A stretch of 64,000 nt of DNA from Thermococcus onnurineus NA1 (GTDB lineage: Archaea > Methanobacteriota_B > Thermococci > Thermococcales > Thermococcaceae). How positions within the stretch are numbered: the first letter of the stretch is position 1; each line of letters begins with the position of its first letter. Position numbers and translations under genes: made by a program. Below are positions 1 through 64,000 of this stretch, in pieces. The stretch covers positions 62,001-126,000 of the forward strand of contig NC_011529.1 in NCBI RefSeq assembly GCF_000018365.1, written 5' to 3'. The notes under the pieces are model-generated. The model did not search any database. It was given only the letters and a program-made list of their open reading frames with translations, and had not been told where the DNA came from.

Positions 1-365
1 AGAGGGCTGGAAAGGGTAGGCACGTCGGCAACCTTGGTCCATGGCACCCGACCAGGGTCATGTGGACCGTCCCGCAGGCTGGACAGATGGGCTTCCACCA
101 CAGGACTGAGTTCAACAAGAGGCTCATCGCCATAGGCGAGAACGGCAAGCTCAAGCTCGACGAGAAGAACGAGATAGAGATTACCCCGAAGGGAGGCTTC
201 CCGCACTACGGCATCATAAGGAGCGACTTCCTCATGATACAGGGTACTATACCGGGTTCCTTCAAGAGGATAATCAGGGTCAGGCCGGCTATAAGGCCGC
301 CGAAGAAGAAGCCGCCCGTTGAGAGGCCGCAGATAACCTACATCAGTAGGGAATCCAAGCAGTGA
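1..365 (+). CDS. rpl3: Large ribosomal subunit protein uL3 (L3), C-terminal part
   Basis: This is the C-terminal third of ribosomal protein uL3, cut by the left edge of the window; the frame is open from base 3 and no start lies inside. uL3 binds 23S rRNA next to the peptidyl transferase centre. The visible part holds the conserved loop [20 protein letters not shown], which in this family reaches toward the catalytic centre, and a basic tail with RPPKKKPP. It is the first gene seen of the long translation operon; uL4 starts 10 bases after its stop. Identification rests on direct recognition of the archaeal uL3 C-terminus. Confidence 0.95.
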
Positions 366-375
366 GGTGAGATAG

Positions 376-1143
376 ATGAAGGTTAAGGTTTTCAATCTCG
401 AAGGCGAGCCAGTCGAGGAGATAGAGCTTCCAAATGTCTTCGCCACTCCCTTCAGGCCCGACCTCATCAGGAGGGCTGTCATTGCCTCATGGACCCACAG
501 AATTCAGCCCCAGGGTAGGGACCCGCTCGCTGGAAAGAGAAGGGTCACCGAGAACATCGGAAAGGGCCACGGAATGGCAAGGGTTGAGAGGATAAAGACC
601 TCTCCGAGGTTTGCCGCCTTCGTCCCATTCGCGAGGGGTGGAAGGAGGACCCACCCGCCAAAGGTCGAGAAGATAATCTGGGAGGACATCAACAAGAAGG
701 AGCGCAGGCTCGCCATCATGAGCGCCATAGCTGCCACCGCCAACTACGACCTTGTTAGGGCTAGAGGTCACATCGTTGACAACGTCCCGCAGGTTCCGCT
801 CGTTGTCGTTAACGACCTCGAGAAGGTCTTCAAGACCGCCCAGACTAGGGAGATCTTCAAGAAGCTCGGCGTCTGGGATGACATAGAGAGAGCCAAGAAG
901 AATACCAAGATAAGGGCCGGTAAGGGTAAGATGCGCGGAAGGCGCTACAAGAAGGCCAAGGGCCCGCTCATCGTTGTCGCCAAGAACGAGGGAATCGTCC
1001 AGGGAGCCAGGAACCACCCGGGTGTTGACGTCGTCACCGTCGAGAACCTCGGCGTCGAGCTGCTCGCTCCGGGTACCCACCCGGGAAGGCTCACCATCTG
1101 GACCAAGGGCGCTATAGAGAGGCTTAGGGAGATTTACGGGTGA
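376..1143 (+). CDS. rpl4: Large ribosomal subunit protein uL4 (L4)
   Basis: The 255-residue product matches archaeal uL4 in length and sequence. It binds 23S rRNA and sends an extended basic loop toward the peptide exit tunnel; the region around residues 45-95 ([30 protein letters not shown]) is this loop. The C-terminal half has the usual globular core ending in [11 protein letters not shown]. The ATG at 376 follows a GGTGA site by 7 bases. It sits between uL3 and uL23 in the conserved order and is almost certainly cotranscribed with them. Confidence 0.97.
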
Positions 1144-1149
1144 TGAGAG

Positions 1150-1410
1150 ATGGACCCATACAAGGTTATTATCAGGCCGGTCGTCACCGAGAAGGCCGTT
1201 GCCATGATCGAGAACGAGAACAAGCTCACCTTCATAGTTGACAGGCGCGCCACCAAGCAGGACATCAAGAGGGCCGTGGAAGCGATGTTCGACGTCAAGG
1301 TCGAGAAGGTCAACACCCTCATCACCATGAGGGGAGAGAAGAAGGCCTATGTGAAGCTCAAGCCTGAGTACAGTGCAAGTGAGATTGCTGCCAGGATAGG
1401 ATTGTTCTGA
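1150..1410 (+). CDS. rpl23: Large ribosomal subunit protein uL23 (L23)
   Basis: An 86-residue archaeal uL23 beginning [16 protein letters not shown]. The protein binds 23S rRNA near the exit of the polypeptide tunnel and is a docking point for SRP and nascent-chain factors. The VTEKA segment, the DIKRAVE helix and the strand [15 protein letters not shown] are typical. Its start follows the uL4 stop by 6 bases with GATGAGAG as the binding site, so translation is probably coupled. Length and sequence are ordinary. Confidence 0.97.
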
Positions 1411-1423
1411 CGGGGTGAGTGAG

Positions 1424-2143
1424 ATGGGAAAGAGTTTGATTCAGCAGAGGAGAGGTAAGGGAACCACGACCTTTAGGGCCCCCTCCCACAGGTACAGGGG
1501 TGCCGTCAGGTACGTTCCGCTCAACCTGACAAAGGAGAAGACCCTCGTCGGTAAGGTCGTTGAGATACTCCACGACCCTGGAAGGACCGCTCCAGTGGCT
1601 CGCGTCAAGTTCGAGAACGGCATGGAGAAGCTCATTATCGCTCCCGAGGGAATCCTCGTCGGTGAGGAGATTGCCATAGGGCCGAACGCTCCAATCAAGA
1701 TAGGCAACACCCTCCCGCTTGCCATGATACCAGAGGGAAGCTATGTCTATGACATAGAGGGAACCCCTGGAGACGGCGGTAAGTACGTTCGCGCTGGCGG
1801 TGTCTACGCCCTCGTCGTCAGCAGGGAGAAGGACAAGGTCATCGTCCAGCTCCCGAGCGGCGAGCTCAAGCAGTTCAACCCAATGTGCAGGGCCACCATT
1901 GGTGTCGTTGCAGGTGGTGGTAGGCTCGAGAAGCCTATCGTCAAGGCAGGAAAGGCATACTACATCGCCAAGGCGAGGAACAGGTTCTGGCCGAAGCCGA
2001 GGGGTGTCAAGATGAACGCCGTCAACCACCCACACGGTGGTAAGGAGCACCACATCGGAAGGCCAAGCACCGTTTCGAGGCGCGCTCCGCCTGGAAGGAA
2101 GGTCGGTCACATAGCCGCGAGAAGAACTGGTAGGAGGAAGTGA
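1424..2143 (+). CDS. rpl2: Large ribosomal subunit protein uL2 (L2)
   Basis: uL2 binds 23S rRNA domain IV, supports subunit joining and lies near the peptidyl transferase centre. The product begins [20 protein letters not shown], and the C-terminal region carries the conserved [13 protein letters not shown] loop with the functionally important histidine. I place the start at ATG 1424, giving 239 residues: it lies at normal distance from GGGTGAG, while an in-frame GTG at 1415 lies inside that binding site. It is followed at once by uS19. Confidence 0.97.
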
Positions 2144-2145
2144 AG

Positions 2146-2547
2146 ATGGCGAGAAAGAAGGAGTTTAGGTATAGGGGTTACACCTTCGAGGAACTGCTCA
2201 ACATGTCACTTGAGGACTTTGCTAAGCTCCTCCCTGCGAGGCAGAGGAGGAGCCTTAAGAGGGGTCTCAGCCCCGAGCAGAAGAAGCTCCTCAGGAAGAT
2301 CAGGCTTGCTAAGAAGGGCAAGTACAACAAGCCCATCAGGACCCACAGCAGGGACATGGTCATCCTTCCAGAGATGGTCGGCATGACCATTCACGTCTAC
2401 AACGGAAAGGAATTCGTTCCAGTCGAGATTAAGGAGGAGATGATAGGCCACTACCTCGGTGAGTTTGCCCTCACGAGGAAGATCGTCCAGCACGGCTCGC
2501 CTGGTGTCGGTGCAACCAGGTCATCGATGTTCGTGGCCATCAAGTGA
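2146..2547 (+). CDS. rps19: Small ribosomal subunit protein uS19 (S19)
   Basis: uS19 belongs to the head of the small subunit and contacts the tRNA decoding region. The 133-residue product starts [17 protein letters not shown]; the C-terminal block with [21 protein letters not shown] and [10 protein letters not shown] is the conserved core, and the N-terminal extension is the archaeal/eukaryotic type. The AGGAGG site at 2132-2137 is 8 bases before ATG 2146; the in-frame GTG at 2140 is too close to it to be the start. The binding site lies inside the end of uL2. Confidence 0.96.
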
Positions 2548-2557
2548 GGTGGTTTAG

Positions 2558-3028
2558 ATGAGCAGGGGCAGGTTTTCCTACTCATTCCAAAATTTTGACC
2601 CCGAGAGGATGGCTCGTGCGAGCGGAAGGGACCTCAGGATTTCCCCGAAGCACAGCGTTGAGCTCCTGAGGGAGATAAAGGGCATGATGCTCAACGATGC
2701 ACTCAAGTACCTTGACGACGTTATTGCCCTCAAGAGGCCGGTTCCAATGAGGCGCTTCAACGACAGCCAGGGTCACAAGCCGGGCAAGGGCTTCGGTCCA
2801 GGTCGCTACCCGGTCAAGGTCGCCAAGGCCGTTAAGAAAGTCCTCCTCAACGCCAAGAACAACGCAGAGCAGAAGGGTCTTGACCCGGACAGGCTCAAGA
2901 TAATCCACGCTGCTGCCCACAGGGGACCAGTGCTCCGCGGATACATCCCGAGGGCCTTCGGAAGGGCCACACCGTTCAACGAGCAGACCACCCATATCGA
3001 GATAGTCGTTGAGGAGATTAGGAGGTGA
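2558..3028 (+). CDS. rpl22: Large ribosomal subunit protein uL22 (L22)
   Basis: uL22 lines the peptide exit tunnel with a long beta hairpin. The 156-residue product has the archaeal length, the segment [15 protein letters not shown], and the C-terminal hairpin region [20 protein letters not shown] followed by IEIVVEEI. It starts at ATG 2558 after a GAGGTGG site and its last four bases overlap the region that gives the ribosome binding site and possible GTG start of uS3, which suggests translational coupling. Confidence 0.96.
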
Positions 3029-3033
3029 GACGT

Positions 3034-3660
3034 TTGGCGATCGAGAGATACTTCATCAAGGAAGGCGTTAGGGAGATGCTCATCGACGAGTACCTTGAGA
3101 AGGAGCTTAGGCGCGCCGGTTATGGTGGTATAGACATCAAGAAGACCCCGCTCGGAACTAAGGTCATCATCTTCGCCGCCAACCCCGGTTATGTCATCGG
3201 AAGGGGCGGCAGGCGCATTAGGGAGCTCACCAGGATCCTTGAGAGGCAGTTTGGCCTCGAGAACCCGCAGATCGAGGTCGAGGAGATCAAGAACCCCTAC
3301 CTCAACGCCAAGGTTCAGGCAGTCAGGCTCGCCCAGGCCCTTGAGAGGGGCGTCCACTTCAGGAGGGCAGCCTACGCTGCTATAAGGGCCATTATGAGAA
3401 ACGGCGCTAGGGGCGTCGAGATAAGGATCAGCGGCAAACTCACCGGAGAGAGGGCCAAGAGTGTCAGGTTCTATCAGGGTTACCTTGCTAAGGTCGGAAA
3501 CCCTGCCGAGACCCTCGTCAGCAAGGGTTATGCCCAGGCCCTGCTCAAGCTCGGCGTCATAGGTGTCAAGGTCTCCATCATGCCGCCCGACGCCAAGCTC
3601 CCGGACGAGATTGAGGTCATCGAGAAGCCCATCCAGGAAGAAGAGGTGAGTGAAGAATGA
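3034..3660 (+). CDS. rps3: Small ribosomal subunit protein uS3 (S3), TTG start
   Basis: uS3 lies at the mRNA entry channel of the small subunit. The product, 208 residues, contains the type 2 KH motif [16 protein letters not shown] (about residues 53-68) and the C-terminal [16 protein letters not shown] block. I choose TTG 3034 ([11 protein letters not shown]) because the perfect GGAGGTGA at 3021-3028 is 5 bases upstream of it; the GTG at 3025 lies inside the binding site. The C-terminus is acidic (EEEVSEE). The stop overlaps the uL29 start as ATGA. Confidence 0.92.
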
Positions 3661-3857
3661 AGCCGAGCGAGATTAGAGAGATGAGCATTGAGGAGATCGA
3701 CAAGAAGATTAGGGAGCTCCGCCTCGAGCTTGCCAAGGAGAGGGCTGTGCTCACCATGGGGGCCTCTCTTGAGAACCCCATGGTCATCCGCAACATCAGG
3801 CGCGATATCGCGCGCCTGCTTACCATAAAGAAAGAGAAGCTTAGGGAGAAAAGGTGA
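3657..3857 (+). CDS. rpl29: Large ribosomal subunit protein uL29 (L29)
   Basis: A 66-residue helical hairpin protein that binds near the tunnel exit on 23S rRNA. The sequence [20 protein letters not shown] followed by [10 protein letters not shown] and the segment [18 protein letters not shown] is standard for archaeal uL29. It overlaps the uS3 stop by four bases (ATGA). The next gene is aIF1, six bases after the stop; this gene order, with an initiation factor and an RNase P subunit between uL29 and uS17, is typical of Euryarchaeota. Confidence 0.96.
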
Positions 3858-3863
3858 TGGTTA

Positions 3864-4160
3864 GTGCCTAGGATTGTTAACCCTCTGGATGAGATGCTCT
3901 TTAAGGAGGTCCTGAAAGAGCAGCAGAGGATTAGAGTTTACATAGAGAAGGCCCGCTACGGAAAGCTTAAAACCATAATCGAGGGCATAGACGAGAAGGA
4001 GTTTGACCTCGAGGATATAGCCAAAAAGCTGAAGGCGAAGCTGGCATGCGGCGGAACGGTAAAGAAGGGAAGGATAGAGCTCCAGGGAGACCACAGAGAA
4101 AAGGTCAAGAAGTTGCTAGCAGACCTTGGATTTTCAGAGGACTTGATAGAAATCGAGTAA
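3864..4160 (+). CDS. Translation initiation factor aIF1 (SUI1/YciH family)
   Basis: The 98-residue protein is the archaeal homologue of eIF1, which monitors start codon selection on the small subunit. The SUI1 core is seen in [29 protein letters not shown] and [15 protein letters not shown], where the basic loop [10 protein letters not shown] is the P-site facing part. The start is GTG 3864 ([11 protein letters not shown]), five bases after AGGTGATGG. Its last 115 bases are also read in another frame as the N-terminus of Rnp1, an unusually long overlap described separately. Confidence 0.95.
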
Positions 4161-4423
4161 CGGCGAAAAACATCCTCTGGCACGAGCTCATAGGGCTAAA
4201 AGCAAAAATTATAAGGGCATCTCATCCAGAGCTGGTTGGCATTGAGGGCTATGTCCTTGATGAGACGAGGAACACCCTCACCATATGCGGTGAGAGGGTC
4301 TGGGTTATCCCGAAGGATGTGGTGGAGCTCGAGTTTGAGGTTGGCGATAAAAGAATCCGGATCAACGGAAGGGAATTGATTGGAAGACCCGAGATGAGAT
4401 TGAAGAAGAGGTGGAGACGATGA
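4046..4423 (+). CDS. rnp1: RNase P protein component 1 (Rpp29/POP4), overlapping aIF1
   Basis: Rnp1 is the archaeal Rpp29 subunit of RNase P, which removes tRNA 5' leaders; it pairs with Rpp21 and binds the specificity domain of the RNA. The 125-residue product has the Sm-like beta core [33 protein letters not shown] and [13 protein letters not shown]. The only usable start before this core is ATG 4046, 115 bases inside aIF1; between them there is no other ATG, GTG or TTG in frame. The basic N-terminus ([11 protein letters not shown]) agrees with what I recall of the annotated Pyrococcus protein. No clear binding site precedes it, so it may depend on translation of aIF1. Confidence 0.9.
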
Positions 4424-4755
4424 GAGAGATTGGATTGAAGATTCAGCCTCCCGCTGAGAAGTGTGATGACCCGCACTGCCCCTGGCACGGGAACCTCAAG
4501 ATACACGGCAGATACTTTGAGGGCATCGTCATCAGCGACAAGCCCAAGAGGACCGTTACCGTTGAGAGGCAGCACTACCACTACCTCAAGAAGTACGAGA
4601 GGTATGAGCTAAGGAGGAGCAGGATACACGCACACAACCCACCGTGCATCAACGCCAAGCCCGGCGACAAGGTCCTCATTGCTGAGACCAGGCCGCTTAG
4701 CAAGACCAAGAGCTTCGTAGTCGTTGGCATACTTCAGAGGGCAGAGGAGAGGTGA
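4420..4755 (+). CDS. rps17: Small ribosomal subunit protein uS17 (S17)
   Basis: uS17 is a primary 16S rRNA-binding protein of the small subunit. The 111-residue archaeal form has the N-terminal extension with a cysteine pair (CDDPHC), then the OB-fold core [21 protein letters not shown] and [24 protein letters not shown] 4420 is taken as start because GAGGTGG lies six bases upstream; the start overlaps the Rnp1 stop as ATGA. An in-frame GTG at 4411 lies in the binding site. Confidence 0.95.
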
Positions 4756-4760
4756 TAACA

Positions 4761-5186
4761 ATGGCTAAGAAGGGTGCAGGTGCTACGAGAGGTATTAGTC
4801 CCGTCAGGCCGACCCGCGCTCTGCCAATCGGCGCCTACCTCAAGGTCGCCGACAACAGCGGCGCCAAGCTCATCCAGATAATTGGTGTTGTTGGTTACAA
4901 GGGAACCAGGAGGAGGCTTGCCAGTGCCGGCGTCGGCGACATGGTCGTCGCCACCGTCAAGAAGGGAAGGCCGGACATAAGGCACCAGGTCGTTAGGGCA
5001 GTTGTTGTCAGGCAGAGAAAGGAGTACAGAAGGCTCGATGGCATGCGCGTTAAGTTTGAGGACAACGCTGCTGCGATAGTCACCCCCGAGGGTGTTCCGA
5101 GGGGAACCGAGATCAGGGGTGCCATAGCTAGGGAGGCCGCCGAGAGGTGGGTTAGGCTCGGTAGCATAGCGAGCATTGTGTTGTGA
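4761..5186 (+). CDS. rpl14: Large ribosomal subunit protein uL14 (L14)
   Basis: uL14 lies at the subunit interface on 23S rRNA. The 141-residue product has the core [22 protein letters not shown] and the C-terminal block [20 protein letters not shown] with the usual IASIVL end. Start ATG 4761 follows GAGGTGATAACA; the Archaea-specific N-terminal stretch [20 protein letters not shown] precedes the core. The order uS17-uL14-uL24 is conserved. Confidence 0.97.
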
Positions 5187-5196
5187 GGTGAGAAGG

Positions 5197-5562
5197 ATGA
5201 AGTTGGATACCAGGCAGCCGAGGAAGCAGAGGAAGTTCCTTTACAACGCTCCCCTTCACCTTAGGAGCAAGATAATGAGCGCCACCCTGAGCAAGGAGCT
5301 CAGGCAGAAGTACGGCGTGAGGAGCCTTCCGATAAGGGAGGGCGACAAGGTCAAAATCATGCGCGGCGACTACAAGGGCAAGGAAGGAAAGGTCGTTGAG
5401 GTTAACCTCAAGAGGTACAGGATCTATGTCGAGGGCGTTACCCAAAAGAAGGTCGACGGTACCGAGGTCTTCTACCCGGTTCACCCGTCGAACGTTATGA
5501 TAGTCGAGCTCAACCTCAAGGACGAGGAGAGGGAGAAGATAATTGAGAGGAGGGCTGGTTGA
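5197..5562 (+). CDS. rpl24: Large ribosomal subunit protein uL24 (L24)
   Basis: uL24 starts large subunit assembly by binding the 5' end of 23S rRNA. The 121-residue product carries a KOW motif at about residues 45-75 ([21 protein letters not shown]) and the archaeal N-terminus [23 protein letters not shown] 5197 follows GAGGTGAGAAGG. Its stop overlaps the eS4 start by one base (TGATG), typical of coupled genes in this operon. Confidence 0.96.
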
Positions 5563-6293
5563 TGGCGAGGAAAGGCGCTAAGAGGCACCTTAAGAGGCTT
5601 GCCGCTCCAAATCAGTGGTATATTGAGAGGAAGGCCTACAAGTGGGCTGTCAGGCCAAGGCCCGGTCCGCACAGCATGAAGACCTCCATTCCGCTGCTTT
5701 ATATCGTCAGGGACTACCTTGGCTATGCCAAGACCGCTCGTGAGGCTAGGAAGATACTCAACGAGGGCAAGATACTCGTTGACGGCCGTGTTAGGAAGGA
5801 CTACAAGTTCCCGGTCGGTATAATGGACGTCGTTTCCATCCCCGAGACTGGTGAGCACTACAGGGTTCTTCCGAACAGGATTGGCAAGCTCATACTCCAC
5901 CCAATAACTGAGAAGGAGGCCAACATAAAGCCTCTTAGGATCAGCAACAAGAGAATGGTTAAGGGAGCCAAGGTTCAGCTCAACCTTCACGACGGAAGCA
6001 ACCACCTCGTTGCCTTCAGCGAGAAGGACAGGTTCATGACCGCCTACACTGTTCTCATGAAGGTTCCGGAGAGGGAGATAATCGAGGTCATCCCCTTCGA
6101 GGTCGGTGCCTACGTCTTCGTTACCCAGGGTAAGAACGTCGCAAGGAAAGGTAAGGTCGTCGAGGTCAGGCAGTTCCCAATGGGATGGCCGGATGTCGTC
6201 ACCATCGAGGACGAGAACGGCGAGCTCTTTGACACCCTGAAGGAGTACGCCTTCGTGGTTGGAAAGGACAAGCCGGAGATTTCCCTTCCGTGA
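5562..6293 (+). CDS. rps4e: Small ribosomal subunit protein eS4 (S4e)
   Basis: eS4 is an archaeal/eukaryotic small subunit protein without a bacterial homologue at this place. The 243-residue product starts [16 protein letters not shown] and contains an S4-like RNA-binding segment (about residues 40-90, [26 protein letters not shown]) and a C-terminal KOW-like part ([18 protein letters not shown]). The start overlaps the uL24 stop. A TTG three bases earlier is less likely because it would add a single residue inside the stop region. Confidence 0.96.
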
Positions 6294-6304
6294 GGTGAGA
6301 TGAG

Positions 6305-6856
6305 ATGCAGATCAACAGAGAGGCCATACTTGCTGACTGGGAAGCTCACCCCATGAGGAAGCCCAGGATTGCGAAGGTCACCATAAACATTGGAGTTGGC
6401 GAGAGCGGTGAGAGGCTTACCAAGGCCGAGACCATGCTCGAGCAGCTCGTCGGCCAGAAGCCGATAAGGAGGCACGCGAAGCAGACCAACAAGGACTTCG
6501 GAATTAGACGCGGCGAGCCTATCGCTGTGAAGGTCACCCTCAGGGGTAAGAAGGCTGAAGAGATGCTCAGGAGGCTCCTCGCTGCGGTCGACAACAAGCT
6601 CAAGGCGAGCAACTTTGACGAGCATGGCAACTTCTGCTTCGGTATAGATGAGCACATCAACATCCCGGGCGTCGAGTACGACCCTGAGATAGGCATCTTT
6701 GGTATGGACGTCTGCGTTACTCTTGAGAGGCCTGGATTCAGGGTTGCCAAGAGGAAGAGGCAGAGGAAGAAGATACCGAACAGGCACAAGCTGACCAAGG
6801 AAGAGGGTATCGTCTTCGCTATGGAAGAGTTTAACGTCCAGGTGGAGGGATTGTGA
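6305..6856 (+). CDS. rpl5: Large ribosomal subunit protein uL5 (L5)
   Basis: uL5 binds 5S rRNA and the tRNA elbow in the central protuberance. The 183-residue product has [24 protein letters not shown], the typical [22 protein letters not shown] segment and the end [13 protein letters not shown] 6305 follows GAGGTGAGATG. The next gene, uS14, begins one base after its stop, so both are surely on one message. Confidence 0.97.
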
Positions 6857-6857
6857 G

Positions 6858-7028
6858 ATGGCGAAGGCTGACTACAACAAGAGGAAGCCGAGGAAGTTTG
6901 GGAAGGGCGCCAGGAGATGCGTCCGCTGCGGACAGTACGGCCCAATCATCAGGATCCACGGCTTGATGCTCTGCAGGCACTGCTTTAGAGAGATAGCCCC
7001 CAAGCTGGGCTTTAAGAAGTACGAGTGA
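6858..7028 (+). CDS. rps14: Small ribosomal subunit protein uS14 (S14), zinc type
   Basis: This 56-residue protein starts [15 protein letters not shown] and holds two CxxC pairs (Cys21/Cys24 and Cys39/Cys42) that bind zinc, as in the zinc-containing form of uS14 in the small subunit head. It starts one base after the uL5 stop; the ribosome binding site lies within uL5 codons. It is easily missed because of its size, but position and motif make the call secure. Confidence 0.96.
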
Positions 7029-7039
7029 GGTGAGAGGAG

Positions 7040-7432
7040 ATGACTTTGCTTGACCCGCTGGCTAACGCTCTCTCCCACATAACCAACAGCGAGAGGGTCG
7101 GAAAAAAGGAGGTTTACATAAAGCCAGCCTCCAAGCTCATTGGAGAGGTCCTCAGGGTTATGCAGGAGAACGGCTACATAGGTGAGTTCGAGTTCATCGA
7201 CGACGGAAGGGCCGGTATCTACAGGGTGCAGCTCATAGGCAAGATAAACAAGGCCGGTGCGATAAAGCCAAGGTTCCCGGTCAAGGCGAGGGAGTACGAG
7301 GCCTGGGAGAAGAGGTTCCTTCCGGCTTTCGAGTTCGGTATCCTCATCGTCTCGACCTCCCAGGGCGTCATGACCCACAAAGAGGCCATAGAGAAGGGAA
7401 TCGGCGGAAGGCTGATAGCCTACGTCTACTGA
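7040..7432 (+). CDS. rps8: Small ribosomal subunit protein uS8 (S8)
   Basis: uS8 binds the central domain of 16S rRNA. The 130-residue product starts [20 protein letters not shown] and ends in the conserved segment [31 protein letters not shown], where the ST.G.M.H.EA pattern is the RNA-binding signature. ATG 7040 is preceded by GAGGTGAGAGG. Normal length for Archaea. Confidence 0.97.
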
Positions 7433-7442
7433 GGTGAGAGAG

Positions 7443-7997
7443 ATGCCGATAGACGCGTGGGTAAGGGAAGAGGTTGAGATTCCAGAGGGAGTCGAGGTCA
7501 CCATCGAGAGGAACGTCGTTAAGGTCAGGGGCCCGAAGGGCGAGCTCGAGAGGGAGCTCAAGTACCCGGGCGTTCAGATATTCACCGAGGACGGCAAGGT
7601 TGTCATTTACAAGGAGTTCCCGAGAAAGAAGGACATTGCCATAGCGAGAACCTTCAAGGCCCATATAGCCAACATGATCAAGGGCGTCACTGAAGGCTTC
7701 ACTTACAAGCTCAAAGTCGTTTACAGCCACTTCCCCATGACTGTCAAGGTTCAGGGCGACGAGGTCGTCATCGAGAACTTCCTCGGTGAGAAGAATCCGA
7801 GGAGGGCCAAGATACTGCCCGGTGTTACCGTCAAGGTCATGGGTTCAGAGGTCATCGTCGAGGGCATTGATAAGGAAGCAGTTGGCCAGACTGCCGCAAA
7901 CATCGAGCAGGCCACCAGGATAACCAAGTGGGATAGGAGAGTCTTCCAGGACGGTATCTACATAGTTGAGAAGGCGGGTAAGCCGATAAAGTTCTGA
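7443..7997 (+). CDS. rpl6: Large ribosomal subunit protein uL6 (L6)
   Basis: uL6 lies near the sarcin-ricin loop and elongation factor binding site. The 184-residue product shows the two-fold repeated L6 fold, with [15 protein letters not shown] in the first half and the conserved [19 protein letters not shown] block at the end. ATG 7443 is chosen because GAGGTGAG lies just before; an in-frame ATA/GTG region upstream is not needed. Confidence 0.96.
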
Positions 7998-8007
7998 GGT
8001 GTGAGAA

Positions 8008-8388
8008 ATGAACGAGAAAGCGAGACTCCTTAGGATTAGGGCCAGGCTCAAGAGGAAGAAGCCCAGGTTCCTCAGGCAGGAGTGGTGGCGCTATCCGAAG
8101 TTCAAGAACGACCCCAAGTGGCGCAGGCCTAAGGGTATTGACAGCAAGATGAGGCTCAAGAAGAAGGGTAAGGCCCGCTCACCGAGCATAGGCTGGAGCT
8201 CACCGAGGCTCGTCCGCGGGCTCCACCCGAGCGGCTACGAGGAAGTCCTTGTCCACAACGTCAAGGAGCTTGAAGCAATTGACCCTGCCAGGCAGGCTGC
8301 CAGGATAGCGAGGACCGTCGGCGCGAGGAAGAGAGAGATGATACTTGCCAGGGCCAAGGAGCTTGGTGTGAAGGTACTCAACCCGTGA
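8008..8388 (+). CDS. rpl32e: Large ribosomal subunit protein eL32 (L32e)
   Basis: eL32 is an archaeal/eukaryotic large subunit protein. The 126-residue product is rich in lysine and arginine and has the signature [22 protein letters not shown]-like N-terminal half and the C-terminal [23 protein letters not shown] 8008 follows GAGGTGTGAGA. It lies in the usual place between uL6 and eL19. Confidence 0.96.
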
Positions 8389-8398
8389 GGTGAGACTG

Positions 8399-8845
8399 AT
8401 GCTCAAGATGCAGAGAAGGATTGCCGCTGACATTTTGAAGTGCGGTGAGAACAGGGTCTGGATCGACCCTGAGAGGATTGATGACGTCGCCGCTGCCATC
8501 ACGAGGGAGGACATCAAGAGGCTCATCAACGATGGCGTCATAAAGAAGAAGCCCATCAAGGGCCAGAGCAGGGCTAGGGCAAGGGCCTACCAGGAGGCCA
8601 GGAAGAAGGGCCGCCACAGGGGCCCGGGAAGCAGGAAGGGTAAGAAGACCGCCAGGATGGGCAAGAAGGAGCGCTGGATGATGACCATCCGCGCCCTCAG
8701 GAAGGAACTCAGGAAGCTTAAGGCCGAGGGCAAGATAGACGAACACACCTACAGGAGGCTGTACATCAGGGCCAAGGGTGGCCAGTTCAAGAACAAGAGG
8801 CAGCTTTACCTGTTCATGCAGGAGCACGGCATACTGAAGGAGTGA
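8399..8845 (+). CDS. rpl19e: Large ribosomal subunit protein eL19 (L19e)
   Basis: eL19 takes part in the bridge to the small subunit. The 148-residue protein begins [21 protein letters not shown] and continues with the [20 protein letters not shown] and [17 protein letters not shown] segments that define the family. Start ATG 8399 stands after GAGGTGAG; an in-frame GTG at 8390 lies in that site. A second ATG at codon 4 is possible but the first fits the family. Confidence 0.95.
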
Positions 8846-8855
8846 GGTGAGAGAG

Positions 8856-9461
8856 ATGGCGCACGGACCGAGGTATAGGGTTCCGTTCAGGAGAAGGAGA
8901 GAGGGTAAGACTAACTATCACAAGAGGCTTGCCCTCCTCAAGTCGGGCAAGCCAAGGCTCGTCGTTAGGAAGAGCCTTAACCACCACATAGCTCAGATCG
9001 TCGTTTACGACCCTAAGGGTGACAAGACTATCGTCTCTGCTCACACGAGGGAACTCATGAGGGACTTTGGTTGGAAGGGCCATGGAGGAAACACCCCGAG
9101 TGCCTACCTTCTCGGCCTGCTTATAGGCTACAAGGCCAAGAAGGCTGGCATTGATGAGGCAATCCTTGACATAGGCCTGCACCCACCGACCAGGGGTTCG
9201 AGCGTCTTTGCCGTCCTCAAGGGTGCTGTTGACGCTGGCCTCAACGTCCCACACAGCGAGGAGATATATCCAGAGGACTACAGGATAACTGGCGAGCACA
9301 TCGCCAACTACGCCAAGGCCCTCAAGGAAGAGGATGAGGGGAAGTACAGGAAGCAGTTCAGCAGCTACCTTGTCAAGGGCCTCGAGCCCGAGAAGCTTCC
9401 CGAGCACTTTGAGGAAGTCAAGGCGAGAATAATCGAAAAGTTTGAGGAGGCGAGAGAATGA
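8856..9461 (+). CDS. rpl18: Large ribosomal subunit protein uL18 (L18)
   Basis: uL18 binds 5S rRNA in the central protuberance. The 201-residue archaeal form begins [21 protein letters not shown], has the core [25 protein letters not shown] and a long C-terminal extension ([17 protein letters not shown]) typical of Archaea and eukaryotes. ATG 8856 follows GAGGTGAGAG. Its end overlaps the uS5 start by four bases (ATGA). Confidence 0.96.
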
Positions 9462-10165
9462 GCGACCCGAGGGAGATCGCCCAGAGGGTTTTGGAGGAGT
9501 GGCAGCCGAGGACCAAGCTCGGCATGCTCGTCAAGGAGGGTCAGATAACTGACATTCACGAGATCTTTAGGAGGGGCTACCAGATCAAGGAGCCCGAGAT
9601 CGTTGACGTCCTCCTTCCAGAGGTCAACCTCAGGGAGAACCAGGAAGTGCTCGACATAGCCCTTACCGTCAGGATGACTGACAGTGGCAGGAGGATCCGC
9701 TTCAGGGTTCTTGCTGCGGTGGGCAACAGGGACGGCTACGTTGGCCTTGGAATTGGGCATGGCAAGGAGGTTGGAATAGCCATCAGAAAGGCCATCAACT
9801 ATGCCAAGATGAACATCATCGAAATCAAGCGCGGTTGCGGTTCCTGGGAGTGCAGGTGTAGGAGGCCGCACTCAATCCCGTTCGCCGTCGAGGGCAAGGA
9901 AGGAAGCGTCCGCGTCAAGCTCATGCCCGGACCGCGTGGCCTTGGACTGGTCATTGGTGACGTTGGCAAGAAGATACTCAGTCTCGCTGGTGTTCAGGAC
10001 GTCTGGTCCCAGACCCTCGGTGAGACTAGGACTACCGTTAACTTCGCCAAGGCAGTCTTCAACGCGCTCTACAACACCAACAGGGTTGCCATCAAGCCCG
10101 GCATGATTGAGAAGTACGGTATCGTCGTCGGAAGGGAGATGGCGACGAGCTTCGAGCTGGAGTGA
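9458..10165 (+). CDS. rps5: Small ribosomal subunit protein uS5 (S5)
   Basis: uS5 contributes to decoding accuracy and the mRNA entry region. The 235-residue product has the N-terminal double-stranded RNA-binding fold ([20 protein letters not shown] region) and the C-terminal domain with [21 protein letters not shown] short cysteine-rich piece, [16 protein letters not shown], is usual for the archaeal protein. The start at 9458 overlaps uL18's stop. Confidence 0.97.
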
Positions 10166-10176
10166 GGTGAGAGAGA

Positions 10177-10644
10177 ATGGCAAAGCTCGCACTCATCAGG
10201 CTTAGGAGCGGAATCAGGGCGAGGGGAGAGGTTAGGGACACCCTCGCCATGCTCCGCCTCCACAGGATAAACCACCTCGTCCTCATCGACGACACCCCGA
10301 GCTACAAGGGAATGGTTCAGAAGGTTAAGGACTACATAACCTGGGGCGAGATTGATGCAGAGACCCTCGCCAAGCTCATCAGGAAGAGGGGCAGGCTCAT
10401 CGGCAACAAGCCGGTTACTGACGACTACGTCAAGGAGAAGCTTGGAATGACCATTGAGGAGTTTGCCCAGAAGGTCGTCAGTGGAGAGATGAAGCTCACC
10501 GACCTGCCGAACATCAAGCCGGTCTTCAGGCTCCACCCGCCGAGGGGCGGCCTCAAGGGTAGCAAGAAGCGCTCCTTCAAGGAGGGCGGAGCACTCGGCT
10601 ACCGCGGCGAGAAGATAAACGAGCTCATTGAGAGAATGCTCTGA
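10177..10644 (+). CDS. rpl30: Large ribosomal subunit protein uL30 (L30)
   Basis: The archaeal uL30 is longer (155 residues here) than the bacterial 60-residue form. The core [21 protein letters not shown] and [18 protein letters not shown] is followed by the extension with [22 protein letters not shown], as in eukaryotic uL30. ATG 10177 follows GAGGTGAGAG. It precedes uL15 by 11 bases. Confidence 0.96.
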
Positions 10645-10655
10645 GGTGGCGAGAG

Positions 10656-11102
10656 ATGATAAGGAGGAAGAAGAAGGTTAGGAAGCTCCGCGGAAGTCAC
10701 ACTCATGGATGGGGCTGCAAGAAGAAGCACAGAGGTGGAGGAAGCAAGGGCGGTAGAGGAATGGCAGGCACCGGTAAGAGGAAGAACACCAAGTGGACTT
10801 GGACCATTAAGTATGCTCCTGATCACCTCGGCAAGAGGGGCTTCCACAGGCCTAAGGCTGTTCAGTACACTCCCAAGACCATAAACCTCAACGAGATCGA
10901 CGAGAACCTCCCGCTCTTCCTCGATATAGGCGTTGCCTACGAGGAGGAGGGGAAGATCATCGTCGACACCACCCAGCTCGGCGTCGACAAGGTTCTTGGA
11001 ACTGGAAAGCTCACCAGGCCCCTTGTCATCAAGGCCTACTACGTCACCCCCAAAGCCGAGGACAAGATTAAGGCCGCTGGCGGCGAGGTTCTCCTCGCCT
11101 GA
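10656..11102 (+). CDS. rpl15: Large ribosomal subunit protein uL15 (L15)
   Basis: uL15 is an early large subunit assembly protein. The 148-residue product begins with a glycine- and lysine-rich extended tail ([34 protein letters not shown]) that threads into rRNA, followed by a globular domain ending VLLA. ATG 10656 lies after GAGGTGGCGAG. The 35-base gap before SecY is AT-rich (ATTTAATTTAAC) and may carry an internal promoter. Confidence 0.96.
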
Positions 11103-11137
11103 TTTCCATTTAATTTAACTTTTGGCGGGTGTTACTC

Positions 11138-12583
11138 ATGGGGCTCAGAAACGTAGTGTTCGCGATTGAGAGGTACTTCCCAGAGGTTGAGCGGCCTAAA
11201 AGACACATTCCGCTCAAGGAGAAGTTCATGTGGACCGCCATTGTTCTGCTGCTGTACTTCGTTCTCGCGGAAATTCCGCTCTACGGAATCCCGCAGCAGA
11301 TCCAGGACTACTTCGCCACGCTCAGGTTCGTCCTTGCCGGTAGAAGCGGTTCTCTTTTGACGCTGGGTATAGGCCCAATCGTCACCGCGAGCATAATCAT
11401 GCAGCTTCTCGTCGGTTCCGAGATAATTCACCTTGATCTCTCAAATCATGAGGATAGGAGGTTTTACCAGGCAGCTCAAAAGCTGTTCGCTGTATTCATG
11501 AGCTTCTTCGAGTCGGCAATATACGTCTTTGCCGGCGCTTTCGGTAAGGTTGACACCAGCCTTGGTGCCTTCCAGACAGTCCAGACTCCGGGAGGCGCGG
11601 CTTACATAGGAATAGGGCTCGCCATACTGATACTTCTCCAGCTGGGATTTGCCTCGGTGATGCTCATCCTCCTCGATGAGCTTGTCAGTAAGTGGGGTAT
11701 AGGTAGCGGTATCAGCCTCTTCATCGCCGCGGGAGTTTCACAGACAGTTATCGTCAAGGCTCTCAACCCTATGACTACTGCTGAATACATTGATCCAGTA
11801 ACTGGCGGGCCGGCCATAGTTGGTGCTGTGCCTGCGTTTATCCAGCACTTGTTCTACGGTGATGTTACCGGAGCCCTATACAGGGGAACGCTACCAGACA
11901 TGATGGACCTGCTGGCAACCATAGTTGTATTCCTAGTCGTCGTCTATCTAGAGAGCATGCGCGTTGAGATCCCGCTCAGCTATGGAAGGGTTACCGTTCG
12001 TGGAAGGTATCCGATAAGGTTCATGTACGTCAGCAACATTCCGATAATCCTGACGTTTGCTCTCTACGCTAACATACAGCTCTGGGCCAGGCTCCTCAAC
12101 AACTTTGGCTACACTTGGCTTGGAACCTTCGATGCCAATGGGTATCCCATAAGCGGATTTGTCACATATCTCTACCCACCAAGGGACATCTACCACGTCA
12201 TAGCAGATCCAACGAGGGCACTAGTTTACGCCCTAATGACAATATTCTGGTCGATAATCTTTGGTTTCTTGTGGGTAGAGCTCACCGGCCTAGACGCCAA
12301 GAGCATAGCTAGACAGCTTCAGAGCGCTGGACTTCAGATTCCAGGATTCAGAAGGGATCCGAGGATACTCGAGAGGGTTCTCAACAGGTACATACCCTAC
12401 GTTACCTTCTTGGGTTCATTCACCCTAGCACTTGTCGCAGTGCTGGCAGACTTCCTTGGAGCTCTCGGAACTGGAACAGGAATCCTCCTTACCGTCGGTA
12501 TCCTCTACAGGTTCTATGAGGAGATAGCCAGAGAGCAGGCCACCGAGATGTTCCCCGCTTTGAGAAAGTTCTTTGCCAAGTGA
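11138..12583 (+). CDS. secY: Protein translocase subunit SecY
   Basis: SecY is the pore of the archaeal Sec translocon in the cytoplasmic membrane. The 481-residue product has about ten membrane segments, the N-terminal amphipathic part [19 protein letters not shown], the plug region after TM1 ([21 protein letters not shown]), and conserved cytosolic loops ([30 protein letters not shown]). ATG 11138 after GGGTG is preferred over the GTG at 11129. It follows uL15, the ancestral position of secY in the spc operon. Confidence 0.97.
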
Positions 12584-12658
12584 ACTCTTTCCTTTCTTTA
12601 CAAAACCTTTTAAACCCGGTTCGATTACTTCTTCCAGAAACCTCCTTGGGTGAGCATG

Positions 12659-13249
12659 ATGCCGTTTGTGGTCATGATAACAGGAATCCCTGGCGTGGGG
12701 AAGAGTACCATAACCCGGCTGGCTCTCAGAAAAGCCCGAGCTAAGTTCAGACTGGTAAATTTCGGGGATCTAATGTTCGAGGAGGCAGTTAGGGCTGGCC
12801 TGGTGGAGCACAGGGACGAGATGAGAAAGCTCAATCCGAACGTCCAGAAGGAACTCCAGATGAAAGCGGCAAGGAGAATCGTTGAGATGGCAAAAACTGA
12901 ACCAATACTCATTGATACTCACGCCACCATACGAACCCCTGTCGGTTACTTGCTCGGTTTCCCCAAGGAGGTTATAGAAGTCATAAACCCTAACTTCATA
13001 GTCATAATTGAGGCCACGCCAAGCGAGATACTCGGTAGAAGGCTTAGGGATCTTAAGCGCGATAGGGACGTTGAAACTGAAGAGCAGATACAGAGGCATC
13101 AGGATCTGAACCGTGCCGCGGCGGTTAGCTACGCGATGCACTCCAACGCGCTTATAAAGATAATCGAGAACCATGAGGATAAGGGCCTTGAGGAGGCTGT
13201 CCACGAGCTTGTTGAAGTACTGGATTTGGCGGTGGGAGAGTATGATTGA
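12659..13249 (+). CDS. adkA: Archaeal-type adenylate kinase
   Basis: The enzyme interconverts AMP plus ATP with two ADP. The 196-residue product has the P-loop GIPGVGKS at residues 9-16 and belongs to the trimeric archaeal family, distinct from bacterial Adk; the segment [22 protein letters not shown] is characteristic. ATG 12659 (MPFVVMITG) is taken as start since GGTGA is five bases upstream; ATG 12656 and GTG 12650 are in frame but closer to that site. Its end overlaps the next gene by 8 bases. Confidence 0.95.
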
Positions 13250-13769
13250 GGGAATATATACATTCCTTGACAACCTGTTCGGACCAATGATAACCTCGTA
13301 CCACCCGATATGGGTAGTTACCGTGTCGGGAATAATACTCGGTGCGTTCTTCACCTTAATCAACTACGTTCTGGTTGATCAGGAGAAGGTTAAACTGCTC
13401 CAGAAGAAGAGCAAGGAGTTTCAGAAGAAGTACAAAGAGGCTCAGGCCTCCAGGGATGAGAAGAAGCTCAAGAAGCTCCAGCAGGAGCAGATGGAGCTCA
13501 TGAAGCTCCAAAGTGAGGTCATGAAGGACACAATGTTCAAGGTCACCCTGCTGACGATGCCTATATTCTGGATATTCTTCACTTGGCTTAGGAGATGGTA
13601 CTTTGAGGTAGGCATAGCAAAGGCTCCCTTTGACTTTTTCCTCTTCGACTGGTTCCATGGCCTGTATCACTCTGGCCTTCCTCCCAGTGAGCTGGGATAC
13701 ATAGGTTGGTATATCATGACCTCCATGATAACGGGTTACATCCTTAGGAAGCTCCTTGATATGGGTTAA
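13242..13769 (+). CDS. DUF106/EMC3-family membrane insertase-like protein
   Basis: A 175-residue membrane protein of the DUF106 family, which belongs to the Oxa1/YidC/EMC3 superfamily of membrane protein insertases. Three membrane segments are visible (about residues 19-41, 104-122 and 153-170) with a long charged coiled coil between the first two (about residues 45-100, rich in K, E and Q), the layout of the superfamily. It overlaps adkA by 8 bases and lies downstream of secY, which fits a role in membrane protein biogenesis. Direct function is inferred from the family. Confidence 0.88.
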
Positions 13770-13811
13770 ATTTAAAAACGCTTGACAAAAAGGCATTGCG
13801 AGGTGAGAGAA

Positions 13812-14084
13812 ATGAAGCCAATGTACAGGTCAAGGTCATGGAGAAGGAAGTACGTCAGGACTCCGGGCGGAAGGACGGTCATACACTTTGAGAGGAAGAA
13901 GCCAAAGATTGCCCACTGTGCCATGTGCGGCAGGCCGCTCAACGGTGTCCCGCGCGGCAGGCCGAGCGAGCTCAGAAAGCTCCCGAAGACCAAGAAGAGA
14001 CCTGAGAGGCCCTATCCGAACCTCTGCCCGAGCTGCATGAGGAAGGTTATAAAGGCCCAGATTAGGGCCGGGATTTCCCTTTGA
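13812..14084 (+). CDS. rpl34e: Large ribosomal subunit protein eL34 (L34e)
   Basis: The 90-residue protein starts [20 protein letters not shown] and carries a CxxC pair (HCAMCGRPL) and a second pair (LCPSCMRKV) that form a zinc site, as in archaeal eL34. ATG 13812 is preceded by GAGGTGAGAG at ideal distance; codons upstream in the same frame are not used. A TATA-like ATTTAAAAAC lies at about 13768-13777, so the eL34-cmk-eL14 group may have its own promoter. Confidence 0.94.
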
Positions 14085-14093
14085 GGTGCGAAC

Positions 14094-14687
14094 ATGCCCA
14101 AGGGCTGCCTCGTCATAACCGTCAGCGGCCTAGCCGGTTCGGGAACGACCACTCTGTGCAGGAATCTCGCCAAGCACTACGGCTTCAAGCACATCTATGC
14201 CGGCTTAATCTTTCGCCAGATGGCCAAGGAGATGGGGATGACCCTTCAGGAGTTCCAGGAGTATGCCGAGCTTCATCCCGAGATCGACAGGGAGGTTGAC
14301 AGGAGGCAGGTTGAGGCAGCCAAGGAGTGCAACGTCATTATTGAAGGCCGCCTTGCAGGCTGGATGGTTAAGGACGCTGACCTTAAGATATGGCTCGACG
14401 CTCCGATAATGGAGCGCGCTAGGCGTGTCGCTCTCAGGGAGGGCATAACCGTAGAGGAGGCCTTCGTGCAGATAGCCGAGCGCGAGAAGGGCAACAGGAA
14501 AAGGTATTTAAACCTCTACGGTATTGACATCGACGACAAGTCGATTTATGACTTGATAATCAACACCGCTAAATGGGGTCCCGATGGGGTCTTCGCGATT
14601 GTGAAGGCCGCCATCGACCACCTTTACCCCGACGGTGACGCGGGGTCGGGCGTTAGCCCGGGCAACAAAAAGAAGGAGGTGGGATGA
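14094..14687 (+). CDS. cmk: Cytidylate kinase
   Basis: The enzyme phosphorylates CMP and dCMP. The 197-residue product has the P-loop GLAGSGTTT at residues 12-20, the GLIFRQMAKE segment, the lid region with REGITVEEAF and the DxxxYDLIINT strand of the archaeal family. The C-terminal 15 residues (GSGVSPGNKKKEVG) are a low-complexity basic tail. It starts nine bases after eL34 and is followed directly by eL14, an order kept in Thermococcales. Confidence 0.95.
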   Translation: MPKGCLVITVSGLAGSGTTTLCRNLAKHYGFKHIYAGLIFRQMAKEMGMTLQEFQEYAELHPEIDREVDRRQVEAAKECNVIIEGRLAGWMVKDADLKIWLDAPIMERARRVALREGITVEEAFVQIAEREKGNRKRYLNLYGIDIDDKSIYDLIINTAKWGPDGVFAIVKAAIDHLYPDGDAGSGVSPGNKKKEVG

Positions 14688-14939
14688 ATGCCAGCCATTG
14701 AGGTTGGAAGAATAGCCGTTATCATTGCAGGGAGGAGGGCTGGCCAGAAGGTCGTCGTCGTTGACGTCATCGACAAGAATTTCGTCCTCGTTACCGGCGC
14801 TGGCCTTAACAAGGTCAAGCGCAGGAGGATGAACGTCAAGCACCTCGAGCCCCTCCCAGAGAGGGTCAACATCGAGAGGGGTGCTGACGACGAGGCCGTT
14901 AAGGCCGCCCTTGAGCAGGCTGGAATCAGCCTCGAGTGA
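14688..14939 (+). CDS. rpl14e: Large ribosomal subunit protein eL14 (L14e)
   Basis: The 83-residue product ([20 protein letters not shown]) is the short archaeal form of eL14 with a KOW-like RNA-binding fold ([21 protein letters not shown]). Its ATG follows the cmk stop without a gap, and the GGAGGTGGGATGA binding site lies inside cmk. It is the last gene of the operon; a hairpin followed by T residues starts nine bases after its stop. Confidence 0.95.
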
Positions 14940-14947
14940 AATCCCTG

Positions 14948-14968
14948 GAGGCCATTTGGCCTCTTTTT
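14948..14968 (+). terminator. Hairpin-T terminator after eL14
   Basis: A perfect six-base-pair stem GAGGCC/GGCCTC with an ATTT loop is followed at once by TTTTT. It sits 9 bases after the eL14 stop and before the promoter region of the SDR gene. Archaeal termination needs mainly the T run; the stem is an extra feature seen directly in the sequence. Confidence 0.75.
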
Positions 14969-15019
14969 AACTTCTCAACACTTTTAAGGTCCTTCTCTGG
15001 AGACTCTTTTGGTGATGGC

Positions 15020-15727
15020 ATGAAAACTGCACTTATAACAGGTGCGACCGGCGGCATTGGGAGGCTTCTGGTGGAGGCTCTCGTTGGGAGGGACTACCGG
15101 GTTATAGGCGTTGCGAGAAACGAGGAGAGACTGAAGGAACTCCAATCGTTGGGCAACTTTGACTATATCGTGGCAGATCTGCGGGAGAGAAACGTCCCCA
15201 AAGTTATTAGAAGTGAGTTGAGAAACCTCGGTGTTGAGAGGCTCGACGTTCTCATAAACAACGCAGGCTTTGGTATACTGAAGCCCCTGGTAGAGCAGAG
15301 CGAAGAGGAGCTGGAAGAGATTTTCAGGGTGAACACGATAGCCCCGGTGGCTCTCACACGTGAGCTCTTGGACTTAATCCCTTTGGGTGGCAAGGTTGTG
15401 ATGGTTTTGAGCGGTGTGGTTTTCGTGAACGTGAGGGACCTTCCCTCCTACGGTGCCTCAAAGGCGGCCCTCCACTATCTCTCAGTTAATCTAGAGCACG
15501 AGCTTGAGAAGAAGGGAATAACGCTCATCCGGGTTTATCCCAAGCAGGTCTCCACACCCTTTTGGAACGACAGGGTTCCACAGGGGGCACTACACCCTAA
15601 GGATGTCGTCAGTGCAATTATCACCGCCATCGAAAAGAACAAGCGCGAGGTCTTCATTCCGAGTTATCTTAAGCTCGTGAAGTACCTCCCCCGTTGGCCT
15701 GTCTTCAACTACCGCTTCAAGTTCTGA
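15020..15727 (+). CDS. Short-chain dehydrogenase/reductase family oxidoreductase
   Basis: The 235-residue protein is a classical short-chain dehydrogenase: the nucleotide-binding glycine motif GATGGIGR (residues 8-15), the NNAGFG motif near residue 86, and the catalytic YxxxK in SYGASKAAL. ATG 15020 follows GGTGATGG at usual distance and gives the family length. The substrate cannot be told from sequence. It is the first gene after the ribosomal operon terminator; a purine-rich TTTTAAGG box at about 14,990 may be its promoter. The next gene, Cbf5, starts 60 bases later. Confidence 0.88.
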   Translation: MKTALITGATGGIGRLLVEALVGRDYRVIGVARNEERLKELQSLGNFDYIVADLRERNVPKVIRSELRNLGVERLDVLINNAGFGILKPLVEQSEEELEEIFRVNTIAPVALTRELLDLIPLGGKVVMVLSGVVFVNVRDLPSYGASKAALHYLSVNLEHELEKKGITLIRVYPKQVSTPFWNDRVPQGALHPKDVVSAIITAIEKNKREVFIPSYLKLVKYLPRWPVFNYRFKF

Positions 15728-15787
15728 GGGCAGGTTTATAAAGCGCGAACTCGAGGTTACCACGATAACGCTCATCGGGTGATGCTC

Positions 15788-16792
15788 ATGGCGAGGGACG
15801 AAGTGAGGAGAATCCTTCCAGCCGATATAAAGCGCGAGGTTCTGATAAAGGACGAGAAGGCTGAGACAAACCCCAAGTGGGGCTTTCCGCCCGAGAAGAG
15901 GCCTATGGAGATGCACATGCAGTTCGGCATAATCAACCTCGACAAGCCTCCAGGCCCTACAAGCCACGAGGTAGTTGCTTGGGTTAAGAAGCTCTTCAAC
16001 CTTAACAAAGCCGGTCACGGTGGAACCCTCGACCCCAAGGTGAGCGGCGTTCTTCCAGTTGCCCTCGAGAGAGCTACAAGGGTGGTTCAGGCGCTGCTTC
16101 CAGCGGGTAAGGAGTACGTTGCTCTGATGCACCTCCACGGCGAGGTTCCGGAGGACAAAATCTACGCCGTCATGAAAGAGTTTGAGGGGGAGATAATCCA
16201 GAGGCCGCCCCTGAGGAGCGCGGTCAAGAGAAGGCTGAGGACGAGGAAGGTGTACTACATTGAGATACTCGAAATAGACGGCAAGGACGTGCTCTTCAGG
16301 GTTGGTGTTGAGGCGGGAACCTACATCCGTTCACTGATCCACCACATCGGCCTTGCCTTGGGTGTTGGGGCCCACATGGCCGAGCTTCGCCGTACCAGAA
16401 GCGGCCCATTCAAGGAGGATGAAACCCTGGTAACCCTCCATGACCTTGTTGATTACTATCACTTCTGGAAGGAGGATGGCATTGAGGAATACTTCAGGAA
16501 GGCGATACAGCCGATGGAGAAGGCCGTTGAGCACCTGCCGAAGGTGTGGATTAGGGACTCTGCGGTTGCGGCGGTTACTCATGGCGCTGATCTTGCAGTT
16601 CCGGGAATAGTCAAGGTTCACAAGGGTATCAAGAAGGGCGATTTAGTTGCTGTGATGACCCTCAAGGACGAGCTCGTCGCACTAGGTAAGGCCACCATGA
16701 CGAGCGGTGAGATGCTCCAGAAGAGCAAGGGAATAGCGGTTGACGTCGACAAGGTCTTCATGCCGAGGGACTGGTATCCCAAGCTCTGGTGA
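15788..16792 (+). CDS. truB: H/ACA RNP pseudouridine synthase Cbf5 (archaeal TruB)
   Basis: Cbf5 is the catalytic subunit of H/ACA ribonucleoproteins, which convert uridine to pseudouridine in rRNA, and it can also modify tRNA U55. The 334-residue product has the catalytic motif GHGGTLDPKVSG with Asp82 and the C-terminal PUA domain (about residues 250-330, VTHGADLAVPGI to DVDKVFMPRDWYP). The sequence is nearly that of the crystallised Pyrococcus furiosus protein. ATG 15788 (MARDEVRRI) stands after GGGTGATG. The C-terminus lacks the short charged tail found in P. furiosus. Confidence 0.96.
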   Translation: MARDEVRRILPADIKREVLIKDEKAETNPKWGFPPEKRPMEMHMQFGIINLDKPPGPTSHEVVAWVKKLFNLNKAGHGGTLDPKVSGVLPVALERATRVVQALLPAGKEYVALMHLHGEVPEDKIYAVMKEFEGEIIQRPPLRSAVKRRLRTRKVYYIEILEIDGKDVLFRVGVEAGTYIRSLIHHIGLALGVGAHMAELRRTRSGPFKEDETLVTLHDLVDYYHFWKEDGIEEYFRKAIQPMEKAVEHLPKVWIRDSAVAAVTHGADLAVPGIVKVHKGIKKGDLVAVMTLKDELVALGKATMTSGEMLQKSKGIAVDVDKVFMPRDWYPKLW

Positions 16793-17028
16793 GGGACTTG
16801 TCTCGGTCTCTCACTTTCTTGATACCTTTCTCTCTCCGGTTGAGGCATTCTATAATGAACGTTTGTCTTCTCCGGTCTACTCTCTTACTCTTGCTTTTTT
16901 CGTCTCATTCTCTTCTTGATGCTACGGTTGGAAATTGGAAATCCTACGAAAAAACAGAACTAATTTTAACTTGTAATTGGAAAAGCTTTTAAGGATTTTG
17001 ACATTGGATCTGGTGATAATCTCCGAAG
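16793..17028. other. Gene-free AT- and pyrimidine-rich spacer at the start of the accessory island
   Basis: These 236 bases separate Cbf5 from the secreted Cys-rich protein. Bases 16,797-16,930 are rich in CT-tracts on the plus strand and may serve as terminator for Cbf5. Around 16,960-16,990 there is an AT-rich part (AATTTTAACTTG, AGCTTTTAAGG) that is the likely promoter of the next gene. I see no RNA gene or open frame with a ribosome binding site. Confidence 0.5.
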
Positions 17029-17868
17029 GTGTCCTCCGTGGAAGGCCGGGTCAAGAAGGTTGGTGCTGTCTTCTTGCTTGCCCTGCTGTTGAGTCTTCAA
17101 TTGATTGCCGCACCACAAGCTGCGGCAATGACCGCCAACAACTCAAGCGTGACCTTCCGTAGGGCCGTGGTTGCCTGGTATGATGAGAAGGGTAGGCTTC
17201 AGATGAACGTGACCTGGGTGAACAGGACCATAGACTTCGCGAACTTGACTAACACTTCCTGCCCCTGCCACAACTCAAGTTCCTGCACTTCCAACTTGAC
17301 CACCAATGTAAACGTCTCGGTGGTCACGCTTTACAGAATGACGGAAAAGCACGAGCAGTTGTTGTTCTTTGGGATAACCATTTACAACGAGACTTTCAAC
17401 TACACCATGTATGTCCTCGTTTACAAGGCTGAGAGGAGTCAGTACAACCTAGGTGTTATTACAAGAATAATACACATAAACGGCACTAACTTGTTCACAA
17501 CAATGGTGAATATCGGACCGAGGGATAGTAAGGCCCAACCTGTAGCGGATATAGTGTTCTTCGCGAACAAAACCCCTCTTGCTGACCACTATAGATTTGT
17601 TGGCAAAGTGCTGAATGAAATCAGGAAGAACGATACCACAAGCTGGATCTGGAATAAAGTCAGGATTGAGCTTAACGATTTAGCTAAGAAAACTGAGAGG
17701 GATTTAGGAGACTATAATATAGTAGGACACAGCACTTTCATAATAATGGATGATACATGTACATCAAGTTGTGGGCTCATATGTTCATTGCCTACAACCC
17801 CTTTCTTCTGTGAAGAATATGTGTGCGCTCCAGCTTGTACCGGAGCTTGTGAGGTGGTATGTGGATGA
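17029..17868 (+). CDS. Secreted protein with eight-cysteine C-terminal domain (halocin C8-like layout)
   Basis: The 279-residue product has an N-terminal signal peptide (hydrophobic core about residues 10-28, cut probably after AAPQAAA) and a middle region with about fourteen N-glycosylation sequons (NVT, NRT, NLT, NYT and others). The last ~40 residues carry eight cysteines spaced C-X3-C-X3-C-X8-C-X4-C-X3-C-X3-C-X3-C, ending CG. I do not recognise an exact family. The layout, a secreted precursor of about 280 residues with a compact Cys-rich C-terminus, recalls halocin C8 of haloarchaea, whose precursor carries the antimicrobial peptide at the C-terminus and an immunity part before it; this is inference from layout. 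The start is GTG 17029, with GTG 17038 as alternative. The stop overlaps the start of a multi-pass membrane protein. Confidence 0.6.
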   Translation: MSSVEGRVKKVGAVFLLALLLSLQLIAAPQAAAMTANNSSVTFRRAVVAWYDEKGRLQMNVTWVNRTIDFANLTNTSCPCHNSSSCTSNLTTNVNVSVVTLYRMTEKHEQLLFFGITIYNETFNYTMYVLVYKAERSQYNLGVITRIIHINGTNLFTTMVNIGPRDSKAQPVADIVFFANKTPLADHYRFVGKVLNEIRKNDTTSWIWNKVRIELNDLAKKTERDLGDYNIVGHSTFIIMDDTCTSSCGLICSLPTTPFFCEEYVCAPACTGACEVVCG

Positions 17869-18839
17869 GAGGGAAGAAACATTTTCTCCTTCTAAACTTT
17901 TTTATTGGGGCAGTTTTTCTGGCAATCCTGTTCCACTACGCCCTTTCGCTTTCATTGGGGGAAAGCTTCTTATTTGCAGTCATCTTGTCACTTCTCTACA
18001 CCTCTGCGCATATTTTCTGGAAAAGACCGGATAAACAGCAGAGAGAGTCTCAATTTTTAAAATCTCCAAGTATCGGACTTATACTCTTTGTTCTGATTTC
18101 GTTTGGGTTCGGAGTGCTTTTATTTGAGCTTATCCACGCGGCGTTTGCAAAACCGGGCACCTCTTTCATCCCTCTCGCCAAAGTGCTCGGCGTTTTGTTC
18201 ATAATCGGCGCGTCTGTGCTGTTCCTCGTGGCAATGCTACATGAGAGAGGTAAGAAAACACCCGAAAAAGTCGTCTATTCCTGGCGAAACTTCCTCAAGG
18301 AACTTTCAACGTCCCTCCTCGTGTTCACAATTGCATACTCCTCCGGGGTGAGTTTGGAAAAGAGCGTCTCGATGGCGCTTTACGTTTTTGTTTTGGCCAG
18401 CTGGTACTATTCCATGATGGCTCACAAGTATGTGATATCCGAGCGGATACTTAAAATCAGGGCCGTTGTAATTTTTGTGGCGGTCACTTCCGGGCTGTAC
18501 CTGTTCGTAATTGACAACATAGTCCTAAGTGGGCTGATTGGGGCACTTTTCGCGGTTGTGTCTGAAAAAGACTACAAGATAACCAGGAAACTTGTGGCAG
18601 AGGAGTTGCTGGGGAAGAAATACGCCGAAAGCGGAGCCTGGCGCCTGTTTTACGGCATCTTTTATGGATTTGGGGCGATGGTAGCTTTGATGATAGTCAC
18701 TGGGGATTACAGTGCCTCGTTTATCAGGGAATCTTTGTTAACGGTGTTCAGGCTCCTGTACATATTTACGACGATTTTCCTCCCCTTCGGGACGCTTGGC
18801 GGGTGGTTAAGGTTGAAGATTCATGGTGGAAAAACTTAA
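17865..18839 (+). CDS. Multi-pass membrane protein coupled to the Cys-rich secreted protein
   Basis: The 324-residue product has about ten hydrophobic segments (starting near residues 7, 32, 58, 90, 133, 160, 185, 207, 250 and 285) and no soluble domain of size, so it is an integral membrane protein, perhaps a transporter, protease or immunity factor. I do not recognise the family. ATG 17865 is preferred to ATG 17859 because GAGGTGGT lies seven bases upstream; it overlaps the upstream stop as ATGA, so the two proteins are made together. The HIS-containing loop MMAHKY and the REXL motifs are not enough to name an activity. Confidence 0.6.
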   Translation: MRGKKHFLLLNFFIGAVFLAILFHYALSLSLGESFLFAVILSLLYTSAHIFWKRPDKQQRESQFLKSPSIGLILFVLISFGFGVLLFELIHAAFAKPGTSFIPLAKVLGVLFIIGASVLFLVAMLHERGKKTPEKVVYSWRNFLKELSTSLLVFTIAYSSGVSLEKSVSMALYVFVLASWYYSMMAHKYVISERILKIRAVVIFVAVTSGLYLFVIDNIVLSGLIGALFAVVSEKDYKITRKLVAEELLGKKYAESGAWRLFYGIFYGFGAMVALMIVTGDYSASFIRESLLTVFRLLYIFTTIFLPFGTLGGWLRLKIHGGKT

Positions 18840-19046
18840 TGAACCAATAAATGTTGGGAAAAACTCTCTATTTGTCGCGTTCACTTGTCCACTAGGTTAC
18901 TTTGATTTTGGCTTGTTCTCGTCGTTTTGATTTGTTTGGAATTGATAAATACTACAAAAAGCGTTGCCAAATACGACTCGTAAAAGAAAAATCTTATATA
19001 TGGTGAAGGCTTAATTTTTATTAGCCAAAGTGAGGTGATCCCGCGA
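18840..19046. promoter_or_regulatory. Spacer with TATA box and ribosome binding site before a broken small gene
   Basis: The AT-rich spacer has a good archaeal TATA element (TTATATAT, 18,994-19,001) and, about 35 bases on, the ribosome binding site GAGGTGAT (19,032-19,039). The expected start downstream is GTG 19,047, but that frame meets TAA after four codons. Thus transcription and translation signals are present while the gene they should serve appears damaged. Confidence 0.6.
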
Positions 19047-19330
19047 GTGTTCGGGGGTTAATTGCTCTGGTGGCATTTGATAATCATGGCAGTCGAGGGC
19101 ATCCTTGGGGGTATCAGGAAAAGTTGCAATAGAACGGCACAAACATGTTATTCGGCCGGTTATCTGAGTGTGATGGCTATAACAATGCTCGGGGCATTAT
19201 TAGCTTGGGAATCGTTAGTAACGACTCTCACTGGGTTTGGTTAGCACCGGTATTTGCGAAGTCCGCGTTATTTGCGGCTATATGCGGAACTTTAATGGAT
19301 AGGAAGTCTGTGCATATCGCGAGTAATTAG
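19047..19330 (+). pseudogene. Apparent remnant of a small membrane protein gene
   Basis: From GTG 19,047 the frame stops at TAA 19,059, then stays open in the same frame to TAG 19,244 (with ATG 19,086), giving a piece with GGIRKSCNRTAQTCYSAGYL and a hydrophobic segment (ITMLGALLAWESLV). A second frame, open from about 19,145 to 19,330, continues with a hydrophobic, protein-like stretch (WLAPVFAKSALFAAICGTL). Joined by a frameshift near 19,240 the parts would form one protein of about 90 residues with two membrane segments. I read this as a decayed gene, but ATG 19,086-19,244 could be a real 52-residue peptide with two cysteines. No family recognised. Confidence 0.45.
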
Positions 19331-19380
19331 GGATTGATTAAGGCTTATTCACAAACGCCGACATCCGTAAGGTGATACCC

Positions 19381-19683
19381 ATGCCTACTATAGAGGGGTA
19401 TCTCTTGGGAGCGGTGCTCGGAATTTCCCTCTGGTTGCTGGTCTCAGGACTGGTTGAGTACTTTAGGAGGCCTAAGACGTTCTCATTCGTGCTCAGGAAG
19501 AGCGACCTCAAGACTGTTTCGGAGGATGAGCTCCCCGAGGATGTGGAGAAATACCGGCGAGAACTTGAGGAGAAGTTGGTTTCAAAAATCATGGAGGAAA
19601 GAAGGAAACGCGCATTGTTAAAGCTCAAGCTTTCCGTGGTTGGGATCATAATCGTTATGTCGGCGTTGCTCATAATAGGGTGA
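19381..19683 (+). CDS. Small membrane protein with two terminal membrane segments
   Basis: The 100-residue product has a hydrophobic segment near each end (about residues 5-24 and 80-99) and a charged, probably helical middle (about 28-78, with PEDVEKYRRELEEKLV). ATG 19,381 follows GGTGAT by four bases; GTG 19,372 is in the site. No recognised family. It belongs to a run of small membrane protein genes on the same strand, and its stop overlaps a GTG that opens the next, damaged frame. Confidence 0.55.
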   Translation: MPTIEGYLLGAVLGISLWLLVSGLVEYFRRPKTFSFVLRKSDLKTVSEDELPEDVEKYRRELEEKLVSKIMEERRKRALLKLKLSVVGIIIVMSALLIIG

Positions 19684-19902
19684 AAAGACCTGGGGGTGGT
19701 TACATAGACAAAATACTCGAGGGGGAGCTTTTGAGGACGTTCCTAATATTCGTCTTTTTGTTTTTGGCTATGGATAATGGTGGATGAACTCGAACTCTGA
19801 CCTTCCGGCCGGTCAAGATGATTATATTCCCTCGTCCTGAGCCTGCTAACACTACCACCAAGGCTGTGGATTAGGAGGAAACTTGGGGATGAGCTTTCAT
19901 GA
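19680..19902 (+). pseudogene. Frameshifted remnant of a small membrane protein gene
   Basis: A GTG at 19,680 overlaps the upstream stop and opens a 35-codon frame (VKRPGGGYIDKILEGELLRTF followed by a hydrophobic run) ending at TGA 19,785. Protein-like sequence then continues in a second frame (DLPAGQDDYIP) and in a third (LSLLTLPPRLWIRRKLGDELS) whose TGA overlaps the ATG of the next gene as ATGA. The coupled stop and start at both ends, but broken middle, suggest a gene of about 70 codons with at least two frameshifts. Confidence 0.45.
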
Positions 19903-20201
19903 AAGCGGTGTGGATGGTTCCCGTACCCTTCATGGTTGTTGTAGTGGTCTATGGTCTGTATGGGGGCAAAGCATTGCCGCTGGTCATTGGATTAGTGTCA
20001 TTATTTCTCTACGTGCTCAGCCTTAGGGGAGAAGGGGAATCAATAAAGCTGACGGGCCTCGTTGCGATGTTCTCATCGATATTCGCACTGTGGGAGAACG
20101 TGCTTAAGTATCTGGCAATAATCGGCGTTGCCCTGTTGATTCTCCTTGAACTCTTCGTAGAAATGAGGAAAAAAGAAAACAGAGCTCGTTTGAGGAGGTG
20201 A
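19899..20201 (+). CDS. Small membrane protein, three to four membrane segments
   Basis: The 100-residue product is almost wholly hydrophobic up to residue 88 (segments near 3-20, 25-43, 50-65 and 68-87) and ends with a basic tail (MRKKENRARLRR). No family recognised. It starts at ATG 19,899 overlapping the remnant before it and is followed after four bases by another small membrane protein, which places it in one transcription unit with its neighbours. Confidence 0.55.
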   Translation: MKAVWMVPVPFMVVVVVYGLYGGKALPLVIGLVSLFLYVLSLRGEGESIKLTGLVAMFSSIFALWENVLKYLAIIGVALLILLELFVEMRKKENRARLRR

Positions 20202-20205
20202 TCCC

Positions 20206-20406
20206 ATGGTTAACTCCAAAGGAGGGTTTGTGCTATGGATATTGCTAGGAGCAATTGGTGGAGCTATTGGATTATTGGCATTATCAAAGGGCATGGAACA
20301 AGAATTTCCTATGGTGGTCTATCTAGGATTCATTGTGGGGTGGAGTGTCGTGGGGTTTGGGCTATCTAGGGCTGGAAAGCTATTCGGCTCTTCATCGAGG
20401 TCATGA
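20206..20406 (+). CDS. Small membrane protein, two membrane segments
   Basis: The 66-residue product has two hydrophobic segments (about residues 8-27 and 36-54) joined by KGMEQEFPM, the second ending in a glycine-rich part GWSVVGFGLSRAGK. ATG 20,206 lies after GAGGTGATCCC, a good ribosome binding site. No recognised family. It is the last gene of the small-membrane-protein run; the 115 bases that follow contain the promoter of the methyltransferase. Confidence 0.55.
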   Translation: MVNSKGGFVLWILLGAIGGAIGLLALSKGMEQEFPMVVYLGFIVGWSVVGFGLSRAGKLFGSSSRS

Positions 20407-20521
20407 CATTGGTTAGTAGTGGTGTTTAGTGAACTTTTATGGAAGAATCCTTCTCGGGGAGACAGGACATTGAGTTCGTGTGCATCCCCATCTTTATAAA
20501 CCCCTTTTCTTATCCCTGCAC

Positions 20522-21109
20522 ATGAGCCACTACTACTCCAAAGAGCCAAACGTTCCCCTCAAGACAAAGACCATTGAGGTCTGCCTTAGGGGTCACTGCT
20601 TTAAATTCATAACGGCCAGTGGAGTCTTCTCCTTCGGGAAACTCGACAGAGGAACGGAACTGCTCATAGAGAGTATGATACTTGACGGGAACTGGCGTGT
20701 CCTCGACCTCGGCTGCGGCTACGGTGCGATAGGGATCGTTGCCTCTCGTTTTGTTGAATACGTCGTCATGACCGACGTGAACAGACGGGCGGTAAGCATA
20801 GCGAGGAAAAATTTAAAAATCAACAACGTTAGAAACGCCGAGGTTAGGTGGGGAAGCCTCTATGAGCCCGTCAGGGGCGAAAAGTTCGACACAATCATCA
20901 CTAACCCCCCGGTGCACGCGGGAAAGGAAATCCTGAGGGAAATAGTTATAAATGCTCCCCGGCATCTCAACGATGGAGGCCTCCTGCAACTTGTTATCAA
21001 GACAAAGCAGGGGGCAAAATATATTAAGGGTTTAATGGAGGAGCACTTCACCGAAGTGAGAGAGCTGGCAAAGGGGAGCGGTTACCGCGTGTATGCCGGG
21101 ATCGCCTAG
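20522..21109 (+). CDS. Class I SAM-dependent methyltransferase, MJ0882-like
   Basis: The 195-residue protein has the SAM-binding motif LDLGCGYGAIG and the NPP motif (IITNPPVHAG) seen in enzymes that methylate the amino groups of bases, and resembles the M. jannaschii MJ0882 structure family related to RsmC. A TATA box (TTTATAAAC, about 20,491-20,499) lies about 27 bases before ATG 20,522, so the message may be leaderless. The last five codons and the stop lie inside the 5' part of tRNA-Ser. The target RNA is unknown. Confidence 0.85.
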   Translation: MSHYYSKEPNVPLKTKTIEVCLRGHCFKFITASGVFSFGKLDRGTELLIESMILDGNWRVLDLGCGYGAIGIVASRFVEYVVMTDVNRRAVSIARKNLKINNVRNAEVRWGSLYEPVRGEKFDTIITNPPVHAGKEILREIVINAPRHLNDGGLLQLVIKTKQGAKYIKGLMEEHFTEVRELAKGSGYRVYAGIA

Positions 21110-21181
21110 CCTGGGATGGCGCGGGCCTTGAGAGCCCGTGTCCGTATGGACACCGGGGTTCAAATCCCCGTCCCGGCGCCA
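21095..21181 (+). tRNA. tRNA-Ser (TGA)
   Basis: The acceptor stem GCCGGGA/TCCCGGC, the D arm, the anticodon stem CGGGC/GCCCG with loop CTTGAGA (anticodon TGA), a long variable arm (TGTCCGTATGGACA) and the T arm with GGTTCAAATCC are all present, and CCA is encoded. The class II variable arm agrees with serine. The first 15 bases overlap the end of the methyltransferase gene: the TAG stop falls in the D arm. Confidence 0.97.
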
Positions 21182-21220
21182 AAATCCTCTCTGAAGGATT
21201 GATATGGAGGTGTATTCGTA

Positions 21221-21670
21221 ATGACGGACAACTTCAGACACATCGTCCGTGTAGCGGGAGTTGATTTGGACGGAAATAAGCAGCTGAGATGGGCCCTTAC
21301 GGGCATCAAGGGCATAGGGATAAACTTCGCTACCATGGTGCTCAGGGTTGCAGGGATTGACCCGTACATGAAGACCGGTTACCTGACCGACGAGCAGGTC
21401 AAGAAGATTGAGGAGATCCTCGAGGATCCGGTCGCCCATGGAATCCCGACTTGGGCAGTCAACAGGCCAAAGGACTATGAGACCGGTAAGGACATGCACC
21501 TTATCACCGCCAAGCTCGTCATGGCCTGGCGTGAGGACATCAACAGGCTCAGGAGAATCAGGGCTTACCGCGGCATAAGGCACGAGCTCGGACTGCCGCT
21601 CAGGGGACAGAGAACTAGGTCGAACTTCAGGCACGGTACCACTGTCGGCGTGAGAAGGAGAAAGAAGTGA
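21221..21670 (+). CDS. rps13: Small ribosomal subunit protein uS13 (S13)
   Basis: uS13 lies in the small subunit head and contacts P-site tRNA and the large subunit. The 149-residue product has the helix-two turn-helix core ([21 protein letters not shown]) and the C-terminal signature [24 protein letters not shown] 21,221 follows GGAGGTG. It opens the uS13-uS4-uS11-RpoD cluster, the archaeal version of the alpha operon, with tRNA-Ser just upstream. Confidence 0.97.
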
Positions 21671-21680
21671 GGTGGTGTAA

Positions 21681-22223
21681 ATGGGAGACCCTAAGAGGCA
21701 GAGGAAGAAGTACGAGACTCCCTCTCACCCGTGGATTAAGGAGAGGCTTGACAGAGAGCGTGTGCTCATGAAGAAGTACGCCCTCAAGAACAAGAAGGAG
21801 CTCTGGCGCCACGAGACCCAGCTCAAGGAGTTCAGGCGTAGAGCCAGGCGCCTCCTTGCGGCGAGGGGCAAGCAGGCTGAGATCGAGAGGGCCCAGCTCC
21901 TCCAGAGGCTCAACAGGCTCGGCCTTCTTCCGGCCGATGCCGTCCTGGATGACGTTCTCTCCCTTACCGTTGAGGATGTCCTCGACAGGCGCCTTCAGAC
22001 CATTGTCTTCAAGAAGGGACTCGCCAGGACCATCAGGCAGGCCAGGCAGCTCATAGTCCACGGCCACATCGAGGTCAACGGCCAGATAATCCGCTCTCCG
22101 GGTTATCTCGTCCTTAAGGAGGAGGAAGACACCATAACCTACTCCAAGACCTCTCCTTTCGCGAAGGAGAGCCACCCCGAGAGAATGGTTATCGAACAGG
22201 CTAAGCAAGGTGAGGCCTCATGA
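21681..22223 (+). CDS. rps4: Small ribosomal subunit protein uS4 (S4)
   Basis: uS4 starts assembly of the 5' domain of 16S rRNA. The 180-residue product begins [18 protein letters not shown] and contains the S4 RNA-binding domain at about residues 105-165 ([39 protein letters not shown]). ATG 21,681 is ten bases after the uS13 stop with GAGGTGGTG before it. Its stop overlaps the uS11 start (ATGA). Confidence 0.97.
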
Positions 22224-22639
22224 GCGAGGAACAGCAGGTTGTTAACCTTAAGAAGAAGGAGAAGTGGGGCGTTGCCCACATCTACTCCTCCTATAACAAC
22301 ACCATCATCCACATTACCGACCTCACCGGGGCCGAGACCGTCTCCAGGTGGAGCGGCGGTATGGTCGTTAAGGCTGACAGGGACGAGCCCTCGCCCTACG
22401 CGGCTATGATTGCCGCCAAGAGGGCCGCCGAGGAGGCCATGGAGAAGGGCTTCGTCGGTGTTCACATCAAGGTCCGCGCTCCGGGAGGAAGCAAGAGCAA
22501 GACCCCCGGTCCGGGTGCCCAGGCAGCCATCAGGGCCCTCGCTAGGGCCGGCCTGAGGATAGGAAGGGTTGAGGACGTCACCCCGATTCCGCACGATGGC
22601 ACTAGGCCGAAGGGCGGAAGAAGGGGTAGGCGTGTCTGA
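22220..22639 (+). CDS. rps11: Small ribosomal subunit protein uS11 (S11)
   Basis: uS11 lies at the platform of the small subunit near the E site. The 139-residue product has [20 protein letters not shown] and the C-terminal motif [20 protein letters not shown], both strongly conserved. The start overlaps the uS4 stop. RpoD follows after 28 bases. Confidence 0.97.
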
Positions 22640-22667
22640 CCCTACAACTTCTTTTTTGGTGGTGCAA

Positions 22668-23450
22668 ATGGAGCCAAAGTTTCGCATTCTTGAGAAAAGG
22701 GAGGACTCGATTAAGTTCATCGTTGAGGGAATTGATATTCCATTCGCCAACGCCCTCAGGAGAACCATCTTAGCCGAGGTTCCGACCTTTGCGGTTGACG
22801 AGGTTGAGTTCTTCGAGAACGATTCCGCCCTGTTTGACGAGATAATTGCCCACAGGCTGGCCATGATTCCGCTCACCACTCCGGTGGAGAGGTTTTCCCT
22901 CGATGCCCTCGAGCTTGACGATTACACCGTTACCCTCTCTCTCGAGGCAGAGGGGCCGGGTATGGTCTACTCTGGTGACCTCAAGAGCGACGACGAGGGA
23001 GTTAAGCCGGCTAACCCGAACATACCGATAGTCAAGCTGGCCGAAGGCCAGAATCTCACGCTGAACGCTTATGCCAAGCTCGGTCGCGGAAAGGACCACG
23101 CCAAGTGGCAGCCGGGCTTCGTCTACTACAAGTACCTCACGAAGATCCACGTGAGCAAAGATGTTCCAGACTGGGAGGAGCTCAAGGCTTTGGCTGAGAA
23201 ACGCGGTCTGCCCGTTGAGGAGACCGACGAGGAGCTCGTCATAACTACCACGAAGGCTTTCTACCTTCCGAGGAAGTTTGAGCCGTACGAGGGCGATAAG
23301 ATTAGGGAAGAGGTAGTGCCCAATACGTTCGTCTTTACTGTGGAAAGCAATGGAGAGCTCCCCGTTGAGGAAATCGTCACCATAGCCCTCAAAATCCTCA
23401 TGAGGAAGAGCGATAGATTTATAAGCGAACTCCATAAATTAGCGGACTGA
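22668..23450 (+). CDS. rpoD: DNA-directed RNA polymerase subunit Rpo3 (RpoD)
   Basis: Rpo3 forms with Rpo11 the assembly platform of RNA polymerase, corresponding to half of the bacterial alpha dimer. The 260-residue product shows the dimerisation motif [20 protein letters not shown] and the C-terminal helix with [16 protein letters not shown]. In some Archaea domain 3 binds an iron-sulfur cluster; here the whole protein has no cysteine, so it cannot. ATG 22,668 is after GGTGGTG. The tRNA-Leu gene begins one base after the stop. Confidence 0.97.
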
Positions 23451-23451
23451 C

Positions 23452-23539
23452 GCGGGGGTAGCCGAGCCTGGTCAAAGGCGCGGGATTCAGGGTCCCGTCC
23501 CGTAGGGGTTCCGGGGTTCAAATCCCCGCCCCCGCACCA
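23452..23539 (+). tRNA. tRNA-Leu (CAG)
   Basis: Acceptor stem GCGGGGG/CCCCCGC, anticodon stem CGGGA/TCCCG with loop TTCAGGG (anticodon CAG), a long variable arm and encoded CCA identify a class II leucine tRNA. It starts one base after the rpoD stop codon and lies between rpoD and eL18 on the same strand, so it is probably cut from the operon message or made from a promoter inside rpoD. Confidence 0.97.
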
Positions 23540-23592
23540 TAATTCACGCTCACCCCGTCCCTCGGTGCGAGAATTGTGAAGGAGGAATGCTC

Positions 23593-23955
23593 ATGAAGAG
23601 AACCGGTCCAACCGACATTAACCTGAGGAGGCTCATCCGCTACCTCAGAAAGAAGTCGAACGAGGAAGGAGTTAAGATATGGAAGGACATTGCCTGGCGT
23701 CTTGAGAGGCCTAGGAGGCAGAGGGCTGAAGTGAACGTCAGCAAGATCAACCGCTACACCAAGGAAGGCGACACTGTCATCGTCCCGGGAAGCGTTCTTG
23801 GAGCCGGAAAGCTCGAGCACAAGGTCGTCGTTGCGGCGTGGAAGTTCAGCGAGACTGCTAAGAAGAAGATAACCGAGGCCGGTGGAGAGGCCATCACGAT
23901 TGAGGAGCTCATTGAGAGAAACCCGAAGGGAAGTGGAGTAATCATAATGGAGTGA
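23593..23955 (+). CDS. rpl18e: Large ribosomal subunit protein eL18 (L18e)
   Basis: The 120-residue protein ([20 protein letters not shown]) is archaeal eL18, structurally related to uL15. The segment [27 protein letters not shown] is typical. AGGAGG at 23,580-23,585 stands seven bases before ATG 23,593 and directly abuts ATG 23,587, so the former is taken. It begins the eL18-uL13-uS9-RpoN gene group conserved in Archaea. Confidence 0.95.
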
Positions 23956-23961
23956 TGGGCC

Positions 23962-24390
23962 ATGAGGATTATTAACGCTGAAGGACTCATACTTGGAAGG
24001 CTCGCCTCGAAGGTTGCCAAGATGCTCCTTGAGGGCGAGGAAGTGGTCATAGTTAACGCCGAGAAGGCCATCATCACCGGCAACAGAGAGGACATCTTCG
24101 CCAAGTACAAGCAGAGAACCGAGCTGAGAACCAGGACCAACCCAAGGAAGGGTCCGTTCTATCCCAAGAGGAGCGACGAGATAGTCAGGAGAACCGTCAG
24201 GGGCATGCTTCCATGGAAGACCGACCGCGGAAGGAAGGCCTTCAAGAGGCTTAAGGTCTACGTTGGAATTCCGAAGGAGTTCGAGGGCAGGGAGCTTGAG
24301 ACTATAAGCGAGGCCCATATGTCGAAACTTGCCACACCCAAGTACGTTACCGTTGGCGAGGTCGCCAAGTTCCTCGGTGGAAAGTTCTGA
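23962..24390 (+). CDS. rpl13: Large ribosomal subunit protein uL13 (L13)
   Basis: uL13 is an early 23S rRNA-binding assembly protein. The 142-residue product starts [22 protein letters not shown], with the core [23 protein letters not shown] and [24 protein letters not shown]. The start follows the eL18 stop by six bases (GAGTGATGGGCC ATG). Confidence 0.97.
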
Positions 24391-24401
24391 GGTGAGAGAA
24401 G

Positions 24402-24809
24402 ATGAGGGTCATCCAGACTGCTGGAAAGAGGAAGACGGCCGTTGCGAGGGCCACCATTAGGGAAGGAAAGGGTCGCGTCAGGATCAACCACAAGCCGGTT
24501 GAGATAATCGAGCCAGAAATTGCGCGCTTCACAATCATGGAGCCTCTCGTCCTTGCCGGCGAGGAGATCGTCAGCAAGGTTGACATCGACGTCAAGGTCG
24601 AGGGCGGCGGCTTCATGGGTCAGGCAGAGGCTGCCCGCGTTGCCATCGCCAGGGCTCTCGTGGAGTGGACAAACGACATGAACCTCAAGGAAAAGTTTAT
24701 GAAGTACGACAGGACAATGCTCGTCGGAGACAGCAGAAGAACCGAGCCGCACAAGCCCAACCGCTCCACTAAGGGTCCGAGGGCCAAGAGGCAGAAGTCC
24801 TACCGCTGA
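24402..24809 (+). CDS. rps9: Small ribosomal subunit protein uS9 (S9)
   Basis: The 135-residue uS9 has the N-terminal [22 protein letters not shown] and ends in the characteristic RAKRQKSYR tail, whose final arginine contacts P-site t[23 protein letters not shown] is the conserved central helix. ATG 24,402 follows GAGGTGAGAGAAG. Confidence 0.97.
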
Positions 24810-24842
24810 CCCCTTTAATATTCATTTGAGAAGGTGATACGG

Positions 24843-25040
24843 GTGATAGTTCCCGTCAGGTGCTTCACGTGTGGAAAGGTAATAGGCGACAAATACTATG
24901 AGTTTAAGGCCCGCGTTGAGAAGGGCGAGGATCCCGAGAAGGTCCTAGATGACCTCGGGGTCGAGAGGTACTGCTGCAGGAGAACCCTGCTGAGCCACGT
25001 CGAGCTCATCGACCAGGTAATGGTTTACAAGGTGTACTGA
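24843..25040 (+). CDS. rpoN: DNA-directed RNA polymerase subunit Rpo10 (RpoN)
   Basis: Rpo10 is a small zinc-binding subunit that contacts the Rpo3/Rpo11 platform. The 65-residue product has the atypical zinc site formed by Cys7, Cys10, Cys44 and Cys45 (CFTCGK and YCCRR). GTG 24,843 is chosen because it gives the known family start [12 protein letters not shown] and lies four bases after GGTGAT; GTG 24,834 lies inside that site. tRNA-Pro follows 16 bases after the stop. Confidence 0.95.
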
Positions 25041-25056
25041 AAAACCGCATTTCTGG

Positions 25057-25134
25057 GGGGCCGTGGGGTAGCTTGGTCTATCCTCCCGGCTTGGGGTGCC
25101 GGAGACCCGGGTTCAAATCCCGGCGGCCCCACCA
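25057..25134 (+). tRNA. tRNA-Pro (GGG)
   Basis: Acceptor stem GGGGCCG/CGGCCCC, anticodon stem CCGGC/GCCGG with loop TTGGGGT (anticodon GGG), the T loop GGTTCAAATCC and encoded CCA are visible. It stands between rpoN and rpoK on the same strand, with 16 and 21 bases of spacing, inside an otherwise continuous gene cluster. Confidence 0.97.
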
Positions 25135-25155
25135 AAATTTGCACGGGTGGTTGGA

Positions 25156-25329
25156 ATGTTTAAGTACACGAGGTTTGAAAGGGCGAGGATTGTGGGGGCG
25201 AGGGCCCTCCAGATAGCGATGGGTGCGCCCATACTCATAGACGTTCCGGAAGGAATCACGCCGCTCGATGCCGCGTTGCTCGAGTTCGAGAAGGGCATAA
25301 TACCGCTCACCGTAATAAGGCCGAGCTGA
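25156..25329 (+). CDS. rpoK: DNA-directed RNA polymerase subunit Rpo6 (RpoK)
   Basis: Rpo6 is the archaeal counterpart of eukaryotic Rpb6 and bacterial omega and stabilises the large subunit. The 57-residue product has the conserved core [22 protein letters not shown] and the end [23 protein letters not shown] 25,156 is after GGGTGGTTGGA; the frame runs further upstream into the tRNA and is not coding there. The enolase-like gene follows after six bases. Confidence 0.95.
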
Positions 25330-25335
25330 TGAGAG

Positions 25336-26361
25336 ATGACGGTGATAGAGAACGTAATCGGCAGGGTCGCGGTGCTCAAGGGCGGGAAGTACTCCGTTGA
25401 GGTAGACGTTATTACAAGCTCGGGCTTCGGCCGCTTCGCGGCTCCGATAGACGAGAACCCGAGCCTCTATATAGCTGAGGCCCATCGGGCTGTCAGCGAG
25501 GTCGACGAGATAATAGGGCCCGAGCTGATAGGCTTCGACGCGAGCGAACAGGAGCTCATAGACAGCTACCTGTGGGAGATAGACGGCACCGAGGACTTCA
25601 GCCACATTGGTGCCAACACAGCTCTGGCCGTCTCGATAGCAGTTGCCAAAGCTGCGGCGAGTGTCAAGAGGATGCCCCTCTACAGCTACATCGGTGGAAC
25701 TTTCACCACTGAACTGCCCGTTCCAATCCTCGAGATAGCCAACGGTGAGGACTTCGACTACTACGTTATGGTCCGTGACCTCATGGAGATAACCGACGTG
25801 GTCGATGCGGCTACAAAAGTGCTTGAGAACGCCGAGGGCAGCACTGTTGAGGCTCTGTCAAAAGCCACTGAAAAAGCTGGTGATGAGCTTGGCCTTGAGG
25901 TGGCGCTCGGTCTCGTCCAGAAGAGGCCAATGGAGACCGAAGAAGTGCTCTCAATCGTCGAGGACAATAACATAGCTTACATAAAGCCTATCGGCGACGA
26001 AGAGCTGTTCCTCGAGCTAATAGCTGGCACTCACGAGGTGTTCGTGGACGGCGAGCACCTCTTCCGCGAGAAGGACATACTCGACAGGCGCTACTATAAT
26101 GCGTTGTCCATAAAGCCTATCAATCTGGGCACGCTCACCGACTTATACAACCTTGTGAACGACGCGAAGTCGGAGAGAATTACTCCAATCCTCGCGGAGG
26201 CTCTCTACGAGTCCTCCGACGAGGCACTGGCCCACCTTGCGGTGGGTTTGAGATGCCCGGCGATGGTCCTGAGGAAGGATTCCATCGCCAAGCTGAACGA
26301 GCTGATAAGAATCGCCGAAGATTTGGGCGAAAGAGGTAGGATAATAACCTTTGAAGGATGA
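25336..26361 (+). CDS. Enolase-like protein, shortened and without key active-site residues
   Basis: The 341-residue product aligns with enolase at several places: IENVIGR at the N-terminus, GFDASEQELIDSYLWEIDGTEDFSHIGANTALAVSIAVAKAAA, the lysine in ALSIKPINLGTL, and LAHLAVGL. It is about 90 residues shorter than normal enolase, lacks the SHRSGETED substrate motif (replaced by TPILAEALYES) and the C-terminal lysine motif, so catalysis of 2-phosphoglycerate dehydration is doubtful. The conserved place between rpoK and uS2 suggests a moonlighting or structural role linked to translation or transcription; this is inference. Thermococcales are known to have a full-length enolase elsewhere. Confidence 0.8.
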   Translation: MTVIENVIGRVAVLKGGKYSVEVDVITSSGFGRFAAPIDENPSLYIAEAHRAVSEVDEIIGPELIGFDASEQELIDSYLWEIDGTEDFSHIGANTALAVSIAVAKAAASVKRMPLYSYIGGTFTTELPVPILEIANGEDFDYYVMVRDLMEITDVVDAATKVLENAEGSTVEALSKATEKAGDELGLEVALGLVQKRPMETEEVLSIVEDNNIAYIKPIGDEELFLELIAGTHEVFVDGEHLFREKDILDRRYYNALSIKPINLGTLTDLYNLVNDAKSERITPILAEALYESSDEALAHLAVGLRCPAMVLRKDSIAKLNELIRIAEDLGERGRIITFEG

Positions 26362-26375
26362 AGGAGGTGTGAAGA

Positions 26376-26981
26376 ATGGAGGAATACCTCGTTCCACTCG
26401 ACCAGTACCTTGCTGCCGGTGTCCACATCGGAACCCAGCAGAAGACCCAGGACATGAAAAAGTTCATCTACCGCGTTAGGCAGGACGGCCTCTATGTCCT
26501 CGACGTCAGGAAGACTGACGAGAGGCTTAGGATTGCCGGCAAGTTCCTCGCCAAGTTTGATCCGGAGAGTATCCTCGCTGTGAGCGTCAGGCTCTACGGC
26601 CAGAAGCCAGTCAAGAAGTTCGGCGAGGTTACCGGCGCCAGAGCCATACCGGGCCGTTTCCTTCCGGGAACCATGACCAACCCCCAGGTCAAGAACTTCT
26701 TCGAGCCAGACGTTCTCATAGTCACTGACCCGAGGGCAGACCACCAGGCCATGAAGGAGGCCATTGAGATAGGCGTTCCGATAGTTGCTCTCGTCGACAC
26801 CGAGAACTTCCTTAGCTATGTCGATGTTGCCATTCCAACCAACAACAAGGGTAGGAAGGCTCTCGCGCTCATCTACTGGATCCTCGCTAGGGAGATACTC
26901 TACAACAGGAAGGAGATAGAGAGCAGGGAGGACTTCAAGGTTCCGGTTGAGGACTTCGAGATGCGCATAGTCAGAACCTGA
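26376..26981 (+). CDS. rps2: Small ribosomal subunit protein uS2 (S2)
   Basis: uS2 binds the small subunit between head and body. The 201-residue product shows the archaeal form: [20 protein letters not shown] near the start, [15 protein letters not shown], and the [12 protein letters not shown] helix. ATG 26,376 is preceded by GGAGGTGTGAAG. A tRNA-Leu follows 40 bases later. Confidence 0.97.
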
Positions 26982-27021
26982 GGGCAAAGCTTTTTAATTT
27001 CCCCAATTTACTCTCCCTCGC

Positions 27022-27109
27022 GCGGGGGTGCCCGAGCCTGGCCAAAGGGGGCGGACTTAAGATCCGCTGCCGTAGGGCTGCGCGGGTTCGAATCCCGTCC
27101 CCCGCACCA
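27022..27109 (+). tRNA. tRNA-Leu (TAA)
   Basis: Acceptor stem GCGGGGG/CCCCCGC, anticodon stem GCGGA/TCCGC with loop CTTAAGA (anticodon TAA), long variable arm (TGCCGTAGGGCTGCG) and encoded CCA. A TTTTTAATTT stretch about 30 bases upstream may be its promoter. The acceptor stem is the same as in the tRNA-Leu (CAG) gene at 23,452. Confidence 0.97.
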
Positions 27110-27167
27110 AAGCTTTAAAAGTGAGAAGGAATAGGTGTGTTGGATTCAAGATCATGGGGTGATTACG

Positions 27168-27326
27168 ATGGCGAGATTCCCGGAGGCTGAGGCCAGGATA
27201 TTTAGGAAGTACATCTGCATGCGCTGCGGTGCCACTAACCCGTGGAAGGCAAAGAAGTGCAGGAAGTGCGGCTACAAGGGCCTTCGCCCGAAGGCTAGGG
27301 AGCCGCGCGGTGGAATGGGACGCTGA
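27168..27326 (+). CDS. rpl40e: Large ribosomal subunit protein eL40 (L40e)
   Basis: The 52-residue protein has the zinc site CMRCG-X9-CRKCG and a very basic C-terminus ([16 protein letters not shown]), as in archaeal eL40, which has no ubiquitin part. ATG 27,168 follows GGGGTGATTACG. Its stop lies inside a terminator hairpin. Confidence 0.94.
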
Positions 27327-27350
27327 GGGCTTTAGCCCTCTTGTATTTCT
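27325..27350 (+). terminator. Hairpin-T terminator after eL40
   Basis: A perfect seven-base-pair stem GAGGGCT/AGCCCTC with a TT loop overlaps the eL40 stop codon and is followed by TTGTATTTCT. It ends the cluster before a region transcribed from the other strand. Confidence 0.65.
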
Positions 27351-27424
27351 CCATTTGGAGCTTTTCTTCGATATTTCATTGGCACTAGATGCCAGGGAGA
27401 TTTGAGAAATTTTGAGAAAAGCAT

Positions 27425-27751
27425 TTATTCCTTGAGTTTCAAGAGCATCTGCTCGAGAAAAGCTATCCCCTCTTTAAGGAGCTTCTCCCCCTCAGGCGTG
27501 AGCCTGTAGTACTTCCTTGAGGGCTTCCCGGTTTCGCTCTCTTGCCATTCCGCTGTTACGTAGCCGTCCTTCTCCAGCTTGTAGAGGACAACGTATGAGC
27601 TAACGGTTGCTGGTTCGAAATTAAACGCCTCTTTTATCCTTTCCTTCAGCTCGTAGGCGTACATTGGCCTCTCTCTGAGCAGGCGGAGGATGTAGAGCCA
27701 CAGAACCTCTTTGGTAATCTTATTTTTGAGTCTCTCCATGGGGCTCGTCAT
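27425..27751 (-). CDS. PadR-family transcriptional regulator
   Basis: The 108-residue protein has the PadR winged-helix: WLYILRLLRERPMYAYELKERI, PATVSSYVVLYKLEKDGYVTAEWQE and the wing GKPSRKYYRLTPEGEKLL, followed by a short dimerisation helix. Start at 27,751 (MTSP) or the internal ATG three codons later (MERLKNK). It is divergent from the FUN14 gene; the space between holds two exact 12-base direct repeats next to its own start and palindromes further on, consistent with autoregulation. The ligand is unknown. Confidence 0.85.
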   Translation of the reverse strand: MTSPMERLKNKITKEVLWLYILRLLRERPMYAYELKERIKEAFNFEPATVSSYVVLYKLEKDGYVTAEWQESETGKPSRKYYRLTPEGEKLLKEGIAFLEQMLLKLKE

Positions 27752-27763
27752 GCTCCCACTCCC

Positions 27764-27840
27764 AAACTTTTATGAAAACTTTTATGATCTACAAATATTT
27801 TGAAGTCGTTTAATTTAAACGTTTTGGGCAAAAACGTTTT
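27764..27840. promoter_or_regulatory. Operator-like region: exact tandem 12-mers and palindromes
   Basis: AAACTTTTATGA occurs twice head to tail at 27,764-27,775 and 27,776-27,787. A perfect 15-base palindrome CGTTTAATTTAAACG covers 27,807-27,821, and AAACGTTTT occurs at 27,818-27,826 and 27,832-27,840, the latter within the palindrome AAAACGTTTT. The region separates padR from the FUN14 gene and is likely the shared promoter and regulator target. Confidence 0.6.
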
Positions 27841-27875
27841 ATCTTCTATTGATGTAGGTGTCAGTGGTGGTGTGA

Positions 27876-28175
27876 ATGGATTTGAACCTAAATGCCATGA
27901 TTGGGGATATGGGTGTCGGTGGAATAGCAGGATTTCTGACAGGATTTGCTGTCAAAAAAGTCATGAAGTTGGCGATGGCCTTAATAGGCGCCTACCTGCT
28001 CAGCCTCTTCTGGCTTCAGCAGAAGGGAGTGATAACAATAAACACCGACAAACTCTTCAACCTCACTGGGGACCTAACGGCCCAGATAGCGTCCCTTGGC
28101 CAGAAAGTCCTTGGGATTCTGCCTGGAACCGGTGCATTCATAGCTGGCTTTTACCTAGGCTTCAGTAAAGGTTAA
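27876..28175 (+). CDS. FUN14 family membrane protein
   Basis: The 99-residue protein has the FUN14 family features: an N-terminal glycine-rich hydrophobic segment GGIAGFLTGFAVKKVMKLAM, then AYLLSLFWLQQKGVITIN, and a last membrane segment GAFIAGFYLGFSKG. Three membrane segments are likely. The family's molecular role in Archaea is unknown. It has a palindrome-rich promoter shared with the PadR regulator, so its expression may be controlled by that protein. Confidence 0.8.
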   Translation: MDLNLNAMIGDMGVGGIAGFLTGFAVKKVMKLAMALIGAYLLSLFWLQQKGVITINTDKLFNLTGDLTAQIASLGQKVLGILPGTGAFIAGFYLGFSKG

Positions 28176-28199
28176 ATTCTTCACTCCTATCTTTTATCC

Positions 28200-29522
28200 A
28201 TGAGCTACGAGCGCCGCGTTCTCCTGAGACATTCACTGGCATCGATAATTGCCCTGGGACTGACGGGAATCAGCAGATTTCTTTACAATGTAATCGTCTC
28301 CAGGAGGTTTGGTGTTGAAGAGCTCGGTCGGGCAAACTCCCTGATTTCGCAGGCCTTTTTTCTGGCGATTCCCCTGAGCTTCTTTGCGGTTGCCCTCGGG
28401 AAGTATGCATCGGAGTTCCTTGGAAGTAACAGGGAGGAGGCCGTTCGTTCAATCACGCTTCCCTCTTTTCTCCTCCCGTTGGCTGGTCTTCTGTTGCTTC
28501 CGTTTAACGTTTACCTCTCCCTTTTGGCGGTCTTTAGAGGGATACAGCTTACTATAAGGAACTTCCTCTATGGCATCCACCGCGGTGAGCACTACGCCTA
28601 TTTAATAACACTCGCCTTTTTGGGCTTCCTGACAGGCTTTTTGGTGCATGATGTCTTTGCTCCCTACTTGCTCTTTCTTGGGTTCATCTCTGCTTTTGCC
28701 CTTGTCTACTTGGTGAAATTTAACCTCATAGGAAGGCCCAGAAAGCGTGAACTTAAGCTTCTCCTATCCTACTCATCCTTTGCATTTCTCGGCACGCTTT
28801 CGGGTGTGTTTCTCATTCAGGGACCTTACTTCATGAGCGAATACCTCGCAGGGGCTGAAGTAGCAGGAAAAGTCTCTGCGGTTCTCTCGGCTGCATTCCT
28901 GCTCACTTATCTTCCCCAGGTGCTTCAGTCTGCTATAATGCCTCTCTTTTCCTATAAGTATGGAAAGAATGAGAATGAGTACATCAAGTTTTTAGCTGAG
29001 AAGACAACAAGGCTTTTAATTCTAGTAACTGGTGCGGCAATATTTGTTCTCATGCTCCTTGGTAGGGAGGTTCTGTCCTTCTTTTTCAGCTTTGATGTTG
29101 GTCCGGCTTTTTACATTGCCCTGATGGCGATGGAAGTTTACATTTCTTACAACCCGAGCATAGTTGCCCTCAATTCGACGGCCTACGTGAGAAACGGGAC
29201 GATTGTTGCACTTCTTGGTGCGGTTATTTCTTTCCTTTCGTGGCTTTATCTTATACCTCTCTCCGGTTCGATCGGCGTTATGCTTGGCCTTCTTTTGGGA
29301 TACTGGGTTATACTTATTGGCTCCGCCCACTACTCTCGCAAACTGCTTGGAATTTCTTGGGGGATATACAGTCCCCTCATCGTTGCCCTTGCCCTCCAGT
29401 CGCTGATCTTTCTGTCAAAAATTGCACTCCTAATTGGATTCCTCACTTTTTTAGCCTATGGGAGAAAAGATGTTAAAGAGATCCTGGGTCTGCTCAAATT
29501 TTTCCGTGGTAGAGAATCCTAA
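28200..29522 (+). CDS. Polysaccharide biosynthesis/flippase-type membrane protein
   Basis: The 440-residue product has 12 or more membrane segments and the features of the MOP/polysaccharide flippase superfamily: SLASIIALGLTGISRFLYNVIVSRRFGVEELGRANSL-type N-terminus split in two helices, and a C-terminal helix bundle. Such proteins flip lipid-linked glycans across the membrane, here possibly for S-layer glycosylation. ATG 28,200 starts soon after the FUN14 stop. The 3' end overlaps the convergent phosphoesterase-like gene by 29 bases. No glycosyltransferases lie nearby. Confidence 0.8.
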   Translation: MSYERRVLLRHSLASIIALGLTGISRFLYNVIVSRRFGVEELGRANSLISQAFFLAIPLSFFAVALGKYASEFLGSNREEAVRSITLPSFLLPLAGLLLLPFNVYLSLLAVFRGIQLTIRNFLYGIHRGEHYAYLITLAFLGFLTGFLVHDVFAPYLLFLGFISAFALVYLVKFNLIGRPRKRELKLLLSYSSFAFLGTLSGVFLIQGPYFMSEYLAGAEVAGKVSAVLSAAFLLTYLPQVLQSAIMPLFSYKYGKNENEYIKFLAEKTTRLLILVTGAAIFVLMLLGREVLSFFFSFDVGPAFYIALMAMEVYISYNPSIVALNSTAYVRNGTIVALLGAVISFLSWLYLIPLSGSIGVMLGLLLGYWVILIGSAHYSRKLLGISWGIYSPLIVALALQSLIFLSKIALLIGFLTFLAYGRKDVKEILGLLKFFRGRES

Positions 29523-30249
29523 TGAGCTCTTCTGGGAGGCCTTCCCTCTTTATCCTCTCCTCGACGAGCTTCTTGTCATAGTCTACTTCTATGAACTTGG
29601 TGTGAAGTGTATCGACGTCAACAAGGGCGAAGGTTGCCTTGTGCTCCCTTCCAGGTGGGAAGCCCACACTTCCTGGGCAGATAACCCTGCCGTATCTTGT
29701 CATAGCATTCACTGGGTACTTCGGTGAGGCGACGAGCAATATCTCGTAGTCCTTGACGGGCCTCATTATAGATTCATAATAGCTCGTCGGCTGGTCTGGA
29801 AGAACGACCCCTTCGAACGGGTTCAGGGGACTTCCATAGACTCCGAAGACGTCGTTCTTGCCGATCCTGTCCACAAGGTATACCGGCAGGTCGCGGATGA
29901 ATTCCCTCCCCTCGTGATCGAGTACTTCCCATGTGTGCTTGAGGGCCACTTTTATATGCATGGGAATGTCGAGCCTATTGATGTAGTCCGGACCTTCCGC
30001 GTGGGGATCGCTTGCCGCAATTATTTGGTCGAACTCGCCGCGGATGACCTTGACGGTGTCCTTCTTTATGAGGTCATCCAGAGTGTCGAGGACTTCCCTT
30101 GGATATGGGAAGAGTCCAATGATGTTCCCAAGGATGTAGTACTTCTCAATCTTATATCCTTCCTCTTTGAGCTCTTCAATCCTCTCAAGAGCCTTGGCGA
30201 GTGCTGGAAGGTTACCATTGATGTTTGCCAGAACAGCTACGTAGACCAT
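29494..30249 (-). CDS. Calcineurin-like phosphoesterase fold protein with replaced metal ligands
   Basis: The 251-residue product has the fold pattern of the MJ0936/YfcE metallophosphoesterases, but each metal motif is changed: DxHGN is NINGN (residues 9-13), GD is GN (LGNIIG), GNHD is GEFD, and the histidine of the GHTH region is SPKYP. The structural signatures VYGSPLNPF and CPGSVGFPPGREHK remain. It is probably not a phosphoesterase but a regulatory or binding protein. ATG 30,249 lies four bases after GGTGAT; in-frame ATG 30,255 is possible. Divergently upstream lies a small ORF on the same strand. Confidence 0.75.
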   Translation of the reverse strand: MVYVAVLANINGNLPALAKALERIEELKEEGYKIEKYYILGNIIGLFPYPREVLDTLDDLIKKDTVKVIRGEFDQIIAASDPHAEGPDYINRLDIPMHIKVALKHTWEVLDHEGREFIRDLPVYLVDRIGKNDVFGVYGSPLNPFEGVVLPDQPTSYYESIMRPVKDYEILLVASPKYPVNAMTRYGRVICPGSVGFPPGREHKATFALVDVDTLHTKFIEVDYDKKLVEERIKREGLPEELIRILYHGKI

Positions 30250-30324
30250 GGCCATCACCCCCCAACTTTTTTCTTACTCAAATTAACTAAAAATCGGAAA
30301 AATATTTAAAGGTTTCGGAAGGGT

Positions 30325-30408
30325 TCAGATTAGGAAGCGCTTTTTCTTCTTACGTCTTTTCTCAGAGTTTATACTTGCTATGTAGAGCAGGAGGGCGTCC
30401 TCCACCAT
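30325..30408 (-). CDS. Small basic protein, 27 residues
   Basis: A strong ribosome binding site AGGAGGTGAG stands five bases before an ATG that opens a 27-codon frame, MVEDALLLYIASINSEKRRK followed by a lysine/arginine-rich end. No family recognised. The context, a perfect binding site in an otherwise empty spacer, argues for translation. The size and the hydrophobic N-terminal helix followed by a basic patch resemble the 35-residue frame at 34,710. Evidence is limited to the site and the frame. Confidence 0.45.
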   Translation of the reverse strand: MVEDALLLYIASINSEKRRKKKKRFLI

Positions 30409-30665
30409 GCTCTCACCTCCTCTAGCTTTTTGTCTCGCAAAGTTTGATCAGGTGTTAGCCAGTAAAAGCGGACTGAATTGAGTTTGCACGTCTTTGTAAG
30501 TCTGGAGTTTAATGTGGATTTAACTCCAAATTGAGTGAGTGGGAGGTTTCTATGAGTGAAACACTATAAGACTTGCAATTGGGGAGTAAATCCACTGAAA
30601 GACGGTCATTCTAAAAGCGATATGAAAACCCTGATAAAACTCTGATCGGCAGAATTTTAGTGTGC
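30409..30665. other. Spacer with one hairpin, no clear gene
   Basis: These 257 bases lie between the small minus-strand frame and tRNA-Arg. An interrupted hairpin (GGAGTT/AACTCC plus AAT/ATT around GTGG) covers 30,504-30,527. I see no frame with a ribosome binding site and no C/D-box pattern. Confidence 0.4.
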
Positions 30666-30743
30666 TGGCGGACCGGCGGGGATTTGAACCCCGGACCTGC
30701 GGCTTAGGAGGCCGCCGCCCTATCCTAGCTAGGCTACCGGTCC
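30666..30743 (-). tRNA. tRNA-Arg (CCT)
   Basis: Read on the minus strand: acceptor stem GGACCGG/CCGGTCC, anticodon stem GCGGC/GCCGC with loop CTCCTAA (anticodon CCT), T loop GGTTCAAATCC and encoded CCA. A TATA-like element (TTTAAATACCC, minus strand, near 30,772-30,782) lies about 30 bases upstream. Confidence 0.97.
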
Positions 30744-30810
30744 ACTGCCCGCTATTCCCTCAAGGGGAAGGGTATTTAAAGTTTACGGTCTATTCTCTCC
30801 GGTGGTGAGG

Positions 30811-31263
30811 ATGGTGGATGAACTCGACCTCAGGATACTTTCCCTGCTCCAGCAAAATGCTCGTCTCTCCTACCGTGAGATAGCGCGCGAACTTAAAATT
30901 GCCGTTGGCACTGTCTACAATCGGATTAAGCGTATGGAGGAAGAGGGAATAATAAAAGGATTTGCACCAATCCTCGATTACGAGAAGCTTGGCTTCGGCC
31001 TTACGACCGTCATCGGGGTGAAAGCTCAGGGACGGAAAATCACCGAAATTGAACGGCAGATTGCCGAAAACGACAGGGTGATAATGGTCTACGACATAAC
31101 CGGTGAGTTCGATATTGTGGTTATCGCCAAGTTCAAAGACAGGGCTGATATGAATCGCTTTGTTAAGTGGCTCCTCTCGCTGGACGGTGTGGAAAAAACG
31201 AACACGAGCGTCGCCATGCAGGTGGTGAAAGAAGACCTAAGGCTCAAACTAACGGAGGACTAA
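30811..31263 (+). CDS. Lrp/AsnC-family transcriptional regulator
   Basis: The 150-residue protein has the N-terminal helix-turn-helix (DELDLRILSLLQQNARLSYREIARELKIAVGTVYNRIKRMEEEGI) and the C-terminal RAM ligand-binding domain (TGEFDIVVIAKFKDRADMNRF, MQVVKEDLRLKL). ATG 30,811 is chosen after GGTGGTGAGG. Thermococcales carry several such regulators of amino acid metabolism; the effector is not evident. Its last 15 bases overlap the convergent gene. Confidence 0.9.
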   Translation: MVDELDLRILSLLQQNARLSYREIARELKIAVGTVYNRIKRMEEEGIIKGFAPILDYEKLGFGLTTVIGVKAQGRKITEIERQIAENDRVIMVYDITGEFDIVVIAKFKDRADMNRFVKWLLSLDGVEKTNTSVAMQVVKEDLRLKLTED

Positions 31264-31575
31264 GATCTCCTCCATGAAGCGCTTTGCGAAGTCATCGAGG
31301 CTTTCCACCGGAAGTCTAACCTCTTTTCCGTTTACAGCCCCCTCGAATATCAGGTTTCTAGCCGTTATCTCCCTTATTCTCTCAAAATCAGAGTTTTCGG
31401 CTATCGTGTTTTCGAGAACCCTGTTGAATTCATCCTCGTTGACGGTTTTCACGACTCCCTCAATGACTATCTCTTTTCCGCACTCCTCGATGCTGCAGTG
31501 GAATGTGAAGGGGAGGCCGGGCTCGACCTCCACGGGAATCGTTAGGCCATCGACGTTGTAGATTAAAACCTTCAT
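31249..31575 (-). CDS. Conserved-looking hypothetical protein, 108 residues
   Basis: The product MKVLIYNVDGLTIPVEVEPG has no family I can name. It appears soluble, mixed alpha/beta, with one CSIEEC pair that could bind metal. The start at 31,575 overlaps nothing and lies six bases after the stop of the GfcR-like gene, so both are probably cotranscribed. It overlaps the end of the Lrp regulator by 15 bases. Confidence 0.7.
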   Translation of the reverse strand: MKVLIYNVDGLTIPVEVEPGLPFTFHCSIEECGKEIVIEGVVKTVNEDEFNRVLENTIAENSDFERIREITARNLIFEGAVNGKEVRLPVESLDDFAKRFMEEILVLR

Positions 31576-31580
31576 TTGGA

Positions 31581-32297
31581 TCACTCCAGCCTTATGAGGC
31601 TCTCCACTGGAATGTTGTACTCCTCCTTCAGGCGATCTATGATGTCCCCGACACTTATGAGGAAAAACATGCCGACTGGTTTCGCCCCTGCCTGTCTGCA
31701 CATTCCTAGGAGTGCCTTCTGAGTCTCACCGCTCCTAATGACGTCATCAACTATGAGGACATTTTCACCCTTTTTGAGTGCCCACTGTGGCAGATAGAGT
31801 GTCGTAACGCTTCCCGAAGCGCTTGGGACGTAACTGACCTCGTAGAACTTCTCGACGCCGACTTCTTTCTTCTTCTTGGCATATACAACATCGACGTTGA
31901 GCTCCCTCGCGATGTGAACACCAAGTGCTATTCCATCGGTTGCAGCAGTGAGAACCTTGTCAACGTTTTTGTCCATGTATCTGCTTGCAACGTCCTCCGC
32001 TATAAGGCTCATCAATGCCGTGTCGCTAAGAACTGGCATGTTGTCGAAAAAGCCGTACTCATCGAATTTTATCCTTCTTCTAACTTCCTCCTCGATGTTT
32101 ATATAAGGGAGCAGTAGCTCCAGGAGCTCTCTTGTTCTTTCAGTGCTCGGAAGGACCTTTCCCCTGACGTATCTGTTGAGGACTGTAATGGGGAGGCCCG
32201 TTATCTTAGAGAGCTCCTCGTAAGTGTAATTTTTCTTAAGCAGTCTGAGCACCCTGACAAGCCTGAGCTTTTCCTGAACCGACTTTAGCTGACTCAT
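31581..32297 (-). CDS. GfcR-like transcriptional regulator: helix-turn-helix plus PRTase domain
   Basis: The 238-residue product joins an N-terminal helix-turn-helix (about residues 5-60, YTYEELSKITGLPITVLNRYVRG) to a type I phosphoribosyltransferase domain with the PRPP-binding motif VLIVDDVIRSGET. This is the architecture of GfcR, the haloarchaeal sugar-degradation regulator, and of related OPRTase-like regulators. The PRTase part may sense a nucleotide or sugar phosphate and not catalyse. ATG 32,297 is five bases after GGAGGTGAG, a very strong site. Confidence 0.82.
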   Translation of the reverse strand: MSQLKSVQEKLRLVRVLRLLKKNYTYEELSKITGLPITVLNRYVRGKVLPSTERTRELLELLLPYINIEEEVRRRIKFDEYGFFDNMPVLSDTALMSLIAEDVASRYMDKNVDKVLTAATDGIALGVHIARELNVDVVYAKKKKEVGVEKFYEVSYVPSASGSVTTLYLPQWALKKGENVLIVDDVIRSGETQKALLGMCRQAGAKPVGMFFLISVGDIIDRLKEEYNIPVESLIRLE

Positions 32298-32351
32298 TCT
32301 CTCACCTCCGGTGGCCAAAAATTAACAAGAAAATGTATAAATATGTTTCGG

Positions 32352-32852
32352 TTACTCGCCTGTGTTCACAACTTTCCTGCGGTAATCTTCTATGACGTCT
32401 CCATATTCTCTGAGGAGGAATTCCTTTGTTACAGGCTCTCCGTCTGGATGGTTAATACCCGGGCAGAAGGAGTCTTTCTTGACGTAGACTTCCATTTTAT
32501 TCCCATGTTTCACGAAGACAAAAGGGTAGAGTCTGCACGCTAGAGGCCTGTGGTTATAGATTTTACACTTCAGGGTCCCTGGATCGAGAAAAACGCAGCC
32601 TCCGTCAAAGGGACGCTTTTTGAGGGCGTAGCTTAAGAACTTGTCCCCACGGTAGAACATCTTCTCATAATCAACGAATTCCCATGCGTTGTAGCCGAGT
32701 TCCTCTATCTGGGCTATATCTTCATCCCGAATCGGAATCTCCAGCTCGTAGCAGCATTTTCCACAGTTCTCAACACACTTAAATTTAAAGGTGGGATCGT
32801 ACTCCACCTTCAGCGTGTCGAGGTGGATGGTCGCGACCCACCTCTTCTCCAA
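32352..32852 (-). CDS. YkgJ-family cysteine cluster protein
   Basis: The 166-residue product has the conserved cysteine pattern of the YkgJ (CxCxxCC) family: FKCVENCGKCCYELEIPI near residue 25, then GCVFLDPGTLKCKIYNHRPLACRLYPF, and a last Cys near DSFCPG. The cysteines bind zinc or an iron-sulfur cluster. Start TTG 32,852 follows GGGGTGAAGG. It comes four bases after the RAM-domain gene, in an operon with SRP54. Function in the family is not settled. Confidence 0.85.
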   Translation of the reverse strand: MEKRWVATIHLDTLKVEYDPTFKFKCVENCGKCCYELEIPIRDEDIAQIEELGYNAWEFVDYEKMFYRGDKFLSYALKKRPFDGGCVFLDPGTLKCKIYNHRPLACRLYPFVFVKHGNKMEVYVKKDSFCPGINHPDGEPVTKEFLLREYGDVIEDYRRKVVNTGE

Positions 32853-32856
32853 GCCT

Positions 32857-33096
32857 TCACCCCCTGTAGGAGCTTGCTATGAGGGTCTCGGTCATCTCGA
32901 TGTTGCTTATTCTTCTGAGTATTTCGTCGTGGAACCTGTCAAGCTCCCCTATGTTCTCGACCTCCACACGGAGGATTATGTCGTACTCGCCGTAGACGCG
33001 GTATATTTCCTTAATGTGTTTTTCCCCCGCCAGGGCGTTGTAGACCTTTTCCTCAGTCCCGGGCTTAACAACAACTAGCACGAAGGCTTCTATCAT
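32857..33096 (-). CDS. Stand-alone Lrp/AsnC ligand-binding (RAM) domain protein
   Basis: The 79-residue product [20 protein letters not shown] is only the RAM effector domain of Lrp regulators, without the DNA-binding part; the motif [22 protein letters not shown] is typical. Such proteins form oligomers that bind amino acids and may modulate full-length Lrp regulators, one of which lies 2 kb away. Its start overlaps the SRP54 stop by four bases, so it is translated from the srp54 message. Confidence 0.9.
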
Positions 33097-34439
33097 AGCC
33101 CAAACCCCCCGAGGTTAAACTTGCGGGCCATCTTGGAGAGTTTCCTTTTATCCATGCTCTTAAACATCTTCTTCATTTGATTGTACTGGTGAAGGAGCTC
33201 TCTTACCTCTTGGATGCTCGTTCCTGAACCGCGGGCAATCCTCTTTATCCTTGAGTAGTTGATTATCTCAGGATGCTCGAGTTCTTCCTCGGTCATTGAG
33301 TCCATTATGACCTTGAACTTCTTCAACCTTTCCTCTCCAACCCTGACAGCATCGTCCGGCAGGGAGTAGCCCATTCCCGGAATCATCTGGAGTATCTGCT
33401 TCAGCGGGCCCATCTTCTGCATAGCCTCAAGCTGGGCGTACATGTCCTTGAGGTTGAACTTGCCCTTAAGGAACTTCTCTAAGTCTTCCTCCCTGAATTC
33501 CTGCTGCTTCTGGAGTTCCTCAAATTTTTCGAGAAGGCCCTGAATGTCACCCAGACCAAGGAGCCTTGAGACGAACCTCTTGGGGTCGAAGGGCTCTAAA
33601 TCATCAATTCTCTCGCCCACACCGATGAACTTTATGGGTGCCCCAGTTGCTGCAACCGCCGAGAGCGCTCCACCACCCTTGGCGGAACCATCGAGCTTTG
33701 TAACAATTATTGAGCCTATTGGAGTGGCCTCTTTAAAGGCCAGCGCTTGATTGTAAGCCTGCTGACCGATGGTTCCGTCTATGACAAGGATTACCTCGTG
33801 GGGCTTTATGGCTGCGCTTATCTGTTTCATCTCCTCTATGAGGCTTTTCTCCTCCTTGTGCCTTCCTGCTGAATCCACGATGATTATGTCGACGCCCTTC
33901 TCTCTGAAGTGCTCGACGCCTTCCTTTGCGAGCTTTATTGCATCTTTCTCCTCGGGATCACCGAAAACCTCTATGCCGAAGGGTTCAACAAGCTGTTTGA
34001 GTTGCTGGTAAGCTCCTGGACGCCAGGTATCTGAACATACGAGACCGACTTTATAGCCCCTCTTCTGGAAGTATCTGGCGAGTTTTGCGATGCTGGTCGT
34101 TTTACCGGAACCCTGGATACCCACAGTCAGCAGAACCGTCGGCTTCTCCTTTATCTCGATGGGCTTAGCTTCCGTGCCAAGGAACTTCGTCAGTTCCTCG
34201 TAGACTATTTTAATTATGTGCTCCTTCTTTGAAACTCCCGTGGGAGGCTCTTCCTCCAGAGCCCTTTTTTCTATCCTCTTGGTTAAGTCGAGAACGAGTC
34301 TAACGTTAACGTCGGCCTGAATGAGTGCCCTTTGAATGTCTCGCACTACTTCCTTAATCGTCGCCTCATCAACGGTGCTTGAACGGGCGAGCTTTCTCAG
34401 GGCATTGTTGAGTGCCTTTCCAAGCTTTTCTAGGGCCAT
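33093..34439 (-). CDS. srp54: Signal recognition particle 54 kDa protein
   Basis: SRP54 binds the signal sequence of nascent proteins and the SRP RNA and delivers ribosomes to the membrane. The 448-residue protein has the N domain (residues 1-95), the GTPase G domain with P-loop GIQGSGKTT near residue 108, [17 protein letters not shown] and TKLDG, and the methionine-rich M domain (about 300-448). A TATA box (TTTATAAAC on the minus strand, about 34,467-34,475) precedes ATG 34,439. It opens the operon with the RAM and YkgJ proteins. Confidence 0.97.
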
Positions 34440-34709
34440 CTTCTCCCACCGTAGTGATGGGGTTTCCAAAGTTTATAAACGGTTGGGTTGCTTTTCCCCG
34501 TTCTGATGTATTCTTTTGGCAAAAACGACCCGGTTAAATCCCTTTAAACTGTCCAATCTTGTTCATTTAATATCAAAAACCGTCATCATTGCTTTTTTGG
34601 GAGAATAGAGACATTCTAAGGGCATTTATGGAGTTTCAAGGTCTCATAAGGCTTTTAAACCTGAAATTTAGTTAGTATAAACTAGAGAGACCAAAAGGGG
34701 GTGAGAGAG
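34440..34709. promoter_or_regulatory. Divergent spacer between srp54 and a small ORF
   Basis: The spacer carries a minus-strand TATA box for srp54 (near 34,467-34,475) and a plus-strand AGTATAAAC element (about 34,674-34,682) about 30 bases before the small ORF at 34,710. The middle is AT-rich with no frame or RNA gene that I can support. Confidence 0.5.
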
Positions 34710-34817
34710 ATGATATGGATGACCGCACTCTACGAGTACATGCTCGAGAGGGAGATGAAGAGGAAAAGGAAGCCCATCCCAGAGGAGCTCGAGTACGTTG
34801 AGAGACTCATGGAGTGA
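34710..34817 (+). CDS. Small charged protein, 35 residues
   Basis: MIWMTALYEYMLEREMKRKR and a mixed charged end. The start is preceded by GGGGGTGAGAGAG and by a TATA element about 30 bases earlier, so both transcription and translation signals are in place. It likely forms a single amphipathic helix. I do not recognise a family. It resembles the 27-residue frame at 30,325-30,408 in size and helix-then-basic layout, though not clearly in sequence. Confidence 0.55.
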   Translation: MIWMTALYEYMLEREMKRKRKPIPEELEYVERLME

Positions 34818-34858
34818 TCTTATAAGTTCAAACCTTTTCTATTTCCCTTGGTGATGGT

Positions 34859-35710
34859 ATGAAGATTCACTACGAGTGCATTGCATGTGCTGTAAATCAG
34901 GCCCAGAAAATAGTTGAGATGAGCACTCCGGATTTAAAAAAGCGCAGAGAAGCAATGGTCTTTTTCGGCAGGAGAATTGGTGAGTTTTTTGAGGAAAGCT
35001 CTGTGCCGGCAACTGATGGCGGGAGGTTGTTCCTTGAACTTTACAGCTTTCTGGGAGATGATGATCCGTTCAGGGACTACAAACGTCGTTCTACTGAACT
35101 CGCAGCAAAGGTTGCCACTGATATTGGGGACGTAGAAGATTTTGGCAGGGCTCTGAAGCTGGCTATAGCTGGTAACGTGATTGACTTCGCGGTCGGCTAC
35201 GACCCCGAAAAGATAGGGGAGGACATCCTCCGTATGACTGAAGAAGAGCTCTACGTGGATGAGAGCAATGAGCTGTTTGAAGAGCTAGGGAGGGCAAAGA
35301 GCCTGCTGTACCTCCTCGATAACTGTGGGGAAATTTACTTTGACAAACTGTTCCTTGAGCTCATAAGAAAACTGTTCCCCGGGCTCACTATATACGTTGC
35401 GGCCAAAGAGGGACCGATAATCAACGATGCAACCGTTGAAGACTTGAGAGAAGCTGGCTTTGAAGAGCTGGCTAATGTGGTCTCCACGGGCTCATGCCTT
35501 CCGGGGGCTCCCATGGAATATGTATCCAAGGAATTCAAGGAGATTTTCAGAAAGGTTGATGTCGTCATCGCGAAGGGGCAGGCAAACTTTGAGACGCTGA
35601 GCGATTTAAAGGACTCGAGAATATTCTTCCTGCTTAAGGCGAAGTGCAGGCCAATTTCCAGAGAGTTGAATGTTCCTCAGGGTTCATTGGTGTGCATAAG
35701 GGGCGCGTAA
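34859..35710 (+). CDS. DUF89/ARMT1-like metal-dependent phosphatase
   Basis: The 283-residue product belongs to the DUF89 family, whose characterised members are metal-dependent phosphatases that remove damaged or overflow phosphometabolites. The family motifs are clear: HYECIACAVNQAQKI at the N-terminus, LLYLLDNCGEIYFDKL (metal-binding Asp-Asn) near residue 155, and KGQANFETLSD near 240. The N-terminal cysteines are typical of the archaeal subgroup. Start ATG 34,859 after GGTGATGGT. Confidence 0.85.
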   Translation: MKIHYECIACAVNQAQKIVEMSTPDLKKRREAMVFFGRRIGEFFEESSVPATDGGRLFLELYSFLGDDDPFRDYKRRSTELAAKVATDIGDVEDFGRALKLAIAGNVIDFAVGYDPEKIGEDILRMTEEELYVDESNELFEELGRAKSLLYLLDNCGEIYFDKLFLELIRKLFPGLTIYVAAKEGPIINDATVEDLREAGFEELANVVSTGSCLPGAPMEYVSKEFKEIFRKVDVVIAKGQANFETLSDLKDSRIFFLLKAKCRPISRELNVPQGSLVCIRGA

Positions 35711-35712
35711 TA

Positions 35713-35746
35713 GACAATTGTCGATATTAACTTTAACGAATGTCTA
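35713..35746. repeat. Palindrome and inverted repeat before a small gene
   Basis: GACAATTGTC (35,713-35,722) is a perfect ten-base palindrome, and TAGACA at 35,711 is mirrored by TGTCTA at 35,741-35,746. It follows the DUF89 stop directly and precedes the TATA box (GGTATATATAAAC, about 35,772-35,784) of the next gene, so it may be an operator or part of a terminator. Confidence 0.4.
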
Positions 35747-35795
35747 TAGAAAACCTTTTTATACTTTTAAGTGGTATATATAAACGGTGATACCA

Positions 35796-36005
35796 GTGAC
35801 AACGGTAATTAGACGTGATGCGGATAGATTTTTGAAGGAACTCAGGGCCCATTACGGTGATGTCTGGAAGATGCCTGCCAGTAAGTACCTTTCAAAGCCG
35901 GATTTTGTTGTTGTGGATCCTAAGAGCGGTAAGAAGACAAAGGTAAGCTTCGTGTCCCTCGACGATGGTGAAGTAGTGGGTGTCGTTTACGACGAACTTG
36001 GCTGA
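35796..36005 (+). CDS. Hypothetical small protein, 69 residues
   Basis: The product MTTVIRRDADRFLKELRAHY ends with a small beta-rich part (KTKVSFVSLDDGEVVGVVYDEL). No family recognised. A strong TATA box lies about 22 bases upstream of GGTGAT, and GTG 35,796 is four bases after that site; GTG 35,787 is inside it. It stands alone between two unrelated genes and appears well expressed given its signals. Confidence 0.65.
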   Translation: MTTVIRRDADRFLKELRAHYGDVWKMPASKYLSKPDFVVVDPKSGKKTKVSFVSLDDGEVVGVVYDELG

Positions 36006-36097
36006 TCTTTCGTTTTTTGACTAGATATATCCCATTGTGTTCTACATGCTGGAAATAATTAAATACTCCGATATCATAAATCTCTCTGGTGGAAATT

Positions 36098-37399
36098 ATG
36101 CCAGTGGATGTTTATCGTGAGGCCCTTAGATTAGCTTCTGATATTAGGGACAAGTATCTTCGTGCGGTCACTTACGCTAAAATAGGGTACTATATGCACA
36201 GGGCCAAGAACCCAGGATATAAAACTGCTTTTAAGTACGCATTCACTGCTACGGCTTCTATTGAAAACCCTGTTCTGATGGTTAAAGCATTGATGGAGAT
36301 AGGGACGTACCTCGAGAGGACCGGTTCAAAAACAGCTCGGAAGGTGTTTCATCAGGCTTACGAATCTATAATGGCCTTTCCTCTGCCACTGCGGGACGAT
36401 CTTCTAGAGGAACTGGCGATCAAGCTTCTAGAGCTGGACATGACTGATGATGCCCTCTTCTACGTCACGGACATTGATGACACTGTAAAGCGCAACGACC
36501 TCCTTCTGAAAATACTTCGCGTCTACCTCAAGAAAGGCAATATGCGTAAGGCCAAGCTCATTATAGAACAAATTGATGACGAGCCTTGGCATTCGATAGG
36601 TGCAATTGAAGCCATAAAGGAGCATCTCAAGAGGGAGGAGTTTGGAAGTGCAATCAGGATTCTCTCCGAGCTGAAGAGCGAGTACTGGCTAGGGGAAGCC
36701 ATGAAGGAAGTAGCAGTTTACCTGAAAACCTCAGACGTTCCCAAGGCCACCTACGAAAAGTTCGTTGAGATAGCCCTCAGCATGTCGTCTGAGACAGGCT
36801 TTGACGTTCTGAAATCGCTCCTCGTTGGACTAGGCAACCAGGGGGAGCTCGAGTTCGTGGCGAGGATACTCGAGAGACTTTCCCTTAGTGCTAGACTGTC
36901 TATCCTCAGGGGAATCGTTGAGACATCCTTGGATAGGGCGGAGATACTTTCTCACCTTATCGACTCCCTGGAAGGTTCGGAGTTTGAGGAAATCACCGGC
37001 TTTATTCTTGATCAACTCCTCAGTAAACCTGTGGATGAAAAGTACGAGCCTCTCATAAAGAAGATAGGCAATCGCACAAACGATGATGCTCTCCTCGTTA
37101 AGGTCACTACATACCTGGCAAAACTCGGAAAGTTCGATGATTCACTAAGCTTTGCTCAGCGTGTCCGGGGTCATTATCTCCGTTCCCTTGCCTTCGGTAG
37201 CATTGCTGTGGCGAAACTCAAAGTTGGGGACATAGACGGAGCCATCGATGCTGCCCTTGAAGTTAAGGATTCCAAATGGGGCTCCTGGTTGCTTAGCGAG
37301 ATACTCACCAAAATCCTCGAGCTCCAGACCGAAGGCAGGCTTGAGGAGAACATCGAGGAGAAAGCTATACACCAGAAGATCATCTGGGAAAAACACTAA
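36098..37399 (+). CDS. Alpha-helical repeat protein of unknown function
   Basis: The 433-residue product is wholly helical in appearance, with recurring pairs of helices of about 34 residues (for example YLRAVTYAKIGYYMHRAKNP, ALMEIGTYLERTG, HYLRSLAFGSIAVAKLKVGD), resembling TPR or similar solenoid proteins that bind partners. No signal peptide and no catalytic motif. ATG 36,098 after GGTGGAAATT. It stands alone; MtnP follows 40 bases after its stop with its own TTTTAAGG promoter. Confidence 0.7.
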   Translation: MPVDVYREALRLASDIRDKYLRAVTYAKIGYYMHRAKNPGYKTAFKYAFTATASIENPVLMVKALMEIGTYLERTGSKTARKVFHQAYESIMAFPLPLRDDLLEELAIKLLELDMTDDALFYVTDIDDTVKRNDLLLKILRVYLKKGNMRKAKLIIEQIDDEPWHSIGAIEAIKEHLKREEFGSAIRILSELKSEYWLGEAMKEVAVYLKTSDVPKATYEKFVEIALSMSSETGFDVLKSLLVGLGNQGELEFVARILERLSLSARLSILRGIVETSLDRAEILSHLIDSLEGSEFEEITGFILDQLLSKPVDEKYEPLIKKIGNRTNDDALLVKVTTYLAKLGKFDDSLSFAQRVRGHYLRSLAFGSIAVAKLKVGDIDGAIDAALEVKDSKWGSWLLSEILTKILELQTEGRLEENIEEKAIHQKIIWEKH

Positions 37400-37439
37400 T
37401 GTTTTAAGGCCTCTCCCGTTTCTTTCTTCAGGTGATACC

Positions 37440-38243
37440 ATGCCGAGGATAGCCATTATTGGAGGTTCTGGAGTCTATGATCCGAAGCTTTTGCAGAACG
37501 TCAGAGAGGAATGGGTCAGCACCCCATACGGGAAGGTCAGGGTGAAGATAGGGGAGTACAACGGAGAGGAGATAGCTTTCCTGGCAAGGCACGGTGAAGG
37601 CCACAGCGTTCCACCGCACAAGATAAACTACCGTGCGAACATTTGGGCCCTCCACGAACTCGGTGTTGAAAGGATTCTCTCGACTTCGGCAGTTGGTTCG
37701 CTCAACGAGACCATGAAACCTGGTGACTTTGTCATCCTCGACCAGCTCATGGACTTCACAAAGACTAGGCATTACACTTTCTATGACGGAGACGAGAGTC
37801 CCCATGACAGGAAGTTCGTCGCCCACGTCGATTTCACTGATCCATACTGCCCTGAGCTGAGGAAAGCTCTCATCACTGCCGCTAGAGAACTTGGCTTCAA
37901 ATACCACCCAACGGGAACCTACGCCTGCATGGAGGGCCCACGCTTCGAGACGAGGGCCGAAATAAGGGCACTCAAAATACTCGGTGCGGATGTTGTCGGC
38001 ATGACTCAGTGCCCCGAAGCGGCATTAGCCAGGGAGCTTGAGATGTGCTACGCCAGCGTGGCGATAGTCACCAACTTCGCGGCAGGAATAAGCAGAGAGA
38101 AGCTCACCCACACCGAGGTTGTCGAGCTTATGGCCCAGAAGAGCGAGGAGATAAAGTACCTCCTCATGAAGTCCATCAAGTATATTCCTGAGGAGAGGCG
38201 CTGTGGATGTAAGGATGCCCTTAAGGGTGCCACCGGAGAGTGA
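37440..38243 (+). CDS. mtnP: S-methyl-5'-thioadenosine phosphorylase
   Basis: The enzyme splits methylthioadenosine with phosphate to adenine and methylthioribose-1-phosphate, in polyamine by-product salvage. The 267-residue product has the motifs IGGSGVYDP, FLARHGEGHSVPPHKINYRAN, and YACMEGPRFETRAEIR of the MTAP family, and a C-terminal CGC pair (residues ~256-258), the disulfide-forming CXC motif that stabilises the Pyrococcus enzyme. ATG 37,440 follows GGTGATACC. Confidence 0.94.
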   Translation: MPRIAIIGGSGVYDPKLLQNVREEWVSTPYGKVRVKIGEYNGEEIAFLARHGEGHSVPPHKINYRANIWALHELGVERILSTSAVGSLNETMKPGDFVILDQLMDFTKTRHYTFYDGDESPHDRKFVAHVDFTDPYCPELRKALITAARELGFKYHPTGTYACMEGPRFETRAEIRALKILGADVVGMTQCPEAALARELEMCYASVAIVTNFAAGISREKLTHTEVVELMAQKSEEIKYLLMKSIKYIPEERRCGCKDALKGATGE

Positions 38244-38366
38244 CTCTTCTGTTCTCTTTTCTTCATTGATCAAATCTTCCGTGCTTGCATTTTAAATCCA
38301 AGGTTGACGAAAGGTTAAAAATCCTTTGGTGGTAACCCTTACTGAAAAGCTTTAGGAGGGCCTAAT

Positions 38367-39704
38367 ATGAAGTACGATGTTGTTGTTATAGGCGCGAGCG
38401 CGGGGGGATTAACCGCCGCGATCTCCGCCAAGAGATTTTATCCTGACAAGAGTGTTCTTGTAATTAAGAAGGAGCAAACAGGCATGATTCCATGCGGTAT
38501 TCCTTACATCTTTGGAACTTTCAAGAGTGTTGACGATGATATCCTTCCAGCCGAAAAGTTTCTCGAGCCCCTCGGTGTGGAGACACTCGTCGATGAGGTC
38601 GTCGAGATAGATCCGAAAGCCAAGATTGTGAGGACTAAGAGCGGAAAAGAAATTGCCTGGGAGAAACTCGTCATAGCAACTGGCTCGAAGCCAGTCTTTC
38701 CGGAGCTACCCGGGGCTGAGCTTGAGGATGTTTATACCGTTCCTAAGGACTACCACTACCTGAAAGCTCTCCGCGAGAGGCTTGAGAGCGCCGAAAAAGT
38801 CGTTATCGTGGGTGGAGGTTTTATAGCCCTCGAAGTTGGCGACGAGATAAGAAAGCTCGGCAAGGACGTAACCCTTCTCGTTAGGAGCAGGCTCCTGAGG
38901 AGCTCCTTCGACCCCGAGTTCAGCGAGATGGTCGAAGGGAGACTTAAGGAGGCTGGCATAAATATCGTCTACGGCCAGGTTGAGAGACTCCTGGGAAGCG
39001 AAAAGGTCGAGAAGGTTAAGCTGGTCGACGGTAATGAGCTCGACGCTGATCTGGTGATATTCTCCATTGGCTACCGCCCGAATGTTGACCTAGCCATCAA
39101 AGCCGGCCTGAAGGTTACTCGCTACGGCATCTGGACGGACGAGTATATGAGAACTTCTCACCCGGACATCTTTGCAGTCGGTGACTGTGTCGAGCACAGG
39201 GACTTCTTCACGGGCAAGCCCTATGGCTTAATGCTCGCATCAACCGCAACCTTCGAGGCGAGAATCGCTGGGGCCAACCTCTTTAGGCTCCAGATAGTCA
39301 GGGAAAACAGGAGGACAATAGGCGTTTACTCCACCCACGTTGCCGGTCTGACCTTGGCTGCAGCAGGTCTAACTGAGGAGGCGGCCAGGAGGGAGGGCTT
39401 CGAGGTCATAGTCGGCTACGGAAAAGGACCGGACAGGCATCCGGCGAAGTTCCCCGACACTTCAATGGTCACGGTCAAGCTAATATTCTCAAGGGATAGG
39501 GGAGCGATTCTTGGTGCCCAGATAGCCGGCGGAAAGAGTGTTGGCGAGATGATAAACATACTCGCCCTAGCGATACAGAAGCGCCTTACCGCGAGCGAAC
39601 TCTACACGCTGCAGATAGCCACTCATCCCCTGCTTACCGCCTCACCCGTCGGCTATCAGATAGTCAAGGCTGCCGAAGATGCCCTCGCGAAGCTGAGGAC
39701 TTGA
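38367..39704 (+). CDS. CoA-disulfide reductase / NAD(P)H oxidase family flavoprotein
   Basis: The 445-residue flavoprotein has the FAD motif VVVIGASAGGLTAA at the N-terminus, the redox cysteine Cys43 in MIPCGIPY, the NAD(P)H-binding motif VVIVGGGFIALEVGDEI, and the FAD motif DIFAVGDCVEH. In Pyrococcus such enzymes reduce coenzyme A disulfide and also act as NAD(P)H oxidase or sulfur reductase; the exact activity cannot be told by sequence. TATA-like TTAAAAATCC lies near 38,313. ATG 38,367 is preceded by TTTAGGAGGGCC. Confidence 0.9.
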   Translation: MKYDVVVIGASAGGLTAAISAKRFYPDKSVLVIKKEQTGMIPCGIPYIFGTFKSVDDDILPAEKFLEPLGVETLVDEVVEIDPKAKIVRTKSGKEIAWEKLVIATGSKPVFPELPGAELEDVYTVPKDYHYLKALRERLESAEKVVIVGGGFIALEVGDEIRKLGKDVTLLVRSRLLRSSFDPEFSEMVEGRLKEAGINIVYGQVERLLGSEKVEKVKLVDGNELDADLVIFSIGYRPNVDLAIKAGLKVTRYGIWTDEYMRTSHPDIFAVGDCVEHRDFFTGKPYGLMLASTATFEARIAGANLFRLQIVRENRRTIGVYSTHVAGLTLAAAGLTEEAARREGFEVIVGYGKGPDRHPAKFPDTSMVTVKLIFSRDRGAILGAQIAGGKSVGEMINILALAIQKRLTASELYTLQIATHPLLTASPVGYQIVKAAEDALAKLRT

Positions 39705-39857
39705 GGCTTTCTTTTCTTGTGTTTTATCCTGTTTTCATTTTATTTAACGAGAAATCCTCACAAAACAGCAATTCTAACATGAACATGAATATGCACTTAA
39801 AAAAGCATTTTAGAACATCCAGAAACTTTTGATCAAACTTTGCACAAGCAAAATTTG

Positions 39858-39935
39858 TGGTGCGGTGGCCGGGATTTGAACCCGGGCCAGCGGCGTGGCA
39901 GGCCGCTGTCCTAGACCAGGCTAGACTACCACCGC
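39858..39935 (-). tRNA. tRNA-Gly (GCC)
   Basis: Minus strand: acceptor stem GCGGTGG/CCACCGC, anticodon stem GCGGC/GCCGC with loop CTGCCAC (anticodon GCC), T loop GGTTCAAATCC, encoded CCA. It is transcribed away from tRNA-Arg (GCG), from which it is separated by a 105-base divergent promoter region. Confidence 0.97.
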
Positions 39936-40040
39936 ACTGCGCGGCCCGTTAGATACTCACCTCTGGGCGCTTTATAAATCTTTCGGTGGTAGAAAAAGGT
40001 TAAATTTATAAAGCGTCCCTAAGAAGGTTTAGCGGGCAGT
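39936..40040. promoter_or_regulatory. Divergent promoters of tRNA-Gly and tRNA-Arg
   Basis: Two mirrored TATA boxes with the same flank are seen: TTTATAAAGCG read on the minus strand at about 39,968-39,978 for tRNA-Gly, and TTTATAAAGCG on the plus strand at 40,005-40,015 for tRNA-Arg. Each lies about 30 bases from the 5' end of its tRNA. Confidence 0.75.
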
Positions 40041-40118
40041 GCCCCGGTGGCCTAGTCTGGATAGGGCGCGAGGCTGCGGACCTCGAGGTCCGGGGTTCAA
40101 ATCCCCGCCGGGGCGCCA
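40041..40118 (+). tRNA. tRNA-Arg (GCG)
   Basis: Acceptor stem GCCCCGG/CCGGGGC, anticodon stem CGAGG/CCTCG with loop CTGCGGA (anticodon GCG), T loop GGTTCAAATCC, encoded CCA. An AT-rich region with a DUF257-like gene begins directly after its 3' end. Confidence 0.97.
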
Positions 40119-40151
40119 TAATTGTTCTTTTCTGACATGAACACTGGGCGC

Positions 40152-40877
40152 TTAAATGTGGATCCTTTCTCGGGATGTTAGTACCGCAGGAGTTTTCATC
40201 TGAAGTACCACCGGTCTGAATTCTCTGGATAGTCCTTTTAGCACTGCAATATTCTCAACAAACTCATTTTCCTTTAGTATACCTTGTGTGAATATTACAT
40301 AATCACTAATGCTGACCATCCAAGAGTGGAGCTCTTTGGGTACAACGTCCCTATTGACAATAAGAATATCCCAAAACCAATATCCATTTTCCACCAGTTT
40401 TTCACCAGCAAACAAACGTGTTTGGAATAGTTTCTTCACAGTGGACGCCTCAAACCGCTCGTATAATGTGTCTAAAGTTACAAACGCATGAACTACCTTC
40501 CTTTCTTTTAAATTGTATTTTTTAATTATCTGCCTTTTGACTTCGACATATTTCGAAATGAAGGTTCCCCCATCGACATTGCCCACCTTGTAAACGAAAT
40601 CGTAGTGAGTTTCTCCTTCAAAAACATTTATTATCGCTAGATTGCCATTTTTACCCTCCTGAATCACATCTAATCCCGCGGCCTCTATTCTTGCACAGAA
40701 CTTTCTAAAAGGAACTGCAACATTGGTCAAAAGTGCAAAATTCCCTTTCTCTATCTCTTCTTTCACAAGTCTAACTCCGATTTTCCAACCTAGAGAGTAC
40801 TGGTCATATGATAATAGCAAAATCCCTCCAGGGGTGATTTCTCTTAAATATTCCCTTACAGTTTTTACCTTGGTCAT
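40152..40877 (-). CDS. DUF257-like protein, RecA/KaiC-related
   Basis: The 241-residue product resembles the DUF257 family, known mainly from Thermococcales: N-terminal TVREYLREITPGGILLLSYD followed by an alpha/beta core (LAIINVFEGETHYDFVYKVG; HAFVTLDTLYERFE). It looks like a degenerate RecA/KaiC-type domain without a P-loop. ATG 40,877 lies six bases after GGTGAT. The gene and flanks are clearly richer in A+T than their neighbours, and it lies directly behind tRNA-Arg, which may point to acquisition. Function unknown. Confidence 0.7.
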   Translation of the reverse strand: MTKVKTVREYLREITPGGILLLSYDQYSLGWKIGVRLVKEEIEKGNFALLTNVAVPFRKFCARIEAAGLDVIQEGKNGNLAIINVFEGETHYDFVYKVGNVDGGTFISKYVEVKRQIIKKYNLKERKVVHAFVTLDTLYERFEASTVKKLFQTRLFAGEKLVENGYWFWDILIVNRDVVPKELHSWMVSISDYVIFTQGILKENEFVENIAVLKGLSREFRPVVLQMKTPAVLTSRERIHI

Positions 40878-41105
40878 ATTGGAATCACCATTATTTATCT
40901 TTCGAATATTTTGATTATAAGACTTGTGGCATATTTTAGCATAATCAAAACAATGAGTTTCCAAATATTAGATTATTGATATTAAATGTTACAAACAATG
41001 CTATTTTTTGGATGCTTCATGAAATTGTGAAAATTGGGCAAAAATTCAAAGAATTCCGTGTGACGCAGGTTAATTCCACAGAAAATTAAAGGTCAAACAG
41101 AACAG
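40878..41105. other. AT-rich spacer without gene
   Basis: The 228 bases upstream of the DUF257-like gene and downstream of the convergent-read uridine phosphorylase are AT-rich (for example TATTAGATTATTGATATTAAATG). I see only possible promoter sequence for the DUF257-like gene and a T-rich part that may end udp transcription on the minus strand. Confidence 0.4.
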
Positions 41106-41939
41106 CTAAAGCCTTCTCAATCCCGGGAACCACACCTTCTTGCCTTTCTGCTCCTTCTCTTCGTCCCATTCGGCGAGTATCTTTACGGCCTCAGTGGCGA
41201 CCATTGCGGCTTCCTTCTCTCCAGCTTTGCCGAACTCGTTGGTTACCCTGTTAGCAAAGACTGCACAGACACAGCCAGCCCTGAGGCCGTAGATGTTCGC
41301 CAGCGTGAAGAGGGTCGCCGCTTCCATCTCAAAGTTGGTGACCCTGGCCTGCCTGAGGTCGTCGAGGATGTTCTTGGCGAAGCTCGGGAAGTAACCGTTT
41401 AAGCCTGGCCTTCCTTGGCCGAGGTAGAAGCTGTCGGTCGAGGCGGTTATGCCGATATGATAGCGCACTCCGAGGGTCTCGGCGGCCTCGATTAGTGCGA
41501 GGGTAACCTCCAAGTCGGCAACGGCTGGATATTCAATCCTCACGTACTGCTTTGAAGTGCCCTCGAGCCTAACCGCTGCCTTCGCTATGATGAGGTCGCC
41601 TATTTCCATTCCACGCTGGATAGCGCCGGTGGAGCCTACTCTTATGAAGGTATCTGCTCCAATGGCTGCGAGCTCTTCAATCGCTATCGCCGTTGAGGGC
41701 CCACCTATCCCGGTTGAAGTAACGCTTATTGGAACCCCCTTGTATTTGCCCGTGTGAGTTCTGTATTCCCTGTGGAAGGCTATCTCCTTTGCCTCATCCC
41801 ACAGAGAGCTTATCTTTGGAACCCTCTCTGGGTCGCCGGGCAGGAGAACATATCTTGAAACATCCCCCGGCTTGCATGCTATGTGGTACTGATAGCCTTC
41901 CTCAGTTTGGGGCCTGTCTGCAGATAGGAACTTTGTCAT
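41106..41939 (-). CDS. udp: Uridine phosphorylase
   Basis: The enzyme splits uridine and phosphate to uracil and ribose-1-phosphate. The 277-residue product has the phosphate-binding GDPERV, the FIRVGSTGAIQ motif, the nucleoside region RVTNFEMEAATLFTLA and the trimer/hexamer fold of the nucleoside phosphorylase family 1. ATG 41,939 follows GGGTGATTGCC. Divergent from the MEMO-like gene. Confidence 0.9.
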   Translation of the reverse strand: MTKFLSADRPQTEEGYQYHIACKPGDVSRYVLLPGDPERVPKISSLWDEAKEIAFHREYRTHTGKYKGVPISVTSTGIGGPSTAIAIEELAAIGADTFIRVGSTGAIQRGMEIGDLIIAKAAVRLEGTSKQYVRIEYPAVADLEVTLALIEAAETLGVRYHIGITASTDSFYLGQGRPGLNGYFPSFAKNILDDLRQARVTNFEMEAATLFTLANIYGLRAGCVCAVFANRVTNEFGKAGEKEAAMVATEAVKILAEWDEEKEQKGKKVWFPGLRRL

Positions 41940-42049
41940 GGCAATCACCCATCGCTTTTGTGAGAATACCTTGTAGAATTGTGGATAAAAAGTCTTCCCT
42001 AACTAAAAGTCTATAAAATATGGAGCAGAAGCCTCTTTGGGGTGAGACT

Positions 42050-42925
42050 ATGGTGAGGTATCCTGCCGTGGCCGGGAGCTTTTACCCTGGAGATGAAACG
42101 CTCATCGAGATGCTTGAGAAGTTCTTCAGAGACTTGGGTGAGCACGGAAGCGAGAGGAAGATAACAGCTGGTGTTGTGCCTCATGCAGGCTATGTATTCT
42201 CTGGCTACACAGCCTCAAGAACATTTAAGGCCATCTACGAGGACGGTCTGCCGGAGACATTTGTAATTCTCGGGCCGAACCACACTGGCATCGGCTCGCC
42301 GATAGCGGTCTATCCATCCGGCTCTTGGCTGACCCCGCTGGGGGAAATCGAGGTCGATTCAGAGATGGCCAAGACCATAGCGAAGCTCTCTGGGATAGCA
42401 GACCTCGACGAGCTGGCCCACAAGTACGAGCACTCCATTGAGGTTCAGTTGCCATTCATCCAGTACCTGGCCGAGAAAGCTAGAACGGACGTCAGGATAG
42501 TCCCAATAACCCTCGGCATCCAGGACGAGGAGGTTGTGGAGGATCTTGGCAAAGCAATCTACGAGGCTGCTAACGAGCTCGACAGAGACGTTGTGATCAT
42601 AGCGAGCACAGATTTCATGCACTATGGCCCAGCCTATGGCTACGTGCCCTTCAGGGCTAGAGCAGACGAGCTCCCACACCGCGTCAAGGAGTGGGACTTT
42701 CGCGTTATTCAGAAAATCCTCGACTTTGACGTCAAAGGAATGTTCGGCGAGCTGAGGAAGATGGACCACACCATGTGTGGACCGGGAGGAGTTGGAACTG
42801 CCATCGTTTACTCCCGCTTGGCTGGAGCTCTTGAGGCTGAGCTTTTACACTACACGACGAGCTTTGAGGTGAGCAGGAGCACGGACGCGATAGTTGGCTA
42901 TGCCTCTATAGTCTTCAGGAAGTGA
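42050..42925 (+). CDS. MEMO1-family protein (AmmeMemoRadiSam system protein B)
   Basis: The 291-residue product is a MEMO homologue, related to nonheme iron dioxygenases: [13 protein letters not shown] at the start, [12 protein letters not shown] and [12 protein letters not shown] with conserved histidines, ASTDFMHYG, and [19 protein letters not shown]. It is chosen from ATG 42,050 after GGTGAGACT. In many Archaea it is next to mevalonate pathway genes, as here, 60 bases before mevalonate kinase; the reason is unknown. The usual AMMECR1 and radical SAM partners are not in the window. Confidence 0.88.
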
Positions 42926-42985
42926 GCTTGATTTGACCAAAACTCACATAAACTTTCTTCCCTTTTCTTGTTTGGAGGGTCAGAG

Positions 42986-43990
42986 ATGAGGGTTCTCGCA
43001 TCAGCTCCTGCTAAAATTATCCTCTTCGGTGAGCACAGCGTCGTCTATGGAAAGCCTGCCATAGCGGCTGCGATAGATCTAAGAACCTATGTCTGGGCAG
43101 AGTTTAACAACAAAGGGGCGATAAAGATAGAGGCCAAGGACATCAAGGTGCCCGGATTGACAGTCTCCTTCTCAGAGGACGAGATATACTTCGAGAGTGA
43201 CTACGGTAAGGCCGCCGAGGTTTTAAGCTACGTCAGACAGGCGATTGAGCTTGTTCGCGAAGAGGCCGACAAGAACGGAAATGGGGTCACAGTCTCGATA
43301 ACCTCACAGATTCCCGTTGGAGCTGGTTTGGGCTCCTCAGCGGCCGTTGCGGTTGCCACCATTGGTGCGGTCTCAAGGCTTCTCGGCCTGGAGCTGAGCA
43401 ACGAGGAAATCGCCAAACTTGGCCACAAAGTCGAGCTCCTCGTCCAGGGCGCTTCGAGCGGGATAGACCCCACCGTCTCGGCCATAGGTGGCTTCTTACA
43501 CTACGAGAAGGGCAACTTCGAGCACCTCCCCTTCATGGAGCTGCCAATAGTTGTTGGCTACACCGGTTCGAGCGGCTCGACTAAGGAGCTCGTTGCAATG
43601 GTCAGAAGGAACTACGAGGAAATGCCTGAAGTTATAGAGCCGATTCTCGTTTCCATGGGCAAGATAGTTGAGAAAGCCAAGGACGTTCTCCTCTCCGAAC
43701 TCGACAATGAAGTCCGCTTTGTCCAACTTGGCAGGCTCATGAACATCAACCACGGCCTGCTTGATGCACTGGGCGTTTCTACCAAGAAGCTCAGCGAGCT
43801 TGTTTACGCTGCCAGAACAGCCGGAGCGCTAGGAGCGAAGATAACCGGCGCTGGAGGAGGCGGATGCATGTACGCTCTCGCCCCTGAGAAGCAGAGTGAG
43901 GTGGCAACTGCAATAACCATCGCCGGAGGAACGCCGATGATAACTAAAATCAGTGACGAAGGGTTGAGGATAGAGGAGGTTCTGCCATGA
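42986..43990 (+). CDS. mvk: Mevalonate kinase
   Basis: The enzyme phosphorylates mevalonate at position 5 for archaeal isoprenoid lipid synthesis. The 334-residue GHMP kinase has [18 protein letters not shown], the glycine loop [16 protein letters not shown] and the C-terminal [17 protein letters not shown] 42,986 follows GGAGGGTCAGAG. Its end overlaps the isopentenyl phosphate kinase start by four bases. Confidence 0.96.
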
Positions 43991-44763
43991 TAATTGTCAA
44001 GCTTGGTGGAAGTGTTATAAGTGACAAGAATGTGGAGAAGTCCTTCCACGAGGACGTTGTGAGTCAGATAGCAAGTGAGATAGCCCAGTTTTATCCCAAG
44101 GAAGATTTCGTAATCGTTCACGGTGGCGGTAGCTACGGTCATCCACTCGCGAAGGAGTACAACCTCAGGGAGGGCATCGAGCCGAATCCAGATAGTAAGC
44201 GCATTGGCTTCTCAAAAACTCATCAGGTGATGCTGGAGCTTAATGAAAAGATAATCGACCTTTTCCTAGAGAAAAACCTTCCGGCCTTCTCGGTCTCTAC
44301 TTCCTCAGTCTTCATAACTGAGGGTGGCTCAGTCGCCTATGGTGATGTGAAGGTCATCAAAAGACTGGTGGAGCTGAAGTTCATCCCAGTCCTTTTTGGC
44401 GACGTGGCGATTGACCTTGAAAAGGGCATTGACGTACTCTCTGGCGACCAGATAATTACATACCTGACCAAAATGCTGAAGCCAAGGAAGGTTGTCTTCC
44501 TCATGGATGTGGACGGCATCTACGATGGCAAACCTGGCGAGGGAAGCCTCATATGGGAGCTCAAGGTCAGGGAGATTGACAGTCTAATCGAGAGGCTCTC
44601 CGGTGCAGCCGGGACAGATGTCACCGGTGGTATAGTCAACAAGCTCAGGGAGGCCAAAGAAATAGCCCAGTTCTCAGAGGTCTGGTTCGTGAACGGCAAA
44701 ATAGCTGGAAGGCTAAGCGGAGCGATAATGGGAGACGGCTTCGGGACGAGGATTAAGGGGTAG
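43987..44763 (+). CDS. ipk: Isopentenyl phosphate kinase
   Basis: The enzyme makes isopentenyl diphosphate from isopentenyl phosphate in the archaeal mevalonate pathway. The 258-residue amino acid kinase fold protein has [10 protein letters not shown], the HGGGSYGHP loop with the catalytic histidine, VLFGDVAID and [12 protein letters not shown]. It overlaps mvk by ATGA and is 57 bases before fni, so these genes form one pathway operon. Phosphomevalonate dehydratase or decarboxylase genes are not in the window. Confidence 0.94.
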
Positions 44764-44820
44764 TTCCCGGCGACCCAAAATCTCTTAACCTCCCCCGCCT
44801 TTTCTCTTCTGGTGGTTGAG

Positions 44821-45945
44821 ATGAAGGCCTTCGATAAGGAAGAGCTCACGATCATCAGGAAGTTTGAACATATCGAACACTGCCTCAAGAGGAACGTTCA
44901 GGCTCATGTCAGCAATGGTTTTGAGGACGTGCACTTTGTCCACATGAGCCTGCCTGAAATTGACAAGGATGAAATCGACCTCAGTGTTGAGTTTCTCGGG
45001 AGGAAGTTCGATTACCCGATAATGATAGCCGGCATGACCGGCGGAACGAAGGGCTCTCAGCTCGCCGGAAAGATAAACAAGACCCTCGCAAAAGCCGCCC
45101 AGGAGCTGAACATCCCGATGGGCGTCGGAAGTCAGAGGGCCATGATAAGGAAGCCAGAAACGTGGGAGAGCTACTACGTTAGAGACGTTGCCCCCGACGT
45201 TTTCCTCGTCGGCAACCTTGGCGCACCGCAGTTCGCCGAGACGATGCCCGACAGATACGGGATTGAGGAAGCACTGAAGGCAGTCGAGACAATTCAGGCC
45301 GATGCTCTTGCCATACATATGAACCCCCTCCAAGAGAGCGTCCAGCCGGAGGGCGACACACAGTACCGCGGAGTGCTGAAGGCCCTGGCCGAGCTCAAGG
45401 CCGAGTTCCCCTACCCGATAATTGCTAAAGAAACCGGCGCGGGAGTTTCAATGGAGGTCGCGATACGGCTCGAGAGCATTGGAATAGACGCGATTGACGT
45501 CGGCGGCCTCGGTGGGACGAGCTGGAGCGGCGTTGAGTACTACCGAGCTAAGGACGAGCTTGGTAGGAACCTCGCTCTGAAGTTCTGGGATTGGGGTATA
45601 AAGACTGCCATAAGCGTGGCTGAAGTCAGATACGCCACCGAGCTGCCTATTATAGCCACTGGGGGAATGCGCGACGGAATAGCGATGGCGAAGGCGCTAG
45701 CGATGGGAGCCACCTTCGCCGGCGTTGCCCTGCCTCTTCTCAGACCCGCGGTCAAGGGCGACGTCGAGGGCGTCATCAAGGTACTGGAGCGCTACATCGA
45801 GGAGATAAGGAACACTATGTTCCTCGTCGGTGCCAGAAACGTTGAGGAACTTAGGAAAGTTCCGCTCGTAATCACTGGCTTTACCCGCGAATGGCTCGAG
45901 CAAAGGATTGACCTGCCTGTTTACCTACGGGACAGGCGAATTTAA
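44821..45945 (+). CDS. fni: Type 2 isopentenyl diphosphate isomerase
   Basis: This FMN- and NADPH-dependent enzyme interconverts IPP and DMAPP. The 374-residue TIM-barrel protein has [30 protein letters not shown] and [14 protein letters not shown] motifs. ATG 44,821 is preceded by GGTGGTTGAG. It is downstream of mvk and ipk, and IPP/DMAPP are then used by the prenyl synthase at 47,485. Confidence 0.95.
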
Positions 45946-46092
45946 CCTTCTATTTTCACGTTTTGGGTTATGCCTGTGTATACGTTCTTGATGCACTCTT
46001 TCTCAATGCACACCTTTTTAAACTCTCAAAAACAACTATGACCAACGGGGCCTTATGCTCTTATGAGCTTAGAGGCCGAAGGAGGAAAGAGC

Positions 46093-47415
46093 ATGATAAA
46101 GATTTACACGCTCAGCGGTTACGAGGAAGTCGGTAAAAACATGACCGCCGTCGAGTACAATGGAGAAGTCGTTATAATCGACATGGGAATAAGGCTTGAC
46201 AGGGTTCTCATCCACGAGGATGTAAATATTCAGCAGTTCCCCGCGAAGGAGCTCCAGAAGCTTGGGGCTATTCCTGACGATTCACCAATCAGAAACAAAA
46301 AAGTTGTCGCCATTGCTTTTACCCATGGCCACCTTGACCACATAGGTGCCGTCGGCAAGCTCGCTCCCCATTATCCCGACGTGCCGATATATGGAACTCC
46401 CTACACCATAAAGCTCGCCAAGAGCGAGGTCAAAAGCGAGCAGTACTTCGAGGTCAAGAACCCCATGTACGAGACCGAATATGGAGAGATAGTTCAAGTT
46501 AGCGAGAACTTAGCAATCGAGTTCGTTCAGATTACCCACTCCGTCCCTCAAGCTGCCATTGTTGTAGTTCACACGCCCGAAGGCGCCGTTGTCCACACTG
46601 GGGATTTCAAGTTCGACAACAACAACCCTCTCGGCGAAAGGCCCGATTACGACAGGCTTAAAGAGCTAGGGAAGGAGGGTGTCAAGGTTCTCATTCCAGA
46701 ATCGACGCGCGTTGCTGAACCTACCAAAACGCCGAGCGAGGCAGTTGCTCAGATGCTCCTCGAGGACTTCTTCCTCTATGAGGGTATGGAATCTGATGGA
46801 CTGATAGCCACAACCTTCGCCAGCCATATAGCACGCCTTCAGGAGCTCATCTGGATAGCCAACAGGATGGGCAGGCAGGCTGTCTTAGTTGGTCGCTCCC
46901 TGGCTAAGTACACTGGGATAGCCAAGCAGCTTGGTCTCATCAAAATGAAAGGAGCCAAGGCCGTGAGGAGCCCAAATGCCGTCAGAAAAGTCCTTAAAGA
47001 AGTTTCCCAGGCAAGGGAGAACTACCTGCTGATAGTCACCGGCCATCAGGGTGAACCCGGTGCCATTTTAACCCGGATGGCAAATGGGGAGCTCTACGAC
47101 ATAGGCAAGCGCGATACCGTCGTTTTCTCCGCCGGCACCATTCCCAACCCACTCAACAGGGCCCAGCGCTACGTTCTCGAAACCAAGCTCAGGATGAGGG
47201 GCGTTAGGATGATAAAGGACCTCCACGTTTCAGGCCACGCCAGCAGGGAGGACCACCGCTACCTGCTGAGAATTCTCAATCCAGAGAACATCGTCCCTGG
47301 CCACGGCGACTTCAGGATGCTCACCCACTACGCCGAGCTGGCTGAGGAGGAGGGCTACCTCATAGGTAGGGACGTCTTCGTCTCGCGCAACGGCTACACT
47401 GTGGAGATTAAGTAG
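46093..47415 (+). CDS. Archaeal RNase J (metallo-beta-lactamase / beta-CASP exonuclease)
   Basis: aRNase J is a 5'-to-3' exoribonuclease. The 440-residue product has the zinc motif THGHLDHIG, HTGDFKFD, the beta-CASP motif region (ATTFASHIARLQELI; TGHQGEPGAILTRMANGE) and VSGHASREDH. ATG 46,093 (MIKIYTLSGYEEVGKN) has GGAGGAAAG just upstream and is preferred to ATG 46,063, which would add MSLEAEGGKS. Its place in the isoprenoid cluster is conserved as far as I know. A hairpin-T terminator follows. Confidence 0.9.
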   Translation: MIKIYTLSGYEEVGKNMTAVEYNGEVVIIDMGIRLDRVLIHEDVNIQQFPAKELQKLGAIPDDSPIRNKKVVAIAFTHGHLDHIGAVGKLAPHYPDVPIYGTPYTIKLAKSEVKSEQYFEVKNPMYETEYGEIVQVSENLAIEFVQITHSVPQAAIVVVHTPEGAVVHTGDFKFDNNNPLGERPDYDRLKELGKEGVKVLIPESTRVAEPTKTPSEAVAQMLLEDFFLYEGMESDGLIATTFASHIARLQELIWIANRMGRQAVLVGRSLAKYTGIAKQLGLIKMKGAKAVRSPNAVRKVLKEVSQARENYLLIVTGHQGEPGAILTRMANGELYDIGKRDTVVFSAGTIPNPLNRAQRYVLETKLRMRGVRMIKDLHVSGHASREDHRYLLRILNPENIVPGHGDFRMLTHYAELAEEEGYLIGRDVFVSRNGYTVEIK

Positions 47416-47446
47416 GGGTAAAACTGATAAAGAGTTACCCCTTTTT
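47415..47446 (+). terminator. Hairpin-T terminator after RNase J
   Basis: GGGGTAA and TTACCCC pair over a 13-base loop, followed by TTTTT. It overlaps the stop region of the RNase J gene, and the idsA gene starts 39 bases later with its own binding site. Confidence 0.6.
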
Positions 47447-47484
47447 CCCTTTGACATTGCTCTCATCGCTCACGAGGTGATAGA

Positions 47485-48513
47485 ATGACGAAGTACGATG
47501 AGCTGTTTGCAAGGGTTAAGAAGATGGCAAAGAGCGTTGATGATGTGCTCTTCAAGCTCATTCCGGAGAGAGAACCGAGGAAGCTCTACGATGCTGCCAG
47601 ACATTATCCGCTCGCCGGCGGCAAGAGGGTTCGCCCGTTCGTCGTTCTGAGGGCGGCTGAAGCCGTTGGCGGTGATCCAAGCAAAGCACTCTATCCTGCG
47701 GCCGCGGTCGAGCTTATACATAATTACTCCCTCGTCCACGACGACATAATGGACATGGACGAGCTCAGGCGCGGAAGACCGACCGTCCATAAGGTCTGGG
47801 GCATCAACATGGCAATCCTCGCCGGCGACCTGCTCTTCAGCAAGGCTTTCGAGGCTGTTGCCAGGGCCGAGATCAGTCCCGAGAAGAAAGCGAGGATTTT
47901 AGAAGTCCTCGTCCAGACCTCCAACGAGCTGTGTGAGGGACAGGCTCTCGACATCGAGTTCGAGACGAGGGAAGAGGTCACCGTTGATGAATATCTCCAG
48001 ATGATAAGCGGCAAGACCGGAGCACTCTTTGACGGCTCCGCAACGATAGGTGCTATCGTTGGAACGGACAACGAGGAGTACATTCAGGCGCTCTCTAAGT
48101 GGGGCAGGAACGTTGGAATAGCCTTCCAGATATGGGACGACGTTCTCGACCTTATCGCCGATGAGGAAAAGCTCGGCAAGCCCGTCGGCAGCGACATAAG
48201 AAAGGGCAAGAAGACCCTCATAGTCAGCCACTTCTTCCAGAACGCCAGCGAAGAGGACAAGGCTCAGTTTATGAGAGTCTTTGGAAAGTACGCAGGCGAC
48301 GCCAAGGACGACGCACTGATTCACGAGGACGTTAAGGGGGAAGTGGCTAAGGCCATCGAGCTCCTCAGGAAGTATGGCAGCATAGACTATGCCGCAGAAT
48401 ACGCTAAGAACCTCGTCAGGGAGGCCAACGATGCCCTGAAGATCCTTCCCGAGAGTGAAGCACGCAGGGATTTGGAGCTTCTCGCCGAGTTCCTTGTAGA
48501 GAGGGAGTTCTGA
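47485..48513 (+). CDS. idsA: Prenyl (geranylgeranyl/farnesyl) diphosphate synthase
   Basis: The enzyme condenses DMAPP and IPP to C15/C20 chains for archaeal ether lipids. The 342-residue product has the first aspartate motif DDIMDMDELRRGRP, with Tyr five residues before it, and the second motif DDVLD after FQIW. In archaeal type I enzymes this position helps set chain length; a bifunctional FPP/GGPP enzyme is likely. ATG 47,485 follows GAGGTGATAG. The stop overlaps the DUF3267 start by one base. Confidence 0.93.
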   Translation: MTKYDELFARVKKMAKSVDDVLFKLIPEREPRKLYDAARHYPLAGGKRVRPFVVLRAAEAVGGDPSKALYPAAAVELIHNYSLVHDDIMDMDELRRGRPTVHKVWGINMAILAGDLLFSKAFEAVARAEISPEKKARILEVLVQTSNELCEGQALDIEFETREEVTVDEYLQMISGKTGALFDGSATIGAIVGTDNEEYIQALSKWGRNVGIAFQIWDDVLDLIADEEKLGKPVGSDIRKGKKTLIVSHFFQNASEEDKAQFMRVFGKYAGDAKDDALIHEDVKGEVAKAIELLRKYGSIDYAAEYAKNLVREANDALKILPESEARRDLELLAEFLVEREF

Positions 48514-49121
48514 TGGGGGAGCTGCGGCTCTCCGATTATTCCTCTGATATCGTTATCCTCTCTCTTCTCCTTCTCATTGTCTCGGCTCTGGCAGTTCCCT
48601 GGGTGGAGGTTTCAATAAGTTCCTTCCGGGATTTCTTCTATCTGCTGGTTCTGCCGTTTGTAGTAATAATTCCCCTCCACGAGGGCCTGCATGCGCTAAC
48701 CGCGAGGCTTTTGGGGGCGAAAGTTCGGTTCGGCGTGACGGTCATTGATAGGGTTATCATCGCTCCCTACGTGGCCATTGAGACGCCTTTGTCCGTTAGA
48801 AGGTAGATTCTATTTTCCCTTGCTCCCCTCCTTCTGTCGGCTGTTTCTTTCTCCTTTGCCTGGTTACTCCGCTCCAACCTCTGGGCGCTGGTTTACGTCT
48901 TCAACACCGCCGGAATGGCAGGGGATTTCCTCACGGCTCTTGCCCTCCTCAGAATGCCCCCGGATGCAGCCGTCTTCGACGACGGGACTGTCCTCCGCTC
49001 CGATGAAGAAATACCCAGACCCTACCCGCGCTGGGTTTCGTCCGCCATAAAGGTCGTGATAGCATTGGCCTTCTTAGTTATCCTCATTTTCGGTCGGATT
49101 GAGGTGGTGATTGAGAAGTGA
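48513..49121 (+). pseudogene. DUF3267-type putative membrane metalloprotease gene with in-frame TAG
   Basis: The frame begins with ATG overlapping the idsA stop and encodes 97 residues with two membrane segments and the zinc motif HEGLHA, followed by GAKVRFGVTV, characteristic of DUF3267 proteins. At 48,804-48,806 a TAG interrupts it; the same frame then runs on with typical sequence (ILFSLAPLLLSAVSFSFAWL, NTAGMAGDFLTALALLRMP, and a last membrane segment) to TGA 49,119-49,121. A single change to TGG or CAG would restore a 202-residue protein. It is thus a very recent nonsense mutation, a sequence error, or a read-through codon. Confidence 0.8.
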
Positions 49122-49141
49122 AACGAGGGTTGTGTAACCGG

Positions 49142-49951
49142 TTACCCCATTACCTCTGCGATGAGCCAGCCGACCGGCGGATGCTCCGCACCAGATTTCC
49201 ATTTCTCGTAGGCCCTGTCCCACCGCTCCAGAAGTTCGGCGCGCTTTTTCCCATCTTTTATCTGCTCCACATATTCCCGTGGGATGTAGGCTAAGTAGTG
49301 CGGCAGGCTCGGCTCAAAGGTTCCGCTTTCGATTATCTCTCCACCGGCCGTTTCCACCAGCTTCTTCAGCCTTTCCAGCGGGGGATAGTGCAGGTCGTCC
49401 TTCCCGCCAAACAGAGCTTCAAAAATTCCCTCACGCAGGTTGTAGAGCTCAAGGTGTGCCCTTTGCCTCTCGTTGTTCGCTATAGGAAGACTCTCCGCTA
49501 TGAAAACCATGTTTGCCACGCGGAGCATCTCGGAGAAGACCCTAACCATCGTTTCCTCATTTTTCAGGCTTCTAACTCCATGAACGAGAACGGCTAAATC
49601 GAAGGCCTTAAACGGAAAAGGCAGTTCCTTCGCGTCCACCTTGAAGGGGATTATCCTATGCTTTAGGCCAGCTACGGAGGATATCTCCTCAAAGAAGCGC
49701 CACCTGCTCAGATCAACGGCAACGACCCTGCCGGTCTCGCCGACGAAGTAAGCCAGGGGGACTGTTGTTAATGCGTGCGCACCACACCCGATTTCAAGGA
49801 CGTTCATTCCCCTCCTCAGCGGTGCGTGCTGGAGGACGCGGAAGCGTTCGAGTATCTCGATATGGAGCCAGTCTGGAGGGAGTGGGTACTCGTCCCGGGG
49901 CGGAATTTTTGAGAGGACGTTTTCTTTAAATGCTTCCTCAGTAAGAGCCAT
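49142..49951 (-). CDS. Class I SAM-dependent methyltransferase
   Basis: The 269-residue product has the SAM motif NVLEIGCGAHALTTVPLA, the acidic residue in VVAVDLSRW and the motif DLAVLVHGVRSL, but a changed post-I region; it resembles UbiE/ubiquinone-type methyltransferases in general form. The substrate is unknown. ATG 49,951. It is divergent from the secreted protein island and convergent with the DUF3267 gene. Confidence 0.8.
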   Translation of the reverse strand: MALTEEAFKENVLSKIPPRDEYPLPPDWLHIEILERFRVLQHAPLRRGMNVLEIGCGAHALTTVPLAYFVGETGRVVAVDLSRWRFFEEISSVAGLKHRIIPFKVDAKELPFPFKAFDLAVLVHGVRSLKNEETMVRVFSEMLRVANMVFIAESLPIANNERQRAHLELYNLREGIFEALFGGKDDLHYPPLERLKKLVETAGGEIIESGTFEPSLPHYLAYIPREYVEQIKDGKKRAELLERWDRAYEKWKSGAEHPPVGWLIAEVMG

Positions 49952-50276
49952 GGAAAACACCGAAAATGGTTAAAGCTCTTTTCTTTAAGGCGTTTTCGGA
50001 GAAAAAGTTTTATAAGTTAGGGTCGAGTTTATAATAGGTCGAAATCCGCTAGGTGTCTTTTTGCTTTTCCAGTAAAGCTCTATGAGGATGCATTTTTGTT
50101 TGTGTGTATAATCATGCAACTCCTTTACTCCGACTCTATTTCTCTCAGAAAGTCCAAATTTAAGTGGTATTAATTAAATTACTTTGCTAATTTTTCTATT
50201 TACTTTTACTAATAATAAAACTTATAAAGGAGTTCGCTCTAAAAATGAGTGCAAAACTACAGAGGAAGTGAACCAT
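49952..50276. promoter_or_regulatory. AT-rich divergent spacer with promoters
   Basis: The 325 bases carry a minus-strand TATA (CTTATAAAAC, about 50,006-50,016) for the methyltransferase and a plus-strand TATA (AAACTTATAAAGG, about 50,217-50,229) for the secreted protein at 50,277. Between them the DNA is strongly AT-rich with no frame having a ribosome binding site and no RNA gene that I can support. Confidence 0.5.
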
Positions 50277-50702
50277 ATGAAGTGGAAGCTGTTGTTTGCA
50301 GTCCTACTGGGACTGCTGATGGTCGGAACGACTGTGGGGAGTGCTCTGTCCGCTAAAGTAACGGGATCTTGCTTCGACTCAGTTGACATTGCTAGTTATG
50401 AAAACCAGAGATCGATAGCAAAGTTACATGACTTTCTCAATAACAATCTAAGCGTGCCTGTGAGTTATCTGGATCTTCTTACGATTCAGAGAATAACACC
50501 TGAAGACATCAAACAAGTCAAGGAACTAAAAACTCTGGGGTTAGCAACCTCAGAATCTAGCATACTAAGATTTATAAAAAAGATACAATTGATGGAGTTT
50601 GTAGCCTCAAGGAGTGGGGGCAATCCGGAAGTTATCATAAAACTAGCCCAATTCTTAGGAGATCGTGTAGTTCCAATTAAAAACCTCCTATCCAGCCAAT
50701 GA
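50277..50702 (+). CDS. Secreted hypothetical protein, 141 residues
   Basis: The product begins with a signal peptide (MKWKLLFAVLLGLLMVGTTV, cut probably after SALSA) and continues with a helical part containing one cysteine. No family recognised. It has a TATA box and GGAAGTG binding site. The stop overlaps the ATG of the next gene (ATGA). It is unclear whether the two are separate coupled genes or one gene split by a frameshift, since the next product lacks a signal peptide yet looks like an extracellular domain. Confidence 0.55.
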   Translation: MKWKLLFAVLLGLLMVGTTVGSALSAKVTGSCFDSVDIASYENQRSIAKLHDFLNNNLSVPVSYLDLLTIQRITPEDIKQVKELKTLGLATSESSILRFIKKIQLMEFVASRSGGNPEVIIKLAQFLGDRVVPIKNLLSSQ

Positions 50703-51202
50703 GCGGAGATTACAACGATTTACTGTTGGATGTTGGAGGTGCTCACTTTTACCAAAACGATCCGGAGATGCCGTATTACGTTATGATATGGGGAAATTAT
50801 TTATGGAAAGAACTCGAGGGTACTCTTTATAGAGGATCTGATGATGTAGTCTACTACAAATGGGACGAGGCGGATGATTTAATATTGTTTAAAGACGTGT
50901 ATGCCTCCCCAGAAATGAGAAGAGCAGGATCCGATCTCGGAACAATAGCATATTATACACCAGATAGTCTCCACTCTGGATACGTAAGACTATATTTTGT
51001 ACCAAAAACTCCATCAGTGTCTGGAAGATGGACAAGAGTGTCAATGACCTATGTTCATACCTACGGAATAGGGGGAGATCTTAGCGTTACTGTTGGATAT
51101 AAGTATGTTAGTGTTAGTTATCAAACACATTTGGGAGATGAATGGGAAAAATCTGATTACGTATCGTTTAAAATAGACCCAGACGGAGTTCTAAAGGGGT
51201 GA
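50699..51202 (+). CDS. Hypothetical beta-rich protein, 167 residues
   Basis: The product MSGDYNDLLLDVGGAHFYQN is rich in aromatic residues and alternates in a beta pattern (YVRLYFVPKT, LSVTVGYKYVSVSYQTH), without signal peptide, cysteine or known motif. It begins in the ATGA overlap with the upstream secreted protein. If a frameshift joins them, the mature secreted protein would be about 280 residues with an N-terminal helical and a C-terminal beta domain. AT-rich codon use differs from the neighbours. Confidence 0.5.
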   Translation: MSGDYNDLLLDVGGAHFYQNDPEMPYYVMIWGNYLWKELEGTLYRGSDDVVYYKWDEADDLILFKDVYASPEMRRAGSDLGTIAYYTPDSLHSGYVRLYFVPKTPSVSGRWTRVSMTYVHTYGIGGDLSVTVGYKYVSVSYQTHLGDEWEKSDYVSFKIDPDGVLKG

Positions 51203-51209
51203 CTTGGAA

Positions 51210-51625
51210 ATGAAAAAATCATTGTCTCCCTTTTTGTTCTTATCTTTCTTTTTATAACTTCTCAATGGATTACTGTTGAAAATCCCATCGAGACAAAAGT
51301 TCTTATCAACGGTAACTCCCCGTATGATACAGTTTATGTAACTCCCTCCCAAAATGAGTTTGAGGTCAATATAATTTCAAAGCTCAGCGGAACTTGTGAA
51401 ATATGTGTAAACCCAATGAATGCCAGTATATCGCCTTCTTGTCTTAGGAAACAGGTTACACAAGGTAAAAATACTTTTAGATTTCTTCTCTCTCCTGAAC
51501 AGAACATCACGAGACTGTTTATAGAGTACCAAGTCTCCTGTAATCTTACTAACTACCTGACAGAGATATCAATTCTTCAAGATGAGCTATTGACCCCCGG
51601 TGTTAGATGGGAAAAAGATAGGTGA
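51210..51625 (+). pseudogene. Membrane-anchored or secreted protein gene frameshifted at a run of six A
   Basis: ATG 51,210 is followed by AAAAAA and then reads only 15 codons. Adding one A gives MKKIIVSLFVLIFLFITSQW, a typical signal/anchor sequence, and the frame then stays open to TGA 51,623-51,625, about 138 residues with four cysteines (CEICVNP, SCLRKQ, SCNLT) and several N-glycosylation sequons. That open frame has no start codon of its own near its beginning. So the gene is either broken by a one-base deletion, expressed by slippage on the A run, or miscalled. Confidence 0.6.
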
Positions 51626-51673
51626 CCTCTTCTCCGCCCTGAAGGGTAAAGGTTTCAGAAGAAAAATAAAATT

Positions 51674-54577
51674 TCACTCCACGAACACCGCCGGCTTCAT
51701 TGGCATCGCGGCCTTTTTCTTTCCGCCCTTGTCCTCCTCTGGGTTGATGATTATCTCCAAGCCAAGCTCCTTCTCGATGAAGTCCTTGGCTTCTCTCAGG
51801 GCCTTTTCCTCGTCGATGCGCTTGATCTCAAAGGCTCTGTCCTTTATCAGGCGCTGTATCATCTTGCTTATCTCCTTGCCGTGCTTCCTCATCTCAGGGT
51901 CTTTCATGAGCTCGGACATGGCTGCCTTGAAGTCCCTCTTTTCAGCGACGGCCTCAGCAACGCGCCACTTCCACTCTGGAGCCGTGTAGATGTATGCCCT
52001 CTTTGCGTCCTCTATCTTTGCCACGCGGATTATCTCCTTGATGTCCTCGATGAGGTTCTTGACGTACTCCTCCTCCAGTTCGATGGTCTCGTTCCACCAG
52101 GCCGGGTTCGGCTCAGGCCACTTCGCCAGGCTGACAAATCCCTCTCCTCCGAGCTTCTCCCAGAGCTCCTCGCTGATGTGCGGTGTGAACGGGGCCATGA
52201 GCCTGACCCATACGTCGGCGAGGGTTCTCAGCACGTAGCGCTTTGCCTCGTCGTCCCTTCCCTCGGTTCTCCTTAGATACCAGCGCAGGTCGTTCAGGAC
52301 TGAATAAAACGCCCACTGCACGGCCGTTCTCGTTCTGAACTCCTCCAGGCCCTTGGTGGCTCCTTCAATGGCCTTGTTCAGGCGGTGCAGCATCCACCTG
52401 TCGATGTCCTTCAGCTCGACGCCCTCTTTGGCCTCATAGCTCGCGAACTCGCTCACTAGCTCGTAGAACCTCTCGACCTGCTTCCTGAGCTTGCCGACCT
52501 CCTTCCTGCGCCAGTCGAAGTCGCTGTCGTGTTCAGCCAAACCCATTATGTAGAGTCTCACAACGTCTGCGCCGTTCTCCTCGATGGCGTCGATGAAGTT
52601 CAGCACGTTGCCCTTGCTCTTGCTCATCTTCTGGCCCTCAAGCGTTCCGAAGCCGTTTACGGCTATGCCCCTCGGCCAGTGCCCCTTCCTGAATATCGCC
52701 ACGTGGTTGAAGATGAAGAACGTCAGGTGGTTCGGGATTAAGTCTTTCGCCGAGCAGCGCCAGTCAAGCGGATACCAGTACTCGAACTCCTCCTTCATCT
52801 CGTGGATTATCTCTGCCGGAATGCCCGTTTTCTCAGCCAGCTCCTTCTCCCTCTCTTCGCTGAACTCCTCCCTGAACAGGTAGTCGAAGAACTCCCTGTC
52901 GAGCTTCTCAGGGTCGAGCCTGCCCTCTTCTCTCAGCTTGTTGATGTGCCTGCTTATGGTGTAGTAGGCCATGTAGATGGTCGAGTCGCTCAGGCTCTCG
53001 ATTACCCACTCCGGATCCCATGGAAGTGGTGTTCCAAGACCAACTTTCCTCGCGCAGGCCTTCTTGTCGAGCCAGTCTATTACCGCCTCGAACTGTGTGC
53101 GCCTGCTCTCTGGGTAAATCGTCATGTTGGCTAGAGCTTCCCTCGCCTTTTCCTTCCACTCGGGGTTTCCGTAGTCGATGAACCACTGGTCGTGGATTAT
53201 CTTGATGACCGCCTGGTTGCCGAACCTTGAAATGACCGGCTTCTCGGCGAACTCGTACATTATCTCGGCGATGCCCTTCTCCTGGAGCTCCTTCGCTATT
53301 AGGTCCTTAACCTCCTGAACGGGCTTGCCTGCGTAGGGCTCAATCTTGAAGACTCCCTTGTGGTACTCTGCCTTGTAGATGTTCTTGGTGGCTTCCTCGA
53401 GCTTTTCCTCGTCCTTCTGGCTCTTTACACCGAGCTTCTCAACTTCCTCAACCGCCGGGAACTCGCCGTAGCCCTCAAGCTTTATCAGCGAGATGTAGCT
53501 TATCTCCTCAACCACACGCGGGTCGATGTCGTACTTCAGCAGTATCTCGGTTTCCTTCTTTAAATCCTCTAAAGCCACGTGGTCGAAGGGAGCATGAGCA
53601 GGAACGCTCATAACAACTCCGGTCGCGTTGTCAGGGTCAACGAACTCAGCCGGCAGGATTATGACCTCGTCGCCCGTTACGGGGTTCTTCACGTACTTAC
53701 CAATGAGTCTCTCGCCCTTGAACTCCTCGATGACCTCAATTTCCCTGTCCTGGAAGGAGAGCTTGTAAGCTGCCTCCTTGCTGATTATCCAGGTCTCTTC
53801 CCTATCGCCGCGCCTGACCTTTGCTTTGACGTAGATCGCCTCTGGATTCAGCCACATGTTGGTTACGCCATAGACCGTCTCCGGCCTCAGCGTAGCGGCC
53901 GGCATGTATATTTCCTCGCCGTTCTCCTCCAGGATAAACTTGATGATGACGTACTCAAGTATCTGAACGTCCTCGCCCTCCATTATGTCGTGGTCGCCGA
54001 GCGGGGTGCCAACAACAGGGTCCCATCTAACCCTGTGGGCGCCCTTAACGACCAGCCCCATGTCTTTGAGCGTCCAGAACTGCCACTCTATGAATTTGCT
54101 GAAGGGCGGGAAGAGTGAAGTCGTGTGGAACTCCCTGCTCCAGTCAACGGAGAAGCCGGCCCTTATGAAGGTCTCCCTCGCGGCCTTCATGAAGTACTTG
54201 ACTATCTCCTTTGGGTCCTCGAACTTCCACAGTATCTCCTCGGGCACCTTGTAGACGTCGCGGTAGATGTGGATGGTCTTTGGATCGCGGTTCTTTATGC
54301 GCTCAGCGATTCCGACTATCGGGGCTCCCGTGATGTGCCATGCCATGGGGAACAGCACGTTGTAGCCCTGCATTCTCTTAAAGCGCGCTATGACGTCGGG
54401 AATCGTATATGTTCTCGCGTGGCCAACGTGAAGATGGCCTGAGAGGTATGGAAAAGCGACTGTTATGTAGAACTTCTTCTCCTTGGGTTTGGCATTTCTA
54501 TCGGGTTCAAAGACCCTATCTTCCATCCAGCGCTTCTGCCACTTCTCCTCAATGGCCTTGAAGTTAAGCTCAGCCAT
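51674..54577 (-). CDS. leuS: Leucyl-tRNA synthetase
   Basis: The 967-residue class I enzyme has the HIGH-type motif GHLHVGHARTYTIPD, a CP1 editing domain, and KMSKSKGNVL, with the archaeal/eukaryotic C-terminal extension. ATG 54,577 (MAELNFKAIEEKW) is preferred because AGGAGGT lies six bases upstream, while ATG 54,583 is directly behind it. Upstream lies a region of about 125 bases able to fold, which may be a regulatory leader. Confidence 0.96.
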   Translation of the reverse strand: MAELNFKAIEEKWQKRWMEDRVFEPDRNAKPKEKKFYITVAFPYLSGHLHVGHARTYTIPDVIARFKRMQGYNVLFPMAWHITGAPIVGIAERIKNRDPKTIHIYRDVYKVPEEILWKFEDPKEIVKYFMKAARETFIRAGFSVDWSREFHTTSLFPPFSKFIEWQFWTLKDMGLVVKGAHRVRWDPVVGTPLGDHDIMEGEDVQILEYVIIKFILEENGEEIYMPAATLRPETVYGVTNMWLNPEAIYVKAKVRRGDREETWIISKEAAYKLSFQDREIEVIEEFKGERLIGKYVKNPVTGDEVIILPAEFVDPDNATGVVMSVPAHAPFDHVALEDLKKETEILLKYDIDPRVVEEISYISLIKLEGYGEFPAVEEVEKLGVKSQKDEEKLEEATKNIYKAEYHKGVFKIEPYAGKPVQEVKDLIAKELQEKGIAEIMYEFAEKPVISRFGNQAVIKIIHDQWFIDYGNPEWKEKAREALANMTIYPESRRTQFEAVIDWLDKKACARKVGLGTPLPWDPEWVIESLSDSTIYMAYYTISRHINKLREEGRLDPEKLDREFFDYLFREEFSEEREKELAEKTGIPAEIIHEMKEEFEYWYPLDWRCSAKDLIPNHLTFFIFNHVAIFRKGHWPRGIAVNGFGTLEGQKMSKSKGNVLNFIDAIEENGADVVRLYIMGLAEHDSDFDWRRKEVGKLRKQVERFYELVSEFASYEAKEGVELKDIDRWMLHRLNKAIEGATKGLEEFRTRTAVQWAFYSVLNDLRWYLRRTEGRDDEAKRYVLRTLADVWVRLMAPFTPHISEELWEKLGGEGFVSLAKWPEPNPAWWNETIELEEEYVKNLIEDIKEIIRVAKIEDAKRAYIYTAPEWKWRVAEAVAEKRDFKAAMSELMKDPEMRKHGKEISKMIQRLIKDRAFEIKRIDEEKALREAKDFIEKELGLEIIINPEEDKGGKKKAAMPMKPAVFVE

Positions 54578-54583
54578 GCTCAT

Positions 54584-54864
54584 ACCTCCTCAAAGTTTTT
54601 CCAAAAGAGCTTGAACGGTAGTCCAGAATAGGGGGGTTATCGGGGAAATCAGTTATCGATGCGATTTGAACGGTGGAGAAGACACTCCCCCCTCATAGGC
54701 ATCGCACCGAATAACGGTTTTGAGTATTTAAGGTTTTTGGACATTCAAAAGCGGACAGACTTTTTGTCCACTTTCAGCTCGGCATGGTAAATTATTTAAG
54801 CAAGTTGTAGCAAAGTATCCGCAGATTTTAGTTTCCCATCTAAACTTGTTTGGGTGATTGAGAT
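54584..54864. promoter_or_regulatory. Divergent spacer: structured leuS leader and promoters
   Basis: A minus-strand TATA (CTTAAATAC, 54,724-54,732) serves leuS. Between it and leuS a nested stem is visible: GTTAT/ATAAC (54,652-54,656 with 54,711-54,715), CGATGC/GCATCG (54,657-54,662 with 54,699-54,704) and an inner GGAG/CTCC. The expected transcript start, about 25 bases from the TATA box, falls near 54,703, so the outer arm may lie just outside the message. For the plus strand, AATTATTTAA at about 54,789-54,799 is the promoter of the NYN gene. Confidence 0.5.
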
Positions 54865-56955
54865 ATGCTGGGGAATCCTGAGTTAGTTTATGTTGATGAC
54901 ATTGAGGGTGGTCCCGTCATCGTGGTCAGAAAGTATGAGGATTATAAGTCCCTCTTAAATAAATACAAACCGGACGTTATGTATGCATCTGACAGATATT
55001 TCTACTTCTGGGACGGCAACAAGTTTTATGCACTCAGAAGGAGAGGATACAAGACGTTTAGGGATTTGGAGCTGTCGGTGAAGCTCGGGTTTTGGGATGC
55101 ATCGGAAAATCTAAAATCTATTGAGTCCATTGGGGAGAAAGTTGATATCGACTATGGGAAGATAATAATACGCGGATATAACAAAGAGGGGAAACAGGTG
55201 ACTCTGAAGTTTAACTCCGAAGGTGAATTGTTCTATTATGCAATGGACAGCGGATTTGAAGATTTTAATGAATTCGTGGACGCCCTGAAGCTTGGTTTCC
55301 TTGATGGTGAATCATTCAGAAAAGCCTTATCGGGAGGATTCGCAGGCGCATCCGAATATTTTGATGCAATTGAGGGAGGGTTCACTAGATTTGATGAGTA
55401 CGACGAAGCTAGGCGGCTTAATATTCCCTCCAAGTGGGAATACGACCTATTTAAGGAACTCAGCCTGATAAAGGAAAAGTACTCTTTGAAAACGATAGAA
55501 GAGGCTCATCTCATTAAAATTATATGCGACATGCCTGTTGGTGAGAGGGCTTCACTTCTGTCTCTTTGGAATCGTCTGCATTCTGAAAGGACAAAGGTAT
55601 TGAGGAGATACAACATATGGAATCGGAATACGAACTGGTATGGAGAACCGGAAATCCTGATCAGCCCAAAATCACTTGAGGAGTATCTGGTCTCGTCGAA
55701 GATTATACGGAAGTTTGGAAAGTACGATGAGAAAGCCAAGTTGTTTGTGCGTATTCTGCCGGGAGGATTTTTAAGTGAAGACGAATACAAAGATGCAACT
55801 TCTAGAGGGTACAGGAATAGGCGTGAATACTTAGATGCCCAGAAAAGAGGTTTCATTGGTTCCCTTAATAAGTTACGGTCTATCGAGCCCTTCACCATAT
55901 TTGAAACAACCTACAAAGTTTCAGGAACTCCCAATTTAAACCTTGGTGAAGAGTGCAAGATAAAATCGGGGAGAATTGGTGAGTGGAAGAAGCTGACGCT
56001 TAAGGATCTAGGGATCTCAACCGAGGCTGAGCTTTATAGATATGCCGTTGATAACGGCTTTGAGTCATTTGGAGAGTTTTTTGAGTCCCTTAAACTTGGA
56101 ACCCTGAAACGGGAGGAGTACCTTGCTGCTAAGAAGGGCAAGTTCAAGAGCATACTGGAGTTCTGGATTTCCAAAGGATTGGGTCATTCCAGGAGACAGG
56201 AATTGATACGGGAGATTTATGCTGATTATGAGGAGCTTAAGAAACTCAAGGAAACCTACAAACTTAGGACCTACGGAGATGCCTTGGTCTTTAGGTTGCT
56301 CCGTACGCTCCAGCAGAAGAAACGGAAGATTGACTTGGACAGCCTGTGGAGATGGCTAAAGGAGTGCGAGTACACATATTTTAGCAGGGAATCACTGTGG
56401 TATCACCTTGGTAGAAAAAGCAGGAATTACAGAACCTTCACCAGTAAGGAAGAGCTGGAAAAATACCTCATCACTCTGTTAAAGAGGCACGATGAACTCG
56501 GAACCTACGATCCTGAGAGCAAGTTGTTCGTACCGAAACTGCCCCCTGTCATTGTTGATGGAAGCAACGTGGCATGGGAAGGCAGGGATAAAAGGGGCGG
56601 GGAAAGGGCATTAGCAAAGAACATTGAACTCGTCGTCGAGAAGCTGAAGGAACTTGGGTACTCAGAAATATACGTCTTTGTGGATGCCAGTCTAAAGTAT
56701 CAAGTGGAGGACAGGGGATTACTGGAGAAGCTGATTGTATCCAAGATTGTGAAGTTAATGCCTGCCGAAGTGCAGGCAGATGAGTACATAATAAAATACG
56801 CCCTTGACATTGACGCGTATATAATCTCCAACGATAGATACAAAGAATGGAGAAAGAAGAACCCGGACCTCGAAGAGTTCATCAAAACACATAGAGTTAC
56901 TTTCACGATACACAAGGGAATCGTGCACTTTGACGGAAAGATTGAGGGTTTATGA
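54865..56955 (+). CDS. NYN-domain ribonuclease-like protein with two large tandem repeats
   Basis: The 696-residue protein ends with a NYN/Zc3h12a-type nuclease domain (about residues 560-696): PPVIVDGSNVAWEG with Asp565 and Asn568, VFVDAS, Asp639 in QADEYIIKYALDIDAY, and Asp657 in ISNDRY form the acidic metal site of such RNases. Before it stand two related modules of about 190 residues (about 100-300 and 365-558). Each has LYxYAxDxGFExFxEF..LKxG, a LKEKYxLKT helix, an SLWxxL helix, SKEELEKYL-type helix and KYDExAKLFVxxLP. No signal peptide. Likely an RNA-cutting protein whose repeats bind RNA or a partner; possible role in RNA decay or defence. I know no named function. Confidence 0.75.
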   Translation: MLGNPELVYVDDIEGGPVIVVRKYEDYKSLLNKYKPDVMYASDRYFYFWDGNKFYALRRRGYKTFRDLELSVKLGFWDASENLKSIESIGEKVDIDYGKIIIRGYNKEGKQVTLKFNSEGELFYYAMDSGFEDFNEFVDALKLGFLDGESFRKALSGGFAGASEYFDAIEGGFTRFDEYDEARRLNIPSKWEYDLFKELSLIKEKYSLKTIEEAHLIKIICDMPVGERASLLSLWNRLHSERTKVLRRYNIWNRNTNWYGEPEILISPKSLEEYLVSSKIIRKFGKYDEKAKLFVRILPGGFLSEDEYKDATSRGYRNRREYLDAQKRGFIGSLNKLRSIEPFTIFETTYKVSGTPNLNLGEECKIKSGRIGEWKKLTLKDLGISTEAELYRYAVDNGFESFGEFFESLKLGTLKREEYLAAKKGKFKSILEFWISKGLGHSRRQELIREIYADYEELKKLKETYKLRTYGDALVFRLLRTLQQKKRKIDLDSLWRWLKECEYTYFSRESLWYHLGRKSRNYRTFTSKEELEKYLITLLKRHDELGTYDPESKLFVPKLPPVIVDGSNVAWEGRDKRGGERALAKNIELVVEKLKELGYSEIYVFVDASLKYQVEDRGLLEKLIVSKIVKLMPAEVQADEYIIKYALDIDAYIISNDRYKEWRKKNPDLEEFIKTHRVTFTIHKGIVHFDGKIEGL

Positions 56956-56961
56956 GGGAGC

Positions 56962-58032
56962 TCACACGATTATCAGCTCCCTCGGTGCCTTCGTCAACCT
57001 TCTTCCCTTTCCGCCCTCAACGACCACATCGTCCTCTATTCTAACTCCCCCCAGGCCCGGCACGTAGATGCCCGGCTCTATCGTGAAGGTCATGCCGTTC
57101 TTGAGGATTACCTCGCCGTCCGGCCCGATGTATGGCTCCTCGTGGACGTCTAAGCCAAGTCCATGGCCAGTTCTGTGAGTGAAGTACTCGCCATAGCCCG
57201 CTTCCGCTATGTAGTTCCTTGCCGCTTTGTCAACCTCCTTCGCCTTTAGGCCCTCGCGGACGGTCTGGAAGGCGCCCTCCTGGGCGTTTTTGACGACCTC
57301 ATAAATCTCCAGAAGCTTCTTGTCTGGCTTTCCTAACGCAATGGTCCTCGTTATGTCTGAGCAGTAGCCTTCCCACTTTGCGCCGTAGTCGAGGATAACG
57401 AGGTCTCCTTCCCCCAGTTTCCTCTCGCCGGGCGCGTGGTGGGGATTTGCCCCATTCTCACCGCTGGCAACTATTGGCTCGAAGGATATCCCGTCGGAGC
57501 GCTCCCTTATGAGGAGCTCAATTTTCAGGGCAAGGTCTTTCTCGCGCATTCCGATTAAGTCCATGCCGATTATCTCCTCGAAGACCTCATCGACGATCTT
57601 TGCCGCCTTCTCCATGAGCCTAATTTCCTCAGCGTCTTTTCTCATTCTAAGCTCGCGCATCAGAATGCTTAACGGATGGAACTCGAAGCTTCCAAGCTTG
57701 AGAATACCTATCAGCCAGTCTGCCCTCATCGTGTTCTCCACAAGGATCCTGCCAGATGATAGGTCGAGTTCCTTTAGGATTTCGGCGAGCTTCCCGTAGG
57801 GATTCTCTCCATCACGCCAGAAGGTAGCAGGGAAATCCCTGATGACGTTCTCGTAGAGGCTTGGCGCTAAAAGGTGGTACTCACCGTTCGAATTGACGGC
57901 TAGAACCGTTAGTCTCTCTCCCGCTTCGTGGATGTGCAGGCTCGTTAGGTAGTAGAGGTTCGTCCCCGGGCTTATCAGCGCTCCGTCGAAGGCTTTTTCC
58001 TTGAGCAGAGAAGTGAGCTTGTTGAGGCGCAT
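56962..58032 (-). CDS. pepQ: Xaa-Pro dipeptidase (prolidase)
   Basis: The enzyme releases proline from the C-terminus of dipeptides and needs two metal ions. The 356-residue product has an N-terminal creatinase-like domain and the pita-bread metallopeptidase domain with metal ligands in LDYGAKWEGYCSDITRT, TGHGLGLDVHE, TIEPGIY and VRIEDDV, as in the P. furiosus prolidase. ATG 58,032 follows GGTGA by six bases. It is convergent with the NYN gene, 6 bases from its stop. Confidence 0.92.
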   Translation of the reverse strand: MRLNKLTSLLKEKAFDGALISPGTNLYYLTSLHIHEAGERLTVLAVNSNGEYHLLAPSLYENVIRDFPATFWRDGENPYGKLAEILKELDLSSGRILVENTMRADWLIGILKLGSFEFHPLSILMRELRMRKDAEEIRLMEKAAKIVDEVFEEIIGMDLIGMREKDLALKIELLIRERSDGISFEPIVASGENGANPHHAPGERKLGEGDLVILDYGAKWEGYCSDITRTIALGKPDKKLLEIYEVVKNAQEGAFQTVREGLKAKEVDKAARNYIAEAGYGEYFTHRTGHGLGLDVHEEPYIGPDGEVILKNGMTFTIEPGIYVPGLGGVRIEDDVVVEGGKGRRLTKAPRELIIV

Positions 58033-58084
58033 GGTTTTCACCGCTTCGACTACTCCGCAACTTTTAAAAACCTAATCTCGAACT

Positions 58085-58159
58085 TCGCCCGACTAGGCGG
58101 GGCAAACCCGCGGGATGTTCCCGTAAGGGAGAACCACAAACGAGGAAGGAGGGAGCAAG
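58085..58159 (+). promoter_or_regulatory. Structured leader of the eL15 gene
   Basis: Just before eL15 lie two consecutive small hairpins: GCGGG-GCAAA-CCCGC (58,097-58,111) and GTTCCC-GTAA-GGGAGAAC (58,117-58,134, with a bulge), followed by ACCACAAACGAGG and the binding site GGAAGGAGGG. This GC-rich folded stretch in the leader of a ribosomal protein gene suggests feedback control by eL15 or another protein. Both stems are direct readings; the role is inference. Confidence 0.5.
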
Positions 58160-58744
58160 ATGGGAATGTACAAGTACATTAGGGAAGCCTGGAAGAGCCC
58201 GAAGAAGAGCTACGTCGGGCAGCTTCTCAAAAAGAGGATGATAAAGTGGCGCCGCGAGCCGGTCGTCGTTCGCGTTGAGAGGCCGACCAGGCTCGACAGG
58301 GCCAGGAGCCTCGGCTATCAGGCCAAGCAGGGCTACGTCATTGTTCGCGTTCGCGTCAGGCGCGGCGGAAGGAAGAGGCCCAGGTGGAAGGGTGGTAGGA
58401 AGCCCTCCAAGATGGGTATGGTCAAGTACTCACCCAAGAAGAGCCTTCAGTGGATTGCCGAGGAGAAGGCCGCTCGCAAGTTCCCGAACCTTGAGGTCCT
58501 CAACAGCTACTGGGTCGGCGAGGACGGAATGTACAAGTGGTTTGAGGTCATCATGGTCGACCCGCACCACCCGGTTATAAAGAGCGATCCGAAGATCGCC
58601 TGGATCGCCGGCAAGGCCCACAAGGGCAGGGTCTTCCGTGGCCTCACCAGCGCCGGCAGGAAGAGCCGCGGCCTGAGGAACAAGGGCAAGGGCGCCGAGA
58701 AGGTCAGGCCCAGTGTGAGGGCCAACAAGGGCAAGACCAAGTGA
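58160..58744 (+). CDS. rpl15e: Large ribosomal subunit protein eL15 (L15e)
   Basis: The 194-residue protein [20 protein letters not shown] is archaeal eL15, a large subunit protein absent from Bacteria, with the basic [21 protein letters not shown] and [20 protein letters not shown] segments. ATG 58,160 follows GGAGGGAGCAAG. It heads a group with a COG1325-type RNA-binding protein and Rnp3, the same order as in other Thermococcales. Confidence 0.96.
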
Positions 58745-58837
58745 TTCTGCCCTTTTGTTTCTATTCCTTCAGCTTTTTGTCCCCAGTCCAGGCGAACTTT
58801 TTAAACCCTTCATCGTTTCTCTTCTCTGGTGAGAAAA

Positions 58838-59293
58838 ATGGCAAAGATAAAGGCACATCACGTCAGGCTGACCACCTTCATCCACGCGACTGAGGATGAG
58901 GACAAGGTTCTTGAGGCTATAGGCACCTTCATCCCGGAGGAGATTGACGACGATGACGTTCTCTTTGACATAGTGGAAACGCGGGGCTTCTTCGGCAACC
59001 CTATTAAAGTCGTGAACGTCGAGATAAAGCGGAGCAAGGCGGTTAGAAAGTTCATTGACTACTTCAAGGAGCTCCTGAGCGATCGGGATAAAACCTACCT
59101 CCTTGACCACCTTGACGAGAAGATTGACGAGGAAGGGACGCTCTATGTCCGCTTTAACAAGCAGAGGGCCTACCTCGGCGACGCGGAGGTTGATGAGGGA
59201 GAAGACGTCATCCAGGTCAGGATAAAGGTCAAAGCATTCCCGATGAGAAAGGACGCGGTGGTGAAAGCCGTCAAGGAGTGGCTGGAGGAATGA
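58838..59293 (+). CDS. COG1325-type predicted RNA-binding/exosome-associated protein
   Basis: The 151-residue product MAKIKAHHVRLTTFIHATED is of the COG1325 family, which gene-neighbourhood work linked to the archaeal exosome and RNase P; it has an alpha/beta fold with EIKRSKAVRKFIDYF. ATG 58,838 follows GGTGAGAAAA. It overlaps the Rnp3 start by four bases (ATGA), which supports a role in RNA processing. Confidence 0.8.
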   Translation: MAKIKAHHVRLTTFIHATEDEDKVLEAIGTFIPEEIDDDDVLFDIVETRGFFGNPIKVVNVEIKRSKAVRKFIDYFKELLSDRDKTYLLDHLDEKIDEEGTLYVRFNKQRAYLGDAEVDEGEDVIQVRIKVKAFPMRKDAVVKAVKEWLEE

Positions 59294-59961
59294 CCCCCAA
59301 GCCTGAGGAAGCTTCCTTCTCCCGCGAGCACTGGGTTGAGATGGACGTAAGGAGTGAGGATGCCTACAAGCTGGCCAGTGGGTGGTTTGACGAGGTAGTT
59401 TTCACCAAAAGGCTCGTCCTGGAAAAGAGCCTCGACTTCGACGCTCTGAAGGCGGAAATCAAGGAGCTAAAAGAGAGGTACGGGAAGGTTGCCCTCCTCA
59501 TCGTCACGAAAAAGCCGAGCCTAATAAGGGAAGTGAAGAGCCGCAACCTCAAGGTTCTCCTCTACGTCCAGGGCGGCGACATGAGGATCAACCGCTTCGC
59601 TCTAGAGGCCGGCGTTGATGCCCTTATAAGCCCGTGGCTCGGAAGGAAAGACCCCGGCTTCGACCACGTTCTAGCCAGGATAGCGGCCAAAAGGGATGTC
59701 GCCATAGGCTTTTCCCTATCACCCCTTCTCAGCGCTTCTCCCTACGAGAGGGCCCATACTCTGCGTTTCATGATGAAGGTCTGGCAGCTGGTGAACAAGT
59801 ACGACGTCCCGCGCTTCCTCACAAGTTCAGCCGAGAATAGATGGGAAGTCCGCGGGCCGAGGGACTTAATGAGCCTCGGAATAGCGCTTGGCATGGAAAT
59901 TCCCCAGGCCAAGGCAAGCTTGAACTTCTATCCAAGGATGATTTTGGGGAGGAAAAGCTAA
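59290..59961 (+). CDS. rnp3: RNase P protein component 3 (Rpp30)
   Basis: Rnp3 is the archaeal Rpp30 subunit, which with POP5 activates the catalytic domain of RNase P RNA in tRNA 5' maturation. The 223-residue TIM-barrel-like product begins [20 protein letters not shown] and contains [20 protein letters not shown], and the C-terminal [24 protein letters not shown] signature. ATG 59,290 is in the ATGA overlap with the upstream gene, GGAGGA as site. Its stop overlaps the convergent trpB2 by four bases. Confidence 0.93.
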
Positions 59962-61289
59962 ACCTCCCCCCTCAAAGCTGGAAGCTCTTCTGGCTCGTAG
60001 TCCTCGAGCTTTCCGTCGAGGAAATCCTCGTAGCCCTTGAGGTCGAGCAGGCCGTGGCCGCTGAGGTTGAAGAGGATGACTTCTTCCTTACCTTCTTCCT
60101 TCGCCTTGAGGGCCCTGTCTATTGCAGCCTTGACCGCGTGGGCGCTCTCGGGTGCTGGGACTATGCCTTCCGTCTTGGCAAAGAGCCGGGCCGCCTCGAA
60201 GACCTCCGTCTGATGGTAGGCTACTGGCCTAACTATCCCGTGGTTTATCAGAATACTGAGCGTTGGAGCCAGGCCGTGGTACCTCAGGCCGCCAGCGTGT
60301 ATCGGCGGGACGTAGTAGGTGTGGCCGAGGGTGTGCATCTTCATCTTCGGCGTTAGCCCTCCAGAGTCGCCGTAGTCGTAGGTGTAAACGCCGCGCGTCA
60401 TGCTCGGTGCCGCCCTTGGCTCAACCGCTATGAACTCGTAGTCAGCTTTGCCGTCTAGTCTATCCTTGACGAAGGGATATGCCAGGCCTGCGAAGTTGCT
60501 TCCTCCCCCAACGCAGCCAATTATGACATCTGGATCCTCAAACTCCTTCATCTGCTCTTTGGCTTCTAGGCCTATGACCGTCTGGTGCATTAAAACGTGG
60601 TTGAGCACGCTTCCGAGGGCGTAGCGCGCTTTTTCGTCCCTTAGAACGTCCTCGATAGCTTCGCTTATCGCTATTCCCAAGCCACCTGGGTGGTTTGGGT
60701 CTTCGCTCAGGAACTTCCTTCCTATCTCGGTCCTGTCGCTTGGACTGGGATAGATTTCGGCACCGTAGAGACGCATTATAGTCTTCCTGTAGGGCTTCTG
60801 GTAAAAGCTGGCCCTAGCCATGTAAACACGAACGTTTATCCCCATTAGTGCCCCTGCCAGAGACAGGGCAGTTCCCCACTGGCCTGCACCTGTCTCTGTT
60901 ACGAGCCTCTCGATGCCCTGCTTCTTCGCGTAGTATGCCTGGGCCAATGCGGTGTTTATCTTGTGGCTGCCCGTTACGGTAGCCCCTTCGTATTTGAAGT
61001 ATATCCTCGCCGGCGTTTCGAGGGCCTTTTCGAGATTCGTCGCCCTGAAGAGGGGCGTTGGACGGCCTATTTTAGCGTAGAGCTCACGAACTTTCTTTGG
61101 AATATCGATGTATCGCTCCATGCTCATTTCCTGCTTCACCAACTCAGATGCGAAGATGCGGAGCAGCTTCTCTGACTCCATGGGCTCGTCCGTCTCCGGG
61201 TCGAGGGGCGGTGCCAAAGGCTCCGGTAGGTCTGGCAGGATGTTGTACCACCTCTTTGGCATTTTGGAATCTGGCAGAACGGCTTTCAT
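59958..61289 (-). CDS. trpB2: Tryptophan synthase beta chain, TrpB2 type
   Basis: The pyridoxal-phosphate enzyme makes tryptophan from indole and serine. The 443-residue TrpB2 form (longer N-terminus than TrpB1) has GSHKINTAL with Lys110 as PLP lysine, ETGAGQWG and the CVGGGSNF phosphate-binding loop. TrpB2 lacks a TrpA partner in the genome neighbourhood here, and may salvage indole or use phosphoserine. ATG 61,289 follows GGAGGTGG. Confidence 0.93.
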
Positions 61290-61860
61290 TCAAACCACCT
61301 CCTGATTTTTGGAAGAAGTCCCAAAGGTGAGGGAATAATGAGCGTGAGGACTAACCCAGAGCAGAAAGTTCCAGCTGGGTAGGAGTATAAGCTCAATCTT
61401 CTAGAACCTCCAAAAACGAGCCCCCCTATCAGTCAGGCCAAAAACGATCCCGCCCTTGAGCTGTTAGGCTAACCCGAACATTCAGGGGGACCTCAGAGAC
61501 GCCAAAAACAATCACTCCTAGTCATCATGGTGCATCGGAGTTCAAAAGATTGTAATCCTTAAATGTTTTTCTTCAAATTGACTGGAGAAATGACGATTAT
61601 TTCCATGAATATGTTGGGATTTTTGACATTTTTGCAAGCTCTGGGCTGCGAAGGGATGTTCTAGATACATGCCTGCCAAAACTTTTCGCCCGGGTTTGGA
61701 TAGGATTGCCCCGTTTGGTATTGAGGCCAAATACATCTTGAAAGACCGTTCCATGGACGGGATGCATTTTCGCGTGAGGATCCAACCGCACTGATTGCGG
61801 CAAGGGCAATCGTAGCGGAAACTGTTATTAACCTCCCCTTACAATATCATATGATGCCTA
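61290..61860. other. 571-base region without a clear gene, with repeated motif
   Basis: Upstream of trpB2 (minus) and of the DUF389 gene (plus) no frame has both a good start and site. CCAAAAACGA occurs at 61,410 and 61,438 and CCAAAAACAA at 61,502. A plus-strand frame open from 61,624 to TGA 61,794, with ATG 61,669 (MPAKTFRPGLDRIAPFGIEA), looks protein-like but has no ribosome binding site; it may be the end of a lost gene. Promoter sequences for both flanking genes must lie here. Confidence 0.4.
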
Positions 61861-62868
61861 ATGCTCCGGCTTGAGGTCTACTGTGATGAAACCGAGGAAG
61901 AGCAAGTTTCCGCGGTTCTCGGTAAGTGGAACGTCCAGTTCTACGTGGAAGAGGTTAGGGGCAACGATAACCGCGTCCTCAAGTTCGTGGCCTTTGTCCC
62001 GGATTTCATCATAAACGACCTTGCAGACGAGCTCATGAAGGTCATCGACCTTAGAAAAGGGCACTCGGCGATAACGTGGTCACAGGTGAGTGGCAAGTCC
62101 GTCAAGTACGCCAACTCCCTCAAGTCGCTCAGGAAGTTCAAGCGCCGCTGGAGCCTTGCGGCTATAGAGAATCTCATAGAAGACGCCAATAACCAGGCAA
62201 CGGTTGATCCGATCCAGCTCACCCTCGGCGCGGTCGCTTCCATAATAGCCCTCTTCGGATTGATAAACGACAGCATCGTGATGATAATCTCTGCCATGCT
62301 CCTTTCTCCTATCCTTGGCCCTCTCTACGGATTCTCTCTCAACGTCGTCATGGGTAGAGGGAGAGATGCCTTAGATGCCGTCTATTCCATCCTTAAGCTC
62401 TTGGTAGTAATATTTCTCTCTGCCGCCATCGTGACGCTCCTTCTCAAGCTGGCTGGAACTATGCCTCCTCAGCCAACCTATGAGATAGCGATTCGCGGAA
62501 ATTCTGGCCTCGTTTACATCCTGCTGGCCGTTATACTCGGCTACGCGGGTATCGTGGCTATAGTCAGCAAGATACCCGAGATACTGGCTGGCGTTTCCAT
62601 TGCTGCCGCCCTCGTCCCCCCAACGACGGTCATTGGAATATCCCTCGTCATGGGCTGGTGGGATGTTTTCAGCGGCTCGCTGATCCTAACTCTTGAGAAT
62701 ATCCTTGGCCTGCTGACCGGCTCGTTGCTCGGGCTGTATATCCTCAACGTCTCGCCGAGGAGCTACTATGAGAGGAGAGCGGCGAGACTCTACACAAAGA
62801 GGACCATGCTCGTCCTAGCGTTGATGATAACCCTGATAGTTCTCCTTGAACTTATGGTTCCGGGCTAA
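61861..62868 (+). CDS. DUF389 family membrane protein
   Basis: The 335-residue product has a soluble N-terminal part (about residues 1-105, ferredoxin-like beta-alpha pattern) and a C-terminal part with six to seven membrane segments containing the family signature DPIQLTLGAVASIIALFGLI, SAMLLSPILGPLYGFSL and GVSIAAALVPPTTVIG. The function of DUF389 proteins is unknown; a transport role is guessed. ATG 61,861; only weak site (ATGATGCCTA) upstream, so the message may be leaderless: the TATA-like TTATTAACC lies about 25-30 bases before. Confidence 0.85.
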   Translation: MLRLEVYCDETEEEQVSAVLGKWNVQFYVEEVRGNDNRVLKFVAFVPDFIINDLADELMKVIDLRKGHSAITWSQVSGKSVKYANSLKSLRKFKRRWSLAAIENLIEDANNQATVDPIQLTLGAVASIIALFGLINDSIVMIISAMLLSPILGPLYGFSLNVVMGRGRDALDAVYSILKLLVVIFLSAAIVTLLLKLAGTMPPQPTYEIAIRGNSGLVYILLAVILGYAGIVAIVSKIPEILAGVSIAAALVPPTTVIGISLVMGWWDVFSGSLILTLENILGLLTGSLLGLYILNVSPRSYYERRAARLYTKRTMLVLALMITLIVLLELMVPG

Positions 62869-63311
62869 GCAACCTCGGTCTGCTCATAGACAGGTTCACC
62901 CTTCCTGTGCTTGACAAGCAGGCTGTAGAAGAACTCCTTCATTTCGGGACTCATGTCGTCATCGAGCAGCAAGTCTGCTCTGCCTCTGTAATCCTTCTCT
63001 GCCCTCGTTATGAGGAGAGCTATCTGCGGTGTGAGATGTTCGAGCAGGATTCTAACGAGCTCGGAATAGGCTTCCTCCTCCAGTTCCTCGTCGGCCTCTA
63101 TGCCAAGGTAAACGGTGAAGCCCTTCATCTGGACAGCAAGGACAAACTCATTCTCACTCAACTCGAAGAACGAAAAGTTGTAGCTCTTGGATTCGACTCT
63201 CGCAAGCAGGACTCCCCGTATTGAGAGCGTAACAGGCTCATCCTCTATCTCGAACACAAGGTCCTTCGCAAGCTCCCTCTGCGCTATTGTGTAAAGCTTC
63301 TCTATCCTCAT
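62865..63311 (-). CDS. Hypothetical protein, 148 residues
   Basis: The soluble acidic product [20 protein letters not shown] has no motif I recognise; alternating strands in the first half and helices rich in E/D in the second suggest an alpha/beta fold. Its stop overlaps that of the DUF389 gene. ATG 63,311; divergent from nikR with an 81-base spacer. Confidence 0.65.
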
Positions 63312-63392
63312 GATTTTCCATCATTATCTGGGGATAAAAGGGTTTCGCGTCACGTTTTTAACGATGAACTTCAAAAATATCACGGTGGTGTT

Positions 63393-63809
63393 ATGAAGAT
63401 CACGCGCTTCGGTGTCTCTGTTCCGGACGAGTTGCTCGAGAAGTTTGACAGAATCATAGAAGAGAAAGGCTACGTCAACAGGAGCGAGGCGATCAGGGAT
63501 TTAATGAGGGACTTTATAGTTAGGCACGAGTGGGAGGAAGGGGACAGGGAAGTTGCTGGTACAATAACCATCGTATATAACCACGACGAAGCGGATGTTG
63601 TTAAAGAGCTTCTCGAACTCCAGCACGACTACGTTGATGAAATCGTTTCAAGCCTTCACGTTCACATGGATGAACACAACTGCCTCGAGGTTGTGGTCGT
63701 CAAGGGTAAGGCAGGAAGGATAAAGGAGATCGCCGAGAGGCTCATAAGTCTGAAAGGCGTTAAACACGGAAAGCTTGTGATGACGACCACTGGGAGGGAA
63801 CTGGTGTGA
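63393..63809 (+). CDS. nikR: Nickel-responsive regulator NikR
   Basis: The 138-residue regulator has an N-terminal ribbon-helix-helix ([20 protein letters not shown] to [13 protein letters not shown]) and a C-terminal ACT-like nickel-binding domain. The high-affinity nickel ligands His78, His89, His91 and Cys97 are all present at the same positions as in P. horikoshii NikR. It represses nickel uptake or controls nickel enzymes; no nickel transporter gene is in the window. ATG 63,393 follows GGTGGTGTT. Confidence 0.93.
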
Positions 63810-63831
63810 TTGAATCCCGGAGGGAATGGGT

Positions 63832-64000
63832 ATGAGGCTGCTCGGTTTCCTGTCCTCAATCGTCGCTGCTCTATCCTTTGTTCTCCCATGGTTCCGGTTG
63901 CCCTGGGATGGACAAATAACGTTTCTTGGCATCCTCCGTGAGATCCTGGCAGGTTCCAATGGATTTGAAGGTGCATTCTGGTGGCTCAACCCTAACACTA
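63832..64000 (+). CDS. Membrane protein, N-terminal fragment cut by window end
   Basis: ATG 63,832 after GGAGGGAATGGGT opens a frame of 56 codons to the window edge. The beginning MRLLGFLSSIVAALSFVLPW is a hydrophobic membrane or signal segment. No family can be named from this part. It lies 22 bases after nikR on the same strand and could be cotranscribed with it. Confidence 0.6.
   Translation, partial: MRLLGFLSSIVAALSFVLPWFRLPWDGQITFLGILREILAGSNGFEGAFWWLNPNT

Follow-up and report, generated by a model that had tools for sequence, protein, structure and literature searches.

A secreted precursor with a cysteine-rich C-terminus and its membrane-protein partner: probable members of a polymorphic archaeocin system of Thermococcales

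The stretch of DNA analysed here (64,000 nucleotides, hereafter the window) is part of a genome of 1,847,607 bp and contains a gene for a secreted, cysteine-rich precursor followed by a gene for a membrane protein. The initial annotation had reported an overlap between these two genes, which is correct: the second reading frame (17859-18839) begins before the first (17029-17868) ends. The following features were assigned to the locus:

17029-17868, forward strand: precursor open reading frame, 279 amino acids, as described earlier
17038..17127, forward strand: predicted signal peptide of the precursor, MEGRVKKVGAVFLLALLLSLQLIAAPQAAA, assigned from the sequence and from an ATG at the equivalent position in the homologous locus L115
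17128..17718, forward strand: sequon-rich conserved pro-domain (scaffold 1), common to all homologues (14-row alignment A1)
17719..17868, forward strand: T5-type C-terminal cassette with an internal deletion that leaves 8 of 20 cysteines, according to DNA alignment with the relatives in G005, G058 and G036; deletion junction near 17805
17859..18839, forward strand: I2 membrane protein, 326 amino acids, predicted immunity protein for T5 cassettes, which it adjoins in four of four loci
17380..18807, forward strand: recombination block, ∼97% identical to G005, comprising the second half of the pro-domain, the cassette and the partner gene, from sliding identity and dS
19062..19330, forward strand: frameshifted remnant of an I11-type immunity gene (E 1.5e-10)
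19372..19683, forward strand: orphan I9-type gene (E 4e-26), which in L065 and L087 is paired with a halocin C8-type cassette
19704..19832, forward strand: short remnant resembling the start of an I4-type immunity gene (tblastn E 1e-5)
19899..20201, forward strand: orphan I6-type gene, the partner of T6 cassettes (E 1e-28)
20206..20406, forward strand: 66-amino-acid membrane gene, homologous to the ORF downstream of I7 in L069 (E 7e-21), probably a further immunity-type gene

Based on the alignment of the homologues, translation of the precursor probably starts at the GTG codon at 17038, three codons after 17029, where L115 carries an ATG; the annotated start at 17029 is also possible. The description of a secreted precursor with a signal peptide and 14 N-X-S/T sequons was borne out, the number of sequons being higher than in all of 5000 shuffled sequences (3.5 expected, maximum 10). 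The eight C-terminal cysteines (residues 244, 248, 252, 261, 266, 270, 274 and 278) show exactly the spacing given before, C-X3-C-X3-C-X8-C-X4-C-X3-C-X3-C-X3-C. A twin-arginine (RR) motif is absent from the signal sequence of the precursor (MEGRVKKVGAVFLL...). Searches of Pfam, NCBIfam, PADLOC and PDB sequences assigned neither the precursor nor the partner protein to a family, and the pro-domain has no Pfam or NCBIfam family match. AlphaFold models computed from few input sequences had pLDDT values of 42.6 and 41.6 and were not of usable quality.

The regular cysteine pattern does not represent the intact peptide module that had been proposed. DNA alignment with three relatives revealed that the T5 cassette of the window lacks 195 bp, in frame. 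In the relatives, this cassette comprises ∼115 residues with 20 cysteines; the missing segment corresponds to 65 residues that contain 12 of these cysteines and the hydrophobic core. The deletion lowers the hydrophobic maximum of the cassette from 2.02 to 1.01, the lowest value of all cassettes (1.3-2.3 in every other one). Outside the deletion, the tail and the head are 86-94% identical to those of G005 with few changes, the reading frame stays open, and the number of remaining cysteines is even. As judged from these alignments, the eight-cysteine pattern is real sequence but a deletion product. We also considered that the short tail could be ancestral and the long form the result of an insertion; this idea was dropped because three relatives of different divergence all carry the long form. 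Since the module appears to be an internally deleted remnant, a functional 4 kDa peptide from the window copy is doubtful, and this precursor copy is probably inactive. An assembly or cloning error is a possible source of the 195-bp deletion.

The I2 partner gene, by contrast with the damaged cassette, has been kept. Its dN/dS ratio is 0.20-0.32, also between the orphan copies that are found intact in other genomes, and by this measure I2 is intact and under purifying selection. Ten membrane segments had been proposed for the partner. Hydropathy gives eight in the window protein and seven to nine in its relatives, whereas a low-confidence model contains ten long helices, so that ten segments are plausible but unproven.

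The comparison with G005 also bears on the origin of the pair. The dS between the window and G005 is only 0.05-0.09 within the recombination block; for the first half of the pro-domain it is 0.80, and three housekeeping genes have values of 0.41-3.2. In G005 the pair occupies a different chromosomal site, and the first pro-domain half diverges much more strongly than the block. The simplest reading of these values is a joint transfer, by recombination, of the cassette, the partner gene and the latter half of the pro-domain, with the deletion occurring afterwards. Downstream of I2, three further immunity-like genes, the intact I9 and I6 genes and the 66-amino-acid membrane gene, are found together with the I11 and I4 remnants. 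The only other precursor copy of the genome (L059:4655-5722, G000:C1:1764789; a T0 cassette with an I0 partner) is missing the first ∼50 residues, among them the signal peptide. Its upstream DNA resembles that of the window copy. Because the window cassette is internally deleted and L059 is damaged while the I2 partner and orphan immunity-type genes are kept, the strain is probably an immune non-producer.

Of the 94 Thermococcales genomes, 29 encode relatives of the precursor, often with several copies each; the 21 further genomes of the phylum that were searched encode none. These homologues share an N-terminal part of ∼230 residues, but their C-termini are wholly different. Clustering of these C-terminal cassettes resulted in ten types (T0-T9), most of which are unrelated by profile comparison; clear links exist only between T1a and T1b and between T2 and T9, and one between T6 and T7 is possible. 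The cassettes are hydrophobic and ∼70-130 residues long; 44 of 45 have an even number of cysteines, and nearly all contain a membrane-like hydrophobic stretch. No Pfam domain beyond noise, and hence no enzymatic toxin domain, was found in the cassettes scanned.

A gene with hydrophobic segments begins between -60 and +160 bp from the precursor stop codon in 44 of 45 loci (background: 85 of 440, 19%). The homologues in other Thermococcales look like precursors of cysteine-rich tail peptides paired to a downstream membrane gene, as described for the window. The partners fall into 15 mutually unrelated membrane families, and no family is paired with two cassette types. Among 128 pairs of loci with the same cassette, 99 agree in the partner family, compared with a mean of 13.4 and a maximum of 41 in 5000 permutations that treat the loci as independent. 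The shortfall from 128 is due to T1 and T2, each of which is split into subtypes with a partner of their own. The same types of cassette/partner pair occur at two to four distinct chromosomal sites, and relatedness alone therefore does not explain the pairing.

About 18 of the 50 precursor copies are visibly disrupted by our reading; such damage is often seen in toxin genes when selection is relaxed. Stops, frameshifts or truncations were seen in L072, L073, L084, L085, L086, L088, L094, L101, L102, L119 and L120. Behind the T0 precursors of L060, L070, L075, L093, L095 and L117, the I0-type partner is present as two to four tandem copies, which suggests duplication and divergence of immunity genes. 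Near the third chromosomal site (L065, L077, L097, L105, L110, L113), pairs of small VapB-like and PIN-domain (VapC-like) genes and a gene for an AAA-type ATPase lie beside orphan partners. Searches of plasmid, phage and viral collections had no matches and gave no indication that known mobile elements carry these genes.

A resemblance to the precursor of halocin C8, which is 283 amino acids long (PMC11509114), had been suggested for the window protein. This resemblance holds for its siblings on the same scaffold, but not for the window cassette itself. A scan of eight cassettes with the halocin C8 profile (NCBIfam TIGR04449) gave clear matches for three of the five T2 and T9 cassettes (E 9e-12, 1e-11 and 5e-9), while a fourth was just over the cut-off (24.7 bits) and the fifth just under it. 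All four matches over the cut-off lie on scaffold 1 (E 9e-12 to 3.5e-5). Nine halocin C8 matches were found when 115 genomes from the phylum were searched, and six of these lie on scaffold 1. The HMM search of the window protein, proposed as a check of its C-terminal module, yielded no TIGR04449 match, nor did its genome, and profile comparison of the T5 type with T2 gave a probability of 10%. The 14 pro-domains searched against NCBIfam had zero halocin matches. We considered the pro-domain as an immunity part in analogy to HalI and set this idea aside, the pro-domain being constant while the cassettes vary. A part common to all cassettes is an improbable candidate for the specific immunity region envisaged in the initial annotation. 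The partner had been regarded as an exporter, protease or immunity protein. Of these roles, immunity fits better, since the downstream gene is cassette-specific; exporter and protease do so less. On sequence grounds, the downstream gene is thus a better candidate for immunity than the N-terminal part, and for this function than for export or proteolysis.

A second secreted scaffold, which has a CPCC motif and whose gene adjoins one for a methylthioadenosine-phosphorylase-like protein, was identified in 12 of 94 Thermococcales genomes. It is present at L143, L144 and L145 and at L146-L157, with its own set of C-terminal cysteine-rich cassettes and partners. Apart from the signal peptide, the pro-domains of scaffolds 1 and 2 are not related (scaffold comparison probability 4%). 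T2-like cassettes are found on the second scaffold (E 8e-18 and 2e-16), and the gene behind them is homologous to the I10 partner (E about 5e-7). The occurrence of the T2/I10 pair on two unrelated scaffolds argues that the pair moves as a unit between carriers.

We consider it likely from these comparisons that the window pair is part of a polymorphic archaeocin system in Thermococcales, in which a swappable toxin-like peptide is encoded together with a cognate immunity gene. A constant, signal-peptide-bearing and probably N-glycosylated pro-domain would carry the interchangeable C-terminal peptide and be exported by the general secretory route. The peptide may then be released outside the cell by cleavage, as with halocin C8, a precedent for this precursor logic (PMC11509114); such maturation has a precedent in a haloarchaeal precursor that an extracellular protease activates (PMC12893001). 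A point against this reading is that no dedicated protease or exporter gene is linked to the pair. Disulfides would keep the released peptide folded, and it would presumably act on membranes of related competitors, while the downstream membrane protein, as its strict pairing suggests, would shield the producer from that particular peptide. New toxin-immunity pairs would arrive by recombination inside the conserved pro-domain, as seen at the window locus, where the cassette seems to have later lost 65 residues including the hydrophobic core, with the partner and orphan genes being kept. For the order as a whole, we favor with somewhat less confidence a broader reading: at least two unrelated secreted pro-domains would act as interchangeable carriers, and the disulfide-rich, membrane-active peptides that they carry would form at least ten families, each with a dedicated membrane immunity gene, the units being swapped between species and sites by pro-domain recombination and orphan immunity genes being stockpiled.

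Three other explanations have to be weighed against this one. The window copy could still be a working short antimicrobial, as proposed in the initial annotation, with its ∼39-residue, eight-cysteine tail as a functional disulfide peptide of ∼4 kDa. The in-frame deletion, the even cysteine count, the unbroken frame and the high identity of the rest to G005 would all agree with this. What makes it unlikely in our view is the nature of the deleted part, which held 12 of the 20 cysteines and the hydrophobic segments and left a hydropathy maximum below that of all other cassettes; moreover, the other copy of the genome is also damaged.

The remaining two explanations concern the function of the system as a whole, for which we prefer the toxin-immunity reading. 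Strict pairing of a variable secreted peptide with a membrane partner would look alike if the peptide were a polymorphic signal, such as a pheromone or kin marker, and the partner its cognate receptor. Yet the halocin C8 antimicrobial domain is matched by several cassettes, the partners belong to mutually unrelated families, those scanned contain no kinase or regulator domain, and orphan partners are widespread without a peptide, all of which renders a signaling role improbable. We give slightly less credit still to variable surface or structural glycoproteins without toxic function, akin to VARTIG, the variable Ig-domain module of Thermococcales (PMC8416519). The precursors do broadly resemble VARTIG in being secreted and rich in sequons, in their hypervariable C-terminus and in the membrane genes beside them, but Pfam revealed no Ig-like domain, no other family was matched, the C-terminal DNNxxxGG motif, searched as D[ND]NxxxG[GD], is absent from the window precursor, and halocin C8 cassettes are found on the same scaffold.

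In the open literature that we searched, this system is not described and no characterised archaeocin is reported from Thermococcales; some of the proteins may already be listed as predicted archaeocins by Makarova et al. 2019 (mBio). If our interpretation is true, about a dozen paired cassettes on one scaffold would represent many heat-stable disulfide peptides with matched resistance genes, in hosts for which genetic tools exist. Archaea would then diversify membrane-active peptides by the constant-head, variable-tail strategy of bacterial polymorphic toxins.

Among known systems, the halocin C8 precursor (ProC8) resembles the window protein in being secreted, in its similar length and in its cysteine-rich C-terminal peptide. 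It differs in that immunity resides in its N-terminal HalI part, whereas here it apparently resides in a separate, cassette-specific gene; in addition, the window cassette lacks a TIGR04449 match, the pro-domain a halocin family match in NCBIfam and the signal sequence a twin arginine, and the C-terminus of scaffold 1 is interchangeable. HmHapP is likewise a secreted archaeal precursor that needs extracellular proteolysis, but its active part is N-terminal and helical (PMC12893001). VARTIG is found in the same order and also combines a secreted protein whose C-terminus recombines with membrane genes that are specific to each subfamily (PMC8416519); the proteins are unrelated, those described here being without Ig domains and without the C-terminal DNNxxxGG motif and bearing toxin-like peptides instead. 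Polymorphic toxin systems of bacteria and archaea use nucleases or other enzymes as toxins and a large contact-dependent protein for delivery, whereas we find small cysteine-rich, probably membrane-active peptides on a short secreted pro-domain. Their organization is nonetheless recognizable here: a constant N-terminal delivery part is followed by unrelated C-terminal toxin modules with a cassette-specific immunity partner downstream, modules such as T2/I10 occur on both scaffolds 1 and 2, and orphan immunity genes and remnants accompany them, as in the stack of the window and the orphan I2 genes.

Follow-up and report, generated by a model that had tools for sequence, protein, structure and literature searches.

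The gene at positions 54865 to 56955 of the window, that is, of the whole 64,000-nucleotide stretch of Thermococcus onnurineus NA1 DNA that was analyzed, appears on balance to be an accessory chromosomal gene for an endoribonuclease whose nucleic-acid-recognition modules are duplicated. We documented an internal duplication and a 14-residue repeat in the protein, a set of catalytic residues, a patchy distribution, exchange of alleles, and a conserved promoter motif. By sequence comparison, the catalytic part is of a kind already known; for the module family and for the build with two modules, the libraries searched gave no matching family. Full-length homologs were found in 3 of 61 Thermococcus genomes, namely, that of the window (G000), G025 (92% identity), and G035 (68% identity). 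The features are as follows.

54865..56955, + strand: whole coding sequence, 696 amino acids, a single-gene accessory cassette; G025 and G035 carry it at this site too
54788..54800, + strand: predicted TATA box, TAAATTATTTAAG, common to all three alleles
54853..54858, + strand: Shine-Dalgarno motif GGTGAT, identical in G025 and GGTGGT in G035
54865..55161, + strand: N-terminal domain, residues 1 to 99, from alignments; common to the methanogen homologs; model confidence low to moderate
55162..55764, + strand: module A, residues 100 to 300, from self-alignment and profile
55219..55428, + strand: five acidic 14-residue GF helix repeats of module A (pI 4.1; motifs at residues 123, 137, 151, 165, and 179), from the repeat score; pLDDT of ~95
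55429..55764, + strand: basic winged-helix-like half of module A, residues 189 to 300 (pI 9.5), from the model; fold tentative, Z up to 6.3
55765..55884, + strand: GF repeats with motifs at residues 294, 308, and 322; they begin the second unit of the duplication and align with the methanogen GF repeats
55957..56538, + strand: module B, residues 365 to 558, degenerate GF repeats and basic half (pI 9.3), from self-alignment, profile, and model
56539..56955, + strand: NYN endoribonuclease domain (PF11977), residues 559 to 696, from profile, phmmer, Foldseek, and VIA
56557..56559, + strand: codon of D565 (DGSN motif), from alignments
56779..56781, + strand: codon of D639 (AD motif), from alignments
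56833..56835, + strand: codon of D657 (SND motif), from alignments

The promoter and Shine-Dalgarno motifs appear to be the gene's own, as the earlier note had supposed of the promoter. The GGTGAT motif lies 6 nucleotides upstream of the ATG, and TAAATTATTTAAG is retained in the divergent allele, in which the flanking upstream DNA is only 32 to 47% identical. The gene had also been described as more AT-rich than its neighbors, and its GC content is indeed 43.6%, against 54.9% for leuS, 54.5% for pepQ, and 60.5% for the next gene. The dN/dS values of 0.08 to 0.18 show purifying selection, which indicates that the protein is functional.

In the C-terminal domain, the PF11977 profile (Zc3h12a/Regnase-type NYN) matched residues 560 to 684 with an E value of 5.6e-21 (75.3 bits against a cutoff of 23), and the closest PDB sequences by phmmer were ZC3H12B, ZC3H12C, ZC3H12A, and KHNYN (lowest E values, 5.4e-10 with the whole protein and 2.5e-11 with the domain). 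The domain model gave a Foldseek E value of 1.2e-7 to ZC3H12C/Regnase-1 and VIA Z scores of 16 to 17 on ZC3H12C and Regnase-1 (rmsd of 2.2 over 135 to 137 residues), with Z scores of 9 to 14 on PRORP1/2 and the human PRORP metallonuclease. Of the four acidic positions of Regnase-1, one, the first D of the YDD motif, corresponds to A638 here. The conserved aspartates of ZC3H12B/C (DxSN, AD/DD, and SND) have their aligned counterparts in D565, D639, and D657, which all three Thermococcus alleles and unrelated PF11977 proteins from archaea retain; the complete NYN domain with its acidic residues, as first read from the sequence, is thus present. Between the window genome and G035, the NYN domain is 81% identical and the modules are 65 to 67% identical. 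In a CRISPR-associated NYN protein, the substitution D13A, at the position of D565, abolishes activity (PMC11346440). Given the homology and the catalytic residues, it is likely that the product has RNase activity.

The region ahead of the nuclease consists largely of two modules (residues ~100 to 300 and ~360 to 560). Aligning one with the other gives a BLOSUM62 local score of 202 across ~190 residues, whereas 500 shuffles gave a mean of 37.2 (standard deviation, 6.1) and a maximum of 65; the internal duplication, which the earlier note had reported as two ~190-residue tandem copies, is therefore real. When the six modules of the three Thermococcus proteins were combined into a profile, it recovered both copies in every one of these proteins. 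Within the modules runs a strict repeat of 14-residue helices, which the earlier note did not mention; it follows approximately the pattern [EF]Y..A...GF... and yields a lag-14 self-score of 51 for residues 119 to 190, compared with a maximum of 18 in 1,000 shuffles. Residues 294 to 335 also score in this test (p 0.001). In the second module region, GF motifs start at residues 391, 405, 419, and 433, and the repeat of module B has decayed below significance in this test.

As modeled, each module combines 14-residue GF repeats of one helix each, arrayed in series, with a beta element and with a C-terminal half that is basic and winged-helix-like. Structure prediction had been proposed in the earlier note as a check. 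In module A, AlphaFold2, run on shallow input alignments, placed one short helix every 14 residues with a pLDDT of ~95; the basic half that follows has the order H-H-E-H-H-E-E in both module A (pI 9.5) and module B (pI 9.3). These halves rank beside the wHTH proteins Fur, MarR, TrmBL2, and Egalitarian with VIA Z scores of 5 to 6.3, values in a range (Z under 8) that can reflect a common arrangement, and the resemblance to a winged helix is suggestive only. Foldseek searches of PDB and BFVD gave no match for module A at an E value of ≤0.001, nor any structural match for the GF-repeat half; the VIA comparisons for module A cover residues 187 to 300. A WH_Egal Pfam match was set aside as weak, below cutoff, and located inside the NYN domain. 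OST-HTH (PF12872) had no Pfam match and was absent among the VIA rows, although the model is winged-helix-like. Since the winged-helix match is weak and the GF-repeat half is without a structural match, RNA binding by the modules is something that we infer. From the basic halves and the analogy to PRORP, MARF1, and Regnase, it is reasonably probable that the modules are nucleic-acid-recognition parts. None of Pfam, NCBIfam, PHROGs, and PADLOC contains a match to the module family. In the literature searched, no description of the family or of the two-module build was found, in line with the earlier statement that no characterized protein with this build was known. The module family is undescribed and is probably one that binds nucleic acids.

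Searching with a profile of the module alone, which had likewise been suggested, together with a look at partner domains, found the family only in the 3 of 61 Thermococcus species and in 12 of 36 Methanococcales genomes, mainly of the genus Methanocaldococcus. The methanogen homologs share the N-terminal domain and a single module at about 30% identity, and the partner is again a C-terminal NYN fold (BLASTP E value of 2e-8), in which D565 is retained and D639 and D657 are replaced. The SND motif has become SNA in Methanocaldococcus and TNE in two Methanococcaceae, and all told nine Methanocaldococcus and both Methanococcaceae proteins lack equivalents of D639 and D657, with their modules well conserved. 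The earlier note had made its reading depend on conservation of the acidic residues in homologs; this holds for Thermococcus and for further PF11977 proteins of archaea, but the Methanococcales proteins that carry the module have lost two of the three residues. One Methanococcaceae protein (G388, L044:3503-5099) has a frame break within the NYN domain, which again points to decay of the nuclease in methanogens, and in the module homolog of G398 the NYN part was not detected. Because the methanogen proteins have lost D639 and D657, the constant feature of the family is the module and not the catalytic site, and the function of the module need not depend on cleavage, given that the NYN fold to which it is joined in Methanococcales lacks two of the three catalytic aspartates. 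The family connects two archaeal lineages, with an attached nuclease that looks alive in Thermococcus and dead in the methanogens.

In Methanocaldococcus, the module gene overlaps a PF01909 nucleotidyltransferase gene in an operon-like arrangement. We dropped the nucleotidyltransferase as a partner because its gene is in 36 of 36 Methanococcales and the module protein is in 12 of 36, with no homolog found in the window's genome. At one locus (L061:8631-12914), a gene for an RtcB-like RNA ligase, apparently with two inteins, adjoins the nucleotidyltransferase gene that comes after that of the module protein. The closest archaeal NYN domains with an intact D-D-D set are those of G050/G057 (246 amino acids), whose N-terminal part reads as an OB domain, and a stand-alone PF11977 protein of G059 (L017:6754-8984), with a nucleotide-cyclase-like gene directly after it. 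These two families are listed together in one gene cluster (PMC11915815). Beyond the module family, a search of 396 archaeal genomes for the GF repeat gave a seemingly genuine match in G341 (L046:3474-4442), a 323-amino-acid protein in an open frame of 327, with 14-residue GF repeats but without NYN (E value of 8e-8 to the repeat profile) and a C-terminal hydrophobic segment. Other matches look like chance, those in G309 and G120 being oxidoreductase-like and those in G195 and G152 coiled coil or low complexity.

The gene occupies the gap between leuS and pepQ (window positions 54584 to 56961), a variable cargo site across Thermococcus. Among 40 congeners in which the gap was measured, it is empty in 12 (168 to 257 bp) and cut by a contig end in 1; the remainder hold other cargo, for example, amidohydrolase, glycogen-debranching-like, MgtE, DUF257, DUF835, beta-propeller, and type IIG restriction-modification (L097) proteins. 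The cargo is mostly metabolic or unknown, and one of the ten cargo proteins tested was a type IIG restriction enzyme; with such mixed cargo we rejected the description of the site as a defense island. In all three genomes, the gene is flanked by leuS and pepQ, the latter an Xaa-Pro-peptidase-like gene; in the window, leuS is divergent and pepQ convergent and 6 bp away. The gap contains no other open reading frame of at least 80 amino acids in the two relatives, and no small adjacent antitoxin gene was seen at the locus among open reading frames of at least 80 amino acids.

The flanking genes and the gene itself tell different histories. Both leuS and pepQ group G025 with G035 (91.8% and 90.9% nucleotide identity), whereas residues 1 to 535 of the gene group the window genome with G025 (96.1%). 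Informative sites supporting G000+G025, G000+G035, and G025+G035 number 84, 114, and 252 in leuS; 489, 29, and 24 in residues 1 to 535; and 30, 43, and 236 in pepQ. Because the groupings conflict and switch near 54,740 and just past the stop codon, the gene and its promoter were swapped between lineages as a cassette. Synonymous divergence between the window genome and G025 is 0.22 in the gene, below the 0.71 of leuS and the 2.02 of pepQ, and the G035 allele shows saturated divergence from the other two. Residues ~536 to 634 are about equally divergent among all three alleles (76 to 78%), and we read them as an internal patch with a different history. On these comparisons, the gene is a rare, horizontally exchanged accessory archaeal gene. 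A mobile-element origin was rejected, as searches of phage, plasmid, and viral-contig collections found no match. Elsewhere in the window, two overlapping open reading frames (172 and 167 amino acids; positions 50184 to 51202; 38.6% GC) lie beside the 3' end of leuS without a Pfam match and are possibly a second accessory insertion, and a 270-amino-acid open reading frame on the minus strand (40152 to 40964) lies in a 39.6% GC stretch, also without a Pfam match.

In the reading that we favor, the C-terminal NYN domain would be the catalytic part, hydrolyzing RNA in a metal-dependent manner through D565, D639, and D657. The two tandem modules would bind RNA, or RNA with protein, and position the nuclease on its substrate, a role comparable to that of the PPR repeats in PRORP and the OST-HTH/LOTUS domains in MARF1-type nucleases. 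The one-gene cassette with its own promoter would spread by recombination in the conserved leuS and pepQ flanks. A role against foreign genetic elements, as opposed to housekeeping RNA processing, is plausibly compatible with the patchy, exchanged distribution, and we propose it tentatively, at less than even confidence. The earlier suggestion of an accessory RNA-targeting or defense nuclease is supported as to the accessory nature of the gene (3 of 61 species, a variable site), but the defense part gained nothing from PADLOC or PHROGs or from the general cargo site. The PADLOC models gave no match at an E value of ≤1, PHROGs gave no match to the protein, and no defense genes adjoin the gene.

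A more specific alternative, possible although doubtful, is a single-gene nuclease against mobile elements (defense or dormancy), whose modules would recognize RNA or protein from a virus or plasmid and thereby unleash RNA cleavage by NYN, with allele exchange as the trace of an arms race. It would account for the presence in only 3 of 61 species, the exchange of whole cassettes with saturated divergence from the third allele, the AT-rich gene with its own promoter, and the type IIG restriction enzyme at the same site in another species, but not readily for the missing PADLOC, PHROGs, and defense-neighbor signals, the largely metabolic or unknown cargo, the failure to find homologs in phage, plasmid, and viral collections, or selection that is purifying and not diversifying. 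Equally open to doubt is a nonimmune factor comparable to PRORP or MARF1 that would act redundantly in RNA processing or mRNA decay, on tRNA, rRNA, or particular transcripts. The structural nearness of the NYN domain to the PRORP metallonuclease (Z of 9 to 14), the general build of a nuclease with RNA-binding repeats, and the operon-like overlap with a nucleotidyltransferase in methanogens, with RtcB next in one, are consistent with it; against it, the gene is absent from 58 of 61 congeners, and therefore serves no essential processing step, the catalytic residues are lost in methanogens, and the nucleotidyltransferase link fails the co-occurrence test (36/36 versus 12/36). That the module is the functional core, as a binding, scaffolding, or regulatory protein, with the nuclease secondary or being lost and an active version kept in Thermococcus, is improbable. 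In its favor are the nine Methanocaldococcus and two Methanococcaceae proteins without D639 and D657, one of them with an NYN frame break, and their well-conserved modules; against it, conservation of the NYN domain in Thermococcus equals or exceeds that of the modules (81% versus 65 to 67%, G000 to G035), with the catalytic aspartates intact in three alleles.

A further reading, which we regard as unlikely, is that one archaeal gene makes up a whole system of immunity or dormancy aimed at RNA. A new class of recognition module, with 14-residue repeats and a winged helix, would steer a Regnase-type nuclease, alleles would be swapped between species as whole cassettes, and the nuclease-dead, single-module methanogen relatives would serve as binders or regulators. 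Some Thermococcales are genetically tractable; by the distribution seen in this analysis, T. kodakarensis lacks the gene.

Comparison with known systems places the protein nearest to the ZC3H12/Regnase NYN-PIN group (PF11977), including KHNYN, which shares the NYN fold and catalytic aspartates and is the best match in sequence and structure. Regnase is an immune RNase of humans. Unlike those proteins, the archaeal one lacks a KH domain and a CCCH zinc finger (Pfam gave no zinc-finger match at an E value of ≤1, and residues 559 to 696 contain no cysteine), and its nuclease is C-terminal, behind two undescribed modules. PRORP likewise has a helical-repeat part ahead of an NYN-type nuclease, but its repeats are of ~35 residues rather than 14, no PPR repeat matched in Pfam at an E value of ≤1, and there is no evident zinc-binding Cys/His pattern here, with 3 cysteines in the whole protein. 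MARF1/Limkain b1 and bacterial NYN(DUF88)-OST-HTH proteins (PMC2848206) also join an NYN-superfamily nuclease to single or duplicated winged-helix nucleic-acid-binding units, although their nuclease is of the LK/DUF88 and not the PF11977 type, the domain order of the bacterial proteins is reversed, and a GF helix array is not described there. The Bacteroides fragilis CRISPR-associated NYN ribonuclease (PMC11346440) has a D-D-D site, but its gene belongs to a type III CRISPR system and its nuclease is not preceded by two recognition-type modules; here, leuS and the Xaa-Pro-peptidase-like pepQ flank the gene, and cas genes are not immediate neighbors in any of the three genomes. The archaeal OB-NYN (G050/G057) and stand-alone NYN (G059) proteins share PF11977 and an intact D-D-D set, but with another N-terminal part or none and without the modules. 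The protein would give archaea a counterpart of the eukaryotic modular RNA-targeting Regnase, MARF1, and PRORP enzymes.
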